Origin: Acidobacteriota bacterium
Lineage (GTDB): Bacteria > Acidobacteriota > Thermoanaerobaculia > Gp7-AA8
Reading direction: 5' to 3'
Assembly (NCBI GenBank): GCA_003223645.1
Contig: QHVT01000013.1
Span: 62,001 to 126,000, forward strand
DNA length: 64,000 bases
Part shown: positions 1 to 64,000 of the stretch, piece after piece
Numbering within the stretch: position 1 is the first letter of the stretch
Layout: each line of letters starts with the position of its first letter
The notes under the pieces: generated by a model
Told to the model about the DNA's origin: nothing
The model's input: the letters and a program-made list of their open reading frames with translations, nothing else
Database searches by the model: none
Translations under genes and position numbers: made by a program

Positions 1-10
1 GAGGCACGCG

Positions 11-319
11 ATGTCCGACTATGAAAAGCCGAGCCGCGCGGAAGATGAGTACTTTGCGAGGCAGGAGCTGGAGCGCCGCAAGAAGTGGGCGCAGGAGCAG
101 TCGGCGAAGATGGCCGGCGACGAGAAGGAGCACGTCAAGCAGTTGCACTGGATGAAGTGTCCGAAGTGCGGGATGGATTTGAAAGAGATCCAACTGCACG
201 GCGTCACCGTCGATCAGTGCGCACATTGCGGCGGGGTCTTCCTCGACAAAGGCGAGCTGGAGCGGCTCGAGCATCATGAAGAAGGCGTGATGAGTCGCGT
301 CCTGCATTTCTTCCGCTGA
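11..319 (+). CDS. Zinc-ribbon (TFIIB-type zf) protein
   Basis: A 102-residue soluble protein with a charged N-terminal half (residues 1-45, likely helical) and a C-terminal zinc ribbon. The ribbon has CPKCG near residue 50 and CAHCG near residue 71, followed by GVFLDKGELE, the pattern of the zf-TFIIB family (PF13453), in which four cysteines hold zinc. No partner or reaction is known for these small bacterial proteins. The start is ATG, and the stop overlaps the ATG of the next gene (TGATG), so the two are probably co-translated. No signal peptide or membrane segment is seen. The family call is firm; the function is unknown. Confidence 0.85.
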   Translation: MSDYEKPSRAEDEYFARQELERRKKWAQEQSAKMAGDEKEHVKQLHWMKCPKCGMDLKEIQLHGVTVDQCAHCGGVFLDKGELERLEHHEEGVMSRVLHFFR

Positions 320-795
320 TGATTTTTCTGAGGGTTGCGGACATCCGTGATCTCGATGATCTCGTGCGGCGTCGCGAGTTGGTGGTTGCGATGGGGGAGG
401 GCGACGTGAATGGCGTCGCCGCCGCGGCGTTGATGTTCGCCGACTTCGCCGTGCTCAAAGAAAACGCGACGCTGCACATCGACGCGGCGGAAGCGTGGGC
501 GGGTGCGGTGTGGCGGCTTGGTCGCAAGGCGCTGCATGTGCAAAACGCGATGAGTGCGCGCGAGGCGAGAGACGCCGGCCTGTGCGATGACGTCACCGAC
601 CACGAAGCAGAAATGTGGCTCGAGGAATGGATGCGCCACCGGAGCGTTGTGGCACTCGACAGCGCCGCCGCGTTGATTCGCTCGCGCGGTGGCGATCGCC
701 TCGAACGCGCCGAGTTCGCCCGTCTCTTCGCCCTCGGCGAGCCGCAGAAGGGGCTCGACGCGTTCCTCGGCAAGAGAAAGCCGACGTATAGTTAG
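319..795 (+). CDS. Short crotonase-fold (enoyl-CoA hydratase/isomerase-like) protein
   Basis: This 158-residue protein resembles the C-terminal two thirds of crotonase-superfamily enzymes. '[15 protein letters not shown]' matches the oxyanion-hole and core helix region, '[13 protein letters not shown]' matches the conserved 'A..A...GLV' segment, and the end '[14 protein letters not shown]' matches the usual crotonase tail. Normal family members have about 250-270 residues, so roughly 100 N-terminal residues, including part of the CoA pocket, are missing. It may be a degenerate but still open gene or a compact paralogue. It lies between the zinc-ribbon gene (1-nt overlap) and the acyl-CoA mutase, so a link to acyl-CoA metabolism is plausible. 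The substrate cannot be told. Confidence 0.6.
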
Positions 796-824
796 TGAGT
801 CCGGTTACGCAACCGAGGAACAAC

Positions 825-2570
<1,746 letters not shown>

Positions 2571-2619
2571 CGCCTGCCACTTCTCCCCGCTTGGGGGGAG
2601 AACGGATCAAAACTTCCGC

Positions 2620-3140
2620 CTCGCAATTCAGAGCGCTTGCCTCGCAAGACCAGATTTTTGATTGGTGTGACATGACGCCTTGATTGGCGTGACATGGCCC
2701 CTTGATTGTCGCGACAAAATCTTTGATGCGCGAGTCAAGACTTTTGCCGCGCGAGACGAGTCCCATTGCCTGGCGAGACAAGATCCCTTGCCTCGCGTGG
2801 TCAAGAGTTCGCCTCGCGCGGCGAATTTCAATGGGTATGGGGTCAAGACGTTTGCCTCGCAAGGCAAACCTCATGTCGCGCGAGGCAAGCGCCATGTTGC
2901 GAGCAGCAAGGAGTCATGTCTCGCCAATCAAGATTCAAGTCTCGCCAATCAAGATTCATGTCTCGCCAATCAAGATTCAAGTCTCGCCAATCAAAAGATT
3001 TTGTCGCACGTGGCAAGCTCGTTCTCTCGCCAATCAACGTTTGTCGTCACGCGGATCAAGCCCGATGTCACGCGGATCAAGTCCGTTGTCACGCCAATCA
3101 AGTCCCTAGCCTCGCGGGGCAAAGTCGTCGTCTCGGGAGA
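2620..3140. repeat. Degenerate array with about 21-bp period (array A)
   Basis: The sequence between the mutase gene and the next gene is a run of related words such as TTGATTGGCGTGACATG, TTGCCTCGCG and CTCGCCAATCAAG. From about 2920 to 2995 four almost identical 21-bp units (core 'TCTCGCCAATCAAGATTCA') stand in tandem; the flanking units have drifted but keep a spacing of 20-23 bp. Open frames cross it on both strands, but they only read the repeat and are not believed to be genes. Confidence 0.85.
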
Positions 3141-3145
3141 CAGGC

Positions 3146-3210
3146 CGGAGTGGTGCGCGCCTCCGGCGCGCCTTGTGACGGGAGGCGCGCCAGAGGCGCG
3201 CACCACTCCG
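3146..3210. repeat. Hairpin element, GGAGTGGTGCGCGCC family
   Basis: A near-perfect inverted repeat with 27-base arms (3146-3172 and 3184-3210) and an 11-base loop. The arms contain 'GGAGTGGTGCGCGCCTCCGG' and its complement. A second copy lies inside the response-regulator gene at 38682-38743, so this is a dispersed family rather than a local terminator. Confidence 0.85.
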
Positions 3211-3300
3211 AGGTTCTGGTGACGAATCGGCTCGAACCATGCCCTTCGGCAATCCTTGGCACCGCCGCGCCGGGTTTCAAAGTCCTCTCTTGGTACCACT

Positions 3301-3342
3301 CTCCGGGTAGGGAGTGTGCCTTTGGGACACTCCTAACCGGAG
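3301..3342 (+). other. Nested stem structure upstream of the HExxH protein gene
   Basis: Outer arms CTCCGG (3301-3306) and CCGGAG (3337-3342) enclose GGAGTGT (3311-3317) and ACACTCC (3327-3333) around a 9-base loop. It sits about 95 bases before the next gene and could be an RNA leader element or a terminator-like hairpin. No T run follows. A TATAAA word at 3379-3384 could be a -10 box for the downstream gene. The remaining spacer (3211-3300, 3343-3434) shows nothing else. Confidence 0.4.
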
Positions 3343-3434
3343 GCTTCAGAAAAAACGGAAGGGTGAGGTCGTGATCGGCTATAAAAGGCATTGAGCGCCA
3401 AGTGACGGCTCGCGGCGATACTCTAACGACTCGA

Positions 3435-4301
3435 ATGCGCCGCCACTTCGTAGCTCTCGCGTTGCTCCTGCTGTTCGTTCGGAACGTGATCGCCGGCGAT
3501 CTCGATCGCGCGAAGATCCGCAACTACAACATCGCGCTCACGCCCGTGTTCACGCTGGCGTCCGCGTTCGTGCAGCATCGCGTGCATTCGTTCCGCGACG
3601 CGCTGCGTCAACTCGCATACGGCGCGGCCGCAGGCGCGAGTTACTACCAGGCCAAGCGCATCACCGGCAGCGGACGTGCGACCGCCGGCTGGCTGCTCAC
3701 GAACGCGACGGCGTCGGTTGTGGAGAACGTGACGTCGGGGGAGCATCCGATCGGGCGTGTCGGATACACCGTCGGTCCGTTTCGCGTTCGCGTCGCGACG
3801 CCGTACGCACGCGAGGCGATCGCGCGTATCGAAATGGACTGGTCACTCGCCGAGACGATCGACTTCGGGCAGGCGCTGCGTGAGTTTCATCAGTTCGGAT
3901 TTCGCAACGGCATCCTCGCCACCGATCGCGACCGCACCTGCTGGCCGAATCCCGATCTCAACGGAGCGTTCTACTGCGGCGTGACGTACGGCGTCTTTCC
4001 CGGCGTGACGAAGAACCTTCCATCGACGCTGCACAAGGCTCCGTCGGTGTTGTGGCATCACGAAATGATTCACGCCGAGCAGGCGCAGCAGCTCGACTCC
4101 GTCGAACCGCCGGTCTACACGTTTGGCGGACATCGCGACGCATCGCGTCCGCTGCGCGTGTTCGCCTTCCGGCACGTGCGCGTCGGATTCGCGCAGGCGC
4201 TCGACATCCCGACGTATCAGCGTCCATACGAAGAGCGATGGGGTGAGATCGAGGCATACGCGCTGTCCGAGCGCACACCTGTGCCCGTCTTGCGCCGGTG
4301 A
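3435..4301 (+). CDS. Secreted or membrane-anchored protein with HExxH motif
   Basis: The 288-residue product starts with a hydrophobic segment (ALALLLLFVRNVIAG) that reads as a signal peptide. Residues 209-216 are HEMIHAEQ, an HExxH zinc-metallopeptidase-type motif with a further glutamate three residues on, placed in a helical context (LWHHEMIHAEQAQQ). The rest (for example 'SYYQAKRITG', 'RDRTCWPNPDLNG') matches no family I can name. The ATG at 3435 is preferred over one 33 bases upstream because the signal peptide begins there. A metallopeptidase role is inferred from the motif alone; a structural membrane-associated protein is equally possible. Confidence 0.65.
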   Translation: MRRHFVALALLLLFVRNVIAGDLDRAKIRNYNIALTPVFTLASAFVQHRVHSFRDALRQLAYGAAAGASYYQAKRITGSGRATAGWLLTNATASVVENVTSGEHPIGRVGYTVGPFRVRVATPYAREAIARIEMDWSLAETIDFGQALREFHQFGFRNGILATDRDRTCWPNPDLNGAFYCGVTYGVFPGVTKNLPSTLHKAPSVLWHHEMIHAEQAQQLDSVEPPVYTFGGHRDASRPLRVFAFRHVRVGFAQALDIPTYQRPYEERWGEIEAYALSERTPVPVLRR

Positions 4302-4371
4302 CGAAACCGTTACGTGCGCTGACTCCGACCTGCAACCGCGTATTATTTCCATTGACCACGGAGGGAAATGC

Positions 4372-5484
4372 ATGCGCCGGCGGCTGCCATTACTTCTTAC
4401 GTTTCTATTTTTTACAACCTCTGTCTTTGCGAAAGAAATCTGGCTCACCGCGAGCGGAACCGCGAACGGCGTCTTCTTCAGCGACGCGCGCGTGTTCAAC
4501 CCGAACGACAAGGACATCACCGTGCAGGCGTACTACCTGCCGCGCGGGAACATCAATAACTCCGCCGAGGCCGCCACGACGTTCACGGTCGCGAAGCGGA
4601 CGCAGAAGATCCTCGACGACGTCGTCTTCAACACGCTGCATCGCGCCGACGTCGGCGGCATCCGCTTCGTCTGTCCGGACGACTTCATCGTCACCGAGCG
4701 CGTGTACGCCGTCACGAGCGTCTGCGTTCCCGGCGCGTCGCTGCCGTGCAGCACCGGACAATTTCTGCAGGGCGTCGAGGTGTCGCAGGCGCTGAAGAGG
4801 GGTGTCATTCAGCAGCTGAAGTCGAACGCGAAGTTCCGCACGAACATCGGCGCGGCGAACACGACGACCAGCACCGCGCACGTGACGTGGAAGCTGTATG
4901 ACAAGAACGACGCCGTCGTCGGAACGAAGACCGAGGATTTGCAGCCGTATGGCGTTCTCGGTCCGAGCAACATCACCGCGTACTTCGGCAACGACACCGC
5001 CAATCTGACCGATGCGTGGATCGGCTTCGCGTCCGACCAGCCGATCCTCGCGTACGGATCGGTCGTCGACAACGGATCGACCGATCAGACTTACATCGCC
5101 GCGAACGCCGACAGCGGAACGACGGGCACCGACAACAACCCGCCGCAGGAGACGTCGAAGACTGTGACGGTCGTTGCGCGCGACTTCGCGTTCAGCATCG
5201 TCGTCTCCGCCGAGCTTCGCTCCGGCGACATCGTCAAGTTCATCATCTCGAGAGTGGCCGGCTCGGCGGAGCACGGATTCCAGCTGTACGATCCCGACGG
5301 TGAGCCCCTCATCACGATCAACGCTCCTCTGAGCACGACGCCGGTCGAGCGCATCGTCACGATCCCGAAGCGCGGCACGTACTTCATCGTCTGCACGAAC
5401 TCTTCATGCGGCACCGGCCACACCAGCATGGTCGGCAGCATCGTCGTGGAGACCGCGGACGGACCGGGGCCGCCGGGATACTGA
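4372..5484 (+). CDS. Secreted beta-domain protein with C-terminal CuA-like cupredoxin domain (paralogue 1)
   Basis: The 370-residue product has a clear signal peptide (RRRLPLLLTFLFFTTSVFA). Residues 20-240 form a beta-rich extracellular domain of a type common in acidobacterial secreted proteins. Residues about 262-370 look like a cupredoxin: His301 in 'AEHGF', then Cys341, Cys346, His350 and Met353 in 'CTNSSCGTGHTSM'. The CuA site of cytochrome oxidase subunit II has the same ligand order but C-x3-C-x3-H-x2-M; here the first gap is four residues. GGAGGG lies six bases before the ATG at 4372. The next gene is a close paralogue. Copper binding and an electron-transfer or copper-handling role are inferred. 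Confidence 0.75.
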   Translation: MRRRLPLLLTFLFFTTSVFAKEIWLTASGTANGVFFSDARVFNPNDKDITVQAYYLPRGNINNSAEAATTFTVAKRTQKILDDVVFNTLHRADVGGIRFVCPDDFIVTERVYAVTSVCVPGASLPCSTGQFLQGVEVSQALKRGVIQQLKSNAKFRTNIGAANTTTSTAHVTWKLYDKNDAVVGTKTEDLQPYGVLGPSNITAYFGNDTANLTDAWIGFASDQPILAYGSVVDNGSTDQTYIAANADSGTTGTDNNPPQETSKTVTVVARDFAFSIVVSAELRSGDIVKFIISRVAGSAEHGFQLYDPDGEPLITINAPLSTTPVERIVTIPKRGTYFIVCTNSSCGTGHTSMVGSIVVETADGPGPPGY

Positions 5485-5534
5485 CGATGTACACGTCTAT
5501 GTAATCATTGCGTCTCATCCACCGGAGGACATTC

Positions 5535-6605
5535 ATGCAACGGCGGCTGCCGCTTCTACTGGCGATTCTCGTTTTGACCACGTCCGCGTTCGCGAAAGAG
5601 ATCTGGCTCACCGCGAGCGGAACCGCGAACGGCGTCTTCTTCAGCGACGCGCGCGTATTCAACCCCAACGACAAAGACATCACCGTGCAGGCGTACTACC
5701 TGCCGCGCGGCAACATCAACAACTCCGCCGAGACGGCGACGACGTTCACCGTCACGAAGCGCACGCAGAAAATCCTCGACGACATCGTGTTCAACACCCT
5801 GCATCGCGCCGACGTCGGCGGCATCCGCTTCGTCTGCCCTGACGACTTCGTCGTCACCGAGCGCGTGTATGCGGTCACGAGCGTCTGTGTTCCCGGCGCG
5901 TCGCTGCCGTGCAGCACCGGACAATTTCTGCAGGGCGTCGAGGTCTCGCAGGCGTTGAAGAAAGGCGTGATCCTGCAGCTGAAGTCGAACGCGAAGTTCC
6001 GCACCAACGTCGGCGCCGCGAACACGACGACGAGCACCGCGCACGTGACGTGGAGACTGTTCGACAAGAACAATGTCGCCGTCGCCACGAAGACGGAGGA
6101 CCTGCAGCCGTACGGCGTCCTCGGACCGAGCAACATCACCGCGTACTTCGGCAACGACACTGCTGATTTGTCGGATTCGTGGATCAGCTTCACATCCGAT
6201 CAGTCGATCCTCGCGTACGGATCGGTCGTCGACAACGGATCGACCGACCAGACCTACATCGCCGCAAACGCCGACAGCGGTCAGGACGTGGTGGTGACGC
6301 CGCAGCAGAAGACCGTCACCGTCGTCGCGCGCGACTTCGCCTACAACGTGACGATCTCGGAGTCGATCAAGCAGGGAGACGTCGTGAAATTCCTCATCTC
6401 GAAACTCGCGGGCTCCGCCGAGCACGGATTCGAGATCTTCGATCCCGACGGCATCTCGATTCTCGCGATCAGCGGACTCCTCACGACACCGGTCGAGCGG
6501 ACCGTCACGATGTCGAAGAAGGGACAGTACGTGATCATCTGTACGAACTCCGACTGCGGCATCGGACACACGAACATGTTCGCGGAAGTCAACGTCAATC
6601 CTTGA
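5535..6605 (+). CDS. Secreted beta-domain protein with C-terminal CuA-like cupredoxin domain (paralogue 2)
   Basis: The 356-residue product is a tandem duplicate of the preceding gene. The N-terminal domain is nearly identical at protein level, while the C-terminal domain has diverged more. The cupredoxin ligands are kept: His297 in 'AEHGF', Cys336, Cys341, His345 and Met348 in 'CTNSDCGIGHTNM', again C-x4-C instead of the C-x3-C of canonical CuA. A signal peptide (PLLLAILVLTTSAFA) sends it out of the cytoplasm. GGAGG stands just before the ATG at 5535, 50 bases after the upstream stop, so the pair is probably co-transcribed. Retention of all five ligands in both copies argues for function. 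Confidence 0.75.
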   Translation: MQRRLPLLLAILVLTTSAFAKEIWLTASGTANGVFFSDARVFNPNDKDITVQAYYLPRGNINNSAETATTFTVTKRTQKILDDIVFNTLHRADVGGIRFVCPDDFVVTERVYAVTSVCVPGASLPCSTGQFLQGVEVSQALKKGVILQLKSNAKFRTNVGAANTTTSTAHVTWRLFDKNNVAVATKTEDLQPYGVLGPSNITAYFGNDTADLSDSWISFTSDQSILAYGSVVDNGSTDQTYIAANADSGQDVVVTPQQKTVTVVARDFAYNVTISESIKQGDVVKFLISKLAGSAEHGFEIFDPDGISILAISGLLTTPVERTVTMSKKGQYVIICTNSDCGIGHTNMFAEVNVNP

Positions 6606-6610
6606 GCGAG

Positions 6611-6696
6611 CGGGGTTACGCAGTCGCGCGGTCACGCGGTTGCGCGGCCATGTCAGAGGTCCATTGCGCAACCGCGTAACTGCGTCACCGCGCAAC
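6611..6696. repeat. Hairpin element of GTTACGCAG/GTTGCGCGG words
   Basis: The left arm (about 6614-6648) is built of words like GGTTACGCAG, GGTCACGCGG and GGTTGCGCGG; the right arm (6664-6696) holds their complements (CGCAACCGCGTAAC, GCGTCACCGCGCAAC). The element runs into the apparent N-terminus of the DUF983 gene. Confidence 0.8.
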
Positions 6697-7083
6697 TATT
6701 TCTGGGCTGTCCTCCGTCGCGGATGGCGGCGCCGCTGTCCGCGCTGCGGTGAAGGCCCGCTGTTCGTGCGCTGGATCAAACCGTACGAGCGCTGTCCCGT
6801 CTGCGGCGTCCTCTATCTTCGCAACTACGGCGACATCTGGATGTTCGTGATCATCACCGACCGCATCCCGATCTTCTTCGGCATCGTCGCGCTGTACTTT
6901 GGATATCGCTCCACCAGCTGGGTCTTCGCGACGCTCTTCTTCGTCGCGCTCTTCGTTCCGATGATCGCAACGATGCGCGAACGACAGGGAGTCGCCATTG
7001 CCCTCGACTACTTGTGGCGCATCTGGATGCCCGATCCGTCGGATGAGATTCATGATGGACGCGGAGCGGTGATCAATCTCTAG
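6640..7083 (+). CDS. DUF983 family membrane protein
   Basis: A small (up to 147 residues) membrane protein with two zinc-ribbon halves, CPRCG and CPVCG, separated by 'GEGPLFVRWIKPYER', then two hydrophobic helices (FVIITDRIPIFFGIVALYF and VFATLFFVALFVPMIA). This is the DUF983 layout, a family often found near cytochrome oxidase genes but of unproven role. The two CuA-like proteins just upstream make a copper or respiratory link tempting, though this is only inference. The start is uncertain: the open frame begins with TTG at 6640 inside a hairpin element and the first 20 residues are translated repeat. TTG 6664 is an alternative. Confidence 0.75.
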   Translation: MRGHVRGPLRNRVTASPRNYFWAVLRRGWRRRCPRCGEGPLFVRWIKPYERCPVCGVLYLRNYGDIWMFVIITDRIPIFFGIVALYFGYRSTSWVFATLFFVALFVPMIATMRERQGVAIALDYLWRIWMPDPSDEIHDGRGAVINL

Positions 7084-7156
7084 CCTCCGAGCCTGCTGGC
7101 CTCCAAGCTTCCGAGAAAGCCTGGGATGCCAGGAGGCTAGGAGGCTAAGAGGCTAT
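7083..7156. repeat. Hairpin element of GCCTCC/GGAGGCT words
   Basis: The left arm has GCCTCCGAGCC, GGCCTCCAAGC; the right arm has AGGAGGCTAGGAGGCTAAG, with an internal period of about 8 bases. It fills the spacer between the DUF983 gene and ftsK. A related element is at 37565-37658. Confidence 0.8.
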
Positions 7157-7187
7157 CCTGTTACACTCTCGCGTTAGCTGGGAGTGT

Positions 7188-9746
<2,559 letters not shown>

Positions 9747-9840
9747 TTTCACACGTTCTTCGCTTGACGAACCGCCGGGCCCGACTTACGTTGGGGCTTG
9801 CAGGGAAATCCCCTTAAATCGAGAGAGATGGAGGTCTGCG

Positions 9841-10317
9841 ATGGCTAGCCCGTTGTCGCTGTTCATGCCCGTGATCCCCGGAACCGATCTTCAGAAGATG
9901 GCGCAGGATCTTGCGCAATTCCAAACGGCCCTCGGCGAGGCGCTTCAGTCGATCGGAACGGTTCACTATGCGCGCACGCTGATCCTCGACGGAGCGATGC
10001 CGAACCTGCAGGTCGGCGCGGGCTCGAAGCCGACCGACAACTACGTCCTCGCCATCATCACCGAATACGACGGCAGTTTCGACGACTACATCGGCGACTT
10101 CGCCTCCCAGGTCGGAGACGTGTTCAACGCATTTCTCAAGTACGTCGTCGGCGGTGCGGCGATCATCCCGGTGCAGAGCAATCAGCAGGCGTTCCTGGAA
10201 TACCTAAAAACCAACGATGCGTCGCAGGCGCCGACCGCAACGCCGATATATCAGGCGTACGACGCCACGGTGCAGGAGATCTACGCGCACGGGATCAAGC
10301 CGGTATCAGGCAGCTGA
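9841..10317 (+). CDS. Small protein preceding the DyP-type peroxidase
   Basis: A 158-residue soluble protein of unrecognised family ('HYARTLILDGAMPNLQVGAG', 'YVLAIITEYDGSFDDYIGDF'). The short strands and the segment resembling 'fAril.ld...~L~~~~~YDGd~~~Yi~d~' recall dimeric alpha/beta-barrel proteins of the DyP/chlorite-dismutase fold class, which would fit its position three bases before a DyP-type peroxidase gene. GGAGG ends six bases before the ATG at 9841. No signal peptide is seen. It probably forms an operon with the peroxidase, either as a partner or as cargo co-factor. The fold suggestion is inference. Confidence 0.7.
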   Translation: MASPLSLFMPVIPGTDLQKMAQDLAQFQTALGEALQSIGTVHYARTLILDGAMPNLQVGAGSKPTDNYVLAIITEYDGSFDDYIGDFASQVGDVFNAFLKYVVGGAAIIPVQSNQQAFLEYLKTNDASQAPTATPIYQAYDATVQEIYAHGIKPVSGS

Positions 10318-10320
10318 TTC

Positions 10321-11751
10321 ATGTCCACGACGATCGACTTCTCTGACGTTCAGGGCACGATCCTGCGCGGATATCGCGTCGATCTGGCGCGGCACTTCAT
10401 TCTTACCGTTACGAACGGCCCGAAGGCCGGCGCGTTCATCGAAGCGCTCGTCGACGGCACGGATGGATTGCCTCGCATCACGACCGCCGTCCACATCAAG
10501 CCGAAGCCGGAGTGCTTCGTCAACGTCGCCTTCACCGCCGCGGGGCTCACCGCGCTCGGCCTCAGCGACCAGGAGCTCACCACCTTCGACGCCGGTTTTC
10601 AACGCGGCGCGACGAATGCGACCACCGCGGGCAAAGTCGGCGACACCGGCAGCAGCGCGCCCGCGAATTGGGTCGGCGGACTGTCGAACGGCGCCGCCGT
10701 GCACATCATCCTCAGCGTCTGGGTCGACGACGATCCGGCGGTGCTGGAGAAAGTGTCGGCGACGCTGCGTGCGGCGTTCGCCGGCTGTATCACCGAGCTC
10801 TCCGCGCACGACGCGAAGGCGCTGCCCGACAATCACGTGCACTTCGGCTATCGCGACAACATCGCCCAGCCGACCGTCGACGGCGCACCGCCGCGCAAGC
10901 GCCAGATCCCCGACGATCAGCCGGTCGTTCCCACGGGCGAGTTCCTTCTCGGCTACGACAAAGCGGGCGGAGGACAGTACAGCGTCCAGCCGTCGCAGCT
11001 CTCGAAGAACTCCAGCTACGCCGCGTTTCGCATTCTCGAGCAGGACGTCGTCGCGTTCGAGCAATTCCTCGATGCGTACTCGAAAACGGCAGGCATCAGC
11101 GCTGAGTTGCTCGCCGCGAAAGTCTGCGGCCGCTGGCGCAACGGCAATCCGATCGAGCTTCAGCCCGATGATCCCGGAACGTTCCTGCCGCCGTCGGAAG
11201 TCAACAACTTCAAGTACGTCGCGCCCCAGCTGCCGCCGGACGACACTCTCGGCCTCAAATGCCCGATCGGTTCGCACATTCGGCGCAACAATCCGCGTGA
11301 TATGGCGGTCATCGGGACGGACTCTGTGCATCACCGCATCGTCCGCCGCGCAATGCCGTACGGTCCGTCCTACGATCCATCTGTGCCCGATCCGGCTCCG
11401 GTGAAGCGCGGGCTGATCGGCTACTTCATCAACGCCAGCATCTTCAATCAATTCGAGTTCGTGCAAAGCCAGTGGTCTCTTCGCTCGTCGTTCGTGAAAG
11501 CAGCGACGGCACCGGGCGACCCGGACGGCACGAACGGGAATGCCTACTTCAACATCAGCGGCCAGGACGTCTTTCTCGGCGTGAACGATCCGAAGAGCAG
11601 CTCGTTCACGCTCGCTGCGATCGGTCAGGGCGGAACCAACAACACGACGATCACCGGCTTCTCGCGCATGATCACCACGGTCGGCGCTGCGTACGTCTTC
11701 TTTCCGAGCATGACCGGCTTGCGCTACCTCGCAGGGTTGCTGCAGCGGTGA
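10321..11751 (+). CDS. DyP-type heme peroxidase
   Basis: The 476-residue protein belongs to the dye-decolourising peroxidases. The distal-side motif is 'FGYRDNIAQP', in which the catalytic Asp is kept but the following Gly of the usual GxxDG is Asn. 'CPIGSHIRRNNPRD' and 'HHRIVRRAMPYG' match the conserved C-terminal half that supplies the heme-binding His. These enzymes reduce H2O2 while oxidising dyes, lignin-type phenolics or Mn(II). No signal peptide is visible, so the enzyme is cytoplasmic or exported by other means. It begins four bases after the small upstream gene and is followed five bases later by a metallophosphoesterase. Confidence 0.9.
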   Translation: MSTTIDFSDVQGTILRGYRVDLARHFILTVTNGPKAGAFIEALVDGTDGLPRITTAVHIKPKPECFVNVAFTAAGLTALGLSDQELTTFDAGFQRGATNATTAGKVGDTGSSAPANWVGGLSNGAAVHIILSVWVDDDPAVLEKVSATLRAAFAGCITELSAHDAKALPDNHVHFGYRDNIAQPTVDGAPPRKRQIPDDQPVVPTGEFLLGYDKAGGGQYSVQPSQLSKNSSYAAFRILEQDVVAFEQFLDAYSKTAGISAELLAAKVCGRWRNGNPIELQPDDPGTFLPPSEVNNFKYVAPQLPPDDTLGLKCPIGSHIRRNNPRDMAVIGTDSVHHRIVRRAMPYGPSYDPSVPDPAPVKRGLIGYFINASIFNQFEFVQSQWSLRSSFVKAATAPGDPDGTNGNAYFNISGQDVFLGVNDPKSSSFTLAAIGQGGTNNTTITGFSRMITTVGAAYVFFPSMTGLRYLAGLLQR

Positions 11752-11755
11752 CATC

Positions 11756-12715
11756 ATGATTGCAGCACTCCTCCTAACCGCACTCCCCGCACTGACGCAA
11801 CTCCACACCGGTGCGCCCGCCCTCGGAAATGGCGCAGGCGTTTCGAAGTTCACGTTCTTCGTCGCCGGCGACAATCGCCCGGACAAAGGCGACGGTCCGG
11901 CTGATGGATTCACCGCCGTCGTCACCGAGATGCAGATGGCGTCGCCACAGCCGCTGTTCGTTTTGTGGGGCGGCGATACGATCAAAGGGAAGTCGTCGTC
12001 CGATGCGAAGAAGCAGTATCCGATCGCGCTGAAAGTCTTCGCGAAGTTGAACGTGCCGGTCTTCAACACGCCGGGCAATCATGAGCTGAACCAGAAGGGG
12101 AGCGGCGACTGCAACGACGCTCCCGATCCGTCAGGGAAATTGCTCGACGCGTACACGACGCTCATGGGGCCGCCGTTCGGCGTCCTCACGTTCGGCAACT
12201 CCGCCTTCGTTTCCGTCAACACCGACGATTCCCTGGGCAACATCAATCCGCCGAAAGGCTGCTACAACGGCTTCGTGAGCAAGTCGCAGCGCGAGCAGCT
12301 CGCGGCCATGCTCGCGCAGTTGCAGAGCGACCATTCAATCCAACACATCTTTCTCTTCATGCATCGTCCCGTGCGCGACGACAACCATCATCAGATGAAG
12401 CCGGATAAGCAGGACAAAGACACGAAGTACGCGACGCGCGTCAACGAGTTCCTCGACACGATCAAGGCGCTGAAGAACCCGAAGGTCGCGTACGTGTTCG
12501 CGTCGCACGACCATCGCTACTTCGAGGCGACGCCAGGCGGCTCCGGCACGACCGGCTTCATCGTCACCGGCGGTGCCGGCGCGCCGCTGTCCGGTTGCCC
12601 GGACAAGCCGCGCAGCGGCGCGTACTATCACTACCTTCGCGTCGACGTGGACGGAGCGAACGTGAAGGTGACGGTCGTGCCGATCAACGGCACGACGCCG
12701 TGCGGCGCGCCCTGA
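11756..12715 (+). CDS. Secreted calcineurin-like metallophosphoesterase
   Basis: The 319-residue product has an N-terminal signal peptide (AALLLTALPALTQLHTGAPA) and the ordered motifs of the metallophosphoesterase fold: 'GDNRPD', 'GGDTI', 'GNHE', 'MHRPV' and 'SHDHRY', which together bind two metal ions. Members hydrolyse phosphomonoesters or diesters; the substrate here is unknown. It starts five bases after the DyP peroxidase stop and ends 31 bases before a serine hydrolase gene, so it is part of a compact run of plus-strand genes. Confidence 0.88.
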   Translation: MIAALLLTALPALTQLHTGAPALGNGAGVSKFTFFVAGDNRPDKGDGPADGFTAVVTEMQMASPQPLFVLWGGDTIKGKSSSDAKKQYPIALKVFAKLNVPVFNTPGNHELNQKGSGDCNDAPDPSGKLLDAYTTLMGPPFGVLTFGNSAFVSVNTDDSLGNINPPKGCYNGFVSKSQREQLAAMLAQLQSDHSIQHIFLFMHRPVRDDNHHQMKPDKQDKDTKYATRVNEFLDTIKALKNPKVAYVFASHDHRYFEATPGGSGTTGFIVTGGAGAPLSGCPDKPRSGAYYHYLRVDVDGANVKVTVVPINGTTPCGAP

Positions 12716-12746
12716 ACTTTCGCGCGGCGGTCGCGTATCTCGTTTC

Positions 12747-13823
12747 ATGCGATCGCGAGTCTTCGCTCTTCTTCTGCTCGTCGCGCTCTCCGCGCGCGCG
12801 GACGATCTCGACTCCGTTCTCGAGAAAATCCGCGCCGAGCACGGCCTGCCCGCGCTCGCGGCGATCACGACGTCCGCGGACGGCACGATCGAGCTGTCCG
12901 CAGTCGGTACGCGGCGGAGTGATCGTCCCGATCGCGTGACGACAACCGATCTGTTTCACATCGGCTCGAACACGAAGGCGATGACGTCGACGATGATCGC
13001 GACGCTCGTCGAAAGCGGCGCGCTGAAGTGGGACACGCGCGCGAGCGATGTCTTCCACGATGTTCATCCGCAGTTTCGCGAGCTGACGCTCACGCAGCTG
13101 CTCGATCACAGCGCCGGGATTCCCGCGTTCGACGATCTCGCGGATTTCAAACGCGCGATGAAATGGCCGGGCACTCCGAAAGAGCGCCGCCGCCGGTTCG
13201 CCATCGACACGCTGCAGCACGCGCCGCTGTATCCGCCCGGATCAAAGCATCTCTACTCGAATGCCGGCTACGCCATCGCCGCGGCGATGGCGGAAGAGGT
13301 GACGGGCAAGTCGTGGGAGGAGTTGATCGTCGATCGCGTCATGAAGCCGCTCTCGATCTCCATCGCGATCGGCTGGCCGGCGCGCCACGGCGCAAGCCAG
13401 CCGTGGGGACACACGCCGAAGTCGCGCCACCGCTGGAAGCCCGACAATCCCGACGGCGCGTACCAGGTGCCGGACGTCGTGCGTCCCGCCGGCGACGTGA
13501 GCATCGCGCTCGAAGAGTACGCAAAATTTTTACGCCTCCACTTGCGCGGACTGCGCGGCGACGAAGGCCTGCTGCTGCGCGCGAACACGATTCGTCGCAT
13601 GCACACCGGCGAAAAATTCGGACTCGGATGGGGACTGCAGACGATCCGCGATCTCCCCGCGAGCGTGCACGCCGGCAGCGCCGACACGTTCTACGCGATC
13701 GTCGCGCTCCTCCCCACGAAGAACCTCGGCTTCGCCGTCTTCACGAACGCCGCCGGCAAGGATGCCGAAGCCGCGACGAAGGCTGCCTTGCGGGCGATGA
13801 TCATTCGCCAACTCGGCAACTGA
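12747..13823 (+). CDS. Class-C beta-lactamase-like serine hydrolase
   Basis: The 358-residue protein has a signal peptide (RVFALLLLVALSARA) and the penicillin-binding-protein/class C fold motifs: 'SNTK' (SxxK, catalytic Ser and Lys), 'YSNAGY' (YxN) and 'HAGS' in place of the K-[ST]-G triad. The family (PF00144) includes esterases, D-aminopeptidases and beta-lactamase-like proteins; the missing KTG lysine argues against a true antibiotic beta-lactamase. It probably acts outside the cytoplasmic membrane on an ester or peptide substrate. It converges on the amidohydrolase gene, with a hairpin element between the two stops. Confidence 0.87.
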   Translation: MRSRVFALLLLVALSARADDLDSVLEKIRAEHGLPALAAITTSADGTIELSAVGTRRSDRPDRVTTTDLFHIGSNTKAMTSTMIATLVESGALKWDTRASDVFHDVHPQFRELTLTQLLDHSAGIPAFDDLADFKRAMKWPGTPKERRRRFAIDTLQHAPLYPPGSKHLYSNAGYAIAAAMAEEVTGKSWEELIVDRVMKPLSISIAIGWPARHGASQPWGHTPKSRHRWKPDNPDGAYQVPDVVRPAGDVSIALEEYAKFLRLHLRGLRGDEGLLLRANTIRRMHTGEKFGLGWGLQTIRDLPASVHAGSADTFYAIVALLPTKNLGFAVFTNAAGKDAEAATKAALRAMIIRQLGN

Positions 13824-13865
13824 ATGCGCGACCCCTGATCCGTCCTTCGGGCACCTTGTATGCCG

Positions 13866-13922
13866 ATGAGAGCGGGCGTCCCGCCGGCCCCCGGGAGGCG
13901 GGCAGGATGCCCGCTCTCCTCG
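13866..13922. repeat. Hairpin element, GAGAGCGGGCGTCCCGCC family
   Basis: The inverted repeat GAGAGCGGGC...GCCCGCTCTC has a central palindromic CCCCCGGGAGG. It lies between two convergent genes. Relatives occur at 37503-37557 and, inside a coding region, at 60071-60132. Confidence 0.85.
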
Positions 13923-13950
13923 GCAAGCAGGAAGGCGACGATGAGGGGCG

Positions 13951-15147
13951 TCACCGCTTGTAAATCCGCCCGCCCTTCATCACGAACACCACGCGCTCCA
14001 GCGCGCCGATGTCTCTCAGCGGATCGCCGGCGACAGCGATGAGATCGGCTTCGTAATTCGGCGCGATCGATCCGACGCGATCGCCGATGCCGAGGGACTC
14101 GGCGGCGAGGGAAGTGGCGGAGTTGATCGCGGCCATCGGATCCTGTCCGCCCTTACGCACGCGGTACGCGAGCTCTTGCAGATTGCGTCCGTGCGATCCC
14201 GCGAGGGCGTCGGTTCCGAACACGACCTTCAGGTTTTTCGTGCGCAGCGCTTTCTGAAACACGTCGAGCACGCGCGGCACGGCTTTCTCCATCGCCGCGA
14301 ATCCTTCCTCGGTATAACCGTCCGTGCCGAGGAAGTGCGACTTGTTCTCGAAGTAATTGCGGAAGATGAGATCCGTGTTCGGATCGAAATACGTTCCGTG
14401 CTCGGCCATCAGATCGAGCTCGGTCTGACTGATGAGCACTCCGTGCTCGATCGACGTGCATCCCGCGCGCACCGCGCGCGTCACGCTTTCCGGTCCGTGC
14501 GCGTGCACGGCGACGCGGAGGCCGCGCTTCTTCGCCTCGCCGCAGATCGCGTCCATCTGCTCCTGCGACATCGTCGGGCCGCCGCCGGTGCGGATGCTCT
14601 GCGACGCGAACACCTTGATCACGTCCGCGCCTTCGTCGGCCATCCTGTCAACGTGTGCGCGCAGCTGCTCGACCGTCATCTTCTCGTCCGCGATCGGCTC
14701 GAGCGCGGTGAGAATGCGCGGGCCGGGCAGCGTGCCGCGCGCGATCGCGTCGCGCAGCGTCTTGTCGATCGGAGCGCCGAGGGATTGCACGGTGGTGACG
14801 CCGCCCATCAGCGTGCGATAGGCGTTTTCGGCGGCGTAGAGCGCCATCTCCGCCGGCGGCTCTTTGCTGTCCGCTTCGCCCGGCGCCGATTTTCCGGACG
14901 TGTCGAAATGCCAGCCGATGTGCGTGTGCGTGTCGATCGCGCCGGGCATCAGCGTCGCGTCGTGGAGATCGATGTCGACGTGTTTCGGATGCTCGTCGAT
15001 CGCGACAATCTTCGTGCCGTCGACCACGACGGCCGCGTTGCGCAGCAGGTGTCCGCGCCCGTCGAGCACGCGCGGCGCGCGGATCACGAGCGGATCGGCG
15101 AGGGCGCTGAAAACACAGAAGAGGAGGACCGCGTAGAGCGAGCGCAT
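13951..15147 (-). CDS. Secreted metal-dependent amidohydrolase (imidazolonepropionase-like)
   Basis: The 398-residue product has a signal peptide (SLYAVLLFCVFSALA) followed by an amidohydrolase-superfamily TIM barrel. Visible metal-binding blocks are 'DTHTHIGWH' (HxH), 'VAVHAHG' and 'SIEHGVLI' for the later His residues, and 'VFGTDALAG' with the catalytic Asp. The N-terminal beta-sandwich 'VIRAPRVLDGRG' and C-terminal 'GSIAPNYEADLIAVAGDPLRDI' are typical of the subgroup with prolidase- or imidazolonepropionase-like activity, often Xaa-Pro or other dipeptidases. Substrate unknown. ATG at 15147 is the natural start because the signal peptide begins there. Confidence 0.88.
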   Translation of the reverse strand: MRSLYAVLLFCVFSALADPLVIRAPRVLDGRGHLLRNAAVVVDGTKIVAIDEHPKHVDIDLHDATLMPGAIDTHTHIGWHFDTSGKSAPGEADSKEPPAEMALYAAENAYRTLMGGVTTVQSLGAPIDKTLRDAIARGTLPGPRILTALEPIADEKMTVEQLRAHVDRMADEGADVIKVFASQSIRTGGGPTMSQEQMDAICGEAKKRGLRVAVHAHGPESVTRAVRAGCTSIEHGVLISQTELDLMAEHGTYFDPNTDLIFRNYFENKSHFLGTDGYTEEGFAAMEKAVPRVLDVFQKALRTKNLKVVFGTDALAGSHGRNLQELAYRVRKGGQDPMAAINSATSLAAESLGIGDRVGSIAPNYEADLIAVAGDPLRDIGALERVVFVMKGGRIYKR

Positions 15148-15194
15148 GGCGGGAGTTTATGCGAGCTGGCAAGACGTATGCTCCAATACGCCGC

Positions 15195-16049
15195 ATGCGA
15201 TGGACGCCCGGCGGAGTCAGTTCCGACATCGAGGATCGCCGCGGGGGAGGAGGAGGATTCGGATTCGGCCGCGGGCCGACGATCGGCTGCGGCGGCGCGA
15301 TCATCCTCCTCGTTCTGAGTCTGTTGACCGGAAAGAATTTCTTCACGCTCTTCCAGGGCGGCGGCGGCGATCAGCAGCCCGCGCCCGCCGGCTCGACCGC
15401 GCCGGTGCAGCAGTCGCCGGAAGAATCGAAGGAAGTGCAGTTCGTGTCCTTCGTGCTCGACGACGCGCAGGCAACATGGGCGCGCATTTTCGAAGAGCAG
15501 GGGAAGCAGTATCAGAAAGCGCGGCTCGTGCTTTATCGCGATATGACGCAGACCGCGTGCGGCTACGGACAGGCGGCGACCGGACCGTTCTACTGTCCGA
15601 GTGACAGCAAGGTGTACATCGATCTCGCGTTCTTCGACGAGCTCGATCGCCGCTTCGGTGCGTCGGGCGATTTCGCGCAGGCGTACGTCATCGCGCACGA
15701 GCTCGGACATCACATCCAGAAGCTGATGGGCACGTCCGACCAGGTGCACAAGGCCATGCAGCGCGATCAAGGCAACGCGAATCAATACTCCGTTGCGCTC
15801 GAGTTGCAGGCCGACTGCTACGCCGGCGTGTGGGGCCACTCGACCGCGCAGCGCAACCTCCTCGATCCCGGCGACACCGACGAAGGCATCGCTGCCGCGA
15901 CGTCGGTCGGCGACGATCGTCTGCAGCAGATGTCCGGCCGCGCGGTGAATCCCGATTCATTCACGCACGGCTCATCGCAGCAGCGCGTCGAATGGTTCCG
16001 CCGCGGATTCGAGTCGGGGCGGCTCTCGGACTGCGACACGTTCCGCTAG
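15195..16049 (+). CDS. YpfJ-family neutral zinc metallopeptidase-like protein
   Basis: The 284-residue protein has a short cytoplasmic N-terminus rich in Gly/Arg, one membrane helix (GGAIILLVLSLLTG, residues about 36-50), a low-complexity linker and a large periplasmic domain containing 'HELGHHIQ', the HExxH zinc site, with 'ELQADCYAG' supplying the third ligand. This order and 'FYCPSDSKVYIDLAFFDEL' match the YpfJ/KPN_02809 family (PF04228), of unknown physiological substrate. ATG at 15195 fits the conserved family start 'MRW..GG..S.n.EDRRG'. It is divergent from the amidohydrolase gene. Confidence 0.92.
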   Translation: MRWTPGGVSSDIEDRRGGGGGFGFGRGPTIGCGGAIILLVLSLLTGKNFFTLFQGGGGDQQPAPAGSTAPVQQSPEESKEVQFVSFVLDDAQATWARIFEEQGKQYQKARLVLYRDMTQTACGYGQAATGPFYCPSDSKVYIDLAFFDELDRRFGASGDFAQAYVIAHELGHHIQKLMGTSDQVHKAMQRDQGNANQYSVALELQADCYAGVWGHSTAQRNLLDPGDTDEGIAAATSVGDDRLQQMSGRAVNPDSFTHGSSQQRVEWFRRGFESGRLSDCDTFR

Positions 16050-16079
16050 GAGCCTGCGCGGCAGTAAAGCAGTAACACG

Positions 16080-16595
16080 GCGTAAGTCGCACGTCCGAAT
16101 CGGCAGTTTGCGCATTCGGATCGCCGGTTCGGGCGTGCGGATCGTCATTTCGCGCGTGCGGATCGGCCGGTTGCAAATGAAAACAGGCCCGTTGCAAATG
16201 AAAACAGGCCCGTTGCAAACGAAAACAGGCCCGTCGCAAACGAAAACAGGCCGGTTGCAAATGAAAACAGGCCCGTTGCAAACGAAAACAGGCCCGTTGC
16301 AAACGAAAACGGGCCGGTTGCAAATGAAAACGGGCCGGTTGCAAATGAAAACAGGCCGGTTGCAAATGAAAACAGGCCCGTTGCAAACGAAAACGGGCCG
16401 GTTGCAAATGAAAACAGGCCGGTTGCAAACGAAAACGGGCCGGTTGCAAATGAAAACGGGCCCGTTGCAAATGAAAACAGGCCGGTTGCAAACGAAAACG
16501 GGCCGGTTGCAAATGAAAACAGGCCGGTTGCAAACGAAAACAGGCCGGTTGCAAATCATTTCGCGCGTGCGGATCGCCATTCCGCGCGTGCGGAT
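16080..16595. repeat. 21-bp tandem array (array B) with flanking 'GTGCGGATCG' words
   Basis: From about 16168 to 16556 some 18 units of 21 bp follow one another (core 'TTGCAAATGAAAACAGGCC'), differing at a few fixed positions (AAAT/AAAC, ACAGG/ACGGG, GGCCCG/GGCCGG). Words of the type CGTGCGGATCG flank both sides. All frames stay open because 21 is a multiple of three, but the resulting repeat peptides are not believed to be genes. The array directly abuts a broken TPM-domain gene. Confidence 0.92.
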
Positions 16596-16875
16596 CGCCA
16601 GTTTCGGCGGGGCATCGGACAGAAAGGCCGCGACAACGGCGTGCTCTTTCTCGTCTTCATAGACGATCGCGAGATGCGCATCGAAGTCGGCTACGGTCTC
16701 GAAGGCATGCTCACCGATGCGATGTCGAAACGGATCACGAGCGAAGTCGTGAAGCCGTACTTCAAGCGCAGCGAGTACATCCGATTCGTCATCATCGTCC
16801 GATTCGTCCTCCTCCAGCGACTTCTCCGGCGGAGGCGGCAGCAGCGGCGGCGGAGGAGCGAGCGACAGCTGGTGA
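16596..16875 (+). pseudogene. TPM-domain gene remnant, 5'-truncated and frameshifted
   Basis: In one frame 16605-16770 reads 'GIGQKGRDNGVLFLVFIDDR' and then 'MRIEVGYGLEGMLTDAMS', the heart of the TPM domain (TLP18.3/Psb32/MOLO-1 family, PF04536). After 'KPYFKRSEY' the match stops; in another frame the typical TPM-protein tail continues as 'SDFSGGGGSSGGGGASDSW' to a TGA at 16873. About 60 residues of the domain end and the membrane helix are missing, and no N-terminal half or signal peptide is found upstream, where the 21-bp array begins. The gene is therefore broken twice. TPM proteins are membrane-anchored phosphatase-like or photosystem-repair factors. Confidence 0.75.
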
Positions 16876-17259
16876 CTTGCGCCGCAACCGCAATTCGACC
16901 GTGACCCCGCGATGACACGGGATGCACAATGTGCGCATGTTCTCGAGGTTCGAGTCGCCGCCTTCGACGACCGGCGTGATGTGGTCCGCCTCCCACCACG
17001 ACTTGCGGCGCTTGTGGATGACGCCGCGCTCTTGCAGCGCGCGGATCTCGCGCATCCGCTTCGCGAACGGCAGCTGCATGATGCGCCGCCGCAATCGATG
17101 CGTGTCCACGCGGCACAACGCGCAGACTCCTCGGTCCCGCTCGAACACGCACTCGCGCAGATAGGTCGGGCTCGACCGCAATCGCCACTGATGCACACAC
17201 GCGTCGGAACAGAACGTCCGCCGCCGCCCGCTCACCGCGCCCTTGCACCACCGGCACAC
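16792..17259 (-). CDS. HNH endonuclease domain protein
   Basis: Read from 17259, the protein starts 'VCRWCKGAVSGRRRTFCS' and has two zinc-binding cysteine pairs (CRWC, CSDAC; later CALC and CIPCH) around the HNH core 'WWEADHITPVVEGGDSNLEN'. This matches small HNH nucleases of the restriction/mobile type that cut DNA with one metal ion. About 155 residues. The start is uncertain: GTG at 17259 is chosen because further upstream the frame runs into a hairpin repeat. Its C-terminal 30 residues (alanine-rich) are the antisense of the TPM remnant tail, so the true end may originally have been elsewhere. Confidence 0.7.
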   Translation of the reverse strand: MCRWCKGAVSGRRRTFCSDACVHQWRLRSSPTYLRECVFERDRGVCALCRVDTHRLRRRIMQLPFAKRMREIRALQERGVIHKRRKSWWEADHITPVVEGGDSNLENMRTLCIPCHRGVTVELRLRRKSPAVARSSAAAAAASAGEVAGGGRIGR

Positions 17260-17270
17260 GCTGCTATTGT

Positions 17271-17347
17271 AGATGGCGGATGGCAGATGGCCCCGCCGGC
17301 CCATGCCATCCGCCATCCGCCATCCGCCATCTGCCATCTGCCATCCG
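17271..17347. repeat. Hairpin element of GGATGGC/GCCATCC words
   Basis: The left arm (17272-17290, GATGGCGGATGGCAGATGG) faces a longer right arm (17301-17346) of CCATCCGCCATCTGCC words. The same words form elements at 36190-36283 and 40555-40590. Confidence 0.85.
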
Positions 17348-17401
17348 GACTCTGGTGCGCGTGTTGCTGTGTTTCCCGCGCAGAAACAAGGAGGGCCGGA
17401 A

Positions 17402-17791
17402 ATGCCAGACGGAGATCGCGAGCGGAACCGCGGGATGTTCGGATACGAAGGCGAAGGGTATCTGCGGCGCGGCGACGAAGGCGTGCCGCCGTCGCGGCAT
17501 CGCGACTGGAACATCGGCTACGACACCGACCACGGTCCGCAGCAGTCGTATCGCGGACGCGGCCCGAAAAACTATCAGCGCTCCGACGACCGCATCCGGG
17601 AAGACGTATGCGAGCGACTGGCGATGGACCACGACGTCGACGCGAGCGACATCGAAGTGGCGGTTGCCGAAGGGGTCGTGACGCTGAACGGAAGCGTGAA
17701 TGAGCGTTACGCGAAGCGGCTGTCGGAAGACATCTGCGAGTCGGTGCGCGGCGTGAGGGACGTGCAGAACAACCTGCGGATCTCGCGTTAG
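17402..17791 (+). CDS. BON-domain protein
   Basis: A 129-residue protein. The N-terminal 60 residues are charged and Gly/Arg-rich (RGMFGYEGEGYLRRGDEG), and residues about 62-129 form a BON domain (IREDVCERLAMDHDVDASDI ... 'VTLNGSVNERYAKRLSEDI ... VRGVRDVQNNLRI'), a phospholipid- or envelope-associated fold of OsmY-type stress proteins. There is no signal peptide, so it is probably cytoplasmic, as in the SWFGD-type BON proteins. ATG at 17402 follows AGGAGGG at a suitable distance. It converges on treZ, the two stops overlapping by four bases. Confidence 0.85.
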   Translation: MPDGDRERNRGMFGYEGEGYLRRGDEGVPPSRHRDWNIGYDTDHGPQQSYRGRGPKNYQRSDDRIREDVCERLAMDHDVDASDIEVAVAEGVVTLNGSVNERYAKRLSEDICESVRGVRDVQNNLRISR

Positions 17792-19515
17792 GTCTCGCGC
17801 GATGGCTGCAGAACGATTGCGACGTCCTCGTACTGCCATCGCACTTTCCACGACGTGAATCCGTCCGGCGGCGCGAGCAGCGGATCGTCCATCGGATCGA
17901 TGCGCACGGGATCGCCGAGGTGGAGGATGAGCAGGCGATCGTCGTCGCCGCCGGTGAGCCAGCGCAGCGCGAACGATTGCTCGCCGAGGACACAGCCGTG
18001 CAGCCAATCGTTGCGCTGGGCGGAGAATGGGTGCTCGCGCCGCAACGCGATCAACTCGCGATGGATGCGCAGCGCGTCTTCGTCGCGATGATGGCGATCG
18101 AGCTTTGACGCTTCGAACGTCGAGCGCGCGTGGGGGAGCGTGAGCGCGTCGATGTCGATGGAGGGGAACTGCTGCATGAACTCCGCACGGCCTTTTGCCA
18201 CGAGCGCCGCGAGCTCCGGCTTGTGATCGGCGAAATAGAGAAACGGCGTGCGCGCGGCGAACTCCTGTCCCTGAAACAGCATCGGCGTCTGCGGCTGCAG
18301 CAGCAGGAGCGCGGTCAGCGCGGGATGCCACAGACGTTCGCCCCGCGCCGTGTTCGCGACCTGATCGTGATTCTGCAGAAAACAAAACAACCGCTCCGGC
18401 GCGATGTCGTGCGACACCGTGCCGCGCCGCTTGCGCTGCCACTTGTAATACTGCCCCTGATACAAAAATCCGAGCTTCGCCATCGACACGAACTCCTGCG
18501 GCGTTCCGCGGTAGTCGACGTAATACGCCTCTACGCGTCCCGTCGCGGCGACGTTCGCGGCGTGGTGCCAGTCGTCGTTCCACATCGCGTCGACGCCGTA
18601 CTCCCGGATCAGCCGCGCATCCTGCGGCTCGTTCTCCGCGGCGACGAGGATCGTGCGATCGGGCCCCGCGGCGCGCGCATGTTCGGTGATCTCGCGAATG
18701 ATGTGCGGCGTGCTCCAGTCGTGAATCGACTGCGTCGCGTCGAGGCGCAGTCCGTCGAAATGAAACTCGTCGATCCAGTACGCCGCGTTCTCGGTGAAAA
18801 ACCGCCGCACGTGCGGCGACTCGAAATCGATCGCGTCCCCCCATTCCGTGGCGTTGCGCTTCGTCGTGAACTGCGGCGCGAACTGCGTCAGATAGAAACC
18901 GTCCGGCCCGAAGTGGTTGTAGACCACGTCGTGAATGACGCCGATGCCGTGCGCGTGCGCGTCGTCGATGAAGCGGCGCAAGTCGTCGGGCGTGCCGTAG
19001 CAGTGATACGGCGCCCACAAATCGACGCCGTCATATCCCCATCCGAACTCGCCGGGAAATTCGTTGAGCGGCATCAGCTCGATCAGATTCACGCCGAGCT
19101 CCGCGAGCTCGCCGAGGTGATGCGCGGCGGCGGCGTAGGTTCCTTCGCGCGTGAATGTGCCGACATGCAGCTCGTACACGATCGCACCCTTCAACGCGAC
19201 GCCGCGCCACTGCGCATCGCCCCATCGATACGTTGAGGCATCGATGATTTGCGACAGCCCGTGCGGACCATCGGGTTGAAACCGGGATGCCGGGTCAGGA
19301 AAAATGTGATCGCCGAGGCGGAAGCCGTAGCGCGAGCCGGCGCGCGCATCGCGCACTAACGCAGAAAAATATCCGTCGTCCTCGCGATCGAGAGAAAAGT
19401 CCCGGCCATCGATGACGACCGCGACGCGCTCGTGCACTGGTGCCCAGATACGGAAGTGAACGCCTTCGTCGCGCACTTCCGCGCCGATCGCACGTCTACG
19501 GATCACGCTTCGCAA
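17788..19515 (-). CDS. treZ: Malto-oligosyltrehalose trehalohydrolase
   Basis: The 575-residue protein has the N-terminal CBM48-like domain (VHFRIWAPVHERVAVVIDG), and a GH13 barrel with 'YNHFGPDG', 'DGLRLDATQSIHD' (nucleophile Asp), 'VAAENEPQDARL' (acid Glu) and 'CFLQNHDQVAN' (third Asp). The ENEPQD/QNHDQ pair is typical for TreZ, which releases trehalose from maltooligosyltrehalose made by TreY. No treY or treX is in the window. The open frame begins with TTG at 19515; GTG three codons on is an alternative. Trehalose would serve as osmotic or desiccation protectant. Confidence 0.92.
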   Translation of the reverse strand: MRSVIRRRAIGAEVRDEGVHFRIWAPVHERVAVVIDGRDFSLDREDDGYFSALVRDARAGSRYGFRLGDHIFPDPASRFQPDGPHGLSQIIDASTYRWGDAQWRGVALKGAIVYELHVGTFTREGTYAAAAHHLGELAELGVNLIELMPLNEFPGEFGWGYDGVDLWAPYHCYGTPDDLRRFIDDAHAHGIGVIHDVVYNHFGPDGFYLTQFAPQFTTKRNATEWGDAIDFESPHVRRFFTENAAYWIDEFHFDGLRLDATQSIHDWSTPHIIREITEHARAAGPDRTILVAAENEPQDARLIREYGVDAMWNDDWHHAANVAATGRVEAYYVDYRGTPQEFVSMAKLGFLYQGQYYKWQRKRRGTVSHDIAPERLFCFLQNHDQVANTARGERLWHPALTALLLLQPQTPMLFQGQEFAARTPFLYFADHKPELAALVAKGRAEFMQQFPSIDIDALTLPHARSTFEASKLDRHHRDEDALRIHRELIALRREHPFSAQRNDWLHGCVLGEQSFALRWLTGGDDDRLLILHLGDPVRIDPMDDPLLAPPDGFTSWKVRWQYEDVAIVLQPSRET

Positions 19516-19539
19516 CGTGCAGCGTTCATTCCCGCGCCC

Positions 19540-19635
19540 GTAGGACGAATAGGACCGATAGGACGAATAGGACCGATAGGACCGATAGGACGTCCTACGA
19601 TGTCCTATCAGTCCTAGAACGTCCTAGAAGTCCTA
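19540..19635. repeat. Hairpin element of TAGGAC/GTCCTA words
   Basis: The left arm 19541-19591 repeats AGGACGAAT/AGGACCGAT with a 9-base period; the right arm repeats GTCCTA. It lies between the starts of treZ and the end of ahpD, and the ahpD stop codon (19633-19635) is inside it. Confidence 0.85.
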
Positions 19636-20175
19636 CGCGATCACGCCTTCCATCACCGGCAGCTCGATTGCCACCGCCGCCGCGTTGATCGTAGCGGCGA
19701 TGCGAATCGCGTCGTGCACCTGCTCCTCCGACAATCCGCCCTGCAGCACGACCGCCTCGTGCGAGCGAATGCACATCTCGCATCCGTTGATCGCGCTGAC
19801 CGCGAGGCAGAACAGCTCGAAGTCGGCCTTGCTCGTCAGCGGACGCGCGATGCGCTGCATGCGCAGCCGAGCCGGCATCTGGCTGTACGACTCCTTGCCG
19901 ACGAGATGGCGGAAGCGGTAGTACACATTGTTCATCGCCATCAGCGCCGCGGCCGCGAGCGCGTCGTCGATCACGTCCGCGCCGACCTCGACGCGCGCGT
20001 CGCCGATCATCGCGTCGCGCAGGCGAGCGTTGCGCGTGGCGACCGCCGAAGCGATCGCCACACCCCAACGCTGCGCGGGAGAAAGAGAGCCTGGCTGCAA
20101 TACCGACTGCAGATTCAACCGGATGTCGCGGGCCGGCTCCGGAATCGCGTCGCGCAGTTCGTCGAGAGCGCTCAT
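19633..20175 (-). CDS. ahpD: AhpD-type alkylhydroperoxidase
   Basis: The 180-residue, all-helical protein of the carboxymuconolactone decarboxylase/AhpD family contains the redox pair 'CEMCIRSHE' with the nearby His needed for catalysis. AhpD passes electrons (from lipoyl adaptors in mycobacteria) to AhpC or reduces hydroperoxides itself. Its ATG at 20175 overlaps the TAA of ahpC by one base, so the two are translationally coupled; this pairing is the classical AhpC-AhpD arrangement without AhpF. The last codon and stop lie in a hairpin repeat, so the C-terminus (GVIA) is probably trimmed or replaced by repeat sequence. Confidence 0.92.
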   Translation of the reverse strand: MSALDELRDAIPEPARDIRLNLQSVLQPGSLSPAQRWGVAIASAVATRNARLRDAMIGDARVEVGADVIDDALAAAALMAMNNVYYRFRHLVGKESYSQMPARLRMQRIARPLTSKADFELFCLAVSAINGCEMCIRSHEAVVLQGGLSEEQVHDAIRIAATINAAAVAIELPVMEGVIA

Positions 20176-20711
20176 TACGCCACCTTGATCACGTCTTCGC
20201 CCTTCTGCCAGTTGCAGGGGCAAAGCTCATCGGTCTGCAGTGCATCCAGCGTGCGCAGGACTTCGCCGACGTTGCGGCCGACCGAGAGGTCGTACGCGCT
20301 GACCGAGCGGATGATGCCGTCCGGATCGACGACGAAGGTCACGCGCAGCGCGGCGCCGGCGCCCTTGTGAATGATGCCGAGCTCCTGCGCGAAGTCCGGT
20401 TTGATGTGCACGAGCGGAGTCGGCAGGTCGGCCAGGTCAGCGTGCGCATTGCGCCACGCGAGATGCGAGTACTCGTTGTCGGTCGAGCCGCCGATCACGA
20501 CCGCGTCGCGGTCCGCGAAATCTTTCGTGTGCTTGCCGAACTCCACGATCTCGGTCGGGCAGATGAACGTGAAGTCCTTCGGATACGCGTAGAACACGAT
20601 CCACTTGCCGGCGTAGTCGGCGTTCGAAACGGTCTTGAACTCCTTGCCCTTTTCGCGGCTGACGCTCGCGTTGAGCTTGAACTGCGGGAACTTGTCTCCA
20701 ACGGTCAACAT
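20175..20711 (-). CDS. ahpC: Peroxiredoxin AhpC
   Basis: The 178-residue typical 2-Cys peroxiredoxin carries the peroxidatic cysteine in 'FTFICPTEIVEFG' and the resolving cysteine region 'DELCPCNWQKGE' near the C-terminus. It reduces H2O2, organic peroxides and peroxynitrite; the adjacent ahpD gene probably supplies the reductant. The ATG at 20711 has AAGGAG about ten bases upstream. The order perR, ahpC, ahpD on the minus strand with 53 and -1 base spacing indicates one peroxide-inducible operon. Confidence 0.95.
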   Translation of the reverse strand: MLTVGDKFPQFKLNASVSREKGKEFKTVSNADYAGKWIVFYAYPKDFTFICPTEIVEFGKHTKDFADRDAVVIGGSTDNEYSHLAWRNAHADLADLPTPLVHIKPDFAQELGIIHKGAGAALRVTFVVDPDGIIRSVSAYDLSVGRNVGEVLRTLDALQTDELCPCNWQKGEDVIKVA

Positions 20712-20738
20712 CTTTCCTAATCTCCTTTTCGATTCGAT

Positions 20739-20756
20739 CGCCCGCTCGCGCGGGCG
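20739..20756 (-). other. Small hairpin between perR and ahpC
   Basis: CGCCCGC and GCGGGCG form a 7-bp GC-only stem with a TCGC loop in the 53-base perR-ahpC spacer. No T run follows, so it may be a partial terminator or an mRNA-processing/stability element setting ahpC above perR expression. This is inference. Confidence 0.4.
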
Positions 20757-20764
20757 ACATTCGT

Positions 20765-21175
20765 TCAACGCTTTTTCTTCGTGCCGTGCATGACCACCTG
20801 GTAGTCGCTGATGCGATACCCGCGCAGCGACTCGATGTTGCACACCTGGACTTTGTCCCAGGGGACGTCCGTGATCTCGCCGGTCTCATCGTCGATGAAG
20901 TGATGATGGGTCTCCGTTCGCGGATCGAACACCACGCTGTCCTCGGCGAACGTCAGCCGCCGCAGCAGTCCCTTTTCGACGAACAGATTCAGCGTGTTGT
21001 ACACCGTCGCCCGCGAGATCCACGGAAACTCCACGCGCACCCGCTTCCACACCAGGTCGGCGGACGGATGCTCGTTCGTGTGCAGGACGTAGTCCGCGAC
21101 GGCGACGCGCTGCGCCGACGGCTGGATCTCGTGACCGCGGAGGGCGTCTTCGGTGGTGGAGTGCTTCACGGGCAT
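20765..21175 (-). CDS. perR: Fur-family peroxide regulator PerR
   Basis: The 136-residue protein has the Fur-family winged helix ('PSAQRVAVADYVL ... SADLVWKRVRVEFPWISRATVYNTLNLFVEKGLL') and the regulatory-site segment 'HHHFIDDETGEI'. It lacks the CxxC zinc pairs of canonical PerR/Fur (only one Cys, in 'VQVCNIES'), so a structural zinc site of the usual type is absent. Its position directly before ahpC and ahpD supports peroxide sensing. A PerR-box-like palindrome abuts its start codon (21176-21190), implying autoregulation and an almost leaderless mRNA, or a start further downstream. Confidence 0.85.
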   Translation of the reverse strand: MPVKHSTTEDALRGHEIQPSAQRVAVADYVLHTNEHPSADLVWKRVRVEFPWISRATVYNTLNLFVEKGLLRRLTFAEDSVVFDPRTETHHHFIDDETGEITDVPWDKVQVCNIESLRGYRISDYQVVMHGTKKKR

Positions 21176-21190
21176 TTAGACTATGTCTAA
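21176..21190. promoter_or_regulatory. PerR/Fur-type operator palindrome
   Basis: TTAGACTATGTCTAA is a perfect 6-3-6 inverted repeat and fits the 15-bp, 7-1-7 Per-box layout (TTAtaaTnATtaTAA type). It lies immediately upstream of the perR ATG on the minus strand, where a bound repressor would block transcription of perR-ahpC-ahpD. Confidence 0.65.
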
Positions 21191-21403
21191 GTTTGGCCGA
21201 TATCAACAAATTCCCTTCCGCCGCGCGTCGTCTCTGCCATGCCGGGGAGCCCGCTCTATCGAACGGTTGAGTCGAATCGTCAAACGTTCCGTACTCACTC
21301 GCATACGTTTCTGCACTTTGCGGTACACTGACACTTCCCGAAATCGAGCAGTCCGGCAGTACAACCGTCGAAGTAAGACGCGGATGAGTCCCTGGGTCCG
21401 GCC

Positions 21404-22282
21404 ATGACCGCGGAACATACGTTTCTGGAGCATCTCCCGACCATCGAGCGGATCGCCTCGTCCGTGGCGCGGCGGTACCATCTCAGTGCCGACGAGTCGG
21501 GAGAATTCGTCCAGGTAGTAAGCGTGCGTCTGTTAGACGACGACTACGCGATCATCCGCAAATTCGAAGGGCGCAGCAAGCTCTCGACGTACCTCACCAT
21601 AGTGATCCCGCGCCTCTTCCAACAATGGCGCACCGAACTGTGGGGCAAATGGCGTCCTTCGGCCGAGGCGCGACGCCTCGGCGATAAAGCGATCACGTTA
21701 GAACGCCTCATGACGCGCGACGGCTATACATTCGCCGAGGCCGTCAAAGAACTGACGACTCCGGCGGGCTCGCCTTACACCGAGCGCGAGCTCGAAGCGA
21801 TCTACATGCGCCTGCCGCCGCGCAATTCGCGTCCCATGCTCGTGCCCGAGGACGTGATCCCCGAAGGAATGATTGCCGTCCCCGCCGAGGCGGAAGACCT
21901 CGTTGAAATGAGCGATCGCGAGCGTGCCGCGCGCAATGCCGTGGCTGCCGTCGATCTGCTCATCGCCACCATGGATCCCGAGGACCGCCTCATCCTGCAG
22001 CTGAGATTCTGGCAAGAATTGACAGCTCCCGAAATCGCCGAACGCCTGCCCCACATCCATCCAAAGAAAGTCTACAAACGTCTCGACAAACTCGTCCTGG
22101 CCATGCGCCGCGCGTTGGAAGAGGCCGGCATCACCAAAGCCGACATCGAAGACCTGCTCTGCCGTGGCGACCAGGAGATCCGCTTCGATTTTCCGCAATC
22201 CGACGGGGAAATCCGCCCCTTCCGTCCCTCTGATCAACGAGGTGGGAAGAAGCGAGGAGGCAGCGAGGGAGGATCACAGTGA
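21404..22282 (+). CDS. ECF-like sigma-70 family RNA polymerase sigma factor
   Basis: The 292-residue protein has a region-2-like N-terminus ('RYHLSADESGEFVQVVSVRLLDDDYAIIRKFEGRSKLSTYLTIVI', the core-binding and -10 melting part) and a region-4 helix-turn-helix ('ATMDPEDRLILQLRFWQELTAPEIAERLPHIHPKKVYKRLDKLVLAMRRALEE'). A 90-residue linker and a basic, disordered tail make it longer than usual ECF factors. It overlaps the following gene by four bases (GTGA). That gene starts with an anti-sigma zinc finger and has a membrane helix, so this sigma factor is probably held at the membrane by it. The upstream spacer (21191-21403) shows no hairpin element. Confidence 0.88.
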   Translation: MTAEHTFLEHLPTIERIASSVARRYHLSADESGEFVQVVSVRLLDDDYAIIRKFEGRSKLSTYLTIVIPRLFQQWRTELWGKWRPSAEARRLGDKAITLERLMTRDGYTFAEAVKELTTPAGSPYTERELEAIYMRLPPRNSRPMLVPEDVIPEGMIAVPAEAEDLVEMSDRERAARNAVAAVDLLIATMDPEDRLILQLRFWQELTAPEIAERLPHIHPKKVYKRLDKLVLAMRRALEEAGITKADIEDLLCRGDQEIRFDFPQSDGEIRPFRPSDQRGGKKRGGSEGGSQ

Positions 22283-25200
22283 GCACTCCCATGCATATGA
22301 CGAACTGCCCGAGTGAAGAAACCCTGGCCGCCTTCATCGACGGCCGCCTCGACATCGAAGCCCGCCAAAGGGTCGTAGAACACGTGACTACCTGTGAGGA
22401 CTGCTACGCCATCGTCTCCTTCGCCTGGGATTTCCAGGCGGAGGAGCCCGCCGAGGCGGGCGAGGGCGGTCGTGGGGCGGTGGCTCGGGGCGGGGGGCGG
22501 GTGGTGAGGGGGCGGTTTGGGGGACGGGTGTGGTGGGCGGGGGCGGCGGCCGCGGCGGCGGTGGTTACTGTGTTTCTGCCGCCAATTCACAATCGGTTGT
22601 TTTCAGGGCCGTCGACGATTGTCAGATTAGTCGATGCGAGTGAGCACTTAGAAAAACGCCCTGTGGAAGGTCGATTGAGCGGCGGATTTTCCTACAAGAA
22701 ATTCGATCGTCCGAAGCGTGGCGGAGGCGACCAATCCGGCGATCTCGCCAGTGCGGACAACGATATCGCGCATCTGAATCTCAGCAACGTTGGCGCAGAC
22801 GTGGAATCAGAGGCGAAAAAACATCCGTCGCCGCAGAACCTTGCCGCGGCCGCAACATCGAGTCTTTTATTGCGGCAAATTACTCAAGCTGTCGACAACT
22901 ATACGCAAGCGCTCATTCAAGAAACCGGAACGACGGCGGTCGATGTTGCGGTTGGGCAGAGCAAGAACGCGGATCTTCTCAATGATCTAGCGGTTGCATA
23001 TTCCGATCGCGCTTTGACTGGAAACGATTCTACGGATCACGTACGGGCGCTGAATGCTATTGAACGGGCGCACCAGCTAAAGACCGACGACTTGATGATC
23101 CTCTGGAATCGCGCTCTGATTCTCGAGCGTGCCGGACATCGTCAGCAGGCATTCCAGGAATGGCAGCGCTATCTGGAGCTTGATGCGACTTCCCCGTGGG
23201 CAACCGAAGCGCGTGAACACCTGAGCGGGCTGCAAGAGGCCATGCGTCTCGATAACTTAAACGCCGTCAAGGAATCGCTTAAAGCCGCATTATCGCGAAA
23301 CGAGCTAGCACGGGCCGCGAGTCTCGTCATTCAGCACGCAGAGCAGCTTCGCGTCGATTGTGAAGAGGAACTATTAGCGGATATCGGAACTGGCGGTTAC
23401 AATGCGCAGCTGGTAGCATTCATCGCGCGTACGCTTGCAGAAGAAGAGCGAGATCCGCTGCTTCTCGATTCGCTGAACGCATTGAAATCGGCGGATACCG
23501 CCGCCACGCGAGCTGCCTTCAATGCATACCGGCTCGGATGCCGAGCACACAAGGACGGCCAATATAAGGATGCCATTCCACATTTTCGTGACGCTCGCCG
23601 GCGTATGGAAGATATCGCCAGTCCATTTTCGATTCGCGCCGCCTGGAATGAAGCGCGCATGCTTCTTTATGACGGGCAGAATCCGGCGGCGATTTCGCTA
23701 ATCAACCAAGAGTTGGGGCGCAATCAGGACGCCGCACGACTGTATCCTCTCGTCGCCGGTCAGCTGTACTGGATCCGTGGACTCGCGAGCCACGGATTGG
23801 GCAATCCGTCGATCGCGTTGCGGAATTATGAAAAATCATTGCCGCTTATCGAGGGCATTGGCGAGCCCGGCAGCCTTGCCGGCATCGAATTGGTGACCGC
23901 CGATGCGTACCGCGCGATGGGAGAGACGCGCGAAGCGTGGAGGCATCACTTTCGTGCAGTCAGGCTGCTGAATGCATCCATCGATCTCGAGCGGCAGCAC
24001 AATGTCCTGAACGGTGTGGTGCGCGCTGCAACGCGCGAAGGGTATTCATTTGCGGCCGCGCTGATTCATGACGGCGTGTTGGCCGTCGCAGAGCAGGGAT
24101 CAAAACCCTTGTTTGTCGCCGACGCCTGGCTCACCCGCTCTCAGTTCATGTTGAGCAATGCAGATTTTCCGGGCGCGAAGTTGTGCATGACGCACGCCAC
24201 GGCTGCAATGAGTCTCGTTTCGGACTCCGGAGCCAGAACGCGATTGGCAGCTGATATCGACGTCGCTGGATATCGCATTGACGAGGCACAAGGAGTCATT
24301 TCCATCGACGCATTGACCAAGTCGCTGGATCTCCTTCATGGAATTGACAATCGATCGCGGTTAGCGGAGCTGTACCTGCTGCGAAGCCGTGCATTTTCCG
24401 TGCGCAAGCAAGTCGCGTCCGCGCGTGCCGACATCGATGCCGGTCTTCGCGAGATCGATGCGCAGCGCACGCCGATGCGGAGCGATGAGCGGCGGACGTT
24501 CGCGACCGTAGCGGCGAGCCTCGTGGATGAAGGAATTCGCCTCGATCTGGACGCCGGAAATGACGAGAGCGCATTCGATCTCGCGGAGCGGGAGCGCGCG
24601 CGTGTGCTAGTTGAGGAATTTTCAAAGGCGCGCAACGAGCCCCTCCCGGCGCGGCTCCCCGTCAAGGAAATTGCGGCGAACCTTCCCGAACGGACGGCAG
24701 TGATCGCACAATCGTTGAATGCCAATCAGTTGATTACTTGGGTCATTCAACATTCCGGTCTCCGCACTTATCGGGCACCGATCTCGGCCGCTAAGCTCAC
24801 CAACGATGCGCAGGAGTTGATTACGCTAGTCGCGACGGATTCCGCCCTTGCGGCGATCCGCCGCCGGGCGGACGCGCTTCGGGCCGTGGTATTGCCCGAC
24901 GGGATTAACGCTGATCGCCTGATCATCGCGCCGGACGCTGAGTTATACGGAATCCCGTGGACGGTGCTGTACAACGCCAAGGCGAGAAAGTACGTGATCC
25001 AACAATACGAGATCACGATCGTTCCCAGTCTGGCGTTTTGTTGGGATCATGCCGGCCCACAGGACCGTGGATTGCGGGCGGCGCTCATTGTGGACGCGTC
25101 GCAGTCACGCGAGGACCACATCCTTCCGTCGGCGCGCGCCGAGGCGGATGTGGTCGCGAGCGTATTCCCGCAGCCTCATCTCCTTCGGAACGGCAGGGGA

Positions 25201-25665
25201 ACACGAGAGCAGTTTCGCCGGTCGATCGTCGCCGCGGACGTATTCCATTATGCAGGCCATGCCGTTGCGAACGTGATGCGCCCGGAACGAAGTCGATTAT
25301 TGATGGGAGCCGACGACAGCGAAGGAGTTACGGCGGAGGAAATCGCAAAGCTCCCCCTCAGCGGCCTTAGCCTGGTCGTGCTCGCCGCCTGTCGCACGTC
25401 ATCAGGGAACACAAATAGCGACGTGCTGTTGACATTGAGCACTGCGTTCATCTCCGCCGGCGTTCCGACTGTGATCGCCACATGGGCCGATGCGGACGAT
25501 GCGTCGACCGCCGAGCTCTTTGCGAGTTTCTATGGACTGCTTCGAAGCGGCGTTCCCGCCGCCGCCGCGCTGCGGCAGTCGCAACTTCGGCTTCTCGAGA
25601 GCCGGCAATTTTCTGCGCCCGGATATTGGGCGCCATTCATTGTCATGGGTTATTCGCGCGCCTAA
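22279..25665 (+). CDS. Zinc-finger anti-sigma / TM / TPR / CHAT protease fusion
   Basis: The 1128-residue protein has four parts. Residues 1-55 form an anti-sigma zinc finger with H-x3-C-x2-C ('EHVTTCEDC'). A single membrane helix (WWAGAAAAAAVVTVFL, about 88-105) follows a Gly/Arg-rich stretch. Residues about 190-800 are helical repeats of TPR type. The C-terminal 270 residues are a CHAT caspase-like protease with catalytic His994 ('YAGHA') and Cys1038 ('LAACRTSSG'). The start GTG overlaps the sigma-factor stop. It probably senses an input through the TPR part, releases the sigma factor and cleaves a partner. A lipoprotein and a metallopeptidase follow. Confidence 0.9.
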   Translation: MSTPMHMTNCPSEETLAAFIDGRLDIEARQRVVEHVTTCEDCYAIVSFAWDFQAEEPAEAGEGGRGAVARGGGRVVRGRFGGRVWWAGAAAAAAVVTVFLPPIHNRLFSGPSTIVRLVDASEHLEKRPVEGRLSGGFSYKKFDRPKRGGGDQSGDLASADNDIAHLNLSNVGADVESEAKKHPSPQNLAAAATSSLLLRQITQAVDNYTQALIQETGTTAVDVAVGQSKNADLLNDLAVAYSDRALTGNDSTDHVRALNAIERAHQLKTDDLMILWNRALILERAGHRQQAFQEWQRYLELDATSPWATEAREHLSGLQEAMRLDNLNAVKESLKAALSRNELARAASLVIQHAEQLRVDCEEELLADIGTGGYNAQLVAFIARTLAEEERDPLLLDSLNALKSADTAATRAAFNAYRLGCRAHKDGQYKDAIPHFRDARRRMEDIASPFSIRAAWNEARMLLYDGQNPAAISLINQELGRNQDAARLYPLVAGQLYWIRGLASHGLGNPSIALRNYEKSLPLIEGIGEPGSLAGIELVTADAYRAMGETREAWRHHFRAVRLLNASIDLERQHNVLNGVVRAATREGYSFAAALIHDGVLAVAEQGSKPLFVADAWLTRSQFMLSNADFPGAKLCMTHATAAMSLVSDSGARTRLAADIDVAGYRIDEAQGVISIDALTKSLDLLHGIDNRSRLAELYLLRSRAFSVRKQVASARADIDAGLREIDAQRTPMRSDERRTFATVAASLVDEGIRLDLDAGNDESAFDLAERERARVLVEEFSKARNEPLPARLPVKEIAANLPERTAVIAQSLNANQLITWVIQHSGLRTYRAPISAAKLTNDAQELITLVATDSALAAIRRRADALRAVVLPDGINADRLIIAPDAELYGIPWTVLYNAKARKYVIQQYEITIVPSLAFCWDHAGPQDRGLRAALIVDASQSREDHILPSARAEADVVASVFPQPHLLRNGRGTREQFRRSIVAADVFHYAGHAVANVMRPERSRLLMGADDSEGVTAEEIAKLPLSGLSLVVLAACRTSSGNTNSDVLLTLSTAFISAGVPTVIATWADADDASTAELFASFYGLLRSGVPAAAALRQSQLRLLESRQFSAPGYWAPFIVMGYSRA

Positions 25666-25667
25666 CG

Positions 25668-25679
25668 CTCTAATTAGAG
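25668..25679. promoter_or_regulatory. 12-bp perfect palindrome before the lipoprotein gene
   Basis: CTCTAATTAGAG lies two bases after the CHAT gene stop and just before the AAGGAGAG ribosome site of the lipoprotein gene. It may be an operator or a small mRNA stem; no evidence decides. Confidence 0.3.
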
Positions 25680-25692
25680 AAAGGAGAGTTCT

Positions 25693-26685
25693 ATGCGTTC
25701 CAAATTGGCAATGCTTGCCCTTGGCCTAGTCTTTTTCATCTCTGCATGTAAGAAAGAAGAAAAAATAGCGTCAGACACGTCGGCAACTTCCATGTCGGCA
25801 ACTACAACTGCGATCGATACTGAGACGTTCGGTGCACATACGACAGTACAGGTGATCTTCATCGGGATGGGCCTCGCAGATGGCGTAAAGGCGCCGAACA
25901 ACCCGGTCACCTTGCTTTTCCCGTCTGCGATGAATCACCAGGCTTTCATCTCCGTAGACAGCCGTTATTCGCCAACGTTGACGGACGCGATGATCCAGGC
26001 AGGAAAAACGCTCGATTCCGTACCGCACGACAGCTCGACGTACGCGCAATATACAATCAAAGGCGAGGAGATTGGATTCCAGGGGATTCAGGACAGCGAT
26101 CTGCAATATCGCGATGATGGTTCCATGTGCCCAATGCGCAACGCGGATGAGCATTCGCTGCACTGGATGCCGAGCCTGAGCGATATTCTCGGGTCCGCTC
26201 AGACACTGGCCACGACGGCGACAACGCGCACGCGGCCTATCGGCATCAATGCGCGACTAGAGATCGCCAAAGGGAAACTCGAGACCACGGTGCGCGATTG
26301 GCACGTTTGGGATTTTAAGGCTCAGGGAAGCGCTCAACCGGTATTCCGTCAGGCGCTGGCAGGCGTGCTGAAATACACCTTCACGATTCCGGCCGGACAG
26401 AATCTTGTGATCACCTCGCGGGTGCTGTCGGGCAACCAAGGTCCGCAGGATTTGATGACGGTCAAGCCCGATGGAAACCAGATCCTGATCACCTTCGGCA
26501 ACACGCTTCCGAATGACCGCTTCGAGCACGCGGTTGCGAATGTAAAAGAAGATCCGCATTTTTCGGATTATTACGAACTGCTGGCGACGCGGCTGAGCAC
26601 GATGCCGACTCCTTTTCAGAGTGAAGACGAATGCGGCGGCGGCGGATCAGAGCCGGGTGTAACATGCGGGTTGGTGCGAAGATGA
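25693..26685 (+). CDS. Lipoprotein of the CHAT operon, unknown function
   Basis: The 330-residue product has a lipoprotein signal (MLALGLVFFISAC, Cys19 being the lipidated residue) followed by a Lys/Glu- and Ser/Thr-rich spacer. The mature part has no family I recognise; 'TVQVIFIGMGLAD', 'VTLLFPSAMNHQAFISVDSRY' and 'LVITSRVLSGNQGPQDLMTV' suggest a beta-rich fold. The C-terminal 'DECGGGGSEPGVTCGLVRR' contains two cysteines that may pair. AAGGAGAG precedes the ATG, and the TGA overlaps the ATG of the metallopeptidase gene (ATGA). It may be a substrate or surface partner of the neighbouring proteases. Confidence 0.8.
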   Translation: MRSKLAMLALGLVFFISACKKEEKIASDTSATSMSATTTAIDTETFGAHTTVQVIFIGMGLADGVKAPNNPVTLLFPSAMNHQAFISVDSRYSPTLTDAMIQAGKTLDSVPHDSSTYAQYTIKGEEIGFQGIQDSDLQYRDDGSMCPMRNADEHSLHWMPSLSDILGSAQTLATTATTRTRPIGINARLEIAKGKLETTVRDWHVWDFKAQGSAQPVFRQALAGVLKYTFTIPAGQNLVITSRVLSGNQGPQDLMTVKPDGNQILITFGNTLPNDRFEHAVANVKEDPHFSDYYELLATRLSTMPTPFQSEDECGGGGSEPGVTCGLVRR

Positions 26686-28397
26686 GTCGTCTCCGACACT
26701 ATATCGTCATTGCGGTGATGCTTACGAGCGTTGTGGTGCTGGTGGCCGGCGCCGATCCTCTGGACCCGAAAGAGATTGCGAATTTCACGCAGCAATTCGG
26801 CGGCGATTGGACCATCCAATTTGATCAGGCGGGCCATGTTCGCTCTCTGGCGGGACGTTCCACAAAGATGTTCCAGGGACATGAGACAGAGGTGATCGAA
26901 AAACTCCTGCGACTGTTTGACATTTCGAAAGTAAAGCTCACGGAGACAACCGAATCAATCGGAGGAATCCATCTTCATTATGAGCAAGTCGTCGAAAACT
27001 CGGCCCTCGACCCCGACGGCCGGCCGATCGAGAACCGCCCGTTGATCGTGTCGGTCGATCGTGAGTCTCGCCTCGTCGGTGCCGCGACGAGCGACAGGGT
27101 CATCCCAGGAGAGCCCAAAGGCGCGTTCTACAAGAACAAGAAGGACTTCGAGAAGCGGCTAAAGCAACTCGGCTCCCATGTCCTCGGTTTCGACGGCGAC
27201 GGGATTCAAGTCCCGCATTTCGAGATTCGGGATGGCCCCATCCTATTCGCCAAAGACGACAACACCTATGTTCCCGCTTATCGTGTTTGGGTCTATGACG
27301 ATCAGGGCCGTGCGCGATTCGAGGTTGTCCTTGACGCCAGTTCTCAATCGATCCCGCCGCCAGTCGAAACTCGTGAGCTCGTATGGGACGCGGTTCCCTG
27401 GACGCGTGGGCTCGTCTTCCGGCCGAACCCGCGTGTCAGCTTGCGCGACGCTGCAATTGCGTTTGTGGACGTTCCATCTGAGAATCCCAATCCCTATTTC
27501 CCGGTATTCTTGCCGCGGCTCAATCCACCGAATGCACACGGTCAGTCACTCTGCGGGCAATACGTTTGCGTCGACGATGCGAATCCGGCCGCCACGGAAG
27601 TGATGCTCACTAGCAGTGGAGGGAACTTCAGCACCACCACTCGCGGCACGGCGCTTCTGCCGAGCGTCATGATCTATTACTACATTGACGGCGTTCAGGC
27701 GTATGTTCAGTCTCTGGGATTCACCTGTCTCGCAAATCGTTCCATCAAAGCCGATCCTCATGGTCCCGACGCGACACGGAACGCGTTCTATCATTTCGTC
27801 GATGGGACGCTGGAGTTCGACACCGACGGCAAGATCTATGCGGGCGAGGACGCGGACGTGATCGTGCACGAGTATGCTCATGCATTACAGGCCTCTGCCG
27901 CCGGCGCACGGTATTCGAGCAATCGCCAAGCAAGCGCGATGCGCGAGGGATTCGGCGACTACCTCGCCATGAGCTATCTCGAAAAGGAGAACCGCGACGT
28001 CGGCGCCAGCGGCTTTTGTTATGGCGAGTGGATGAACCAGGAAGGATGCAGTCGATTCATTGACGTGAATAAAACCATCGAGTCGTTTGATCCGAAGGCG
28101 GATGAACATCCGAACGGAACCCTTTGGGCGGCCGCTCTCTGGCGTCTGCGCGAGAAGGTTGGACAACAGGTCGCGGACACGCTCACACTTGAGAGTCACT
28201 CCTATGTCTACGACAAGCCGTCGTTCTGCCTGGGAGGAATGGCGCTGTTATCCGCGGATCAGGCACTTTATGATGGACACCATGGAGCTGCGATCAAGAG
28301 TGTGATGCGCGGAATGAAAGTCTTCGAAAACTTCGACAAGAATTCCGACAGGAAGGTGTTCTGTGACACGCGGATGATCGTCGCGACAGAGAACTGA
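26682..28397 (+). CDS. Secreted M36-like zinc metallopeptidase
   Basis: The 571-residue product has a signal peptide or anchor (YIVIAVMLTSVVVLVAGA), a propeptide-like N-terminal half ('IEKLLRLFDISKVKLTETT...', reminiscent of FTP/PepSY inhibitory segments) and a catalytic domain with His396-Glu397-x-x-His400 in 'VIVHEYAHALQ' and Glu422 in 'MREGFGDYLAMS'. The HExxH plus 'E(G/S)FGDY' spacing fits fungalysin-type M36 peptidases. Cysteine pairs (CGQYVC) suggest disulfides outside the cell. The ATG overlaps the lipoprotein stop by four bases, so expression is coupled. It is the fourth gene of the sigma/CHAT unit. Confidence 0.82.
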   Translation: MSRLRHYIVIAVMLTSVVVLVAGADPLDPKEIANFTQQFGGDWTIQFDQAGHVRSLAGRSTKMFQGHETEVIEKLLRLFDISKVKLTETTESIGGIHLHYEQVVENSALDPDGRPIENRPLIVSVDRESRLVGAATSDRVIPGEPKGAFYKNKKDFEKRLKQLGSHVLGFDGDGIQVPHFEIRDGPILFAKDDNTYVPAYRVWVYDDQGRARFEVVLDASSQSIPPPVETRELVWDAVPWTRGLVFRPNPRVSLRDAAIAFVDVPSENPNPYFPVFLPRLNPPNAHGQSLCGQYVCVDDANPAATEVMLTSSGGNFSTTTRGTALLPSVMIYYYIDGVQAYVQSLGFTCLANRSIKADPHGPDATRNAFYHFVDGTLEFDTDGKIYAGEDADVIVHEYAHALQASAAGARYSSNRQASAMREGFGDYLAMSYLEKENRDVGASGFCYGEWMNQEGCSRFIDVNKTIESFDPKADEHPNGTLWAAALWRLREKVGQQVADTLTLESHSYVYDKPSFCLGGMALLSADQALYDGHHGAAIKSVMRGMKVFENFDKNSDRKVFCDTRMIVATEN

Positions 28398-28920
28398 TGC
28401 GTCGCGTTCGTTTTTTCTTTTCAATTGCCGGCATCGCGTTGTTTGCGATCTTCTGGCAATGGCAAGCACCGGCGCTATGCTCCTTCCCCACCCCCTCGCC
28501 ACCGCCCGCGCGATCCTGGAGCTCGCCCAGAAGGGCCTCCTCACCAAATACATCGTCGCTTCGCTCTTGCGTCACCTGAGGCTACGTCGCTGCGCTCCTG
28601 TTAGCCGTCCCGGTTGGCGCGATCCTCGGGGCTTTGGAGACGTAGGGATCTGGCGATTGTCCCATCCTCCAGTTGCTTCGGCCCATCTCCCCGTTGGCTT
28701 GGATCCCGATTGCAATCCTATGGTTCGGGGCTGGGGACGGGGCTGCGATTTCTGATCTTTCTGACGAATTTTCTTCCGCTGGCGCTGACGGCGGTCAATG
28801 CAGTTCACAACGTTGATGAGACGCATTTGACGGCGGATGAGAATTTGGGCTGACGAAAGAGGAGTTGCTCAGGAGTGTGATCATTCCATCGCGTTCGAAG
28901 AGTACGTCGGCACGTGATTC
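28397..28920 (+). pseudogene. Decayed ABC transporter permease (SsuC/TauC type)
   Basis: Pieces of one permease are found in successive frames: 'MRRVRFFFSIAGIALFAIFW' (28397 on), 'LATARAILELAQKGLLTKYI' then 'VASLLR', 'GYVAALLLAVPVGAILG', 'QLLRPISPLAWIPIAILWFG', 'FLIFLTNFLPLALTAVN' and 'KEELLRSVIIPS'. The order matches the inner-membrane permease of nitrate/taurine/sulfonate importers, including the EAA-like region. At least four frameshifts separate the pieces and the C-terminal part is lost after about 28900. Its ATG overlaps the upstream stop (TGATG), so it may once have been part of the same transcript. Nothing else is seen up to 29030. Confidence 0.72.
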
Positions 28921-29029
28921 GCCGAAGGGGCGAAGATGCAGACGGAGCGGCGCTATGAGCCGGGCGACGCGACGGTGAAGTAGTTAGGCGAGGATTCAGT
29001 GGAGCGGCGGCCGCCGCCCCAATAAGACG

Positions 29030-30961
<1,932 letters not shown>

Positions 30962-31065
30962 GCGCGGGCGTTAAGCGCGATGCGGGCCGATGAATTCCGC
31001 GGGGGACGAGCACACGTGTCGCCGATTCGCGTGCATCGCGAAAGGCATCGTGGTCGCGCACGGCG

Positions 31066-31166
31066 CCGGAATGCAGAACGCAGAAGGCAGAATGCAGAAG
31101 TAAGAAGCCCGCCACCAGCCCACACCGGGCGGACGTGCTTCTCGATTCTCAATTCTGCATTCCGGA
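31066..31166. repeat. Hairpin element of GCAGAA/TTCTGC words
   Basis: CCGGAATGCAGAACGCAGAA... (31066-31107) faces ...TTCTGCATTCCGG (31153-31165), with CGCCACCAGCCCACACCGGGCGG between them. It fills the typA upstream spacer; no gene is seen between 30962 and 31227. Confidence 0.75.
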
Positions 31167-31227
31167 CGGTGCGCGCCGATCAGGCAACTCGCCACGCCCG
31201 CACAGCACGCTACAGGCGCGGGTTCGC

Positions 31228-31521
31228 TTACGCCTTGTACGCTTCCGGCACGGACACGCCGATGACTTCGTGCATCTCGACCTTCGGCTGTCCTTCGACG
31301 CCGACCTGCTGCACGCCCGGCATCAGACGCGTCGTGACGAAGGCTTGGAACTGCTCCGCGCTGTCCCAGACATCGATCACGTGGAAGCCGTCGTCGCCGA
31401 GCCACGCGACGTGCACGCGTCCGCCCGGCGGGACGTCGCGGTCCCACTGCACGACCTCGCGAACCTGTTCGTACTGCGCTTTCGACACTTCCGGCCAATG
31501 CATCGCCATCACGGTTGGCAT
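31228..31521 (-). CDS. Small alpha/beta-barrel-like protein (ABM-type)
   Basis: A 97-residue soluble protein, 'MPTVMAMHWPEVSKAQYEQV' at the N-terminus and 'WLGDDGFHVIDVWDSAEQFQAFVTTRLMPGV' in the middle. The pattern of a first strand, helix 'YEQVREVV', strand 'FHVIDVWDSAEQF' and helix is that of dimeric alpha/beta-barrel proteins (antibiotic-biosynthesis-monooxygenase-like). Such proteins bind small ligands or act on quinols or heme; the role here is unknown. GGAGGGAG lies six bases before the ATG, a strong ribosome site, so the gene is real. Confidence 0.75.
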   Translation of the reverse strand: MPTVMAMHWPEVSKAQYEQVREVVQWDRDVPPGGRVHVAWLGDDGFHVIDVWDSAEQFQAFVTTRLMPGVQQVGVEGQPKVEMHEVIGVSVPEAYKA

Positions 31522-31575
31522 AGTGCTCCCTCCGCGATGAGATACGACGTGGGGACGCTGCCGGATTGGTGGCGG

Positions 31576-31728
31576 CTAGGCCCTCGCCTGTTCGGCCCGC
31601 CGCGTGCGCATGTAGTCGCGCATGTACTCGCGCTTGCACTCGCGGCACTCGGCTCCTTTTGCCGGGTGCTGATACGTGTTCTGCACCGTCATGCGGTGCA
31701 GGCCCTTCTTACAGAGCGTGGTTTTCAT
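31576..31728 (-). CDS. 50-residue zinc-knuckle-like small protein
   Basis: Reading from ATG 31728, the product starts 'MKTTLCKKGLHRMTVQNTYQ' and continues 'HPAKGAECRECKREYMRDY'. It has one Cys near the N-terminus and a C-x2-C pair, with 'G.....CRECKREY', a pattern shared with phage- and HNH-associated small zinc proteins. GGAGGAG just before the ATG is a near-ideal ribosome site and strongly supports translation. It sits between the alpha/beta-barrel gene and the SH3 lipoprotein gene, all on the minus strand. Confidence 0.7.
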   Translation of the reverse strand: MKTTLCKKGLHRMTVQNTYQHPAKGAECRECKREYMRDYMRTRRAEQARA

Positions 31729-31803
31729 GCATCTCCTCCGTGAACACTCACAAAAACGATAAACCCAGTCTTGCGAATCACGGGCCTTATTTCTGGAAGA
31801 GCC

Positions 31804-32352
31804 TCAGTAAGTGACTTTGTGGAAGTATTGAAACGGCTTGCGCTCATTCTTCTGAATGATCGGATAGAACTTTGCGGATTTGAGCGCTTGCTCGTTTTGA
31901 GCGGCCAGCTCGGGCGAGCCGGTGGTGTTGACGATGAGCTGCGTGCCGACGACTTCGCCGTCGCTGTTCACATCGGCGCGGATGTAGATCTCGCCGTGCG
32001 CCGAGGGCGCGGACACCGGCAGCGGCATGATGCGGAATCGCACGTCGGGGTTCGCGTCCACCTGCTTCTTCGCTTCGGCGTCCATCAGGTCCGACAGCTT
32101 CGCCCATCCCGATCCCCCGCCCGTCCGCACTTCCGCCCAATCGCCCTTCTTCGCCAAAACGGAGATCGCCTCGCCGCTCTGATACGTCGCGACGACCGTC
32201 GCCTTGTCGTCCGGCTTCTCACGCACCGGCATTGCCGGCGATGCGACGTACAGCACGCCGACCGGCTCGCGCGTGTCGACCGTCTCCGTGACGACTGTTT
32301 CCTGCTTGCAGGAGATGCTGAAAAGAAGAAGGACCAATGCGAGGTGTTTCAT
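31804..32352 (-). CDS. SH3b/TonB-C-like lipoprotein
   Basis: The 182-residue product starts with a lipoprotein signal (MKHLALVLLLFSISC, Cys15). Residues about 33-90 form a bacterial SH3 domain ('VASPAMPVREKPDDKATVV... GDWAEVRTGGGSGWAKLSDL'), which usually binds peptidoglycan or peptides. Residues about 115-182 resemble the TonB C-terminal domain ('IYIRADVNSDGEVVGTQLIV ... ALKSAKFYPI'). The combination suggests an envelope protein linking wall and outer membrane. ATG at 32352 is chosen because the lipoprotein signal begins there; the frame continues upstream only through a hairpin repeat. It diverges from the ABC exporter operon. Confidence 0.8.
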   Translation of the reverse strand: MKHLALVLLLFSISCKQETVVTETVDTREPVGVLYVASPAMPVREKPDDKATVVATYQSGEAISVLAKKGDWAEVRTGGGSGWAKLSDLMDAEAKKQVDANPDVRFRIMPLPVSAPSAHGEIYIRADVNSDGEVVGTQLIVNTTGSPELAAQNEQALKSAKFYPIIQKNERKPFQYFHKVTY

Positions 32353-32369
32353 TGGCGCGAGCGTACCAG

Positions 32370-32535
32370 AACACCTCCCGAGCCGCGCCCGTGCCCGAGT
32401 CCGCGCCCGAGCCCGCTCCCGCACCCGGGGCGGGCGGCTGTGCGAGCGAACGACGTTGCCCACCCGCCCCGGGCACGGGAGCGGGCACGGGAGCGGGCAC
32501 GGGAGCGGGCTCGGGCGCGGGCTCGGGAGGGTGTC
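32370..32535. repeat. Hairpin element of GGGCACGGGAGC words
   Basis: The left arm (32373-32438) holds GAGCCGCGCCCG, GAGCCCGCTCCC; the right arm (32460-32534) repeats GGGCACGGGAGC three times and ends GGCTCGGGAGGGTGT, complementary to ACACCTCCCGAGCC at the left edge. It lies in the divergent promoter region of the lipoprotein and the exporter operon. Confidence 0.85.
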
Positions 32536-32588
32536 CGGCGGACAAATGTCCGCGGACACCTGTCAATCGGACATGTCCTCGGACACCG
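32532..32588. repeat. TGTCC/GGACA word cluster
   Basis: GTGTCCGGCGGACA, TGTCCGCGGACAC and GACATGTCC-type words form overlapping small palindromes in the spacer before the adaptor gene. It could be an operator region as well as a repeat. Confidence 0.5.
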
Positions 32589-32648
32589 CAACTCATTGAA
32601 AACAAACGATCGGGTGATGGCACCGCGGTTGCGCTAAGGCAGCGCGTC

Positions 32649-33914
32649 ATGATCCAGGACACCTCATCGATGGACCGCCCGGTCGAGACTGCGCGCAGCT
32701 CGCGGCTCCTGCTCTACATCGGCATCGCGGCCGGCGCGCTCCTGATTCTGGGCGTGATTCTCTTTCCCGCGATCCGTCGCTGGATGCGCGCGGAAACGTC
32801 CGTCGACGCGACGGGCCTCCGCATCGCCACCGTCACGCGCGGCGATCTGCAGCGCGATCTCTCCGTGCAGGGACGCGTCATTGCTTCGCTGCATCCGACG
32901 CTCTTCAGCTCCGGCCCCGGCATCGTCTCGCTCCGTTTGAAAGCGGGCGCGCAGGCGAAGCGCGGCGACGTGCTCGCGACCATCGACAGCAAGGAATTGC
33001 AGACCTCCCTCCAACAGGCGCGCGCGAACCTCGCGTCGATTCGCGCGGAGCTCGAGCGGCAGAAGATCGTCGGACGGCAAACGCAATTGCGCTCGCAGCA
33101 GCAGGTCGATCTCCTCTCGCTGCGCAACGAAGCCGCGCGACGCGCGCTCGATCGCAATCAGCGCATGTTCGGCGAAGGGCTCAGCAACAAGGCCGATCTC
33201 GAAGCGGCGCAGGACAACGTGCGCACGTCGCAAATGGAGCTCGATCAAGCGAAGAAGGAGCTCGATCTCTCGCGCGAGACGTTGTCATTCGATGTACAGA
33301 CGCGCGAGCAAGCGTTCCTGCGGCAGTCGTCGGTCACCGACGACTTGCAGAAGCGCGTCGACGAGCTGACGATCCGCGCGCCGTTCGACGGCATGGTCGC
33401 AGCCGTCATGGTGCAGGACAGCGACGCCGTCGCCGCGAATCAGCCGATCGTCACGATCGTCAATCTCTCGTCGCTCGAGCTGGAGATCGCGCTGCCTGAA
33501 GAATATGGAGGCGACACCGTGATCGGCACGCCGGCGACGATCTCGTTCAACGGCCGCGAGTATCAGGGCAAAGTGACGGCGATCTCCCCTGAGGTCGCGA
33601 ACAGCCAGGTTGCGGCGATGGTCGACTTCGTCGAACAGCCGATTGGATTAAAACAGAACCAGCGCCTCACGACGCGACTCGTGTTCGAGTCGAAGAAGAA
33701 CGTGCTCAAAGTCGCGCGCGGCTCGTTCGTCGATGCCGGAGGCGGACGCATCGCCTACGTCGTCGACGGTCAGATCGCCACACGCCGCGCGATCACCCTC
33801 GGCGCATCGAGCGCCAACGAAGTCGAAGTATTGGACGGCCTGCAGGCCGGAGAACGAATCATCGCTTCGGATACCACCGCGTTCGGAGACGCGCGGACCG
33901 TGTTGTTGAGATGA
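32649..33914 (+). CDS. Periplasmic adaptor (membrane-fusion) protein of a MacAB-like exporter
   Basis: The 421-residue protein has an N-terminal membrane anchor (LLLYIGIAAGALLILGVILF), a lipoyl half ('GPGIVSLRLKAGAQAKRGDVLATID'), a long coiled coil (about residues 115-230, 'LQQARANLASIRAELERQ ... LDQAKKELDLSRETL'), the second lipoyl half ('TIRAPFDGMVAAVMVQDSDAV') and beta-barrel and membrane-proximal domains. This is the HlyD/MacA layout, linking an inner-membrane ABC exporter to an outer-membrane channel. ATPase and two permease genes follow at once. ATG 32649 is preferred, with ATG 32670 possible. Confidence 0.92.
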   Translation: MIQDTSSMDRPVETARSSRLLLYIGIAAGALLILGVILFPAIRRWMRAETSVDATGLRIATVTRGDLQRDLSVQGRVIASLHPTLFSSGPGIVSLRLKAGAQAKRGDVLATIDSKELQTSLQQARANLASIRAELERQKIVGRQTQLRSQQQVDLLSLRNEAARRALDRNQRMFGEGLSNKADLEAAQDNVRTSQMELDQAKKELDLSRETLSFDVQTREQAFLRQSSVTDDLQKRVDELTIRAPFDGMVAAVMVQDSDAVAANQPIVTIVNLSSLELEIALPEEYGGDTVIGTPATISFNGREYQGKVTAISPEVANSQVAAMVDFVEQPIGLKQNQRLTTRLVFESKKNVLKVARGSFVDAGGGRIAYVVDGQIATRRAITLGASSANEVEVLDGLQAGERIIASDTTAFGDARTVLLR

Positions 33915-33918
33915 GAAA

Positions 33919-33996
33919 CGGTGCTGAGTGCTGAGTGCTGAGTGCCAGAGACGAATCCTCCCAGCACCCAGCACCCAGCACCCAGCACCCGGCACG
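33919..33996. repeat. Hairpin element of GTGCTGA/CAGCACC words
   Basis: GTGCTGAGTGCTGAGTGCTGA on the left faces CAGCACCCAGCACCCAGCACC on the right, each with a 7-base period. It lies between the adaptor and ATPase genes. Confidence 0.85.
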
Positions 33997-34014
33997 AACT
34001 AAGGAGAAACTCGC

Positions 34015-34743
34015 ATGCTCGAGATGAAGAACATCAAAAAGGTCTACCGCACCGATACGATCCAGACGCACGCGCTCGAAGATTTTTCGCTGCTTGTCGA
34101 GTCCGGCGAGTTCGTGTCGGTGATGGGACCGTCGGGTTCCGGCAAGACCACATTCCTCAACGTCGCGGGGCTGCTCGACACGTTCGACTCCGGCACGTAC
34201 ATCCTCGACGGAAAAGACGTCAGCAAACTCTCGGACAGCGAGATGTCGCGCATCCGCAACCGCGCGATCGGCTTCGTCTTCCAGTCGTTCAACCTGATTC
34301 CCGACCTCAATGTGTTCGACAACGTCGACGTCCCGCTGCGCTATCGCGGGCTCGGCGCCGCCGATCGCAAACAGCGCATCGAGCGCGCGCTCGACCTGGT
34401 CGGCCTCTCCTCGCGCGCGAAGCATCTGCCGTCGCAACTCTCCGGCGGACAGCAGCAGCGCGTCGCGGTCGCACGCGTCCTCGCCGGCGATCCTAAGCTG
34501 ATCCTCGCCGACGAGCCGACGGGAAATCTCGACTCGCTCATGGCGCGCGAGATCATGGATCTTCTCGATCGCATCAACGCCAGCGGCACGACGATCGTGA
34601 TGGTCACGCACAGCCCCGAATGCGCGGTCCGCGCACAGCGGCAGATCCACGTCCTCGACGGACGCGTCGTCGATCTCGAAACGCCGCGCATCTCGCTCGC
34701 GCGCAACGAAGTGAGCGCCGGCATGGCGTCCACATTGGGTTGA
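34015..34743 (+). CDS. ABC exporter ATPase (MacB/LolD type)
   Basis: The 242-residue ATPase has Walker A 'GPSGSGKTT', Q-loop 'FVFQSFNLIPDL', signature 'LSGGQQQR', Walker B 'LILADEPTGNLD' and H-loop 'VTHSPE'. The 'FQSFNLIPDLNVFDNV' segment is typical for the MacB/LolD/FtsE branch that drives transmembrane mechanotransmission rather than true membrane passage. AAGGAG lies ten bases before the ATG. It powers the two permeases encoded downstream, with the adaptor encoded upstream. Confidence 0.95.
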   Translation: MLEMKNIKKVYRTDTIQTHALEDFSLLVESGEFVSVMGPSGSGKTTFLNVAGLLDTFDSGTYILDGKDVSKLSDSEMSRIRNRAIGFVFQSFNLIPDLNVFDNVDVPLRYRGLGAADRKQRIERALDLVGLSSRAKHLPSQLSGGQQQRVAVARVLAGDPKLILADEPTGNLDSLMAREIMDLLDRINASGTTIVMVTHSPECAVRAQRQIHVLDGRVVDLETPRISLARNEVSAGMASTLG

Positions 34744-34750
34744 CACAACG

Positions 34751-34855
34751 TGTCATCCCGAGCGTTCAGCGAGGGACCTGGGCGGGCGGGGCGCGACACA
34801 CGAGCCTCGCACCACCACCCGAGCCCCAGATCCCTCGCTCACGCTCGGGATGACA
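34751..34855. repeat. Hairpin element, GTCATCCCGAGCG family
   Basis: TGTCATCCCGAGCG...GCGAGGGACC at the left pairs with ...GATCCCTCGCTCACGCTCGG at the right (ending GGATGACA). It is the same family as the in-frame ftsK element at 8067-8156, and lies between ATPase and permease genes. Confidence 0.85.
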
Positions 34856-34872
34856 AATCGGAGAATTTTGAC

Positions 34873-36189
34873 ATGTTCCTCTACAACATCCGCATCGGCA
34901 TCAAGAGCCTGCGCCGCAATCCGATCCTCACGGCGCTGCTCATCGCCGCGATCGCCCTCGGCATCTGCGTCTCCACGACCTTCATCGCGCTGCGTCACAT
35001 CTACGAAGCCGATCCGCTGCCCGGCAAGAGCGACAAACTTTTCTACGTCCGCCTCGACAACTGGGATCCCGCGCGCGCGTACAACGCCGACGATCCGAAG
35101 TCGCTGCCGAACATGATCACGTACCGCGACATGCGCGCGCTGATGCAGTCGAACATCCCGACGCGCCAGAGCGGCATGTACGTCGCCGGCATGTTCGCGC
35201 ATCCCGACCCGAAGATCGGCCGGCCGTTCGGCGTCAGGATCCGGATGTGCTTCAACGACTTCTTCACGATGTTCAACATCCCGTTCCAGTACGGCTCGGG
35301 ATGGGACAAGGCCGCGGACGCGAAGCCCGAGCAGGTCATCGTCATCAATCAAGACCAAAACCAGAAAATGTTCGGCGGCGGCAATAGCGTCGGCCGCACG
35401 ATCCGTCTCGATGACCGTGACTACAAAGTCGTCGGCGTGATCGGCGCGGAGTGGAAGCCGGCGTTCCGCTTCTACGACTACAACGGCGGCACCGTGCCGC
35501 CCGAGGGCGTGTTCATGCCGTTCAATTTGACGCCGGTGCTGCAGTTGAACACGGCGGCGAACAGCGACGGCTGGAAGAACCAGGCCGACAACACCTACGA
35601 GTCGTTCCTGCAATCGGAACAGACGTGGATCGAATACTGGGCCGAGCTGCCGACGCCGGAGAAGCAGCAGGCCTTCCGCGACTACGTGACGAACTACGTC
35701 GTCGATCAGAAAAAACATGGACGCTTCGAGCGCCCGCTGCACATCGAGATCACGAGCATGCCGCAGACGATGAGCGCGTTCCAGATCGTGCCGCCGACCG
35801 TGAAGTCGATGAGCATCGTGTCGCTGCTGTTCCTTATCGTCTGCTCGCTCAATCTCGTCGGACTGTTGCTCGGCAAGTTCCTCGCGCGTGTGCCGGAAGT
35901 CTCCGTGCGCCGCGCACTCGGCGCAAGCAAGTTCCAGGTCTTCTGGCAACACGTCGTCGAATGCGAACTGGTCGGCATCATCGGAGGCGCGATCGGACTC
36001 GTACTCTCGATCGGCACGCTGCAGCTCATCGCCAAGATGACGCCGCAGAACACGATCACGATCGGACTCGACGGCGAGATGGTCTTCGTCTCGATTTTTC
36101 TGTCGCTCGTCGCCGGCCTGCTCGCCGGTCTCTATCCGTCCTGGCGCGTCTGCACGATCGCGCCGGCCATGCAGTTGAAAGTTCAATGA
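34873..36189 (+). CDS. MacB-type ABC permease 1
   Basis: The 438-residue permease has an N-terminal membrane helix (ILTALLIAAIALGICVSTTFIAL), a large periplasmic MacB-PCD domain (about residues 45-300) and three C-terminal helices with the FtsX signature ('VRRALGASKFQVFWQHVVECELVG'). The ATG at 34873 begins the conserved 'NIRIGIKSLRRNP' segment; the upstream extension is hairpin repeat and is excluded. With the next gene it probably forms a heterodimeric exporter of the type IV ABC family. Cargo unknown. Confidence 0.92.
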   Translation: MFLYNIRIGIKSLRRNPILTALLIAAIALGICVSTTFIALRHIYEADPLPGKSDKLFYVRLDNWDPARAYNADDPKSLPNMITYRDMRALMQSNIPTRQSGMYVAGMFAHPDPKIGRPFGVRIRMCFNDFFTMFNIPFQYGSGWDKAADAKPEQVIVINQDQNQKMFGGGNSVGRTIRLDDRDYKVVGVIGAEWKPAFRFYDYNGGTVPPEGVFMPFNLTPVLQLNTAANSDGWKNQADNTYESFLQSEQTWIEYWAELPTPEKQQAFRDYVTNYVVDQKKHGRFERPLHIEITSMPQTMSAFQIVPPTVKSMSIVSLLFLIVCSLNLVGLLLGKFLARVPEVSVRRALGASKFQVFWQHVVECELVGIIGGAIGLVLSIGTLQLIAKMTPQNTITIGLDGEMVFVSIFLSLVAGLLAGLYPSWRVCTIAPAMQLKVQ

Positions 36190-36283
36190 ACCGGATGGCG
36201 GATGGCGGATGGCAGACGGCAGAAACGATGATCGCGTTCGTCGCGGCTTCTGCCATCCGCCATCTGCCATCCGCCATCGAATA
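36190..36283. repeat. Hairpin element of GGATGGC/GCCATCC words
   Basis: The left arm (36193-36222) has GGATGGCGGATGGCGGATGG; the right arm (36250-36280) has TGCCATCCGCCATCTGCC. It fills the spacer between the two permease genes, and is of the same family as 17271-17347. Confidence 0.85.
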
Positions 36284-36294
36284 GGGAGGACATC

Positions 36295-37497
36295 ATGCCG
36301 ATCGGACCGATCGTTCGCGCGATGAAGCACAACCGCACGCGTTTCGCGCTCATCATCTTCGAGATCGCGATCACACTCGCCATCGTCACCAACGCCGTCA
36401 ACATGATCCTCGCGCAACGCGAGCAGATGAAGAAAACCTCCGGCTTCGACGACGACAACATCCTCTGGGCCAGCGCGGTGCCGTTCGCGCCGGAGTTCAA
36501 GGAGCAGTCGTACATCGAGAATGTCGTGATGGGCGACCTCCGCGCGATCCGCGCGATTCCCGGCGTGAAGGCCGTCGCCGCAACCGGCTTTTTGCCCTGG
36601 CAGGGCGGCGGCAGCTCCGGGACGATGAAGGCCGAGGGATATCCCGATAAGTTCCAGGCGCAGACGTACGGCGCGCGCGGCGATCTCCTCGGCGCGCTCG
36701 GCGCCAAGTTGAAATACGGACGCGCATTCACCGAGAACGACACGCCGGTCGATCCGAACGAGTCGACGAAGGTCTGCATCATCAGCAGCAAGCTCTCGGA
36801 AAAATTGTGGGGGAAGGCGAACCCGATCGGACGCGTGATCACGAGCACCGAAGGGCAGACGCCGCGCACCGTCGTCGGCGTCCTCGACGAGTTCTACAAC
36901 CCTTACTCATGGAACATCGGCGACTACGTGCGCTTCACGCCCGGCCGCGCGTACGACGGCACCGGCTCGTTCTATCTGATTCGCAGCGAGCCCGGCGCAT
37001 CGAAGTCGGTCGCCGACGCGCTCGAGAAGACGCTCGTGAAAGTGAATGCCGGCCGCGTGTTCCGGGTCGGCACCGTACCGCAGGTCAAGGAGCGCTACTT
37101 TTCGGGCAACACGCTCGTCATCCGCGCGATGACCGCCGTCATCGTCGTCCTCGTTTTCATCACGGCGCTCGGCATCCTCGGCATCACGTCGCTCGCCGTC
37201 GCGGAACGAACGAAGCAGATCGGCACGCGCCGCGCGCTCGGCGCGACGAAAGGCGACATCCTCAAGCACTTCCTCACCGAGAACTGGATCGTCACGTCGA
37301 TCGGTCTCTTCCTCGGCATCATTGCCACCTACGCGCTGAACTTTTTCCTCGTCAGCCAGCTCACCGACACGAAGATGCCGTGGTACCTCGTCGGCGTCGG
37401 CGTCGTCCTGCTCTGGCTCAACGGACTCGTCGCCACGATCCCGCCGGCGCTCCGCGCGGCCAGCGTCTCGCCGGCGATCGCAACCCGGACGGTGTAG
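36295..37497 (+). CDS. MacB-type ABC permease 2
   Basis: The 400-residue permease has the same layout as its neighbour: N-terminal helix ('FALIIFEIAITLAIVTNAVNMIL'), periplasmic domain, and C-terminal FtsX-type helices ('AVIVVLVFITALGILGITSLAV', 'TRRALGATKGDILKHFLTENWIV'). The sequence is well diverged from permease 1, consistent with a heterodimer. GGGAGGA precedes the ATG at 36295. Two hairpin elements separate it from the response-regulator gene downstream. Confidence 0.92.
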   Translation: MPIGPIVRAMKHNRTRFALIIFEIAITLAIVTNAVNMILAQREQMKKTSGFDDDNILWASAVPFAPEFKEQSYIENVVMGDLRAIRAIPGVKAVAATGFLPWQGGGSSGTMKAEGYPDKFQAQTYGARGDLLGALGAKLKYGRAFTENDTPVDPNESTKVCIISSKLSEKLWGKANPIGRVITSTEGQTPRTVVGVLDEFYNPYSWNIGDYVRFTPGRAYDGTGSFYLIRSEPGASKSVADALEKTLVKVNAGRVFRVGTVPQVKERYFSGNTLVIRAMTAVIVVLVFITALGILGITSLAVAERTKQIGTRRALGATKGDILKHFLTENWIVTSIGLFLGIIATYALNFFLVSQLTDTKMPWYLVGVGVVLLWLNGLVATIPPALRAASVSPAIATRTV

Positions 37498-37502
37498 ATT
37501 CA

Positions 37503-37557
37503 AGGAGAGCCGGCGTCCCGCCCGCCCCCGGGGGCGGCCGAGACGGCCGCTCTCCTC
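37503..37557. repeat. Hairpin element, GGAGAGC...GCTCTCC family
   Basis: AGGAGAGCCGGCGTCCCGCC at the left and GGCCGAGACGGCCGCTCTCC at the right form the stem. It belongs to the family seen at 13866-13922 and 60071-60132. Confidence 0.8.
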
Positions 37558-37564
37558 GGGATGT

Positions 37565-37658
37565 CGTAGTAGCCTCCCGGCCTCCAAGCCTCCCGGCTTC
37601 CTGGAAGTCAGTTGGCCGAGGAAGCTGGGAGGCTAGGAGGCCGTGCGGCTTGGAGGCC
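37565..37658. repeat. Hairpin element of GCCTCC/GGAGGCT words
   Basis: AGCCTCCCGGCCTCCAAGCC on the left faces GCTGGGAGGCTAGGAGGCC and GGCTTGGAGGCC on the right. The last word directly touches the ATG of the response regulator, where 'TTGGAGG' may double as its ribosome site. Confidence 0.85.
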
Positions 37659-39053
<1,395 letters not shown>

Positions 39054-39056
<3 letters not shown>

Positions 39057-39120
39057 GCGCAGGGGCTCAAAGGCGCAGAGGCGCAAAGATGTGCTATGAG
39101 CCTGTGAGCCTATGCGCCTA
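39054..39120. repeat. Hairpin element of GGCGCAGA/TGAGCC words
   Basis: TAGGCGCAGGGGCTCA and GGCGCAGAGGCGC at the left face TGAGCCTGTGAGCC and TATGCGCCTA at the right. It spans the regulator stop and the first codons of the kinase (ATG 39112). Confidence 0.75.
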
Positions 39121-40419
39121 GACACGCGCGTTCGCGCCGCGCTCGCCGTCAACATCACCCTCGCGCTGATCGCTTCGTTCCTCGCCACGCGAGTCGCGCG
39201 CGCGTTGCAGATGCCGGAGATTTCCGCGTGGGCGATGGCGGGACTCGTCGTGATTCCGATCGCGCTCTGGACCACGCACCGGATCGTGCGAAGGGTGTCG
39301 GCCCTGATGCAGGGACTCGACGACGGCCTGCGCGGATTTCGCGACGCCGATTTCAGCATGCGGCTCGCGGCCGTCGAAGGCGACGAGACGCTCGAGATCA
39401 AGAGCCTCTACAACGAAGTCGCGGACCTGCTTCGCGCACAGCGCGCGGACGTCTATCAGAAGGAATTGCTCCTCGACACGATCCTGCAGCGCACCCCCGT
39501 CGCGGTGCTGCTCGTCAACGCCGCCGATCGCGTCGTCTACTCGAACGTCGCCGCGCGCGAGCTCTTCACCGGCGGCGCGCGCGTCGACGGCGGTCACTAC
39601 TCGTCACTCGTCGCACAACTCACTGAGCCGATGCGCGACGCGCTCGCCGGCGGCGGCGACGGCATCGTCGTCATTCCCCCCTCGACAAAGAACGAACAGG
39701 AAGAGACGTTTCACATCTCGCAGCGCACGTTTCGCCTCAACACGCTCGAGCATCGCCTCATCCTCGTCGAGCGCCTCACCGCCGAGCTGCGGCGGCAGGA
39801 AGTGGAGGTCTGGAAGAAAGCGATTCGCGTCATCAATCACGAAATCAACAACACCATCGCGCCCATCAGCTCGCTCTTCCACTCCGCGCGCCTCGCGCAG
39901 CAGCGCGACCGCCGCGAGCAGCTCGAGGAGATTTACGGGTCGATCGACGAGCGCCTCGCGTTCCTGCGCACGTTCCTCGAGTCCTACGCACAGTTCGCGC
40001 GACTGCCCGAGCCGCGCAAACAACTCACGCGATGGGACGAGATCCTCGCCGACGTCCGCACGCTTTACGACTTCCGTGTCGAAGGCGACGCGCGCGCCGA
40101 AGTGTTCGTTGACCGCGCGCAAATGCAGCAGGTGCTGATCAACCTCGTGAAAAACGCGCACGAGTCGGGGAGCGATCCCGGCGCGATCAAAGTCTCGCTG
40201 CAGCGCAACATCGTCCGCGTCTCCGATGCCGGACGCGGCATGCGCGAGGATGTTTTGCGACAGGCGCTCGTCCCGTTCTATTCGACGAAGCCCGGCGGCA
40301 CCGGCGTCGGCCTCGCGCTGTCTAACGAGATCATCGAGGCCCACGGCGGCCGCATGCGCCTCGAAGCACGCCTCGGCGGCGGCACGATCGTCACGTGCTG
40401 GCTGCCGGCGCCCGGGTAG
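39112..40419 (+). CDS. Membrane sensor histidine kinase
   Basis: The 435-residue kinase has two N-terminal helices (VNITLALIASFLATRVARAL and AWAMAGLVVIPIALWTTHRI), a HAMP-like linker, a PAS domain (residues about 120-215, 'LLDTILQRTPVAVLLVNAADRVVYSN') and the HisKA/HATPase core: phospho-acceptor His243 in 'VINHEINNT', N box 'NLVKNAHESG', G1 'VSDAGRGM', and G2 'GGTGVGLALSNEII'. The NtrY-like 'INHEIN(N)T' box matches partners of NtrC regulators. It has almost no periplasmic loop, so it senses membrane or cytoplasmic cues. The start codon lies inside a hairpin element. Confidence 0.92.
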   Translation: MRLDTRVRAALAVNITLALIASFLATRVARALQMPEISAWAMAGLVVIPIALWTTHRIVRRVSALMQGLDDGLRGFRDADFSMRLAAVEGDETLEIKSLYNEVADLLRAQRADVYQKELLLDTILQRTPVAVLLVNAADRVVYSNVAARELFTGGARVDGGHYSSLVAQLTEPMRDALAGGGDGIVVIPPSTKNEQEETFHISQRTFRLNTLEHRLILVERLTAELRRQEVEVWKKAIRVINHEINNTIAPISSLFHSARLAQQRDRREQLEEIYGSIDERLAFLRTFLESYAQFARLPEPRKQLTRWDEILADVRTLYDFRVEGDARAEVFVDRAQMQQVLINLVKNAHESGSDPGAIKVSLQRNIVRVSDAGRGMREDVLRQALVPFYSTKPGGTGVGLALSNEIIEAHGGRMRLEARLGGGTIVTCWLPAPG

Positions 40420-40420
40420 C

Positions 40421-40610
40421 AGCTGCGCTGATGGCGGCTGCGCCGATCGCGGCTGCGCCGGGATCGCGGCTGCGCTGATGGCAAAGCGAAGTCCGAGATT
40501 CAAGGTGCGAAGTTCGAGGTGAAAATTCTGAATTCGCCCTCGCACGTCGAACTTCGGCTTTTGCCATCCGCCATCCGCCATCTGCCATCAGCGCAGCCGC
40601 CATCCACATT
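40421..40610. repeat. Nested double hairpin element
   Basis: Outer arms GCTGCGCTGATGGC (40471-40482) and GCCATCAGCGCAGC enclose inner arms CGAAGTCCGAG...GAAGTTCGAGG and CGTCGAACTTCGGC, i.e. one element inserted in another. GCCATCC words and a GATCGCGGCTGCGC tract surround it. It fills the spacer before the CFA synthase gene, together with 40611-40729, where nothing else is seen. Confidence 0.75.
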
Positions 40611-40729
40611 CCGCGGCAGCGCCGCCGTGGCGAAGTCGAGAGCTCCGATGCAGCCGGAGGAGGGGTCTGCCTTCTCTCGTTAGTGCTATCCTTCGGACGC
40701 TAAATCCAAACTCGTCCAAAGGAACCCCA

Positions 40730-41920
40730 ATGAGCCAGGGACTTTTCCTCGATCTCCTCGATCGCGGTATCACTGACGCGAAAATCCGGTTCAACGTAGG
40801 CGGCCGCGACATCGACGTCGGCCGCGGCGCCGACGGCAACAGGCACGTCCCCGACGTCGTCGTGCGCGTCGCCAACCCGCGCATGTTCAACCGCTCGCTC
40901 GCGCAGGGGAGCCTCGGCCTTGCCGAGTCGTTCATGGACGGCGACTTCGTCGTCGAGAACGATAACCTCCCGCTCTTCCTCGAGATCATGCTGCGCAATC
41001 GCCTCGACAAAAAGGTCATGTCGAATCCGAAGATGGCGCTGCGCATCGGATGGATGCGCGTCTTCGACACCATCAAGGGAAAGGCGGACAACGTTCAGCG
41101 CCACTACGACCTCGGCGACGATCTGTTCGAGGCCTTTCTCGACAAGACGCTGACGTATTCGTGCGGCTACGCGCTCGATCCGGACGACGATCTCGACACG
41201 TTGCAGCAGAACAAGCTCGAGCGCATCTGCAGGAAGCTCCGGATCCGCGAGGGCGATCGCCTCCTCGATATCGGATGCGGATTCGGCGGATTGCTGATGC
41301 ACGCCGCGAAATATCACGGCGCGAAAGCCACCGGCGTGACGCTGAGCCGTCGCCATTGCGAATTCGGAAACGAGCGCATCGCGCGCGAAGGATTGCAGGA
41401 TCGCGTCAACATCGAGTACGCGGACTTCAACGACGTGAAAGGCACGTTCGACCGCGTCGTCAGCGTCGGCATGCTGGAGCATGTGCCGCGGCGCGAGTAC
41501 GGCCGCTACTACGGAAAGATCGCCGACGTGCTGACGCCGGACGGAGTGGGACTCGTTCACGTGATCGGCGCGAACGCGCCGAAGAACGAGCACGATCCGT
41601 TCAGCGCGAAGTACGTCTTCCCGAACGCGAACCAGGTGAAGCTCTCCGAGATCGCGCACGGATTGGAACAAAAAGGTTTGGCGATCCTCGACGTCGAGAA
41701 CATGATCCGCCACTACCATTACACCGCGAAGGGGTGGCTCAAAAACTTCCGCGGGAACCGCGCGCGGCTCGACGTCAAGAAATACGATGCAACGTTCCAG
41801 AAGATGTGGGAGTTTTATCTGAGCGCGTGCGTGGCCGCGGCAAAAGCGTCCGACGCCGCGCTGTATCAGGTGCTCTTCATGAAGGATTACACGGCTCCGA
41901 TGCCGCTGCACCGGGTGTGA
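40730..41920 (+). CDS. cfa: Cyclopropane-fatty-acyl-phospholipid synthase
   Basis: The 396-residue SAM-dependent enzyme shows 'HYDLGDDLFEAFLDKTLTYSCGYA' (substrate-side motif of CFA synthases), the SAM motif 'LLDIGCGFGGLLMHAA', 'GVTLSRRHCEFGNERI' and 'VEHVPRREYGRYYGKI'-type elements, and the C-terminal 'VENMIRHYHYTAKGWLKNF'. It methylenates double bonds of membrane phospholipid acyl chains. The next two genes, a desaturase and a small membrane methyltransferase, follow within 10 bases and with overlap, so the three form a lipid-modification operon. AAAGGA lies before the ATG. Confidence 0.93.
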   Translation: MSQGLFLDLLDRGITDAKIRFNVGGRDIDVGRGADGNRHVPDVVVRVANPRMFNRSLAQGSLGLAESFMDGDFVVENDNLPLFLEIMLRNRLDKKVMSNPKMALRIGWMRVFDTIKGKADNVQRHYDLGDDLFEAFLDKTLTYSCGYALDPDDDLDTLQQNKLERICRKLRIREGDRLLDIGCGFGGLLMHAAKYHGAKATGVTLSRRHCEFGNERIAREGLQDRVNIEYADFNDVKGTFDRVVSVGMLEHVPRREYGRYYGKIADVLTPDGVGLVHVIGANAPKNEHDPFSAKYVFPNANQVKLSEIAHGLEQKGLAILDVENMIRHYHYTAKGWLKNFRGNRARLDVKKYDATFQKMWEFYLSACVAAAKASDAALYQVLFMKDYTAPMPLHRV

Positions 41921-41930
41921 GGGAACAATT

Positions 41931-43031
41931 ATGAATTTCGCGAATGCCGCAACCGGAAACGTCGTCGAAGCAGGAGGCGCCGCCTATCGCGAGCTCGGCC
42001 AGCTCGTGAAGGAGCGCGGCTTCATGGTGAAGCGACAAGGCCTCATCATGACCCAGCTCGCCGTCTGCATCGCCATCCACCTCGGCGCGATTGCTTTGTT
42101 CATCGCCATTCCCAACATCTGGGTCCGCATCGTCGCGTTGTATCTCATGACCTACGGCGGCCTCGGCATCGCCACCAATACGCATACGTCATCGCACAAT
42201 GCGTCAACGACCCATTCGGGCTTCAATAAGGCGCTCACGTACTTCGGCTACACGTTCCTCTTCGGCACGCCGGCGAACTATTGGTGGAACAAACACTGCG
42301 TCGTCCATCACCCCGCGCCGAACGTGATGGAGATCGACGCGGACGCCGATTTGATGCCGTTCTTCGCCGTCAATGAGCGCGATTATCAAAAGGCAGGCGC
42401 CCTGGCGAAGCTCTTTTATCGCATTCAGTGGATCTTCATCGTCGGCGTGCTCGCGCTGAACGTCTTCTTCACGCAGCTGCAGGGATATCGATTCACGGCG
42501 CGGGTCCTGGCCGATCCGAAGAAGCGCCGCACCGGAAACTGGATCGACGTCGGCGTCGTGGTCCTGCATTACATCTGCTTCCTGGTCATTCCGATGTTTT
42601 TCTTCACGCCGCTGAGCGTCATCGGCTTTTATGCGCTGCGCAACGGAGCGATGGGCTACGCGATGTTCGCCGGATTCGGCCCGGCGCATTTTCCCGACGA
42701 AGCGGTGTTCATCGACAAGAAGCTGCTCAATGAAGACTACGTCTTCCGCCAGACCGCGACGACCGTCAATTTCAGGACCGGATTCTTCGGACGTCTCGCC
42801 TGCTGCGGCGTCGACTACCAGATCGAGCACCATCTCTTCCCCGGCGTCCCGCACGTCTATTACCCGGAAATGAGCAAACTCATCCAGGAGTTCTGCCAGC
42901 AACGCGGCTACCCCTATCGCACCCTCGGCTGGTGGGAGTCGGTGTGGAAGAGCCTCATGATGTTCTATAGGCCGAAAAAAGTGTTCGAAGACGCCGCGAC
43001 GCTGCGTTCCGCGGAGGCCCTGCAGTCGTGA
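41931..43031 (+). CDS. Membrane fatty acid desaturase
   Basis: The 366-residue membrane protein has four hydrophobic stretches and the three histidine boxes of the FADS superfamily: 'HTSSHNAS' (H-x3-H), 'HCVVHHPAPN' (H-x3-HH) and 'QIEHHLFPG' (QxxHH). These residues bind a diiron centre that introduces double bonds into acyl-lipids; QxxHH is typical of enzymes acting on lipid-bound chains of front-end or sphingolipid type. It follows the CFA synthase gene by ten bases, so it may supply the unsaturated substrate. It overlaps the next gene by four bases. Confidence 0.92.
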   Translation: MNFANAATGNVVEAGGAAYRELGQLVKERGFMVKRQGLIMTQLAVCIAIHLGAIALFIAIPNIWVRIVALYLMTYGGLGIATNTHTSSHNASTTHSGFNKALTYFGYTFLFGTPANYWWNKHCVVHHPAPNVMEIDADADLMPFFAVNERDYQKAGALAKLFYRIQWIFIVGVLALNVFFTQLQGYRFTARVLADPKKRRTGNWIDVGVVVLHYICFLVIPMFFFTPLSVIGFYALRNGAMGYAMFAGFGPAHFPDEAVFIDKKLLNEDYVFRQTATTVNFRTGFFGRLACCGVDYQIEHHLFPGVPHVYYPEMSKLIQEFCQQRGYPYRTLGWWESVWKSLMMFYRPKKVFEDAATLRSAEALQS

Positions 43032-43735
43032 AGAAGCCGGTCTACTTCGTATACGGAGTCGTCAGCCACATCATCGTTCTGGCCTGCTTCGCCTATTACG
43101 GACTCTGGAACTATCGCGCCGTCGTCGCGAAAAACATCGACAGCGGCGCAGCCGGCGATCCCATCGTCTCCTTCGTCCTGAATCTCGTAGTCCTCGCTGC
43201 CTATTGCGCCGCACACAGCCTCCTCGCGCGCTGGAGCTTCAAACAATGGCTGCGCCGCCGCTTTCCGCAACTCCTGGAGCGCGCGACGTACTGCCTGTTC
43301 TTCAGCGTGTTACTTGTGGGATTGTGCTTCGCCTGGCGTCCCATTCCACGCGTATTGTGGCAAGTGACCTCGCCGACGGGACTCAATGTGATGCTCGCGT
43401 TGTGCCTCTTTTCCTGGGCGCTCCACTTCGCATCCATCTTCTGGATCAATTACTGGGAATTCTTCGGCATCCGCCAGACGTGGCTGGCGAGCAGGGGAGA
43501 GTCCTACTTCCCGCCGGCGCCCCAGACGCGGAGAGACTTTGCGATCTCCCACATTCTGCTGATTGTCTCGCTCACGATGATCCCGTGGATGGTGCCGAAG
43601 ATGTCGGTCGGCCAATTATTCTTCTGCTCCTTCGTGACGATTTACAACGTCATCGGCGCATGGCTTTCGGGACGCGACACGAGCGACCTGCTCGATCCCG
43701 TTCCCGACGCTGTCTCCGAGCCGGCGCGCGTGTAA
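43028..43735 (+). CDS. NnrU/MddA-like membrane methyltransferase
   Basis: The 235-residue protein has five to six membrane helices. 'AAHSLLARWSFKQWL', 'PQLLERATYCLFFSVLLVGLCFAWRPIPRVLW' and 'GLRQ'-like 'FFGIRQTWL' match the NnrU family, which includes the methanethiol S-methyltransferase MddA and isoprenylcysteine-methyltransferase-like enzymes. The missing segment for SAM binding near the C-terminus (usual 'HP.y.g') is only partly recognisable, so a catalytic role is not proven. The ATG overlaps the desaturase stop (ATGA), so the gene belongs to the lipid operon. Confidence 0.8.
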   Translation: MKKPVYFVYGVVSHIIVLACFAYYGLWNYRAVVAKNIDSGAAGDPIVSFVLNLVVLAAYCAAHSLLARWSFKQWLRRRFPQLLERATYCLFFSVLLVGLCFAWRPIPRVLWQVTSPTGLNVMLALCLFSWALHFASIFWINYWEFFGIRQTWLASRGESYFPPAPQTRRDFAISHILLIVSLTMIPWMVPKMSVGQLFFCSFVTIYNVIGAWLSGRDTSDLLDPVPDAVSEPARV

Positions 43736-43739
43736 TTCC

Positions 43740-44156
43740 GTGTGGAAATGCCCGGAGTGCGGCCACCGATTCGCGAGCCGCAACCTGTCGCATTCCTGCG
43801 GAAGGTATCGCATCGCCGATCACTTTCACGGCGTCGCGCCGGTCATTCAGCGAACCTACCGCCGCTTCGCGCAGGTCATCCGCTCCTGCGGCGATGTCAC
43901 CATCTACGCGCAGAAAACCCGCATCGTCTGCATGGTCGACGTCCGCTTCGCCAGCGCGATCGTACGCAAGAATTCATTGGAATGCGGACTATGGCTCGAC
44001 CGTAGAGCTGCGCATCCCGCTCTCGTAAGAATCGAGGAACTGAACCGCGCGATGTATCACTACTTTCGCTTCAACGAGCCGTCACAAATCGACTCCGAGT
44101 TCGAGCGCCTCGTACAGGAAGCATATGCCGCGCACAGCAGGGCGGCTCGCCGATGA
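43740..44156 (+). CDS. DUF5655 domain protein
   Basis: The 138-residue protein starts with a zinc-ribbon-like half 'WKCPECGHRFASRNLSHSC' and continues with 'GRYRIADHFHG', 'IQRTYRRFAQVIRSCGDVTI' and 'QKTRIVCMVDVRFASAIVRK', the layout of DUF5655 proteins. Function unknown; relatives are often encoded singly. The frame begins with GTG at 43740, a few bases after the methyltransferase stop, so it is probably the last gene of the transcript. Confidence 0.7.
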   Translation: MWKCPECGHRFASRNLSHSCGRYRIADHFHGVAPVIQRTYRRFAQVIRSCGDVTIYAQKTRIVCMVDVRFASAIVRKNSLECGLWLDRRAAHPALVRIEELNRAMYHYFRFNEPSQIDSEFERLVQEAYAAHSRAARR

Positions 44157-44173
44157 TGATCCGGCTCGCCGAA

Positions 44174-44368
44174 TTAACCTCCCGCGAGGATCGCCCACGC
44201 CGCAAGCGCGCCGTCGTAGCTCGTGTACAAGTCGTATGCGTCGTAGATGTAGCTTCCCCAATTGCTTTGTACATCGGGAAGCGGAACGTGGCCGACATAC
44301 AGCAATGGCTGGCAGGCCGGCTGGACGGTGCTCAACAATCGCGCTTTCAGCAAATTGCTGTTCGCCAT
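44174..44368 (-). CDS. Unrecognised small reading frame
   Basis: Reading from ATG 44368 gives 64 residues ending 'YIYDAYDLYTSYDGALAAWA' plus a short tail. It has aromatic-rich composition unlike the neighbouring shadow frames, follows the desaturase stop (44394) within 26 bases on the same strand, and may be a small protein or the tail of a lost gene. No family is recognised and no good ribosome site is seen. Confidence 0.3.
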   Translation of the reverse strand: MANSNLLKARLLSTVQPACQPLLYVGHVPLPDVQSNWGSYIYDAYDLYTSYDGALAAWAILAGG

Positions 44369-44393
44369 TCCGACGACGCAGAGCGATCTGCAG

Positions 44394-45299
44394 TCATTGT
44401 GTGAAGTCCGGGGTGCAGGCGGCGGCGTATGCACGCCAGGCCGCCGCGCTGTAGCCGGTGTGTTGCAATGATGCACCATTGGCAATCAATTCGTCACGCA
44501 TCCGGGCATGCAGCTGCGGCAATTCACTCCAGTGCACGTTGGGGTATTCATGATGCTCGATGTGGTAGCCGATATTGAAGCTCGTCGCATTGAAAACCGG
44601 CGAGAGATGGTCGTTCGAATGGCCATGTGGACGCGCCGGCGTCGCCTCGACGCATCCCTCGTGCTGTACGAACATGCCCGCGCCCATGCCCAGGACGTTC
44701 GCCAGCCAGTGCGGAAGCACCCACAACAAGAGCGCCATCTTCACGTCGATCCAGAACGGGATGGACCAGAGTGCGGCAAAGATCAGGAGCTCGCGGATCG
44801 CGGTGTTCCGCCGCTTGCGAGGGCCGTTTGCGAAATCGATCCAGAGGTGCCGCGCGTAGCGCCACGGCCAGTGGGCCAGCATGTACAGGAAGATGTTTTC
44901 GAACGGCCCGCCGGCGCGCCGCCGCGGCAGCGTCCAGTCGCGCTCGGGATGGAGTAGATTGGAGTGATGGACGGTCACGTGGGCATGCCACCAGAAATAC
45001 GACGGCCAGCCGCCGGAGAACGTCCAGATCCGGCCGAACCAGCGGTTCAGAAATTTCGATGTAAAGATCGGTCGGTGGGCATGATTATGAAAGTTGATCC
45101 CGATGTCGGTGCCGGAGATCCACGCGAGCAGGACCGACGACGCGGCGACGAACGCGGTCATCGACCATGGGCCGGTGATTCCCGAGCGGGAAGGGTTCTG
45201 ATAGATCCAGAAAGCAACTGCGTACGTCGTGAGCACGAGCAGGTGATAGACCACGCAGTGCAGGTCCTGGGGATGGGCGAGGACTCGGTGGCGGCTCAT
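44394..45299 (-). CDS. Membrane fatty acid desaturase (second)
   Basis: The 301-residue membrane protein carries histidine boxes 'NFHNHAH' (H-x3-H), 'HAHVTVHHSNLLH' (H-x3-HH) and 'YHIEHHEYPN' (HxxHH), with four hydrophobic spans (for example 'CVVYHLLVLTTYAVAFWIYQ', 'MTAFVAASSVLLAWISG'). It is only distantly similar to the desaturase at 41931 and lies on the opposite strand. The ATG at 45299 overlaps by four bases the stop of a 47-residue membrane peptide upstream, so the two are translationally coupled. Substrate unknown. Confidence 0.9.
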   Translation of the reverse strand: MSRHRVLAHPQDLHCVVYHLLVLTTYAVAFWIYQNPSRSGITGPWSMTAFVAASSVLLAWISGTDIGINFHNHAHRPIFTSKFLNRWFGRIWTFSGGWPSYFWWHAHVTVHHSNLLHPERDWTLPRRRAGGPFENIFLYMLAHWPWRYARHLWIDFANGPRKRRNTAIRELLIFAALWSIPFWIDVKMALLLWVLPHWLANVLGMGAGMFVQHEGCVEATPARPHGHSNDHLSPVFNATSFNIGYHIEHHEYPNVHWSELPQLHARMRDELIANGASLQHTGYSAAAWRAYAAACTPDFTQ

Positions 45300-45439
45300 C
45301 GCATTCGCGCCACGAGCGTGTAGATGGCGGCCGCGAGCCCGAGGGTGATCCACGGTCCCCACACGAACGTACCTCCAACGATTGCGATCGTGACGAGCGG
45401 CTCGAGCGATCGCACAGGAACCATCATCCATGTGCGCAT
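45296..45439 (-). CDS. 47-residue single-span membrane peptide coupled to the desaturase
   Basis: Read from ATG 45439: 'MRTWMMVPVRSLEPLVTIAI' then 'VGGTFVWGPWITLGLAAAIY' and a basic tail 'TLVARMR'. One or two hydrophobic spans follow a positive N-terminus. The TGA overlaps the desaturase ATG (ATGA), which is strong evidence for translation as a pair. It may be an assembly or electron-transfer helper of the desaturase; this is inference. The ribosome site is weak. Confidence 0.65.
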   Translation of the reverse strand: MRTWMMVPVRSLEPLVTIAIVGGTFVWGPWITLGLAAAIYTLVARMR

Positions 45440-45600
45440 GATTTTCCGACAGTGTACGGCTCATCCGTAATGATGGCAAGAGGGACGGGCGTACAGCCTT
45501 GAAGAGCCGAATGTGCAATATCGCGATAGTGAGGAGTTTGCGCCGACGTAACGCCGCCTCATCCTGAAACGGACTAGATTGACCTCAGGAGAGAATCGTC

Positions 45601-45732
45601 ATGCGTTTCCTGTTCGCGCTGATCTCGTTCACGACGTACTTTGTGGAATGGATTCCCAACACCGCGACTGCGCCGGCTCCGTACAAGCCTGAGCCGCCGC
45701 ACTCACCGGGCGAATTTCCCTGGCAGCTCTAA
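45601..45732 (+). CDS. 43-residue secreted or membrane micro-protein
   Basis: The product starts 'MRFLFALISFTTYFVEWIPN' and ends 'PPHSPGEFPWQL'. The hydrophobic N-terminus is followed by a Pro-rich tail. AGGAGAG lies about nine bases before the ATG, supporting translation. No homologue is recognised. The region 45440-45600 shows no other feature. Confidence 0.5.
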   Translation: MRFLFALISFTTYFVEWIPNTATAPAPYKPEPPHSPGEFPWQL

Positions 45733-45744
45733 GGAGCCACTTGT

Positions 45745-46201
45745 TCAGAAGTTCCCTGCCGTCCACGCAAACCAGAATTTTCTGAGCGGGGCTGCGCCGA
45801 GGTGTTCGTAGAAGGGACGCGCTTCAACGGGAGTGTCGTCGGCGATCGCGACGCAGATTTTTCGCGCATTGTGGGAGAGGAACCATTCCGCAAGCAGGCT
45901 TACCAATGCGCTGCCGACGCCTCGTCGGCGATGAGACGGCGCGACGTAAAGGTATTGAGTCTCGCCTTCGCAGCCGTGGCGCGTCGTCAGGTGTCCCGCG
46001 AACGTAGCCGATCATCTGATCTCCGTCGAATGCGACGAAGCCGGTTCGCGGCAAGAGTGCCTGCTGCGGATGGTGCCGTCCCTCGAAATAGGCGGCCATT
46101 CGCGGATCCGCCGCTTCCGCCGTCGGGTCGAGTCGCCGGCACGCTGCCATCGCGGGAACGTCGTCCGCGGTTGCCGCGCGGAATTGCAGTTCGGAAATCA
46201 T
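45745..46201 (-). pseudogene. GNAT N-acetyltransferase with a single frameshift
   Basis: Frame 1 reads 'MISELQFRAATADDVPAMAA' to 'FDGDQMIGYV'; after about position 46000 the family match moves to another frame: 'AGHLTTRHGCEGETQYLYVA', then 'PSHRRRGVGSALVSLLAEWF' (the acetyl-CoA site R/Q-x-x-G-x-G/A as 'HRRRGVGSA') and 'ARPFYEHLGA' to a TGA at 45745. One base too many in the run near 45997-46002 explains the break. A sequencing or assembly error is as likely as true decay. Confidence 0.75.
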
Positions 46202-46322
46202 TGCCGGACCGCGATCGTATCGTGATCCCGCTCACAGCCCGAGCCATCAGACGAACTTATTGAGTCGGTTCCCGTTCGCAGGAAACATTCAAAACACCGC
46301 ACACACTAAGAGGAGGATCATC

Positions 46323-48392
46323 GTGCGTTCTCGCTCTCTCTCGATTGCTCTGTTCTCGATTCTGCTGTTCATTCCGCTCGCGGCCCACGCGGCCAATCTC
46401 GAAGTTGAAGGTCCGCAGGACAGTCTCGCCGGACCGGAGGCGGGCATCAACCACTGCACGCTGCGCAAGGCGATCATCAATGCCAACACCGACAGCGGGC
46501 CGTATCCGCAATGCCTGGCCGGCAGCGGCGCGGACACGATCACGTTTCTCTTTCCCGGCACCATCACCACGCAGATCGCCGGCATCAGTGAAGACGCCGG
46601 CGCCACGGGCGACTACGACATCACGCAGTCGCTGACGATCATCGGCCATCCCGACGGCACGACGATCGACGGCGCCGATCTCGACCGCCTCTTCCACGTC
46701 AACCCCGCGGCGAATCCCGGCGTCGTCGTCACGCTGCGCAACATCCGCATCACCAACGGCAACGGACTCGGATCCGCGGGCGGCATTCTCGTCAGCGGCG
46801 GCACGCTCAATCTCGAGAACGTGACGATCGACGGCTGCTCGGTCAATGGCGGCGACGGCAGCGCGGTCTTCGTGTCGAGCGGCGCCACGCTCAACATGAC
46901 GAACTGCACCATCAGCGGCAATACCGCCGCGCATTACGCCGCGGTCTTGAACGACGGCGGTATCGTCAACATCACCAACTGCACGATCGCCGGAAACTCC
47001 AGCAGCTTCTCCAACCTCACCGGTGGTATCCGCTCGCTCGGCACGACGAACCTTCGCAACACCATCGTCGCCGACAACAGCGGCACGGAGCTGCCGAATC
47101 TCGACGGCGCATTCAACAGCCTCGGATACAACATCATCGGCGAGCTCGGGACGGCTGTGGGCAATCCGACCATCGCGCCGACCACCGGCGACCAGTTCGA
47201 CGTCAACTTCACCGCGATCAATCTCGGCCCGCTGCAAAACAACGGCGGTCCGACGCCGACGCGCGCCCTCGGCGCCGGCAGCATCGCGCTCGACAAGGGA
47301 CACAGCAGCGGATCGACGAGCGATCAGCGCGGACTCACGCGTCCCTGCGACGGCGCGTCGATTACGAACGCAGCGGGCGGCGACGGCGGCGATGTCGGCG
47401 CGTACGAAGAGCAGCTCGCATGCGTCGCGAATGCGAATCCCGATGCGGTCGACGACAACGCCAGCGTCGCGGAGGATAGCGGCGCGAATGCGATCAACGT
47501 CCTCGCGAACGACACCGACGCGAATGCCGACGTGCTGACGATCGTCAGCGTCACGCAAGGCGCGCACGGCAGCGTCGCCATCACCGGCGGCGGTACCGGC
47601 GTCAGCTACACGCCGTCCGCGAATTACTTCGGACCCTACTCGTTCACCTATACGATCGACGACGGCAACGGCGGCGGCGACACGGCGACGGTGTCGGTCA
47701 ACGTGACGAGCGTGAACGACGTGCCGGTCGCGAACGGCGACAACTACGCGATCAATCAGGACACGACCCTGAGCGTCGCCGCGCCCGGCGTGCTCGCGAA
47801 CGACAGCGACGTCGAAGGGCCGCTGCACGCGGTGCTCAATGTCGACGCCGCGCACGGCGACCTCACCCTCAATGCCGACGGCTCTTTCACGTATCAGCCC
47901 GATCCCGGCTATGCCGGAACCGACTCCTTCACCTATCACGTCTTCGACGGCACCGACTCGTCGAACATCGTGACCGTCACGATCAACATCGCTGACACGC
48001 AGCCGCCGACGATCAACGCGTCGGTCGCGGTGAATTCGCTCTGGCCGCCGAATCACCAGATGGTCGACGTCGGCCTCACCATCGATGCGACCGACAACAC
48101 CGGCACCGCGAACACATCGTACGTGGTGATGAGCAACGAGGACGACGGCGACTCGCCCGACGCCGGCGGCAACCTGTTCCTGCGTGCCGAGCGCGCCGGC
48201 ACCGGCGCCGGCCGCGTCTACCTCATCATCGTCAAGGCGACGGACTCGCACTCGAACACGAGCTACCAGTGCGTGAGCGTCGTTGTACCGAAGAGCCAGA
48301 GCGCGAAGGACATCTCCGGCGTGAACGCGCAAGCGGCGGCTGCGGTTGCGCAGTGTCCGGCGCCCGCGGGGTATTTCGTCGTAGGTAACTGA
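46323..48392 (+). CDS. Secreted parallel-beta-helix / cadherin-like repeat protein
   Basis: The 689-residue product has a signal peptide (SLSIALFSILLFIPLAAHA). Residues about 30-380 form a CSLREA-type/right-handed beta-helix ('CTLRKAIINANTDSGPYPQC', 'LNMTNCTISGNTA', 'TNLRNTIVADNSG', 'LQNNGGPTPTRAL', 'SIALDKG'). Two Big_9/cadherin-like tandem domains follow ('PDAVDDNASVAEDSGANAIN', 'VLANDTDAN...SYTPSANYFGPYSFTY', 'VANGDNYAINQDTTLSV'), then a C-terminal Ig-like domain. Such proteins are surface adhesins or polysaccharide-binding. GTG 46323 is chosen because AGGAGG lies six bases upstream and the signal peptide starts there. Confidence 0.88.
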   Translation: MRSRSLSIALFSILLFIPLAAHAANLEVEGPQDSLAGPEAGINHCTLRKAIINANTDSGPYPQCLAGSGADTITFLFPGTITTQIAGISEDAGATGDYDITQSLTIIGHPDGTTIDGADLDRLFHVNPAANPGVVVTLRNIRITNGNGLGSAGGILVSGGTLNLENVTIDGCSVNGGDGSAVFVSSGATLNMTNCTISGNTAAHYAAVLNDGGIVNITNCTIAGNSSSFSNLTGGIRSLGTTNLRNTIVADNSGTELPNLDGAFNSLGYNIIGELGTAVGNPTIAPTTGDQFDVNFTAINLGPLQNNGGPTPTRALGAGSIALDKGHSSGSTSDQRGLTRPCDGASITNAAGGDGGDVGAYEEQLACVANANPDAVDDNASVAEDSGANAINVLANDTDANADVLTIVSVTQGAHGSVAITGGGTGVSYTPSANYFGPYSFTYTIDDGNGGGDTATVSVNVTSVNDVPVANGDNYAINQDTTLSVAAPGVLANDSDVEGPLHAVLNVDAAHGDLTLNADGSFTYQPDPGYAGTDSFTYHVFDGTDSSNIVTVTINIADTQPPTINASVAVNSLWPPNHQMVDVGLTIDATDNTGTANTSYVVMSNEDDGDSPDAGGNLFLRAERAGTGAGRVYLIIVKATDSHSNTSYQCVSVVVPKSQSAKDISGVNAQAAAAVAQCPAPAGYFVVGN

Positions 48393-48560
48393 TCTCAATG
48401 CCCGATGGCGCCATCGAACATCTCGTGGCGCCATCGAACATCTCGATGACGTCATCGGGAATGCGCTTCGCCGCGAGTGCAATGTTCCTCGCGGCGAGTG
48501 CGATGTTCCTCGGCGCGAGGACGATGTTCCTCTTCGTAAGGGCGATGTTCCTGGCCGTGA
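48393..48560. repeat. Degenerate 20-21-bp array (array C)
   Basis: Two units 'GGCGCCATCGAACATCTCG' are followed by about five units of the type 'GCGAGTGCGATGTTCC' spaced 21 bases apart (48474 onward). It lies between the beta-helix gene and the vapBC promoter, with 48561-48626 showing nothing else. Confidence 0.8.
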
Positions 48561-48626
48561 GTGCTTCTTGTTACAAAACGGTGCGACGTTCTCGAGCGAT
48601 GGCCGACGGCGGTGTTCAAGCCGCAA

Positions 48627-48653
48627 TTGTGCCGATCCTTACGCGGTTATACT
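48627..48653 (+). promoter_or_regulatory. Putative promoter of the antitoxin-toxin pair
   Basis: TTGTGC (48627-48632) and TATACT (48648-48653) are separated by 15 bases, near the sigma-70 consensus though short. A ribosome site AAGGAG and the antitoxin ATG at 48675 follow. Confidence 0.4.
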
Positions 48654-48674
48654 AGAAGTAAGGAGACTCAAATC

Positions 48675-48905
48675 ATGCCGACCTCGACTCTGACGAGCAA
48701 AGGCCAGACGACGGTGCCGAAGGAAGTGCGCGAAGCGCTCGATCTCGACGAAGGTGACAAGCTGACTTGGGAGATCCGCGGCGGCAAGGTCGCCGTCACG
48801 ACAGATCGGCCGGCGTTTTACCGTTGGGAAGGAGTCATCAAGAACTCCACCGGCGACGTCGTGAAAGAGATGGAAGAAGCGCGCAAGCGTAGAGGGCGCG
48901 TTTAA
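48675..48905 (+). CDS. SpoVT-AbrB-type antitoxin
   Basis: A 76-residue protein with the swapped-hairpin AbrB fold ('STLTSKGQTTVPKEVREALD', 'GDKLTWEIRGGKVAVT') and a charged C-terminal tail ('VVKEMEEARKRRGRV') likely to wrap the toxin. It binds DNA as a dimer and represses its own promoter. The PIN toxin gene begins four bases after its stop. AAGGAG stands nine bases before the ATG. Confidence 0.92.
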   Translation: MPTSTLTSKGQTTVPKEVREALDLDEGDKLTWEIRGGKVAVTTDRPAFYRWEGVIKNSTGDVVKEMEEARKRRGRV

Positions 48906-48908
48906 CTC

Positions 48909-49322
48909 GTGCGGCAGGTGCTCATCGACGCGAACGTGTTTGTCTCGTTTCTCGTCGAAAGAAACGAGGAACAGCGCGCGGCGGCGAAAGCACTCATCGA
49001 CGCGGCCGGCGACGGCGAGATCAAAGCCTTCGTCACGCAGTTCGCCATCTTCGAAGTGACATACGTGCTGCAGAGCTACTACGGCATGCCGACTTCCCGT
49101 GTTGCGGCACTGATGCGTGACCTTATCGCACTCCCGGGCGTAACGGCGATTGACGACTGTCCGTGGAGAAAGGTCTTCGACTTGTGGCCCGAGCAACTCG
49201 GCGGTCTTGCCGACGCGTCGAGCGTCGCCGTCGCGATCGCGAACCATTACGATGCCATCGCGACGTTCGATCAGAAGATGATCAAGCGGATGCGGAGCAT
49301 TGGCGTGGAGTCGTACTGGTAA
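48909..49322 (+). CDS. vapC: VapC-type PIN-domain toxin
   Basis: The 137-residue PIN domain has the acidic metal-binding residues Asp7 ('LIDANVF'), Glu near residue 50 ('IFEVTYVL'), Asp near 101 ('LADASSVAVAIA') and the late Asp ('AIATFDQKMIKRM'). VapC toxins cut tRNA or rRNA in a Mg-dependent way and are neutralised by the adjacent antitoxin. The start is GTG. All catalytic residues are intact, so the pair is probably active. Confidence 0.92.
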   Translation: MRQVLIDANVFVSFLVERNEEQRAAAKALIDAAGDGEIKAFVTQFAIFEVTYVLQSYYGMPTSRVAALMRDLIALPGVTAIDDCPWRKVFDLWPEQLGGLADASSVAVAIANHYDAIATFDQKMIKRMRSIGVESYW

Positions 49323-49368
49323 GCCCAATCTTGAGCGCAAGTCCGGCGAGGATCTCTTTCGGGCGACT

Positions 49369-49562
49369 GTGAGTGGTTCGTCGCGCGTCGTGGCGGAACG
49401 TTACGATGGACTGGCGGAACGCATTTACGTGCGGTTTCCTGACGGCAGGGAATGGTGGTACGGCGCGTGTATGCCGCAAACGTGGGCGGAATTCACGCGC
49501 AGTCGCGCGGCAAGTACATCGCTGAGGTGTTGAACCACAAGCCGAACGGGCGAGCCGTTTAG
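49369..49562 (+). pseudogene. KTSC-domain gene with a frameshift
   Basis: 'SSRVVAERYDGLAERIYVRF', 'PDGREWWYGACMPQTWAEF' continues, after a one-base shift near 49497, as 'AQSRGKYIAEVLNHKPNGRAV' to TAG at 49560. This matches the short KTSC domain (Lys-tRNA synthetase C-terminal-like, PF13619). The shift could also be an assembly error. Confidence 0.6.
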
Positions 49563-49875
49563 ATCCTTGGGCGATGTGAACAGCCTCGATCAGGTCCGGC
49601 GGTGCGCGTACGCGGCGCGAATGAATTTCAGGAGCCGCTCGATACGAGTGTAAAGCATGCTAGTTTCAAATCCATATTCTAAGCCGTCGGATCGTCCCCC
49701 CAGTCTGCACGGACAAGCTGGATGTTATGGCTCGAATTCGAGCGTTCCTGCCTGCCGCGGCCTGACCTTGCCCACATCGCGAGATGTTTTGCTACAGGTA
49801 GATCAGCATGCGTCAAACTGGGGCGAAAGTATTCGACGTCACCGTTTTTGCGTCTCAGGCGAAGAAACAGTGAGC
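49563..49875. other. Intergenic stretch without recognised feature
   Basis: No credible reading frame, repeat or structured RNA is seen between the KTSC remnant and the terminator of the PSD-family gene. The open frame at 49657-49878 has no family match and no ribosome site. Confidence 0.5.
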
Positions 49876-49904
49876 TAAAAAAAGCAGGGCCCTAACGGCT
49901 CTGC
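49876..49904 (-). terminator. Intrinsic terminator of the PSD-family gene
   Basis: On the minus strand GCAGAGCC-GTTAG-GGCCCTGC forms a stem followed directly by TTTTTTT, a classical Rho-independent terminator 20 bases after the stop codon of the decarboxylase gene. Confidence 0.8.
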
Positions 49905-49925
49905 CTCTTTGAATGACGCGGAAAC

Positions 49926-51299
49926 TTACGCCGGCGGCGCCACCATCGCGAGCTGCGTATTGACGCGAATGTTGTACGGCGCGCTGAGGCCCGACTGTTC
50001 GTAGTCGGTGAACATCAGATTCACTCCCGGGCGGAAGATGAGGCAATGCGTCGAGCCGCCGAAGTGGAACATTCCGAGCTGATCGCCTTTGTCGACGTGC
50101 TGGCCCGGCTCGACGGTGATCTGACAGCTCGACACCTCGGCCATGCCGACCGGCACCACGCACATCAATCCGATCGCGGGGTTGTCCGCTTCGATGAAGA
50201 TCACCGCGCGCGTCGCGACGGACGTGAGGAAGGGCTGCGAGTTGTTGGGCGCGGAGGTATCCGCACCGGCCGGGTTGAAGAAGCCCTGGTAGATGTTTTC
50301 GAGGTAATAGGAGCCGTTGACGACGTACGCCTTCGTGATGGTGCCGCTCACCGGGCTATGCCAGCGGTGATAGCTGAGCGCACTGAGGAACGCCTGATAG
50401 ACCGTGCCGCCGTTGAACTGCGGCGCGAGCTCGTCGAAGTTGAGCATGTTCTCGAGCGAGTACGGCTGTCCCTTGAGCCAGAACAAATCGGAGAGCTTCG
50501 CGTTCTGCGTGATGCCGAGGGGCGCGGACTCGCAGGCGTTGATGATCATGTCGTCATTGGTCGGTGCGTACACCGGCCGCATGCCGTCGCGGAACGTGCG
50601 GGTGAAGAAGTCGTCCCACGACTGAAAACCGTAATAAGGATCGGCGGGATCGCAGTTGAAGATGTCGGCGAACGTCGCGTCGGGACCGACGGGATTCGGT
50701 GGCTGTCCCAATGCCTGACTGGCGACGGCAACCATCTCCGTTTGCGCGGCGGGGCTCAGCCACGCGATCGCGTCATTGTCCGGATCATTCTGAACCAGCA
50801 CATAGCGTGAATCCGCGGTGACGAGAAAGTTCGACCAGAAATTGAGGATCTTCTTGAACTGCTGATTCACGTTCGCATTCGAGAAGACGTCGTAGCCGAA
50901 GACGGTGGCCATCGGCCAGTCGAGCAAGGCATTGATGGGGAAACCGATCAAGCCGGCCGGCTGCTGATTGTCACCCGTACCCGTCTGGTAAGCCTCCGGC
51001 GCCGTGTACAGGATCTGATTGAGCAGCACCAGGAACTCTTCGAAGGTCTGCGGCTCTGGCTCCCAGCCGAGGGGCGTCGTCTGCTGGAGCCGGTACGCCT
51101 CGGCGAACATGCCCACGACGTTCGCGTGCAGGACCGGATCCGCATAGACCATCTGTTGAAATGCGACGATGGGGGCAACGAGCGGACGCGGAGACTCGAC
51201 CGCCATTTTCTTGAGCTTCCGAACCCAGTGCGTCGTTGCCTTGGGATGTTTCGGCAGCCATCCGCCGAGACGGGCGCTGCCGGCTCTCTGGAGTGTCAT
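49926..51299 (-). CDS. Phosphatidylserine-decarboxylase-family enzyme (PsiD-like layout)
   Basis: The 457-residue protein has an N-terminal helical domain (residues 1-170) followed by a PSD domain: 'SWDDFFTRTFRDGMRPV', 'YHRWHSPVSGTI', 'CVVPVGMAEVSSCQITVEPG' and the self-cleavage segment 'FHFGGSTHCLIF', where the Ser becomes the pyruvoyl group. The long N-terminus and absence of a membrane anchor match the PSD-like amino-acid decarboxylases (tryptophan decarboxylase PsiD type) better than housekeeping PSD. The substrate is unknown. GAGGTGATCC before the ATG is a good ribosome site, and its TGA is the stop of the DinB remnant upstream. Confidence 0.85.
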   Translation of the reverse strand: MTLQRAGSARLGGWLPKHPKATTHWVRKLKKMAVESPRPLVAPIVAFQQMVYADPVLHANVVGMFAEAYRLQQTTPLGWEPEPQTFEEFLVLLNQILYTAPEAYQTGTGDNQQPAGLIGFPINALLDWPMATVFGYDVFSNANVNQQFKKILNFWSNFLVTADSRYVLVQNDPDNDAIAWLSPAAQTEMVAVASQALGQPPNPVGPDATFADIFNCDPADPYYGFQSWDDFFTRTFRDGMRPVYAPTNDDMIINACESAPLGITQNAKLSDLFWLKGQPYSLENMLNFDELAPQFNGGTVYQAFLSALSYHRWHSPVSGTITKAYVVNGSYYLENIYQGFFNPAGADTSAPNNSQPFLTSVATRAVIFIEADNPAIGLMCVVPVGMAEVSSCQITVEPGQHVDKGDQLGMFHFGGSTHCLIFRPGVNLMFTDYEQSGLSAPYNIRVNTQLAMVAPPA

Positions 51300-51303
51300 C
51301 GGA

Positions 51304-51510
51304 TCACCTCGCCACAGGAGAGTCGCGGCGCGCGCAAATCCCTACCCGCGAGAAATCAGCGTGCGACCCGTAACGCTCGTGAAGCACGTCGAGGTGCTGA
51401 CGAACGTGACCCGCGGCGATCCACGTCCACTTCTTGTCGGCGTAGCGATAGCCGGCGTCTTCGTCGCGGATGGCGAGCAGCACGCGCTGCACCTCGGATC
51501 GCTGCGCGGC
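51304..51510 (-). pseudogene. DinB-family gene remnant joined to the 21-bp array
   Basis: On the minus strand the frame reads 'QRVLLAIRDEDAGYRYADKK', which is the DinB start segment ('l..~dEdagyrYapgKWt'), and runs directly into 'WIAAGHVRQHLDVLHERYG', the DinB end segment. About 100 middle residues, including most metal-binding His, are missing. Upstream the frame continues only into the array. The stop overlaps the ribosome site of the PSD-family gene, so the two were once an operon. Confidence 0.6.
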
Positions 51511-51835
51511 GACGGCATCGATGCCACGGGCGATGGCATCGATCCCACCGGCGATGGCATCGATCCCATCGGCGATGGCATTGATCCCATCAACGATGGC
51601 ATTGATCCCATCGACGATGGCATCGATCCCATCGGCGATGGCATTGATCCCATCAACGATGGCATTGATCCCATCGACGATGGCATCGATCCCATCGGCG
51701 ATGGCATTGATCCCATCAACGATGGCATTGATCCCATCGACGATGGCATCGATCCCATCAACGATGGCATTGATCCCATCGACGATGGCATCGATCCCAC
51801 CGGCGATGGCATTGATGTCCTCCAACGAGGACTCG
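51511..51835. repeat. 21-bp tandem array (array D)
   Basis: About 15 units of 21 bp ('GGCATTGATCCCATC' followed by AACGAT, GACGAT or GGCGAT) stand in tandem. All six frames stay open; one reads as DGIDPIN/D repeats. It lies between the DinB remnant and the ClC channel gene and reads into the former. 51836-51930 shows no further feature. Confidence 0.92.
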
Positions 51836-51930
51836 ATCCCATCAAATTGGGTGAGCGATCGACGGCGCGCACCGCGCCATCTCCGGTCGTCACCGGAACA
51901 ACAGCGTATCTTCCTTGCATTGCAGTCCTC

Positions 51931-53658
51931 GTGTTCGAAAAAGCCGCCGCGCGGCTGCAGTTCCTTGCCTATCGTTTTCTTCTCGTCACGCTCATCGGCG
52001 CCGGTGCGCTCACCGGTGTCGTCGCCGTGTTGTTCCATCGCTACGTCGAGCTTGCGCGCAACCAGCTGATCGGCCGCGCGCTGAGACAGCCGGAGCCGTG
52101 GCGCGTGATCTTGATGATCGTCACGCCGGCGATCATGTTCGCGCTGCTCGCGGCGCTGATCCGCCGCTTCGCGCCGCGCGCGGTGGGCGCGAACCTCGCG
52201 CGCGTGCGCATGGCGTACAACGACAACCCGCGCATCCTCGGTCCGCGCACGATCATCACGACGTTCGCGGCCACGCCGCTGTCTCTCGGCGCGGGCGCGC
52301 CGCTCGGTCCCGAAGGACCGATCGTCGTCGTGGCCAGCGGCATCTCCGTCACGCTCGCGCGTCTCCTGCGACTGCCGCAGAAGGTGGTCCGCGGCATGAT
52401 TCCGATCGGTACGGCCGCCGGCATCGCCGCGATCTTCAACACGCCGATTACCGGAGTCGTGTTCGCGCTCGAAGAGATCATCGGCACGTCGCAGCGCGGA
52501 ATCCTCGGCGGCGTTCTCGTCGGATCGGTCGCCGCGGCGGTCGTCGAGCGCGTGCTGCTCGGCGGAAGGCCGATGCTCGTCGCGCCTTCCTCGACGTGGA
52601 CGGACGTTCGCGAGATGGCCGGCTTCGCGGTCCTCGGCATCGCGGCAGGAGCGGCATCCGGTCTCGCGATCTCGCTCGCGCACCGGCTCAAACGCAAATG
52701 GTCGGCGGCGATGCCGTCGATCGTCTTGCGCGCTGCACTGGCGGGACTCTTGATCGGCGCGGCGGGATTGCTCGCGCCGGAGATCTTCGGCATCGGCTAC
52801 GACTCCGTTTCACTCTGGCTGCACGGCGGCGGTTCCGCGAGCGGCACCGGAATCGCGTTCGCGGTGAAACTGCTCGCCTTCACCGTCGCGATCAGCGGCG
52901 GCGTGATCGGCGGAACGTTTGCGCCGTCGCTGTTCATCGGGTCCGCGCTCGGCGCCGCCATCGGTCACGGGACGCAGGATTTGTTTCCGTCGATGCACAT
53001 CGATCCGAAGGCATACGCGATCGTCGGGATGGGCTCGTACTTCGCGGGCGTGATGCGCAGTCCGATCGCGGCCGTGCTGATCGTCGTCGAGCTGACGCGC
53101 GACTACGAGCTGATCGTTCCGCTGATGCTCGGCGTGTCCCTCGCGGTGGCGATCTCACGACGCATCTCGAGACTCAGCATCGTCGAACAGCAGATGGTCG
53201 ACGAAGGATGGATCGAGGAGCACGCCGCGAACGATCCGCTCGCGCGCGTCCGCGTCCGGCAGGCGATGACGACAAACGTCGTGACGATCTCGCGCGACAC
53301 GACGATCGAAGAGATCGCGCGGCTCATCGCCGGAACACGGTTCACGTTCTACCCGATCGCCGGCGACGACGGCACGCTCGCGGGCATCGCGTCGCGCAGC
53401 GCAATCGATAACGCGGTCGCGGAACATGGCGGCGAGTCGATCATGACGATCGCCGAGGAGCCGAAGGTCGTGGCGTGTGCGGAGGATCTCATCACCGAGA
53501 CCGTGCAGCAGATGCATTTGCGCGGCGTCGATCGCTGTCCGGTCGTGGAGTCCGCGCGCGCGCCGCGCATCGTCGGCTTTCTCAGCCCCTCCGACATTCT
53601 TCGCATGCGCATGCGCAGCGGGACGGCGGAGCCGGACCCGTTCGAACTGATCGAGTGA
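51931..53658 (+). CDS. ClC chloride channel/transporter with CBS pair
   Basis: The 575-residue membrane protein has the ClC core: 'GAGAPLGPEGPIV' (GxEGP with the gating Glu), 'AAIFNTPITGVVFALEE', 'GGVIGGTFAPSLFIGSALGA' (GxFxP) and 'GMGSYFAGVMRSPIAAVLIVVELT'. Residues about 435-560 are two CBS domains ('VRQAMTTNVVTISRDTTIEEI ... TFYPIAGDDGTLAGIASRSAI', 'VDRCPVVESARAPRIVGFL') that sense adenine nucleotides. GTG 51931 starts the first helix; the frame upstream is only array D. It moves chloride, possibly against protons. Confidence 0.9.
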   Translation: MFEKAAARLQFLAYRFLLVTLIGAGALTGVVAVLFHRYVELARNQLIGRALRQPEPWRVILMIVTPAIMFALLAALIRRFAPRAVGANLARVRMAYNDNPRILGPRTIITTFAATPLSLGAGAPLGPEGPIVVVASGISVTLARLLRLPQKVVRGMIPIGTAAGIAAIFNTPITGVVFALEEIIGTSQRGILGGVLVGSVAAAVVERVLLGGRPMLVAPSSTWTDVREMAGFAVLGIAAGAASGLAISLAHRLKRKWSAAMPSIVLRAALAGLLIGAAGLLAPEIFGIGYDSVSLWLHGGGSASGTGIAFAVKLLAFTVAISGGVIGGTFAPSLFIGSALGAAIGHGTQDLFPSMHIDPKAYAIVGMGSYFAGVMRSPIAAVLIVVELTRDYELIVPLMLGVSLAVAISRRISRLSIVEQQMVDEGWIEEHAANDPLARVRVRQAMTTNVVTISRDTTIEEIARLIAGTRFTFYPIAGDDGTLAGIASRSAIDNAVAEHGGESIMTIAEEPKVVACAEDLITETVQQMHLRGVDRCPVVESARAPRIVGFLSPSDILRMRMRSGTAEPDPFELIE

Positions 53659-53876
53659 CCGTTTTTGTGACCGCACTCACAAACTTTGTGGTCATCTTTC
53701 CTAATTGCTCGGTTCAAGTGTCCTGGTGATTTTGTCTCCTTCGCTGCAACGTGAGCGACGGAGCATTCGACGAAACACCCAGGAAAATTTTCCCTCCGGA
53801 AGGGTAGGGAAATGTCCCTTTCCATACACTCCTCTCGTAGTAACCGAGAGAGACTCTTCGTCCACGGCATCCACTG
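53659..53876 (+). promoter_or_regulatory. Leader region of the multicopper-oxidase operon
   Basis: The 218-base spacer contains AATTTTCCCTCCGGAAGGGT and AGGGAAATGTCCCTTT, small stem-forming words whose order (CTCCGG, GGTAGGGA, TGT..CC.TTT) recalls the element at 3301-3342. A structured leader is possible. No hairpin repeat of the dispersed type is present. Confidence 0.35.
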
Positions 53877-56800
53877 ATGATCGGCTGTTCTGGGAGGTGC
53901 GAATTGAGCGGACGTCACGCCCTCGTTCTGGGAATCTGTCTTCTGTTCGCCGCGGTCGACGTACATGCGCAGCAGTGCACGCGCACCGTGAAGGCGGATG
54001 TCGTCGCGATCGATCAGGCGTACTTCATCAATCGTCTCGGCACCGCGCGCCCCGGAGGGTTGCTCTTCGCGCTGCGCAGCGACGTCGAGTCGACGGATGC
54101 CGCGAATTCCGCGTTGCAGCCGGGGCGCGTGCAGTTGAAGTCGTACAAACGTCCGCGGCCCTTCGTGCTGCGCGCGAATGTCGGCGACTGCGTCGACATC
54201 AAGTTCCAGAACCTCCTCGCCAACAATCCCACCGATCCCGTGCAGCCGATGACGCGCAACGTGTCGCTGCACATCACCGGCATGTCCTTGCGCGAGTCGA
54301 TCGCCAGCGACGGCATGTGGGTCGGACAGAATCCTCCCGGCGCGACAGGCATGAGCGGCGACGTCGCGCCCGGCGCCTCGATCACCTACAAGTTGTATGC
54401 GAGCGCGGAAGGATCGTTCCTCATTTACTCGCAGCCGGGAGACTTCAACAACTTCGGCACGCAGCAGCTGACGATGGGACTCTTCGGCGCGCTGAACGTC
54501 GAGCCGGCGGGCGCGGAGTGGTATCGCAGTCAGGTCACGCAGTCCGATCTCGCGATGGCGACGAACGGTTCGTTCCCTGACGGACATCCGAAGATCAACT
54601 ACGACGCCGTTTATCCGCCGGGAAATCCGCGCGCGGGCAAGCCGATCCTGCGCATGCTCGACGCCGACAACAACGTCGCCCACAGCGATCTCACCGCCGT
54701 CATCACCGGTCCGCATCACGGACTCTTTCCCGGCGACGGCGGCAACAATCCGATCCTTCCGAATCGCAACTGGCCGTTCCGCGAAGTGACCGTCCACTAC
54801 CACGAGTCGCAGGACGTCGTGCAGGCGTGGGCGTACTTTTATCCGCAGAACAGCGGCGTCACCGCACACGTGCCGACCGTCAACGCCGGCTCCGACAGCT
54901 TCGCGATCAACTACGGACTCGGGGGCATCGCTCCCGAGATTTTGTCGAATCGCATTCGCATCGGTCCGTCCGCCGATTGTCCCGAATGCAAGTTCGAAGA
55001 GTTCTTCCTGAGCTCGTGGCCGCAGGGCGATCCCGGCATCGTGGTCGATGTCCCCGCGAACGCCGAGGTCTCGACGCCGTGTCAGTTCGACGCGCAGTTC
55101 CTCGGCGCGCCGTCCCTCGGCGGCGTGAGCCGTCCGTGCATGGAGTCGCGCAAACTCCCGACGAAGGCGTTCTATCCCGACGATCCGTCGAACGTCTATC
55201 ACTCCTACCTCGGCGATCACGTTCGCTTCCGCATCCTGCACGCCGGCGCGGCGGTCACGCACGTGCATCACCATCACGCGCATCAGTGGCTGCATTCGGG
55301 CACGGACCAGGACAGCAACTATCTCGACAGCCAGTCGATCGGGCCGGGTGCGTCGTTCACGCTCGAGCTGGTGTACGACGGCAGCGGCAATCGCAACCTC
55401 ACCGCCGGCGACTCGATCTTCCACTGCCACTTCTATCCGCACTTCGCGTCCGGCATGTGGGCGCTCTTCCGCGTGCACGACGTCTTCGAAGCGGGCACGC
55501 AGCTCGACGACGCGCAGCGCGCCGCATCCGGCGCGCGCGCGCTTCCCGATCCCGAGATCAAGACCGGCACGCCGATTCCCGCGATCGTTCCGCTGCCGAA
55601 CATGCCGATGGCGCCGCTGCCGTCGAAGGTCGAGATCGTCGACGGAAAGGTGAAGCTCGACGGCGACGGGTTCCCCGGCTATCCGTTCTACATCCCCGGC
55701 ATCCCCGGACATCGCGCGCCGCATCCGCCGCTGGACTTCGCCGTCGATCCGAAAACGAACGAGGCGTACGACGGAGGTCTGCCGCGCCATCTGATCACGG
55801 GCGCGGTCGTCTCCAACGAACAGCACACGCTCACCGATTGGAGCAAAGACCTGTCGAGCATCACCGCCTTCCAACTGCCGGAAGACGGCACGCCATCGGA
55901 GAAGCTGGCGATGTCGTTCTTCGGACAGCACCTGCATCCGAGCTACACGCAAAACGGCGCGGCGCAGCCGTTCAAGGTGAACGGACTGCCGCGCGGTCCG
56001 CAACACGGCGCGCCGTTCGCCGATCCGGCGGTCGACGACGGAAACGCAGTGGGGACCGAGGTACCGCCTTACCGAGGTGTCGATTTACAGGTCGATGCCG
56101 TCTTCAACAAGGCGGGATGGCACTATCCGCAGCAGCGCATGATGGCGCTCTGGCAGGACGTGAACGACTTCGTCACGAACAAGCGTCCGCCGGAGCCGCT
56201 GTTCTTCCGCGCCGCGGCGAACGACGTCATTGAGTACTGGCACACGAATCTCGTGCCGGCATACTTCGAGCTCGACGACTTCGAGGTCCGCACACCCACC
56301 GACATCCTCGGGCAGCACATCCACCTCGTGAAGTTCGATGTCACGTCATCCGACGGCGCAGCGAACGGCTTCAACTACGAAGACGGGACGTTCAGCCCGG
56401 AAGAAGTGCGCGTGCGGATCGATGCGATCAACGCGTCGGGCGGATTGTGGAACTACGCCAGGACGTCGCAGACGAAGCTCGCGCCGAAGACGATCGCCGA
56501 GCTCGGAAAAGGACCGGGCGAGCAGTGGGTGGGTGCACAAGCAACGGTGCAGCGCTGGTGGGTCGATCCGCTCATCGACACGCAGGGCACCGACCGCACC
56601 TACATGACGGTCTTTACGCACGATCACTTCGGACCGTCGACGCACCAGATGGTCGGCTTGTACGGCGGACTCCTCGTCGAGCCGCCGAACACGAAGTGGA
56701 CGTCGCTCGATGGCAAGACGCTCTTCCGCGACTGGACGAAACGCAATGACGGCGGACCGACGAGCTACGCCGCGAACATCCTCTACAAAAACGACGACCT

Positions 56801-59384
56801 GAAGAGACCGGCGAGCTATCGCGAGTTCGGCCTCCTCTGGGGCGACATGCAGTTCGTGTACAACTCCACGAGCCGCTCGCAGCCCGACTGCTATCCCGGC
56901 CAGACCTACAACTGTCTGCCCGTCGCGGACGGCGCGTCGTATCAAGGGTGGTCGGTGGTGAATGCGGCGAACGCGAATCCGGCGCCGCCGGTGCCGCAGA
57001 ACCCGATGCTCACCTGTTTTCAAAACTGCACGCCGCCCGCGGGCGCGCCGATCAGTCAGGCGACGCCGACGTATCCGGCGACGCCGTCGCCGTTCCTCAT
57101 CGGCGACTTCGGCGGCGCGTCGATCTCGATGAACTACCGCACCGAGCCGCTGCCGCTCCGCATCAGCGACGCAAACTGGAACCAGGCCGCCGGAACTGCG
57201 GGCGATCTCGCGTACGCGTTCGCGTCGATCCCGCGCGCGAACCCCGCGTTCAGCGTGCAGCCGGCAGGCGGATCGAAGATCAACTCCGCGTGCAGCGGCA
57301 GCTCCTGCTTCACCTTCCCGCAGGATCCGATCTCCGGCGGCATGCAGGCCACCGATCCGTACACGCCGCTCCTCGCCGGATACGAAGGCGACAACGTGCA
57401 GATCCGCCTCCTCTCCGGATCGCACACGTCGATGCACGACTTCAACATGCACGGACTGCGCTGGCTGTATCAGCCGTTCTCGACGAACTCCGGCTATCGC
57501 AACACGCAGTTCATCATTTTGTCCGAGCACTTCGAGACGTTGTTCCAGTTGCCGCAGATCAATGCGCAGGTCGCGGCCGACTATCTCTACAACCCGACCG
57601 CGTCCTACGAAGGATTGACGAACGGCATCTGGGGAATCCTGCGCTCGTTCAATCCGAGCCAACAACAAACGTTCCTCGCGCCGATCCGCACGGCGGTCGC
57701 AGCTCCAGCCGCGCCGCAACCGGTGGCGAACGCGAACTGCATATTGCCGCAGTCGTGCACGCGCAACTTCGAAGTGCACGTGAAGGTGGTGCCGCAGAAT
57801 GGTCTCGTCTACAACTCGCGCGGAATGAACCTCGCCGGCGGAGCGGGCACGAGTCCGCCGTTCGTCGATCCGTTCGCGATCGTCTACACGCTCGGCAATC
57901 AGCCGGTGAATCCCGCGACCGTGCAGCCGCTCGTCCTGCGCGCGCGCGCCGGCGACTGGATCCACGTCACGCTCGTCAACGATCTCACCGGCAACGAGCC
58001 GGTGTTCAATCCGTCGAACGCCGAATTCGCGAGCCGCTTCCAGCAGGTCCCGTACGCGTATCCGTACGCCGTGCAATTCAATCCGTCCGCGAGCGCGGGA
58101 CTGCACGCGCAGCTCGTCGACTACAACGTGACGACGAGCGACGGCGCGAACGTCGGCAACAATCCCGCGCAGACCGCGAAGCCGAACGGCGGCACCGCGG
58201 AGTATTGGTGGTACGCCGGGAAGATCGAAGGCAATACAGCGACGCCGGTCGAATTCGGCGCGGTGAACCTACTGCCGGCCGATCCGCTGATGCAGGTCTA
58301 TCACGGACTGTTCGGCGCGCTGGTGATCGAGCCGCAGGGATCGCGTTGGGTCGAAGACCCGCAGTCGCCCGCGTCAGCGACGGTGTTCAACGGCAACAAC
58401 GTCTACCGCGAGTTCGTGCTGATGGTGCAGGACGACGTGTCGATGTACGTGAACCAGCTGCCGTTCTACGCGGCGAACCCGCTGTCGGCAGTCAACTACA
58501 AAACCGAAGCCGCGGTCGGACGATACGGCGCGCTGCTGAACGGCGCGCTCGGACTCGCCGCGCCTCCGAACTGGACGAACCTTTCGTTGGCGGATCTGAA
58601 GTCCGCGTCGAACGTGCTTTGGTCGTCGGTCGACACGACGAAGATGACGGCGAACCAGCTCGTCGCCGGCGATCCGCAGACTCCGATCCTGCGTGCGCCC
58701 GCGGGCATGCCGGTGCGCATCCACACGCTCTCGCCCGGCGGCATCGGCGACAACCAGCAGTCGTTCGAGCTGACGGGACACGTCTGGCAGGAGACGCCGT
58801 ACACGAATGACTCCACGAAGATCGGCTACAACTCGAAGTCGTACTTCAGCGGATTGATCACCGGACTCGGACCGACTGCCGGATATCCGCTCGTCCTCGA
58901 GAACACGCCCGACGGCGGCGGCACGCCGGCCGGCGGCAAGTTCCGCATCGCCGGCGACTATCTGTATCGCAGCTGGATGGCGAATCAGTTCGACTCCGGA
59001 ATCTGGGGCATCTTCCGCGTCGCGCCGGCGACGGCGGGAGCGGGATTCCCCGACACCGTCGGCATCACGTCGATCAAACAGAACGGCACGAGCGGATATA
59101 CGGTCAGTGGATTCACGACCGTGTCGCCGCAGAACGGCAAATACGCCGCCTCCGTGACCTTCTCGTTCGGCGGGAAGGCGTCGGTGTCGAACGGATTGTG
59201 GAGTTACAGCGGTCGCGGCAACGCGCCGTCGTCCTTCACCGTGCGCTCGCCTCTCGGCGGCATCGCGACGTGGGGAGTCGAGAGCGTGCGACCGCTGGCG
59301 ATGGCGATGGAAGCCAAAGCGCCCGCGCCGATGCGCAGCGAGCCCGCGGTGCGGAAGGAGAAGAAGCCACGGCAACCGAAATGA
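53877..59384 (+). CDS. Giant secreted multicopper oxidase
   Basis: The 1835-residue product has a signal peptide ('HALVLGICLLFAAVDVHAQ') and a chain of cupredoxin-like domains. Copper ligands are visible as 'HVHHHHAHQW' (about residue 460), 'FHCHFYPHFASGMW' (about 515, the HCH-x3-H-x4-M motif joining type 1 and type 3 copper), 'FTHDHFGPSTHQ' (about 913), 'HTSMHDFNMHGLRW' (about 1182) and 'YHGLFGALVIEPQG' (about 1474). Usual laccases have 500-600 residues; large ones of the manganese-oxidase type (MnxG) have about 1200. It probably oxidises metal ions or organic substrates outside the cell. The stop overlaps the ATG of the next gene. Confidence 0.88.
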   Translation: MIGCSGRCELSGRHALVLGICLLFAAVDVHAQQCTRTVKADVVAIDQAYFINRLGTARPGGLLFALRSDVESTDAANSALQPGRVQLKSYKRPRPFVLRANVGDCVDIKFQNLLANNPTDPVQPMTRNVSLHITGMSLRESIASDGMWVGQNPPGATGMSGDVAPGASITYKLYASAEGSFLIYSQPGDFNNFGTQQLTMGLFGALNVEPAGAEWYRSQVTQSDLAMATNGSFPDGHPKINYDAVYPPGNPRAGKPILRMLDADNNVAHSDLTAVITGPHHGLFPGDGGNNPILPNRNWPFREVTVHYHESQDVVQAWAYFYPQNSGVTAHVPTVNAGSDSFAINYGLGGIAPEILSNRIRIGPSADCPECKFEEFFLSSWPQGDPGIVVDVPANAEVSTPCQFDAQFLGAPSLGGVSRPCMESRKLPTKAFYPDDPSNVYHSYLGDHVRFRILHAGAAVTHVHHHHAHQWLHSGTDQDSNYLDSQSIGPGASFTLELVYDGSGNRNLTAGDSIFHCHFYPHFASGMWALFRVHDVFEAGTQLDDAQRAASGARALPDPEIKTGTPIPAIVPLPNMPMAPLPSKVEIVDGKVKLDGDGFPGYPFYIPGIPGHRAPHPPLDFAVDPKTNEAYDGGLPRHLITGAVVSNEQHTLTDWSKDLSSITAFQLPEDGTPSEKLAMSFFGQHLHPSYTQNGAAQPFKVNGLPRGPQHGAPFADPAVDDGNAVGTEVPPYRGVDLQVDAVFNKAGWHYPQQRMMALWQDVNDFVTNKRPPEPLFFRAAANDVIEYWHTNLVPAYFELDDFEVRTPTDILGQHIHLVKFDVTSSDGAANGFNYEDGTFSPEEVRVRIDAINASGGLWNYARTSQTKLAPKTIAELGKGPGEQWVGAQATVQRWWVDPLIDTQGTDRTYMTVFTHDHFGPSTHQMVGLYGGLLVEPPNTKWTSLDGKTLFRDWTKRNDGGPTSYAANILYKNDDLKRPASYREFGLLWGDMQFVYNSTSRSQPDCYPGQTYNCLPVADGASYQGWSVVNAANANPAPPVPQNPMLTCFQNCTPPAGAPISQATPTYPATPSPFLIGDFGGASISMNYRTEPLPLRISDANWNQAAGTAGDLAYAFASIPRANPAFSVQPAGGSKINSACSGSSCFTFPQDPISGGMQATDPYTPLLAGYEGDNVQIRLLSGSHTSMHDFNMHGLRWLYQPFSTNSGYRNTQFIILSEHFETLFQLPQINAQVAADYLYNPTASYEGLTNGIWGILRSFNPSQQQTFLAPIRTAVAAPAAPQPVANANCILPQSCTRNFEVHVKVVPQNGLVYNSRGMNLAGGAGTSPPFVDPFAIVYTLGNQPVNPATVQPLVLRARAGDWIHVTLVNDLTGNEPVFNPSNAEFASRFQQVPYAYPYAVQFNPSASAGLHAQLVDYNVTTSDGANVGNNPAQTAKPNGGTAEYWWYAGKIEGNTATPVEFGAVNLLPADPLMQVYHGLFGALVIEPQGSRWVEDPQSPASATVFNGNNVYREFVLMVQDDVSMYVNQLPFYAANPLSAVNYKTEAAVGRYGALLNGALGLAAPPNWTNLSLADLKSASNVLWSSVDTTKMTANQLVAGDPQTPILRAPAGMPVRIHTLSPGGIGDNQQSFELTGHVWQETPYTNDSTKIGYNSKSYFSGLITGLGPTAGYPLVLENTPDGGGTPAGGKFRIAGDYLYRSWMANQFDSGIWGIFRVAPATAGAGFPDTVGITSIKQNGTSGYTVSGFTTVSPQNGKYAASVTFSFGGKASVSNGLWSYSGRGNAPSSFTVRSPLGGIATWGVESVRPLAMAMEAKAPAPMRSEPAVRKEKKPRQPK

Positions 59385-61141
59385 AGCGACTCGCTTGCGC
59401 TCTCGCTCTCGCGCTGCCGCTCGCGGCGCAGACGAATGTCGATCGCGGCATCGCGGTCCAGCTCGCTGTCTCGCCGCATGTCCTGCATGATGGAGATACC
59501 ATCCAGGTCCAATTTTCCCTCCGCGATGAAGCGACGAAGACGCCGCTGACGGGCGCGCATCCGGCCGCATGGCTCGCGCCGCGCACACGCGACTGCACCG
59601 CCAACGTCGCCCGCTTCCTGGGCGGCTCGATCGCCGATCGCGCGCCGGTCGACTTCAACAACTACTACGTCCTCGCGCTCAACGACGACGCGTCGATCAG
59701 CGTCGTCGACCCCCGCTTCAGCTTCGGCGGATCGCAGCTGCTCGCGATGATCCCCCTCGAGAGCCGCGGCGAAGACTGGGCGCTCGACGGCAACACGCTC
59801 TATGTCACGGAGCCCGCCGCCGGAAAAGTCGCAGTCATCGACACGACGACCTGGAAAGTCCGCGCGACCGTCAACGCGCCGCACGCCATGCGCGTGCAAG
59901 TGCACGACGCGCACGCGTGGATCGTTGGCGACGAGATCCTCGTGCTCGACGGCGACCGCGTGATCACGCGCATGCCCGGGAAAGAGATCGCGTTCGATGA
60001 CGCGCATACGGCATTCGTGATGAACGAGGACGGTGTGATTCGAGTTGACACGCGTGCGCTGTCGCCCCGCGGCGAGGAGAGCGGGCGTCCCGCCCGCCCC
60101 CGGGAGGCAGGCAAGATGCCCGCTCTCCTCGCCTGGTCCTCCTCCGCCCAAATGCTCTATGCCGCCGATCCCGACAGCGGCCGCGTCGTCGCAATCCGTC
60201 GCGGAAAAATCGCCGCCACCATCAACGCCACTTCCGGCTTCACGCAGCTCCGCTTCTCCGGCCGATTCGGCTTCCTCCCGAATCCGAAGAACAACATCGT
60301 CGAGATCATCGACGCCGCATCGAATCGCATCGTGCAGACCGCCGATGTTCCCGACGCTCCCGATCAGGTCACGTTCACGTCGACGCTCGCGTACATCCGC
60401 CGCCGCGGCAGCGACAGCGTGATGATGATTCCGCTGCAGAACGTCGGCGTGTCGGATGCGATCGGCGTCGCCGACTTCACCGGCGGGCAGCACGCGCTCG
60501 GCGCGGGGAAATTCGGCGCGCTTGCCGACTCGATCGTCGAAGCGCCCGACGGTCCCGCGGTGCTCGTCGCGAATCCGGCTGATCGCTCGATCTACTACTA
60601 CAAGGAAGGCATGGCCGCGCCGATGGGCGGCTTCAACAACGGCTCGCGCGAGCCGCGCGCCGTGCTCGTCGTCGATCGCAGCCTGCGCGAGAAATCGAAC
60701 GGCGTCTACGCGACGTCCGCGGTCGTCGAAGACGCCGGCAAGTACGACGTCGTCTTCTTCCTCGACTCGCCGCGCGTCGTCAGCTGCTTCCCGCTCGAAG
60801 TCGCCGAGCGTCCCGAAACGACCGCCAAGCGCGAGCACGCCGTCATCGTCGAGTCGCTCGCACCCGTCGTCGCCGCGCGCGCCGGCGCGCCCGCGCAACT
60901 CCGCTTCCGCATCACCGACGTTTCCACGCATCAAACGCGCGCCGCCGGCGAAGTCGAGATCGTCGTCATGGAGGCGCCCGGAGTCTGGCAACGCCGCACG
61001 ACCGCGATGCCGTCGCAGGACGGCACCTATGCGATCGAAATCACCCCGCCGTCGGCCGGGACGTACTACGCCTGGATTGCCTCAGCCGCCGCCGGACTCC
61101 CGATCAACAACCCCTATTTCATTCGGTTCGAGGTGGACTGA
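59381..61141 (+). CDS. Secreted beta-propeller protein of the oxidase operon
   Basis: The 586-residue product has a signal peptide ('MKRLACALALALPLAAQ') and a beta-propeller of YVTN/cytochrome-D1 type ('NNYYVLALNDDASISVVDPR', 'GNTLYVTEPAAGKVAVIDTT', 'QMLYAADPDSGRVVAIRRGK', 'NNIVEIIDAASNRIVQTADV'), then a C-terminal Ig-like domain. No heme-binding motif is seen. A hairpin element is translated in frame at residues about 230-251. It overlaps the multicopper-oxidase gene by four bases and the next gene by one, so the three are translationally coupled. It may be a scaffold or docking partner for the oxidases. Confidence 0.85.
   Translation: MKRLACALALALPLAAQTNVDRGIAVQLAVSPHVLHDGDTIQVQFSLRDEATKTPLTGAHPAAWLAPRTRDCTANVARFLGGSIADRAPVDFNNYYVLALNDDASISVVDPRFSFGGSQLLAMIPLESRGEDWALDGNTLYVTEPAAGKVAVIDTTTWKVRATVNAPHAMRVQVHDAHAWIVGDEILVLDGDRVITRMPGKEIAFDDAHTAFVMNEDGVIRVDTRALSPRGEESGRPARPREAGKMPALLAWSSSAQMLYAADPDSGRVVAIRRGKIAATINATSGFTQLRFSGRFGFLPNPKNNIVEIIDAASNRIVQTADVPDAPDQVTFTSTLAYIRRRGSDSVMMIPLQNVGVSDAIGVADFTGGQHALGAGKFGALADSIVEAPDGPAVLVANPADRSIYYYKEGMAAPMGGFNNGSREPRAVLVVDRSLREKSNGVYATSAVVEDAGKYDVVFFLDSPRVVSCFPLEVAERPETTAKREHAVIVESLAPVVAARAGAPAQLRFRITDVSTHQTRAAGEVEIVVMEAPGVWQRRTTAMPSQDGTYAIEITPPSAGTYYAWIASAAAGLPINNPYFIRFEVD
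60071..60132. repeat. Hairpin element inside the beta-propeller gene
   Basis: GGCGAGGAGAGCGGGCGTCC (left) and GATGCCCGCTCTCCTCGCC (right) form the stem. It reads in frame as 'GEESGRPARPREAGKMPALL'. Intergenic relatives are at 13866-13922 and 37503-37557. Confidence 0.88.
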
Positions 61142-64000
61142 TGGCAACGGCCCGCAGGAAGAAGAAGCAGAAGGAGACACAGGAGAAGCCGATGAGCGAT
61201 GACAACACGAAAAAGCCTTTCGATCCAAATGACGTTGCGTACTGCAAGATCCATCCGGGAATCGGCATCGCTCGCGTCGGCGACAGTCTTGACGGATTCT
61301 TCATCGGGCCGGAAACGCCGGGCGAGATGGTGCATCCCGTCGGCGGATTCAAGGACGAGCACGGCCGCATCAAACGCCAGGCCGCGCGCTTCCGCGTCTA
61401 CGCGTACAACGCGGCTGGCGAAGCGATCTACGAGCTCACCGCAAATGACGCCGACATTAACTGGAGCGTCCAGCTCGCGAACAAGAAGGCGAGCTATCGC
61501 ATCTTCCTCGGCCGTTACTGGGACATTCAGTATCCCGACGTGAAGAAATACGCCGACGAGCACTTCGGCGGACAGCCGCCGATGCGCAATCAGGAAGTGA
61601 GCGTGAACGATCCCGAACAGCGCTCGCAGCTCCTCGACATCCGTCCCGAGGCGCGCACGATCGGCGGGAGAAACGAGAAGGGCACCAAGTACGAGCTGAC
61701 CGGCTCGTTCGGTCCGCTCAAATATACCGTCGCCAGCGCAGACGTCACGATCGACGGCAAGGACGTCTCCAATCAGAATGTACTGCTCGGAACCCGCAGC
61801 GGCTTCATGAACGTGCCGTTCGTCGATCCGACGCAGCCCGACCTCACCAAGCAGTTTCAGGAGGCGGCGAAGCAGTACAAATGGGTGCCCGGCGTGATGC
61901 AGGAGCCGATCGCGGAATCGGGCTCGGCGCAGGTCTACCTCGGCGAGCTGCGCACCGACGCCCACGGACGTCTCCTCGTCCTCGGCGGCCGCGGCGAGTC
62001 GCGCTCGCTCATCCCCGACAACGACGTCGGCTTCCTCAACAACGACGACTACTTCGGCAGCAACGACTATTGGTATGACGACGTCAGCGACGGCGTCGTG
62101 GGCGCCGAGGTCACGTTGAAGGACGGACGCCGCGTCGAAGTGAAAGCGAAGTCGTGGGTGCTCTGCGTGCCGCCGAAGTTCGCGCCCGACTTCGAGTGCC
62201 TCACCACGCTGAAGGATCAGAGCGATCAGGTCGCGCAGAACAAAGGTCAGATTCCCGCGCAGACCGAAGTCTCCTTCAAGGATGACATCTATCCGATTCT
62301 TCTCCGCCTCAATCACTACCAGTGGGTGAACCAGTTCGCGCTGCAGCAGCACGGCAACGGCATGGTCTTCGATCCGCTGAGCCAGGGACCGGGAACCGCG
62401 AACATCTTCCCGAAGCTCCACGAAAAGAGCGGGAAGGACGGCGGCACGGATGCCAACGCCGAGATGCGCATGCACGTCTTCAAACGCATGCGCAAACCGA
62501 TTGCGGTGCTGCAGGCCGAACATCCCGACATGCCGTTCGATGAGTTGATCGTTTCGCCGTACGCGGACGAACAGTCCGGCATGGCCAAGATGCCGCAGAT
62601 GTGGGGCGACGGCGGCGACGGTCTCGATCCGGTCGGCAAGGTCCTGGAGGATCCGACCGAGCAGACCAATCCCGGCCAGGGCATTCCCGGCGGCACGTAC
62701 GTCACCTGGGCCACGCTCACGCAGCGGCAATACAACGCGATGCGCTTGTGGGCCGAAGGTAAATTTGTTGACGATTGGCCGCACGGACGCAGTCCGCTCG
62801 ATGCGCCGAAGTCGCTTCCGACCGCAAAGTTGCCGATCAAAGAGCAGCCGGTGTCACTCGACAACGCCGCGATGCTGCCGTGCGTCGGCGCGCCGTTCTT
62901 CCCCGGCATCGAGCTCACGTACATCTGCGAAAACTCCGACTTCTGGGCCGAGCTCGGACGTCCCGACTGGCGCAACATGGAGCCGGGCGACGTGATCCGT
63001 CACATGGCGCTCCCGTGGCAGGCCGACTTCTCGGAATGCAATCACCGCTGGTGGCCGGTTGCGCGTCCCGACGACATCGTGACCGAGGCGCAATACGAGG
63101 ACGTCCTTCGGAACTACGACCCGACACTCGACGGTCCGCTGCAGGCCGTCCTCGCCGGCCGCACCGAGTGGGCGCGCGGCATCCCGCAGGTTTCGCCTGG
63201 CCTCGACAACGGCATGGTCGCGCACTGGAGCGAGTTCGGCTTCATCGTGCCGCGCACGGTCCACGGTGACACCGTCTACGTCGAAACGGATCGCGATCCG
63301 TACGCCGGCTGCTCGGAGCGCGACGCGTTCTATTACCTGATGAACATCGCCGACTATCCGGCCTTCGAGCCGCATGCGAGGCTGATGGTCGAGCAGTACC
63401 TCGCACAGGCGCGGCAGAACGCCAGCGATCCGCAGACCGTGAATCTCTTCGGCATGTACGGCTGGAACTACTTCCAGTACACGCCGGAAGCGTTCGACGC
63501 GCGCATGCAGGACATCTACAACCAATACGTCCTCGCCAACGCCAACGCGAGCTATCTGTCGAACACCACCTACGAGTACCAGCGTTACCTGCAGATCCAG
63601 CTCGCGCCGTTCAATCAGCTCGACGGCACGTGGATTCGCCAGGCCGGACCTCCGGGAACGGTCGACCAGGTGCGCAATCTTCTTTTCCAGATCTACATGG
63701 ATGAACTGGGCGACGCGATCGTCGAGCACAACCATGCAAACGTCTACACCGACACCTTGCACAACCTGAATTTCTATCCGTACGACATGCAGACCCGCGA
63801 CTACGCGAACGACTCGCGGTTCCTCGACTCCGCGTTCACGGAGCCGGTGTTCCTGTTGGCGATCTCCAACTTCACCGAGGACTATCTGCCGGAGATTCTC
63901 GGCATGACGCTGTATCTCGAATGGTCGTCAGTCGGTCTCGCGATCACCGTCGCTACGCTCGAGTCCCTCGGCATGGATCCGTCGTACTACCGGCTGCACG
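61141..64000 (+). CDS. LodA-like quinoprotein fused to heme-oxygenase-like diiron domain (3' end outside window)
   Basis: At least 953 residues, open at the window edge. Residues about 25-720 are a LodA-family oxidase: 'KIHPGIGIARVGDS', 'DGFFIGPETPG', 'PCVGAPFFPGIEL' (Cys581) and 'ADFSECNHRWWPVARPD' (Trp637/638), where Cys and Trp could form the cysteine-tryptophylquinone of LodA/GoxA. From about 735 a different domain begins: 'MDELGDAIVEHNHANVYTDT' (Glu855, His863/865, His874) and 'AISNFTEDYLPEILGMTLYL' with Glu918/927, the ligand pattern of heme-oxygenase-like diiron oxidases. LodA alone has about 726 residues. No signal peptide is seen; a LodB-type flavoprotein would be expected downstream. 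Confidence 0.85.
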   Translation, partial: MATARRKKKQKETQEKPMSDDNTKKPFDPNDVAYCKIHPGIGIARVGDSLDGFFIGPETPGEMVHPVGGFKDEHGRIKRQAARFRVYAYNAAGEAIYELTANDADINWSVQLANKKASYRIFLGRYWDIQYPDVKKYADEHFGGQPPMRNQEVSVNDPEQRSQLLDIRPEARTIGGRNEKGTKYELTGSFGPLKYTVASADVTIDGKDVSNQNVLLGTRSGFMNVPFVDPTQPDLTKQFQEAAKQYKWVPGVMQEPIAESGSAQVYLGELRTDAHGRLLVLGGRGESRSLIPDNDVGFLNNDDYFGSNDYWYDDVSDGVVGAEVTLKDGRRVEVKAKSWVLCVPPKFAPDFECLTTLKDQSDQVAQNKGQIPAQTEVSFKDDIYPILLRLNHYQWVNQFALQQHGNGMVFDPLSQGPGTANIFPKLHEKSGKDGGTDANAEMRMHVFKRMRKPIAVLQAEHPDMPFDELIVSPYADEQSGMAKMPQMWGDGGDGLDPVGKVLEDPTEQTNPGQGIPGGTYVTWATLTQRQYNAMRLWAEGKFVDDWPHGRSPLDAPKSLPTAKLPIKEQPVSLDNAAMLPCVGAPFFPGIELTYICENSDFWAELGRPDWRNMEPGDVIRHMALPWQADFSECNHRWWPVARPDDIVTEAQYEDVLRNYDPTLDGPLQAVLAGRTEWARGIPQVSPGLDNGMVAHWSEFGFIVPRTVHGDTVYVETDRDPYAGCSERDAFYYLMNIADYPAFEPHARLMVEQYLAQARQNASDPQTVNLFGMYGWNYFQYTPEAFDARMQDIYNQYVLANANASYLSNTTYEYQRYLQIQLAPFNQLDGTWIRQAGPPGTVDQVRNLLFQIYMDELGDAIVEHNHANVYTDTLHNLNFYPYDMQTRDYANDSRFLDSAFTEPVFLLAISNFTEDYLPEILGMTLYLEWSSVGLAITVATLESLGMDPSYYRLH

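What the first reader, a model, noticed from the sequence alone, without database searches (positions are those of the whole stretch)
53877..64000. Three overlapping genes: giant multicopper oxidase, beta-propeller and a LodA/diiron-oxidase fusion
Seen: the three genes overlap by 4 and 1 bases, so they are made together. Known: LodA-type quinoproteins oxidise amino acids with a Cys-Trp quinone and yield H2O2; multicopper oxidases reduce O2 to water; heme-oxygenase-like diiron proteins oxidise small substrates. Inference: the unit is an undescribed oxidase system in which several redox centres act on one peptide or metal substrate. The combination in one operon is, to my knowledge, not described.
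Basis: partly seen in the sequence, partly recalled or inferred. Interest (0 to 1): 0.75.

Follow-up and report, generated by a model that had tools for sequence, protein, structure and literature searches.

The report
Mn-oxidase operon with amine-oxidising insert
A known type of bacterial manganese-oxidase gene set has here, and in a few distant bacteria, gained a fused enzyme with two intact oxygen-using catalytic sites, its maturation factor and (nearby) a PsiD-like amino-acid decarboxylase, which suggests an uncharacterised amine-oxidising pathway coupled to metal oxidation.

Summary
The genes are real. A (53877-59384) is a giant MnxG-family multicopper oxidase. B (59381-61141) is a propeller. 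C (61141 to 65067, past the window end) is a 1308-aa LodA-HDO fusion. Downstream follow D (LodB maturase) and E (SCO1-cytochrome c). A, B and E are the known Pseudomonas putida mnxG (Mn(II)-oxidase) operon; LodA-pfam14518 fusions were listed in 2015. New here is the combination: C+D inserted between B and E, plus a PsiD-like decarboxylase (49926-51299, minus strand). C inside the MCO cluster occurs in four genomes (own, Massilia frigida, a second genome of that family, an Acidobacteriaceae MAG), all four carrying the decarboxylase; D+E are seen in three (MAG contig ends). Other giant-MCO loci lack C; the four MCOs form one clade (100/100). Both catalytic sites of C are intact: CTQ residues D629/C633/W638 and HDO ligands are invariant in ten fusions. 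The HDO model matches N-oxygenases RohS, HrmI and SznF (Z about 22). Best reading: a cytosolic amino acid-to-amine-to-oxidised/N-oxygenated product branch coupled to an exported metal-oxidising MCO. The chemistry is inferred, not shown.

The parts
49926..51299 (-). PsiD-like pyruvoyl-type amino-acid decarboxylase (PSDC + PS_Dcarbxylase domains), 457 aa, self-cleavage motif FGGSTHC; upstream of A and pointing away from it
   Evidence: Pfam PF12588 E=7e-33 and PF02666 E=9e-40; PDB match to PsiD-like 9jer E=7e-69 and PsiD 8x4q E=4e-64; full-length homologues at 50-54% identity in all four genomes with C inside the MCO cluster, beside the MCO in three
51169..53658 (+). ClC-type chloride channel with CBS domains, between the decarboxylase and A; listed as neighbour only, no homologue found in the other clusters; its first codons overlap the decarboxylase start, so its true start is probably further in
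   Evidence: Pfam Voltage_CLC E=5e-76; no homologue among the loci held
53877..59384 (+). A: giant MnxG-family multicopper oxidase, 1835 aa, N-terminal signal peptide by inspection, all four copper motifs
   Evidence: NCBIfam NF041487 E=0, 1067 bits, below the 3100 cut-off; PDB 9bxa MnxG E=1.8e-87; H462, H465, H467, H516, C517, H518, H522, H814, H816, H915, H917 invariant in 22 sequences
59381..61141 (+). B: exported beta-propeller protein with an Ig/YtkA-like C-terminal part, 586 aa
   Evidence: weak propeller and YtkA/filamin hits; homologue beside the MCO in nearly all loci held; matches the YVTN propeller of the mnxG operon (PMC11409713 Table 4)
61141..64000 (+). C: LodA/GoxA-type CTQ oxidase domain (about residues 30-720) fused to a heme-oxygenase-like dimetal N-oxygenase-like domain (about 725-1107) and a C-terminal part; 1308 aa, runs past the window to the equivalent of 65067. 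It is followed by D, a LodB-like maturase (65064-66089), and E, SCO1-SenC + cytochrome c (66073-67392), both outside the window
   Evidence: Pfam; LodB NF038171 E=1.6e-73 and SCO1/cytochrome c; site residues; HDO model and fold match

Best explanation
This is an mnxG-type operon (exported giant multicopper oxidase, propeller, SCO copper chaperone, cytochrome c) that has acquired a second oxidative module: a LodA-HDO fusion (C) with its LodB maturase (D), accompanied by a PsiD-like decarboxylase. Most likely working: LodB, a flavin monooxygenase, helps turn Cys633/Trp638 of C into cysteine tryptophylquinone (CTQ). The decarboxylase makes an amine, probably aromatic, from an amino acid. The LodA domain oxidises the amine (or an amino acid) to an aldehyde with NH3 and H2O2, and the fused dimetal domain N-oxygenates the same or a related amine. 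This happens in the cytosol. The exported MCO, metallated by SCO, oxidises Mn(II) or a related metal outside with O2. A small diffusible product (for example an N-hydroxylated metal ligand) or H2O2 links the two. Shown here: gene content, intact catalytic residues, shared occurrence, one clade. Inferred: every substrate, the order of steps, the compartments and the link.
For: A, B and E match the P. putida mnxG operon gene for gene (PMC11409713 Table 4). Copper ligands invariant in 22 MCOs. CTQ residues aligned with LodA D512/C516/W581 and GoxA and invariant in 10 fusions. LodB adjacent. HDO ligands E855, H865, E927 (and E918), H953, D957, H963 invariant, also in two homologues without LodA. 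HDO model pLDDT 84.6 best matches N-oxygenases RohS, HrmI and SznF, Z 19-22.5, against 18 or less for other heme-oxygenase-like families; HrmI's structure holds N6-hydroxylysine. PsiD-like decarboxylase in 4 of 4 C+MCO genomes, in 0 of 19 genomes with only the MCO or only the fusion at comparable strength, and in 3 of the other 395 phylum genomes. The four MCOs are one clade, 100/100.
Against: The MCO is far from the characterised MnxG proteins (1067 bits against a 3100 cut-off), so Mn(II) as its substrate is not shown. C+D works as a unit without any MCO elsewhere. The decarboxylase points away from A and is on another contig in the MAG. Only about three independent lineages carry the full set; Massilia frigida and G1064 are close relatives.
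Confidence: 0.45

Rival explanations
1. The MCO of this clade has changed substrate: decarboxylase, LodA-HDO fusion and MCO together make an oxidised aromatic-amine product such as a pigment or antimicrobial, and no metal is oxidised.
For: The decarboxylase goes with C in the four MCO clusters and not with the other MCOs tested; the MCO clade sits on a distinct branch; other LodA operons carry tyrosinase and a small MCO (PMC4417212), and the Paraburkholderia fusion lies about 7 kb from a tyrosinase and a SCO gene.
Against: The metal-oxidase core genes (propeller, SCO, cytochrome c) and all copper ligands are kept; A is exported while the amine enzymes appear not to be.
Confidence: 0.25
2. Independent neighbours: the C+D pair is a stand-alone H2O2-producing amino-acid oxidase of the antimicrobial kind that merely travels with the Mn-oxidase operon.
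For: C+D occurs alone in Streptomyces and on a Paraburkholderia plasmid, and a copy of C sits elsewhere in the same genome without the MCO.
Against: Overlapping genes in one transcriptional order, the same insertion place between B and the SCO gene in distant phyla, and a shared decarboxylase.
Confidence: 0.2
3. C modifies the MCO or the propeller itself, for example by oxidising lysine side chains, as a maturation factor.
For: Close coupling of the genes.
Against: C+D exists without this MCO; the other giant MCOs do without C; C lacks an export signal.
Confidence: 0.08

Closest known systems
mnxG operon of Pseudomonas putida GB-1 (MnxG Mn(II) oxidase)
   Same: giant MCO, YVTN propeller, SCO1/SenC, ABC-binding/cytochrome c protein in the same order (PMC11409713 Table 4)
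   Different: here SCO and cytochrome c are fused in one protein, C+D sit between propeller and SCO, a PsiD-like decarboxylase is next door, and the MCO scores far below the MnxG cut-off
LodA-pfam14518 fusion proteins (Campillo-Brocal et al. 2015, PMC4417212 Table 3)
   Same: LodA family plus iron-containing redox enzyme domain, with a LodB-like gene nearby
   Different: here the HDO domain is C-terminal (the paper says N-terminal) and the gene lies inside an mnxG-type operon, which the paper does not mention
LodA and GoxA, CTQ-dependent lysine and glycine oxidases
   Same: CTQ residues and LodB/GoxB-type maturase
   Different: 1308 aa against about 700; well below the equivalog cut-offs (280 of 750 bits for GoxA, 173 of 600 for LodA); substrate unknown
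HDO N-oxygenases SznF, HrmI, RohS
   Same: fold and metal ligands
   Different: 11-16% identity; three extra residues between Asp957 and His963; fused to a quinoprotein
PsiD, L-tryptophan decarboxylase of psilocybin biosynthesis
   Same: PSDC plus pyruvoyl-type decarboxylase domains and cleavage motif
   Different: bacterial, in another gene context; substrate unknown

Membership tests
mnxG-type Mn(II)-oxidase operon | giant MCO with all copper ligands | tested here: met
   11 ligand positions invariant in 22; MnxG profile E=0
mnxG-type Mn(II)-oxidase operon | propeller, SCO and cytochrome c genes alongside | tested here: met
   and PMC11409713 Table 4
mnxG-type Mn(II)-oxidase operon | MnxG at equivalog level | tested here: not met
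   1067 bits against a cut-off of 3100; the other loci scored here also fall below it, 758-2183. So 'MnxG-family', not 'MnxG'
mnxG-type Mn(II)-oxidase operon | oxidises Mn(II) | not testable with these tools
   needs enzyme or mutant
LodA/GoxA CTQ oxidases | Cys and Trp of CTQ and catalytic Asp | tested here: met
   D629, C633, W638 invariant in 10 fusions and aligned with LodA 512/516/581
LodA/GoxA CTQ oxidases | LodB-type maturase adjacent | tested here: met
   E=1.6e-73; below the LodB cut-off (248 of 400 bits)
LodA/GoxA CTQ oxidases | membership of the named LodA or GoxA equivalogs | tested here: not met
   278 of 750 bits and 170 of 600 bits
HDO (heme-oxygenase-like dimetal oxygenases) | fold | tested here: met
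   model pLDDT 84.6; Z 19-22.5 with RohS, HrmI, SznF; Pfam PF14518 E=8e-17
HDO (heme-oxygenase-like dimetal oxygenases) | three His and three carboxylates at the metal site | tested here: met
   E855, H865, E927 (or E918), H953, D957, H963 invariant; the assignment of E927 rests on the SznF alignment and my memory of the SznF ligand numbers
HDO N-oxygenases | N-oxygenation of an amine | not testable with these tools
   inferred from fold neighbours only
PsiD-like decarboxylases | PSDC N-terminal domain and GGS-type self-cleavage motif | tested here: met

The most novel reading that the evidence does not exclude
A previously unrecognised multi-enzyme oxidative pathway (pyruvoyl decarboxylase, CTQ oxidase fused to an N-oxygenase, LodB, giant MCO) makes an N-oxygenated amine product, for example a Mn(III) or copper ligand, that works with a giant multicopper oxidase in metal oxidation.
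Probability: 0.25. Interest if true: 0.8.

Novelty: new variant of a known kind. Interest (0 to 1): 0.55.

Why it matters
Why bacteria oxidise Mn(II) is a long-open question. A clade of MnxG-type oxidases that carries its own amine-oxidising and N-oxygenating enzyme plus a decarboxylase would tie Mn oxidation to a specific small molecule, and it can be tested in a culturable host (Massilia frigida). The fused protein would also be a natural pairing of a CTQ quinoprotein with a dimetal oxygenase, for which I found no characterised example in the papers searched.

Tried and rejected
AlphaFold2 of residues 28-1215 of C failed (pLDDT 46), so the distance between the two active sites is unknown. 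The one genome-contig scan used only two peptide patterns, so named relatives are incomplete. Paper search for MnxG together with LodA gave none; a search of LodA with diiron/heme-oxygenase-like terms gave no paper on the fusion; the library holds only CC-licensed papers. The idea that C is truncated or lacks the cofactor residues was rejected. A direct maturase role of C on the MCO was thought unlikely (C+D without MCO). Upstream of A I looked by eye for a sigma-54 site like that of P. putida mnxG and saw none; not a formal test. My simple gene caller is unreliable in high-GC Streptomyces loci, so their neighbourhoods were not interpreted. The PsiD-like result rests on about three independent lineages and one query; no formal test was made.

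Full report
Observation. The three genes are there with the stated overlaps. B starts at 59381, not at 59198. C is cut by the window; in the genome it is 1308 aa, and D (LodB-like) and E (SCO1-SenC plus cytochrome c) follow with overlaps, so at least five genes form the unit.

What the core is. A is best matched by the MnxG family of Mn(II)-oxidising multicopper oxidases and by the solved Bacillus MnxG. The P. putida GB-1 mnxG operon is mnxG, YVTN propeller, SCO1, SCO1, ABC-binding/cytochrome c protein, SurA (PMC11409713, Table 4). A, B and E are this set. I collected giant-MCO loci from 9 of 396 Acidobacteriota genomes and from 7 of 369 genomes of the class of Massilia frigida, plus two plasmids. 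Nearly all have the propeller next to the MCO and most have SCO or cytochrome c genes, with no LodA between. All copper ligand positions of A are invariant in 22 sequences.

What is inserted. C has LodA_N, LodA_C and a Haem_oxygenas_2 domain. Alignment to LodA puts D629, C633 and W638 on D512, C516 and W581; all three are invariant in ten fusions. The dimetal ligand candidates are invariant in the same ten and in two homologues without a LodA part. The model of this domain matches the N-oxygenases RohS, HrmI and SznF best (Z 19-22.5), ahead of FlcD (18), CADD (15), PqqC (14) and UndA (13.5), and a profile of it finds SznF first. LodA-pfam14518 fusions were reported in 2015 as five proteins of unknown function, and LodA operons with small multicopper oxidases and tyrosinases were noted there too (PMC4417212). 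So neither half is new; their place in an mnxG-type operon is.

Co-occurrence. C with the giant MCO and propeller was found in four genomes: the window's, Massilia frigida (L025), a second genome of that family (G1064, L087) and an Acidobacteriaceae MAG (L026/L090). D and E follow in the first three; in the MAG the contig ends after C. C+D without the MCO occurs in Streptomyces, on a Paraburkholderia plasmid and in a second copy in M. frigida. A paralogue of C without neighbours of this kind is on another contig of the window's genome. In random samples the combination is rare: of the 9 phylum genomes with a giant MCO only the window's has the fusion beside it, and of the 7 class genomes only M. 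frigida. The four MCOs form one clade with full support; the C proteins of the clusters group with the paralogue, 100/100. A single acquisition followed by transfer between phyla is the simplest reading (inference).

The decarboxylase. The gene at 49926-51299 (minus strand) is a PsiD-like decarboxylase with the FGGSTHC cleavage motif conserved in all four. Full-length homologues (50-54%) occur in all four C+MCO genomes, beside the MCO in three and on another contig in the MAG; none of the 14 MCO genomes without the fusion and none of the 5 genomes with the fusion alone has one of comparable strength. In the phylum 3 of 395 other genomes have a match at E<=1e-40, all weaker. This is suggestive, but two of the four genomes are close relatives and the window was the query.

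Mechanism. A, B and E begin with export signals, C, D and the decarboxylase do not (read from the sequences; no signal-peptide program was run; LodA itself is known to me as secreted, so this is weak). I therefore propose two compartments: a cytosolic amino acid to amine to oxidised or N-oxygenated product branch, and an exported metal-oxidising MCO, joined by a diffusible product or H2O2. The roles of the domains follow from their families (LodA: CTQ oxidation of amines with H2O2; LodB: flavin-dependent CTQ formation; HDO N-oxygenases; PsiD). Substrates are unknown. Rivals are listed with their tests.

Limits. The fold of the whole fusion could not be predicted. The distribution of the combination is sampled, not exhaustive. 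E927 as metal ligand is taken from the SznF alignment; the SznF ligand numbers are from memory.

Noticed in passing
window 17272-17352, 36194-36278, 40556-40589; L003 16109-16178: A palindromic element built of GGCGGAT/GGCAGAT heptads. The core GGCGGATGGCAGATGG has 149 exact copies in the genome and 0 for the reversed control; one copy lies inside the 5' part of gene E.
   Followed up: partly
window 51510-51816: The ClC channel gene carries 14.6 copies of a 21-bp repeat (GDGIDP-type heptads) in its N-terminal part.
   Followed up: no
L005 9669-13484: A second LodA-HDO fusion, 54% identical to C, in the same genome without LodB or MCO beside it; it would need a LodB in trans.
   Followed up: partly
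L099 5736-7688: G1064 has a further LodA-like gene with a LodB-like gene about 6 kb from its decarboxylase, outside the cluster.
   Followed up: no
L094 9998-22563: On a Paraburkholderia caribensis plasmid the fusion and LodB lie after an S53 peptidase and about 7 kb from a tyrosinase and a SCO-family gene.
   Followed up: partly
L090 4254-6132: In the Acidobacteriaceae MAG gene B is split in two frames; assembly error or frameshift not resolved.
   Followed up: no

Follow-up and report, generated by a model that had tools for sequence, protein, structure and literature searches.

A recurrent fusion of a LodA-type quinone oxidase with a heme-oxygenase-like diiron domain in an acidobacterium and other bacteria

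What could two oxidative centres, one built on a protein-derived quinone and the other on a predicted non-heme diiron site, do within a single polypeptide chain? The question is raised by a gene at the end of a 64,000-nucleotide stretch of acidobacterial DNA, hereafter called the window (G000:C15:62001-126000, G000 being the window's genome). The gene lies on the plus strand at 61141..64000, where it encodes residues 1-953 of a 1308-residue protein, and continues beyond the window to 65067 (L003:3141-7067). From the letters of the window, the original prediction had described it as a fusion of a LodA-like oxidase with a heme-oxygenase-like diiron (HDO) domain. Because the window ends at H953, only four of the domain's six canonical metal ligands could be seen in it.

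The reading frame is continuous. Translation of the contig meets no in-frame stop from 61141 through the window end until the stop codon at L003:7067, which corresponds to 65067 in window numbering. The predicted passage from the LodA signature (ADFSECNHRWWP, residues 628-639) into the HDO motifs (MDELGDAIVEHNHANVYTDT, residues 853-872, and PEILGMTLYLEW, residues 917-928) is borne out, and the C-terminus that the window had cut off was recovered from the contig, with the HDO ligands D957 and H963 lying past the window end. Three Pfam families match the protein above their curated cut-offs, namely LodA_N (residues 38-342, E 1.9e-58), LodA_C (residues 522-644, E 6e-25) and Haem_oxygenas_2 (PF14518, residues 817-987, E 7.8e-17), and the fusion exceeds the length of LodA by about 580 residues. 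The genome carries, on a different contig, a second LodA-HDO gene of this architecture (P0002; L004:5669-9484 on G000:C25; 1271 aa), whose product is 54% identical to the window protein over the C-terminal part. This paralogue and the fusions in other genomes rule out an assembly artefact or chimera; together with the independent fusions, which bring the family to 39 LodA-HDO proteins in seven phyla, it also excludes a frame error between the two parts.

The N-terminal half is a LodA-type domain in which the residues of the cysteine tryptophylquinone (CTQ) cofactor are complete. The Pfam domains LodA_N (PF17990) and LodA_C (PF18417) are encoded on the plus strand at 61252..62166 and 62704..63072, and the CTQ site, with the catalytic Asp D629 four residues ahead of C633 and with W638, at 63025..63054. 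In phmmer alignments to the PDB sequences of LodA (3weu) and GoxA, these three residues correspond to LodA D512, C516 and W581 (the second Trp of YWWP); C516 and W581 are the quinone-forming residues of LodA (PMC4417212). The motif D-x3-C followed by Trp-Pro is kept in all 39 fused LodA domains. The spacing from Cys to Trp, which is 65 in LodA, is 5 in the window protein and the rest of the main fused lineage, and 19 in a second lineage. At the pocket position before PGIE, where GoxA has His583 and LodA has Cys, the main fused lineage has Tyr or Phe, so that glycine and lysine are both improbable as substrates. The window protein stays below the NCBIfam equivalog cut-offs for the lysine 6-oxidase LodA (169.6 against 600 bits) and the glycine oxidase GoxA (277.6 against 750 bits).

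What the fusion shares with the CTQ-dependent amino acid oxidases LodA (3weu, 2ymw) and GoxA (6byw) is the fold, the Cys, Trp and Asp of the CTQ site, and an adjoining LodB-type maturase. The common fold is seen in a relative, L022, whose full-length model (pTM 0.69) matches GoxA with a Z score of 43 over residues 13-569 and LodA with a Z score of 40.5. The gene for the LodB-type flavoprotein maturase (L003:7067-8089) overlaps the stop codon of the fusion gene, and its product matches NCBIfam LodB (E 1.6e-73) and GoxB (2.5e-73), both under the equivalog cut-off. LodB adjoins 34 of the 39 fusions; four of the remaining five are cut by a contig end, and the fifth is P0002, around which no LodB gene is present within the 16 kb read. 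The maturation of P0002 may depend on the LodB of the window locus.

Judged by its sequence and by the modelled fold of a relative, the C-terminal half belongs to the N-oxygenase branch of the HDOs, and its predicted set of diiron ligands is complete. The Pfam match to the HDO domain starts at 63589 and runs past the window end (63589..64000, plus strand), while the whole fold begins near residue 724 (63310), as indicated by the model of relative L019, which aligns from its residue 1. In the alignment of family proteins the six predicted ligands E855, H865, E927, H953, D957 and H963 are invariant (46 of 46 rows), and D828, a probable extra carboxylate ligand, is kept in 45 rows, the last row having a gap. 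On the plus strand D828 is encoded at 63622..63624, E855 and H865 within 63703..63735, E927 at 63919..63921 and H953 at 63997..63999, with D957 and H963 outside the window (L003). The ligands of SznF are E189, E215, H225, E281, H311, D315 and H318. In the SznF profile alignment all six predicted ligands, three His and three carboxylates, face a Glu, His or Asp of that protein, as does D828. Among those inside the window, D828 stands opposite E189, with Asp where SznF has Glu, E855 and H865 opposite E215 and H225, E927 opposite E281, and H953 opposite H311. A 3H/4C ligand set has been described for SznF-type HDO N-oxygenases (PMC13108848). When a profile of 41 sequences was compared with PDB sequences, SznF was matched at E 0.003, and the E-values for RohS were 0.013 to 0.08.

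The heme-oxygenase-like core that had been expected of this domain, with the seven helices of the heme oxygenase fold, is present in the AlphaFold2 model of L019, a Bradyrhizobium protein 52% identical to the window protein (mean pLDDT 87.6). VIA-align places this model closest to RohS (Z 21.4, rmsd 3.5, 262 aligned), HrmI (20.8) and SznF (20.2); other HDOs score lower (FlcD 16.5, CADD 14.4, UndA 13.1, BesC 12.9, AetD 11.1). Foldseek returns E-values of 0.0045 and above for the same model, and in the full-length model of L022 the scores for RohS, HrmI and SznF are about 21-22 over residues 568-865. Pfam, the SznF profile alignment and the confident model of a relative concur in the reading of a LodA-like oxidase joined to an HDO-type domain with its full ligand set. 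Identity to the N-oxygenases is 13-15%, the likeness being one of fold and ligands, so the reaction could differ from N-oxygenation.

With SznF, RohS and HrmI the fusion HDO shares fold, ligand order, the spacing of the first Glu-His pair (E+10) and probably an extra carboxylate ligand such as SznF-type enzymes have on the auxiliary helix (E189 in SznF, here Asp); it differs in being joined to LodA and in having no cupin such as SznF carries. A further difference concerns ligand helix a3, where the canonical H-x3-D-x2-H of SznF is replaced by H-x3-D-x5-H, with five residues rather than two from D957 to H963. The longer motif is found in 51 of 51 domains, whether fused, solo or double. The helix of the L019 model is interrupted exactly at the insertion (helix 240-248, loop 249-254, helix 255-274), and this break in the third ligand helix might change the diiron centre or even do away with it. 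The third PF14518 protein of the window's genome, closely related to CADD-type 4-aminobenzoate synthases, has the canonical H-x3-D-x2-H. A CADD/NePabS-like 4-aminobenzoate synthase is encoded in the same genome at L093:5617-6132 (G000:C6; E 4e-37 to 9pj4).

The HDO is followed by repeats of the form PG-x-P-x-x-S ... GPM ... W-x-x-W, which give weak matches to the planctomycete cytochrome c family PSCyt1 in 2 of 41 members. Heme binding by these repeats was rejected, the PSCyt1 matches being weak and the CxxCH heme motif being absent from every fusion. Beyond residue 313 of the C-terminal model, Foldseek and VIA find no match. Most of the proteins, including solo relatives, end in a C-terminal G-x-G-x-x-H.

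The architecture itself is not new. A survey of 2015 lists five proteins combining LodA with pfam14518 (Campillo-Brocal et al., PMC4417212, Table 3); it names the pfam14518 part an N-terminal iron-containing redox enzyme, and offers no HDO reading, no metal ligands, no likeness to N-oxygenases and no function. In two proteins of that table, from Calothrix sp. PCC 7103 (L036) and Paenibacillus pinihumi DSM 23905 (L044), the HDO is found to be C-terminal, not N-terminal. A heme domain of catalase fold is the fusion partner in some other LodA proteins (PMC4417212). No paper combining heme oxygenase-like with tryptophylquinone was found in a searched literature that omits most subscription journals. 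The window protein thus has an architecture that was on record but had not been interpreted. What the present analysis adds is its reading as an HDO fusion, the changed spacing of the ligands, the likeness to N-oxygenases and the twofold origin.

How widespread is this architecture, and did it arise once? A scan of 84,980 species genomes with four query sequences yielded 41 loci; an earlier scan of genome contigs with two query sequences had given no match. The scan loci, a Paraburkholderia caribensis plasmid and the window's genome together provide the 39 LodA-HDO proteins, distributed among Pseudomonadota, Actinomycetota, Acidobacteriota, Cyanobacteriota, Bacillota, Bacteroidota and Planctomycetota. 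The domain order is LodA then HDO in every one of them. LodA_N occurs in 9 of 396 sampled genomes of the window's phylum and the fusion in two of those nine, while an HDO domain is present in none of 17 control LodA proteins.

The histories of the two domains do not coincide. In the LodA tree the fused proteins fall into two groups, a main one and a distant one (motif PWHTDYNSC), with unfused proteins between them, whereas the HDO tree nests the distant group next to the main one. Identities follow the same pattern: between the lineages they are 46% for HDO and 32% for LodA, and within the main lineage 48% and 47%, respectively. The LodA and HDO identities of the main group correlate (r 0.85), as expected if both domains evolve together there. 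The presence of the same HDO module on two distant LodA lineages suggests that the two domains were joined, or the module transferred, on at least two occasions. One inherited fusion is rejected as the simplest history, since the two trees disagree; a single old fusion followed by many losses and domain swaps is a possible alternative. Taken together, sequence and models place both predicted folds and both sets of cofactor residues in one chain, in constant order and after at least two joinings.

In the window, the fusion gene comes third in a series of overlapping genes that runs from a multicopper-oxidase-like protein through a propeller-like protein and the LodA-HDO protein to LodB. The first is an exported protein of 1835 aa (53877..59384, plus strand) whose weak Cu-oxidase_2/3 matches fall just below the cut-off; the second is an exported beta-propeller-like protein (59381..61141, plus strand), the stop codon of which overlaps the LodA-HDO start and which matches the methylamine dehydrogenase heavy chain weakly (Pfam E 0.0046, below cut-off). 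These two upstream genes recur in Bradyrhizobium (L019), Massilia (L020) and Acidobacteriaceae (L024). Among 63 neighbours sampled across the family, drawn from about 2-5 kb around the fusions and including some frames that may be spurious, there is no conserved partner except LodB and no conserved reductase. Downstream of LodB, at L003:about 8180-9389, a SCO1/SenC-like protein was read by eye running into a CAGCH cytochrome c segment, and SCO1/SenC is also found near two other fusions.

HDO modules of this kind also exist outside LodA fusions, and the stand-alone homologues sought for the domain were found in Cylindrospermum (L057), Mycobacterium (L040) and Geodermatophilaceae (L027), the latter two with the module alone. 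In the cyanobacterium Cylindrospermum the solo HDO is encoded in a lanthipeptide-type cluster, with a LanM synthetase, a Nif11-leader protein and an FGE-type enzyme around it (L057:415-7457), and it may be a peptide modifier. In Nitrospira moscoviensis the partner of the module is a Ycf48-like BNR propeller, and the neighbouring gene encodes an exported deaminase-like protein (L059:3420-6560). Proteins with two HDO copies, from plasmids and from G032 (L012-L015, L017), resemble the fusion in the H-x3-D-N-x4-H of their second copy and in the linker after the first copy, which matches the module following the HDO of the fusion; they are without LodA and are encoded near genes for a carbamoyltransferase, a SidA-type monooxygenase or an acyl-CoA dehydrogenase. 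Two further LodA arrangements were seen: on the minus strand of L087:5372-10906 (G260), a LodA domain ends an open frame of 1845 aa whose first 1200 residues have no Pfam match, and on a Hymenobacter plasmid (L081) a LodA-like gene lies two genes past an annotated ferritin-like protein, another iron-type LodA neighbour.

DtpC of Acinetobacter baumannii, which is an HDO by its predicted fold and has a Glu/His pair of E+10 spacing, keeps H2O2 low in drying cells and needs its metal ligands to do so (PMC13232832). It is likened to the fusion HDO through its published description, and differs from it in not being joined to LodA.

We infer that the HDO domain binds iron and that the chain holds two active centres coupled to each other. 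The function proposed is that of a single-chain enzyme with two coupled oxidative centres, a LodA-type CTQ oxidase and an HDO of the N-oxygenase branch, a reading to which we give an even chance. The neighbouring LodB-like flavoprotein would mature the LodA domain by forming cysteine tryptophylquinone, and the quinone domain would then oxidise a primary amine with O2, giving an aldehyde, ammonia and H2O2. The diiron site could use the H2O2 from the quinone site as a ready-made peroxide, or remove it; alternatively, it could N-oxygenate the same amine substrate. The favoured form of coupling is that the diiron site takes what the quinone site leaves at hand, and coupling through H2O2 or through a shared amine, taken together, is about as likely as not. 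The recurrence of the join in dozens of unrelated bacteria suggests that the two domains probably work as a pair.

A more specific explanation, less likely than not, is a quinone and diiron relay: the quinone domain would supply H2O2 or an oxidised amine to its own diiron domain, no reductase would be needed, and the arrangement would have arisen at least twice. For the single-chain enzyme with two coupled centres in general speak the lack of a conserved reductase among the neighbours, the link of DtpC to H2O2 and the catalase-fold LodA fusions. Against that general reading count the low identity to known N-oxygenases and the broken ligand helix, as well as the usual dependence of HDO N-oxygenases on O2 together with a source of electrons.

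A sequence of two reactions in which H2O2 plays no role is a rival of some plausibility, though doubtful: the HDO would N-oxygenate an amine or amino acid that the quinone domain also oxidises, or the order would be the reverse, with an oxime, a nitro compound or a carbonyl as product. The closest folds do N-oxygenate amines (RohS; HrmI on lysine; SznF on an arginine), the primary amines of amino acids are what LodA-type enzymes oxidise (PMC4417212), and the Paraburkholderia locus L011 has genes for a methyltransferase and an opine-type dehydrogenase close by. However, the family is without conserved biosynthetic neighbours, and the window gene is flanked by exported oxidases rather than by a biosynthetic cluster.

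It is unlikely that the HDO merely removes H2O2 or binds metal, protecting the quinone oxidase and forming no oxygenated product. LodA proteins release H2O2, other members carry the catalase-fold domain, and DtpC restrains H2O2 in drying cells; yet DtpC gave no defence against acute H2O2, and the HDOs known so far act on organic substrates, as oxygenases or oxidases.

The original prediction had offered, as an example, that a single amino-acid side chain is modified twice. That both centres act in this way on a protein or peptide now appears improbable. The Cylindrospermum solo HDO lends it some colour by its company of LanM, a Nif11 leader-type protein and an FGE-type enzyme, but no conserved precursor peptide or peptide-processing gene accompanies the 39 fusions (peptidases occur at few loci), and LodB already explains the sole known protein-side-chain chemistry at the locus. 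Peptide modification as a general role was rejected, the sampled neighbours containing no conserved peptide partner. A catalytically silent HDO, serving as scaffold or secretion add-on, is equally improbable: the three-residue insertion that breaks helix a3, the cytochrome c-like repeats and the conserved C-terminal tail would suit structural roles, but six ligands invariant in 46 very diverged rows would not be needed by a silent domain.

The preferred reading, coupled quinone and diiron centres, would have consequences beyond this locus. Should both centres work, the fusion would be the first case of a protein-derived quinone and a non-heme diiron site sharing a single enzyme chain, and would provide a natural test of how electrons or peroxide are supplied to diiron oxygenases. 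The recurrence of the HDO on two LodA lineages, together with the parallel catalase-fold fusions, suggests a general need for iron chemistry beside LodA, and the LodA-HDO family offers dozens of homologues for work on structure and activity.
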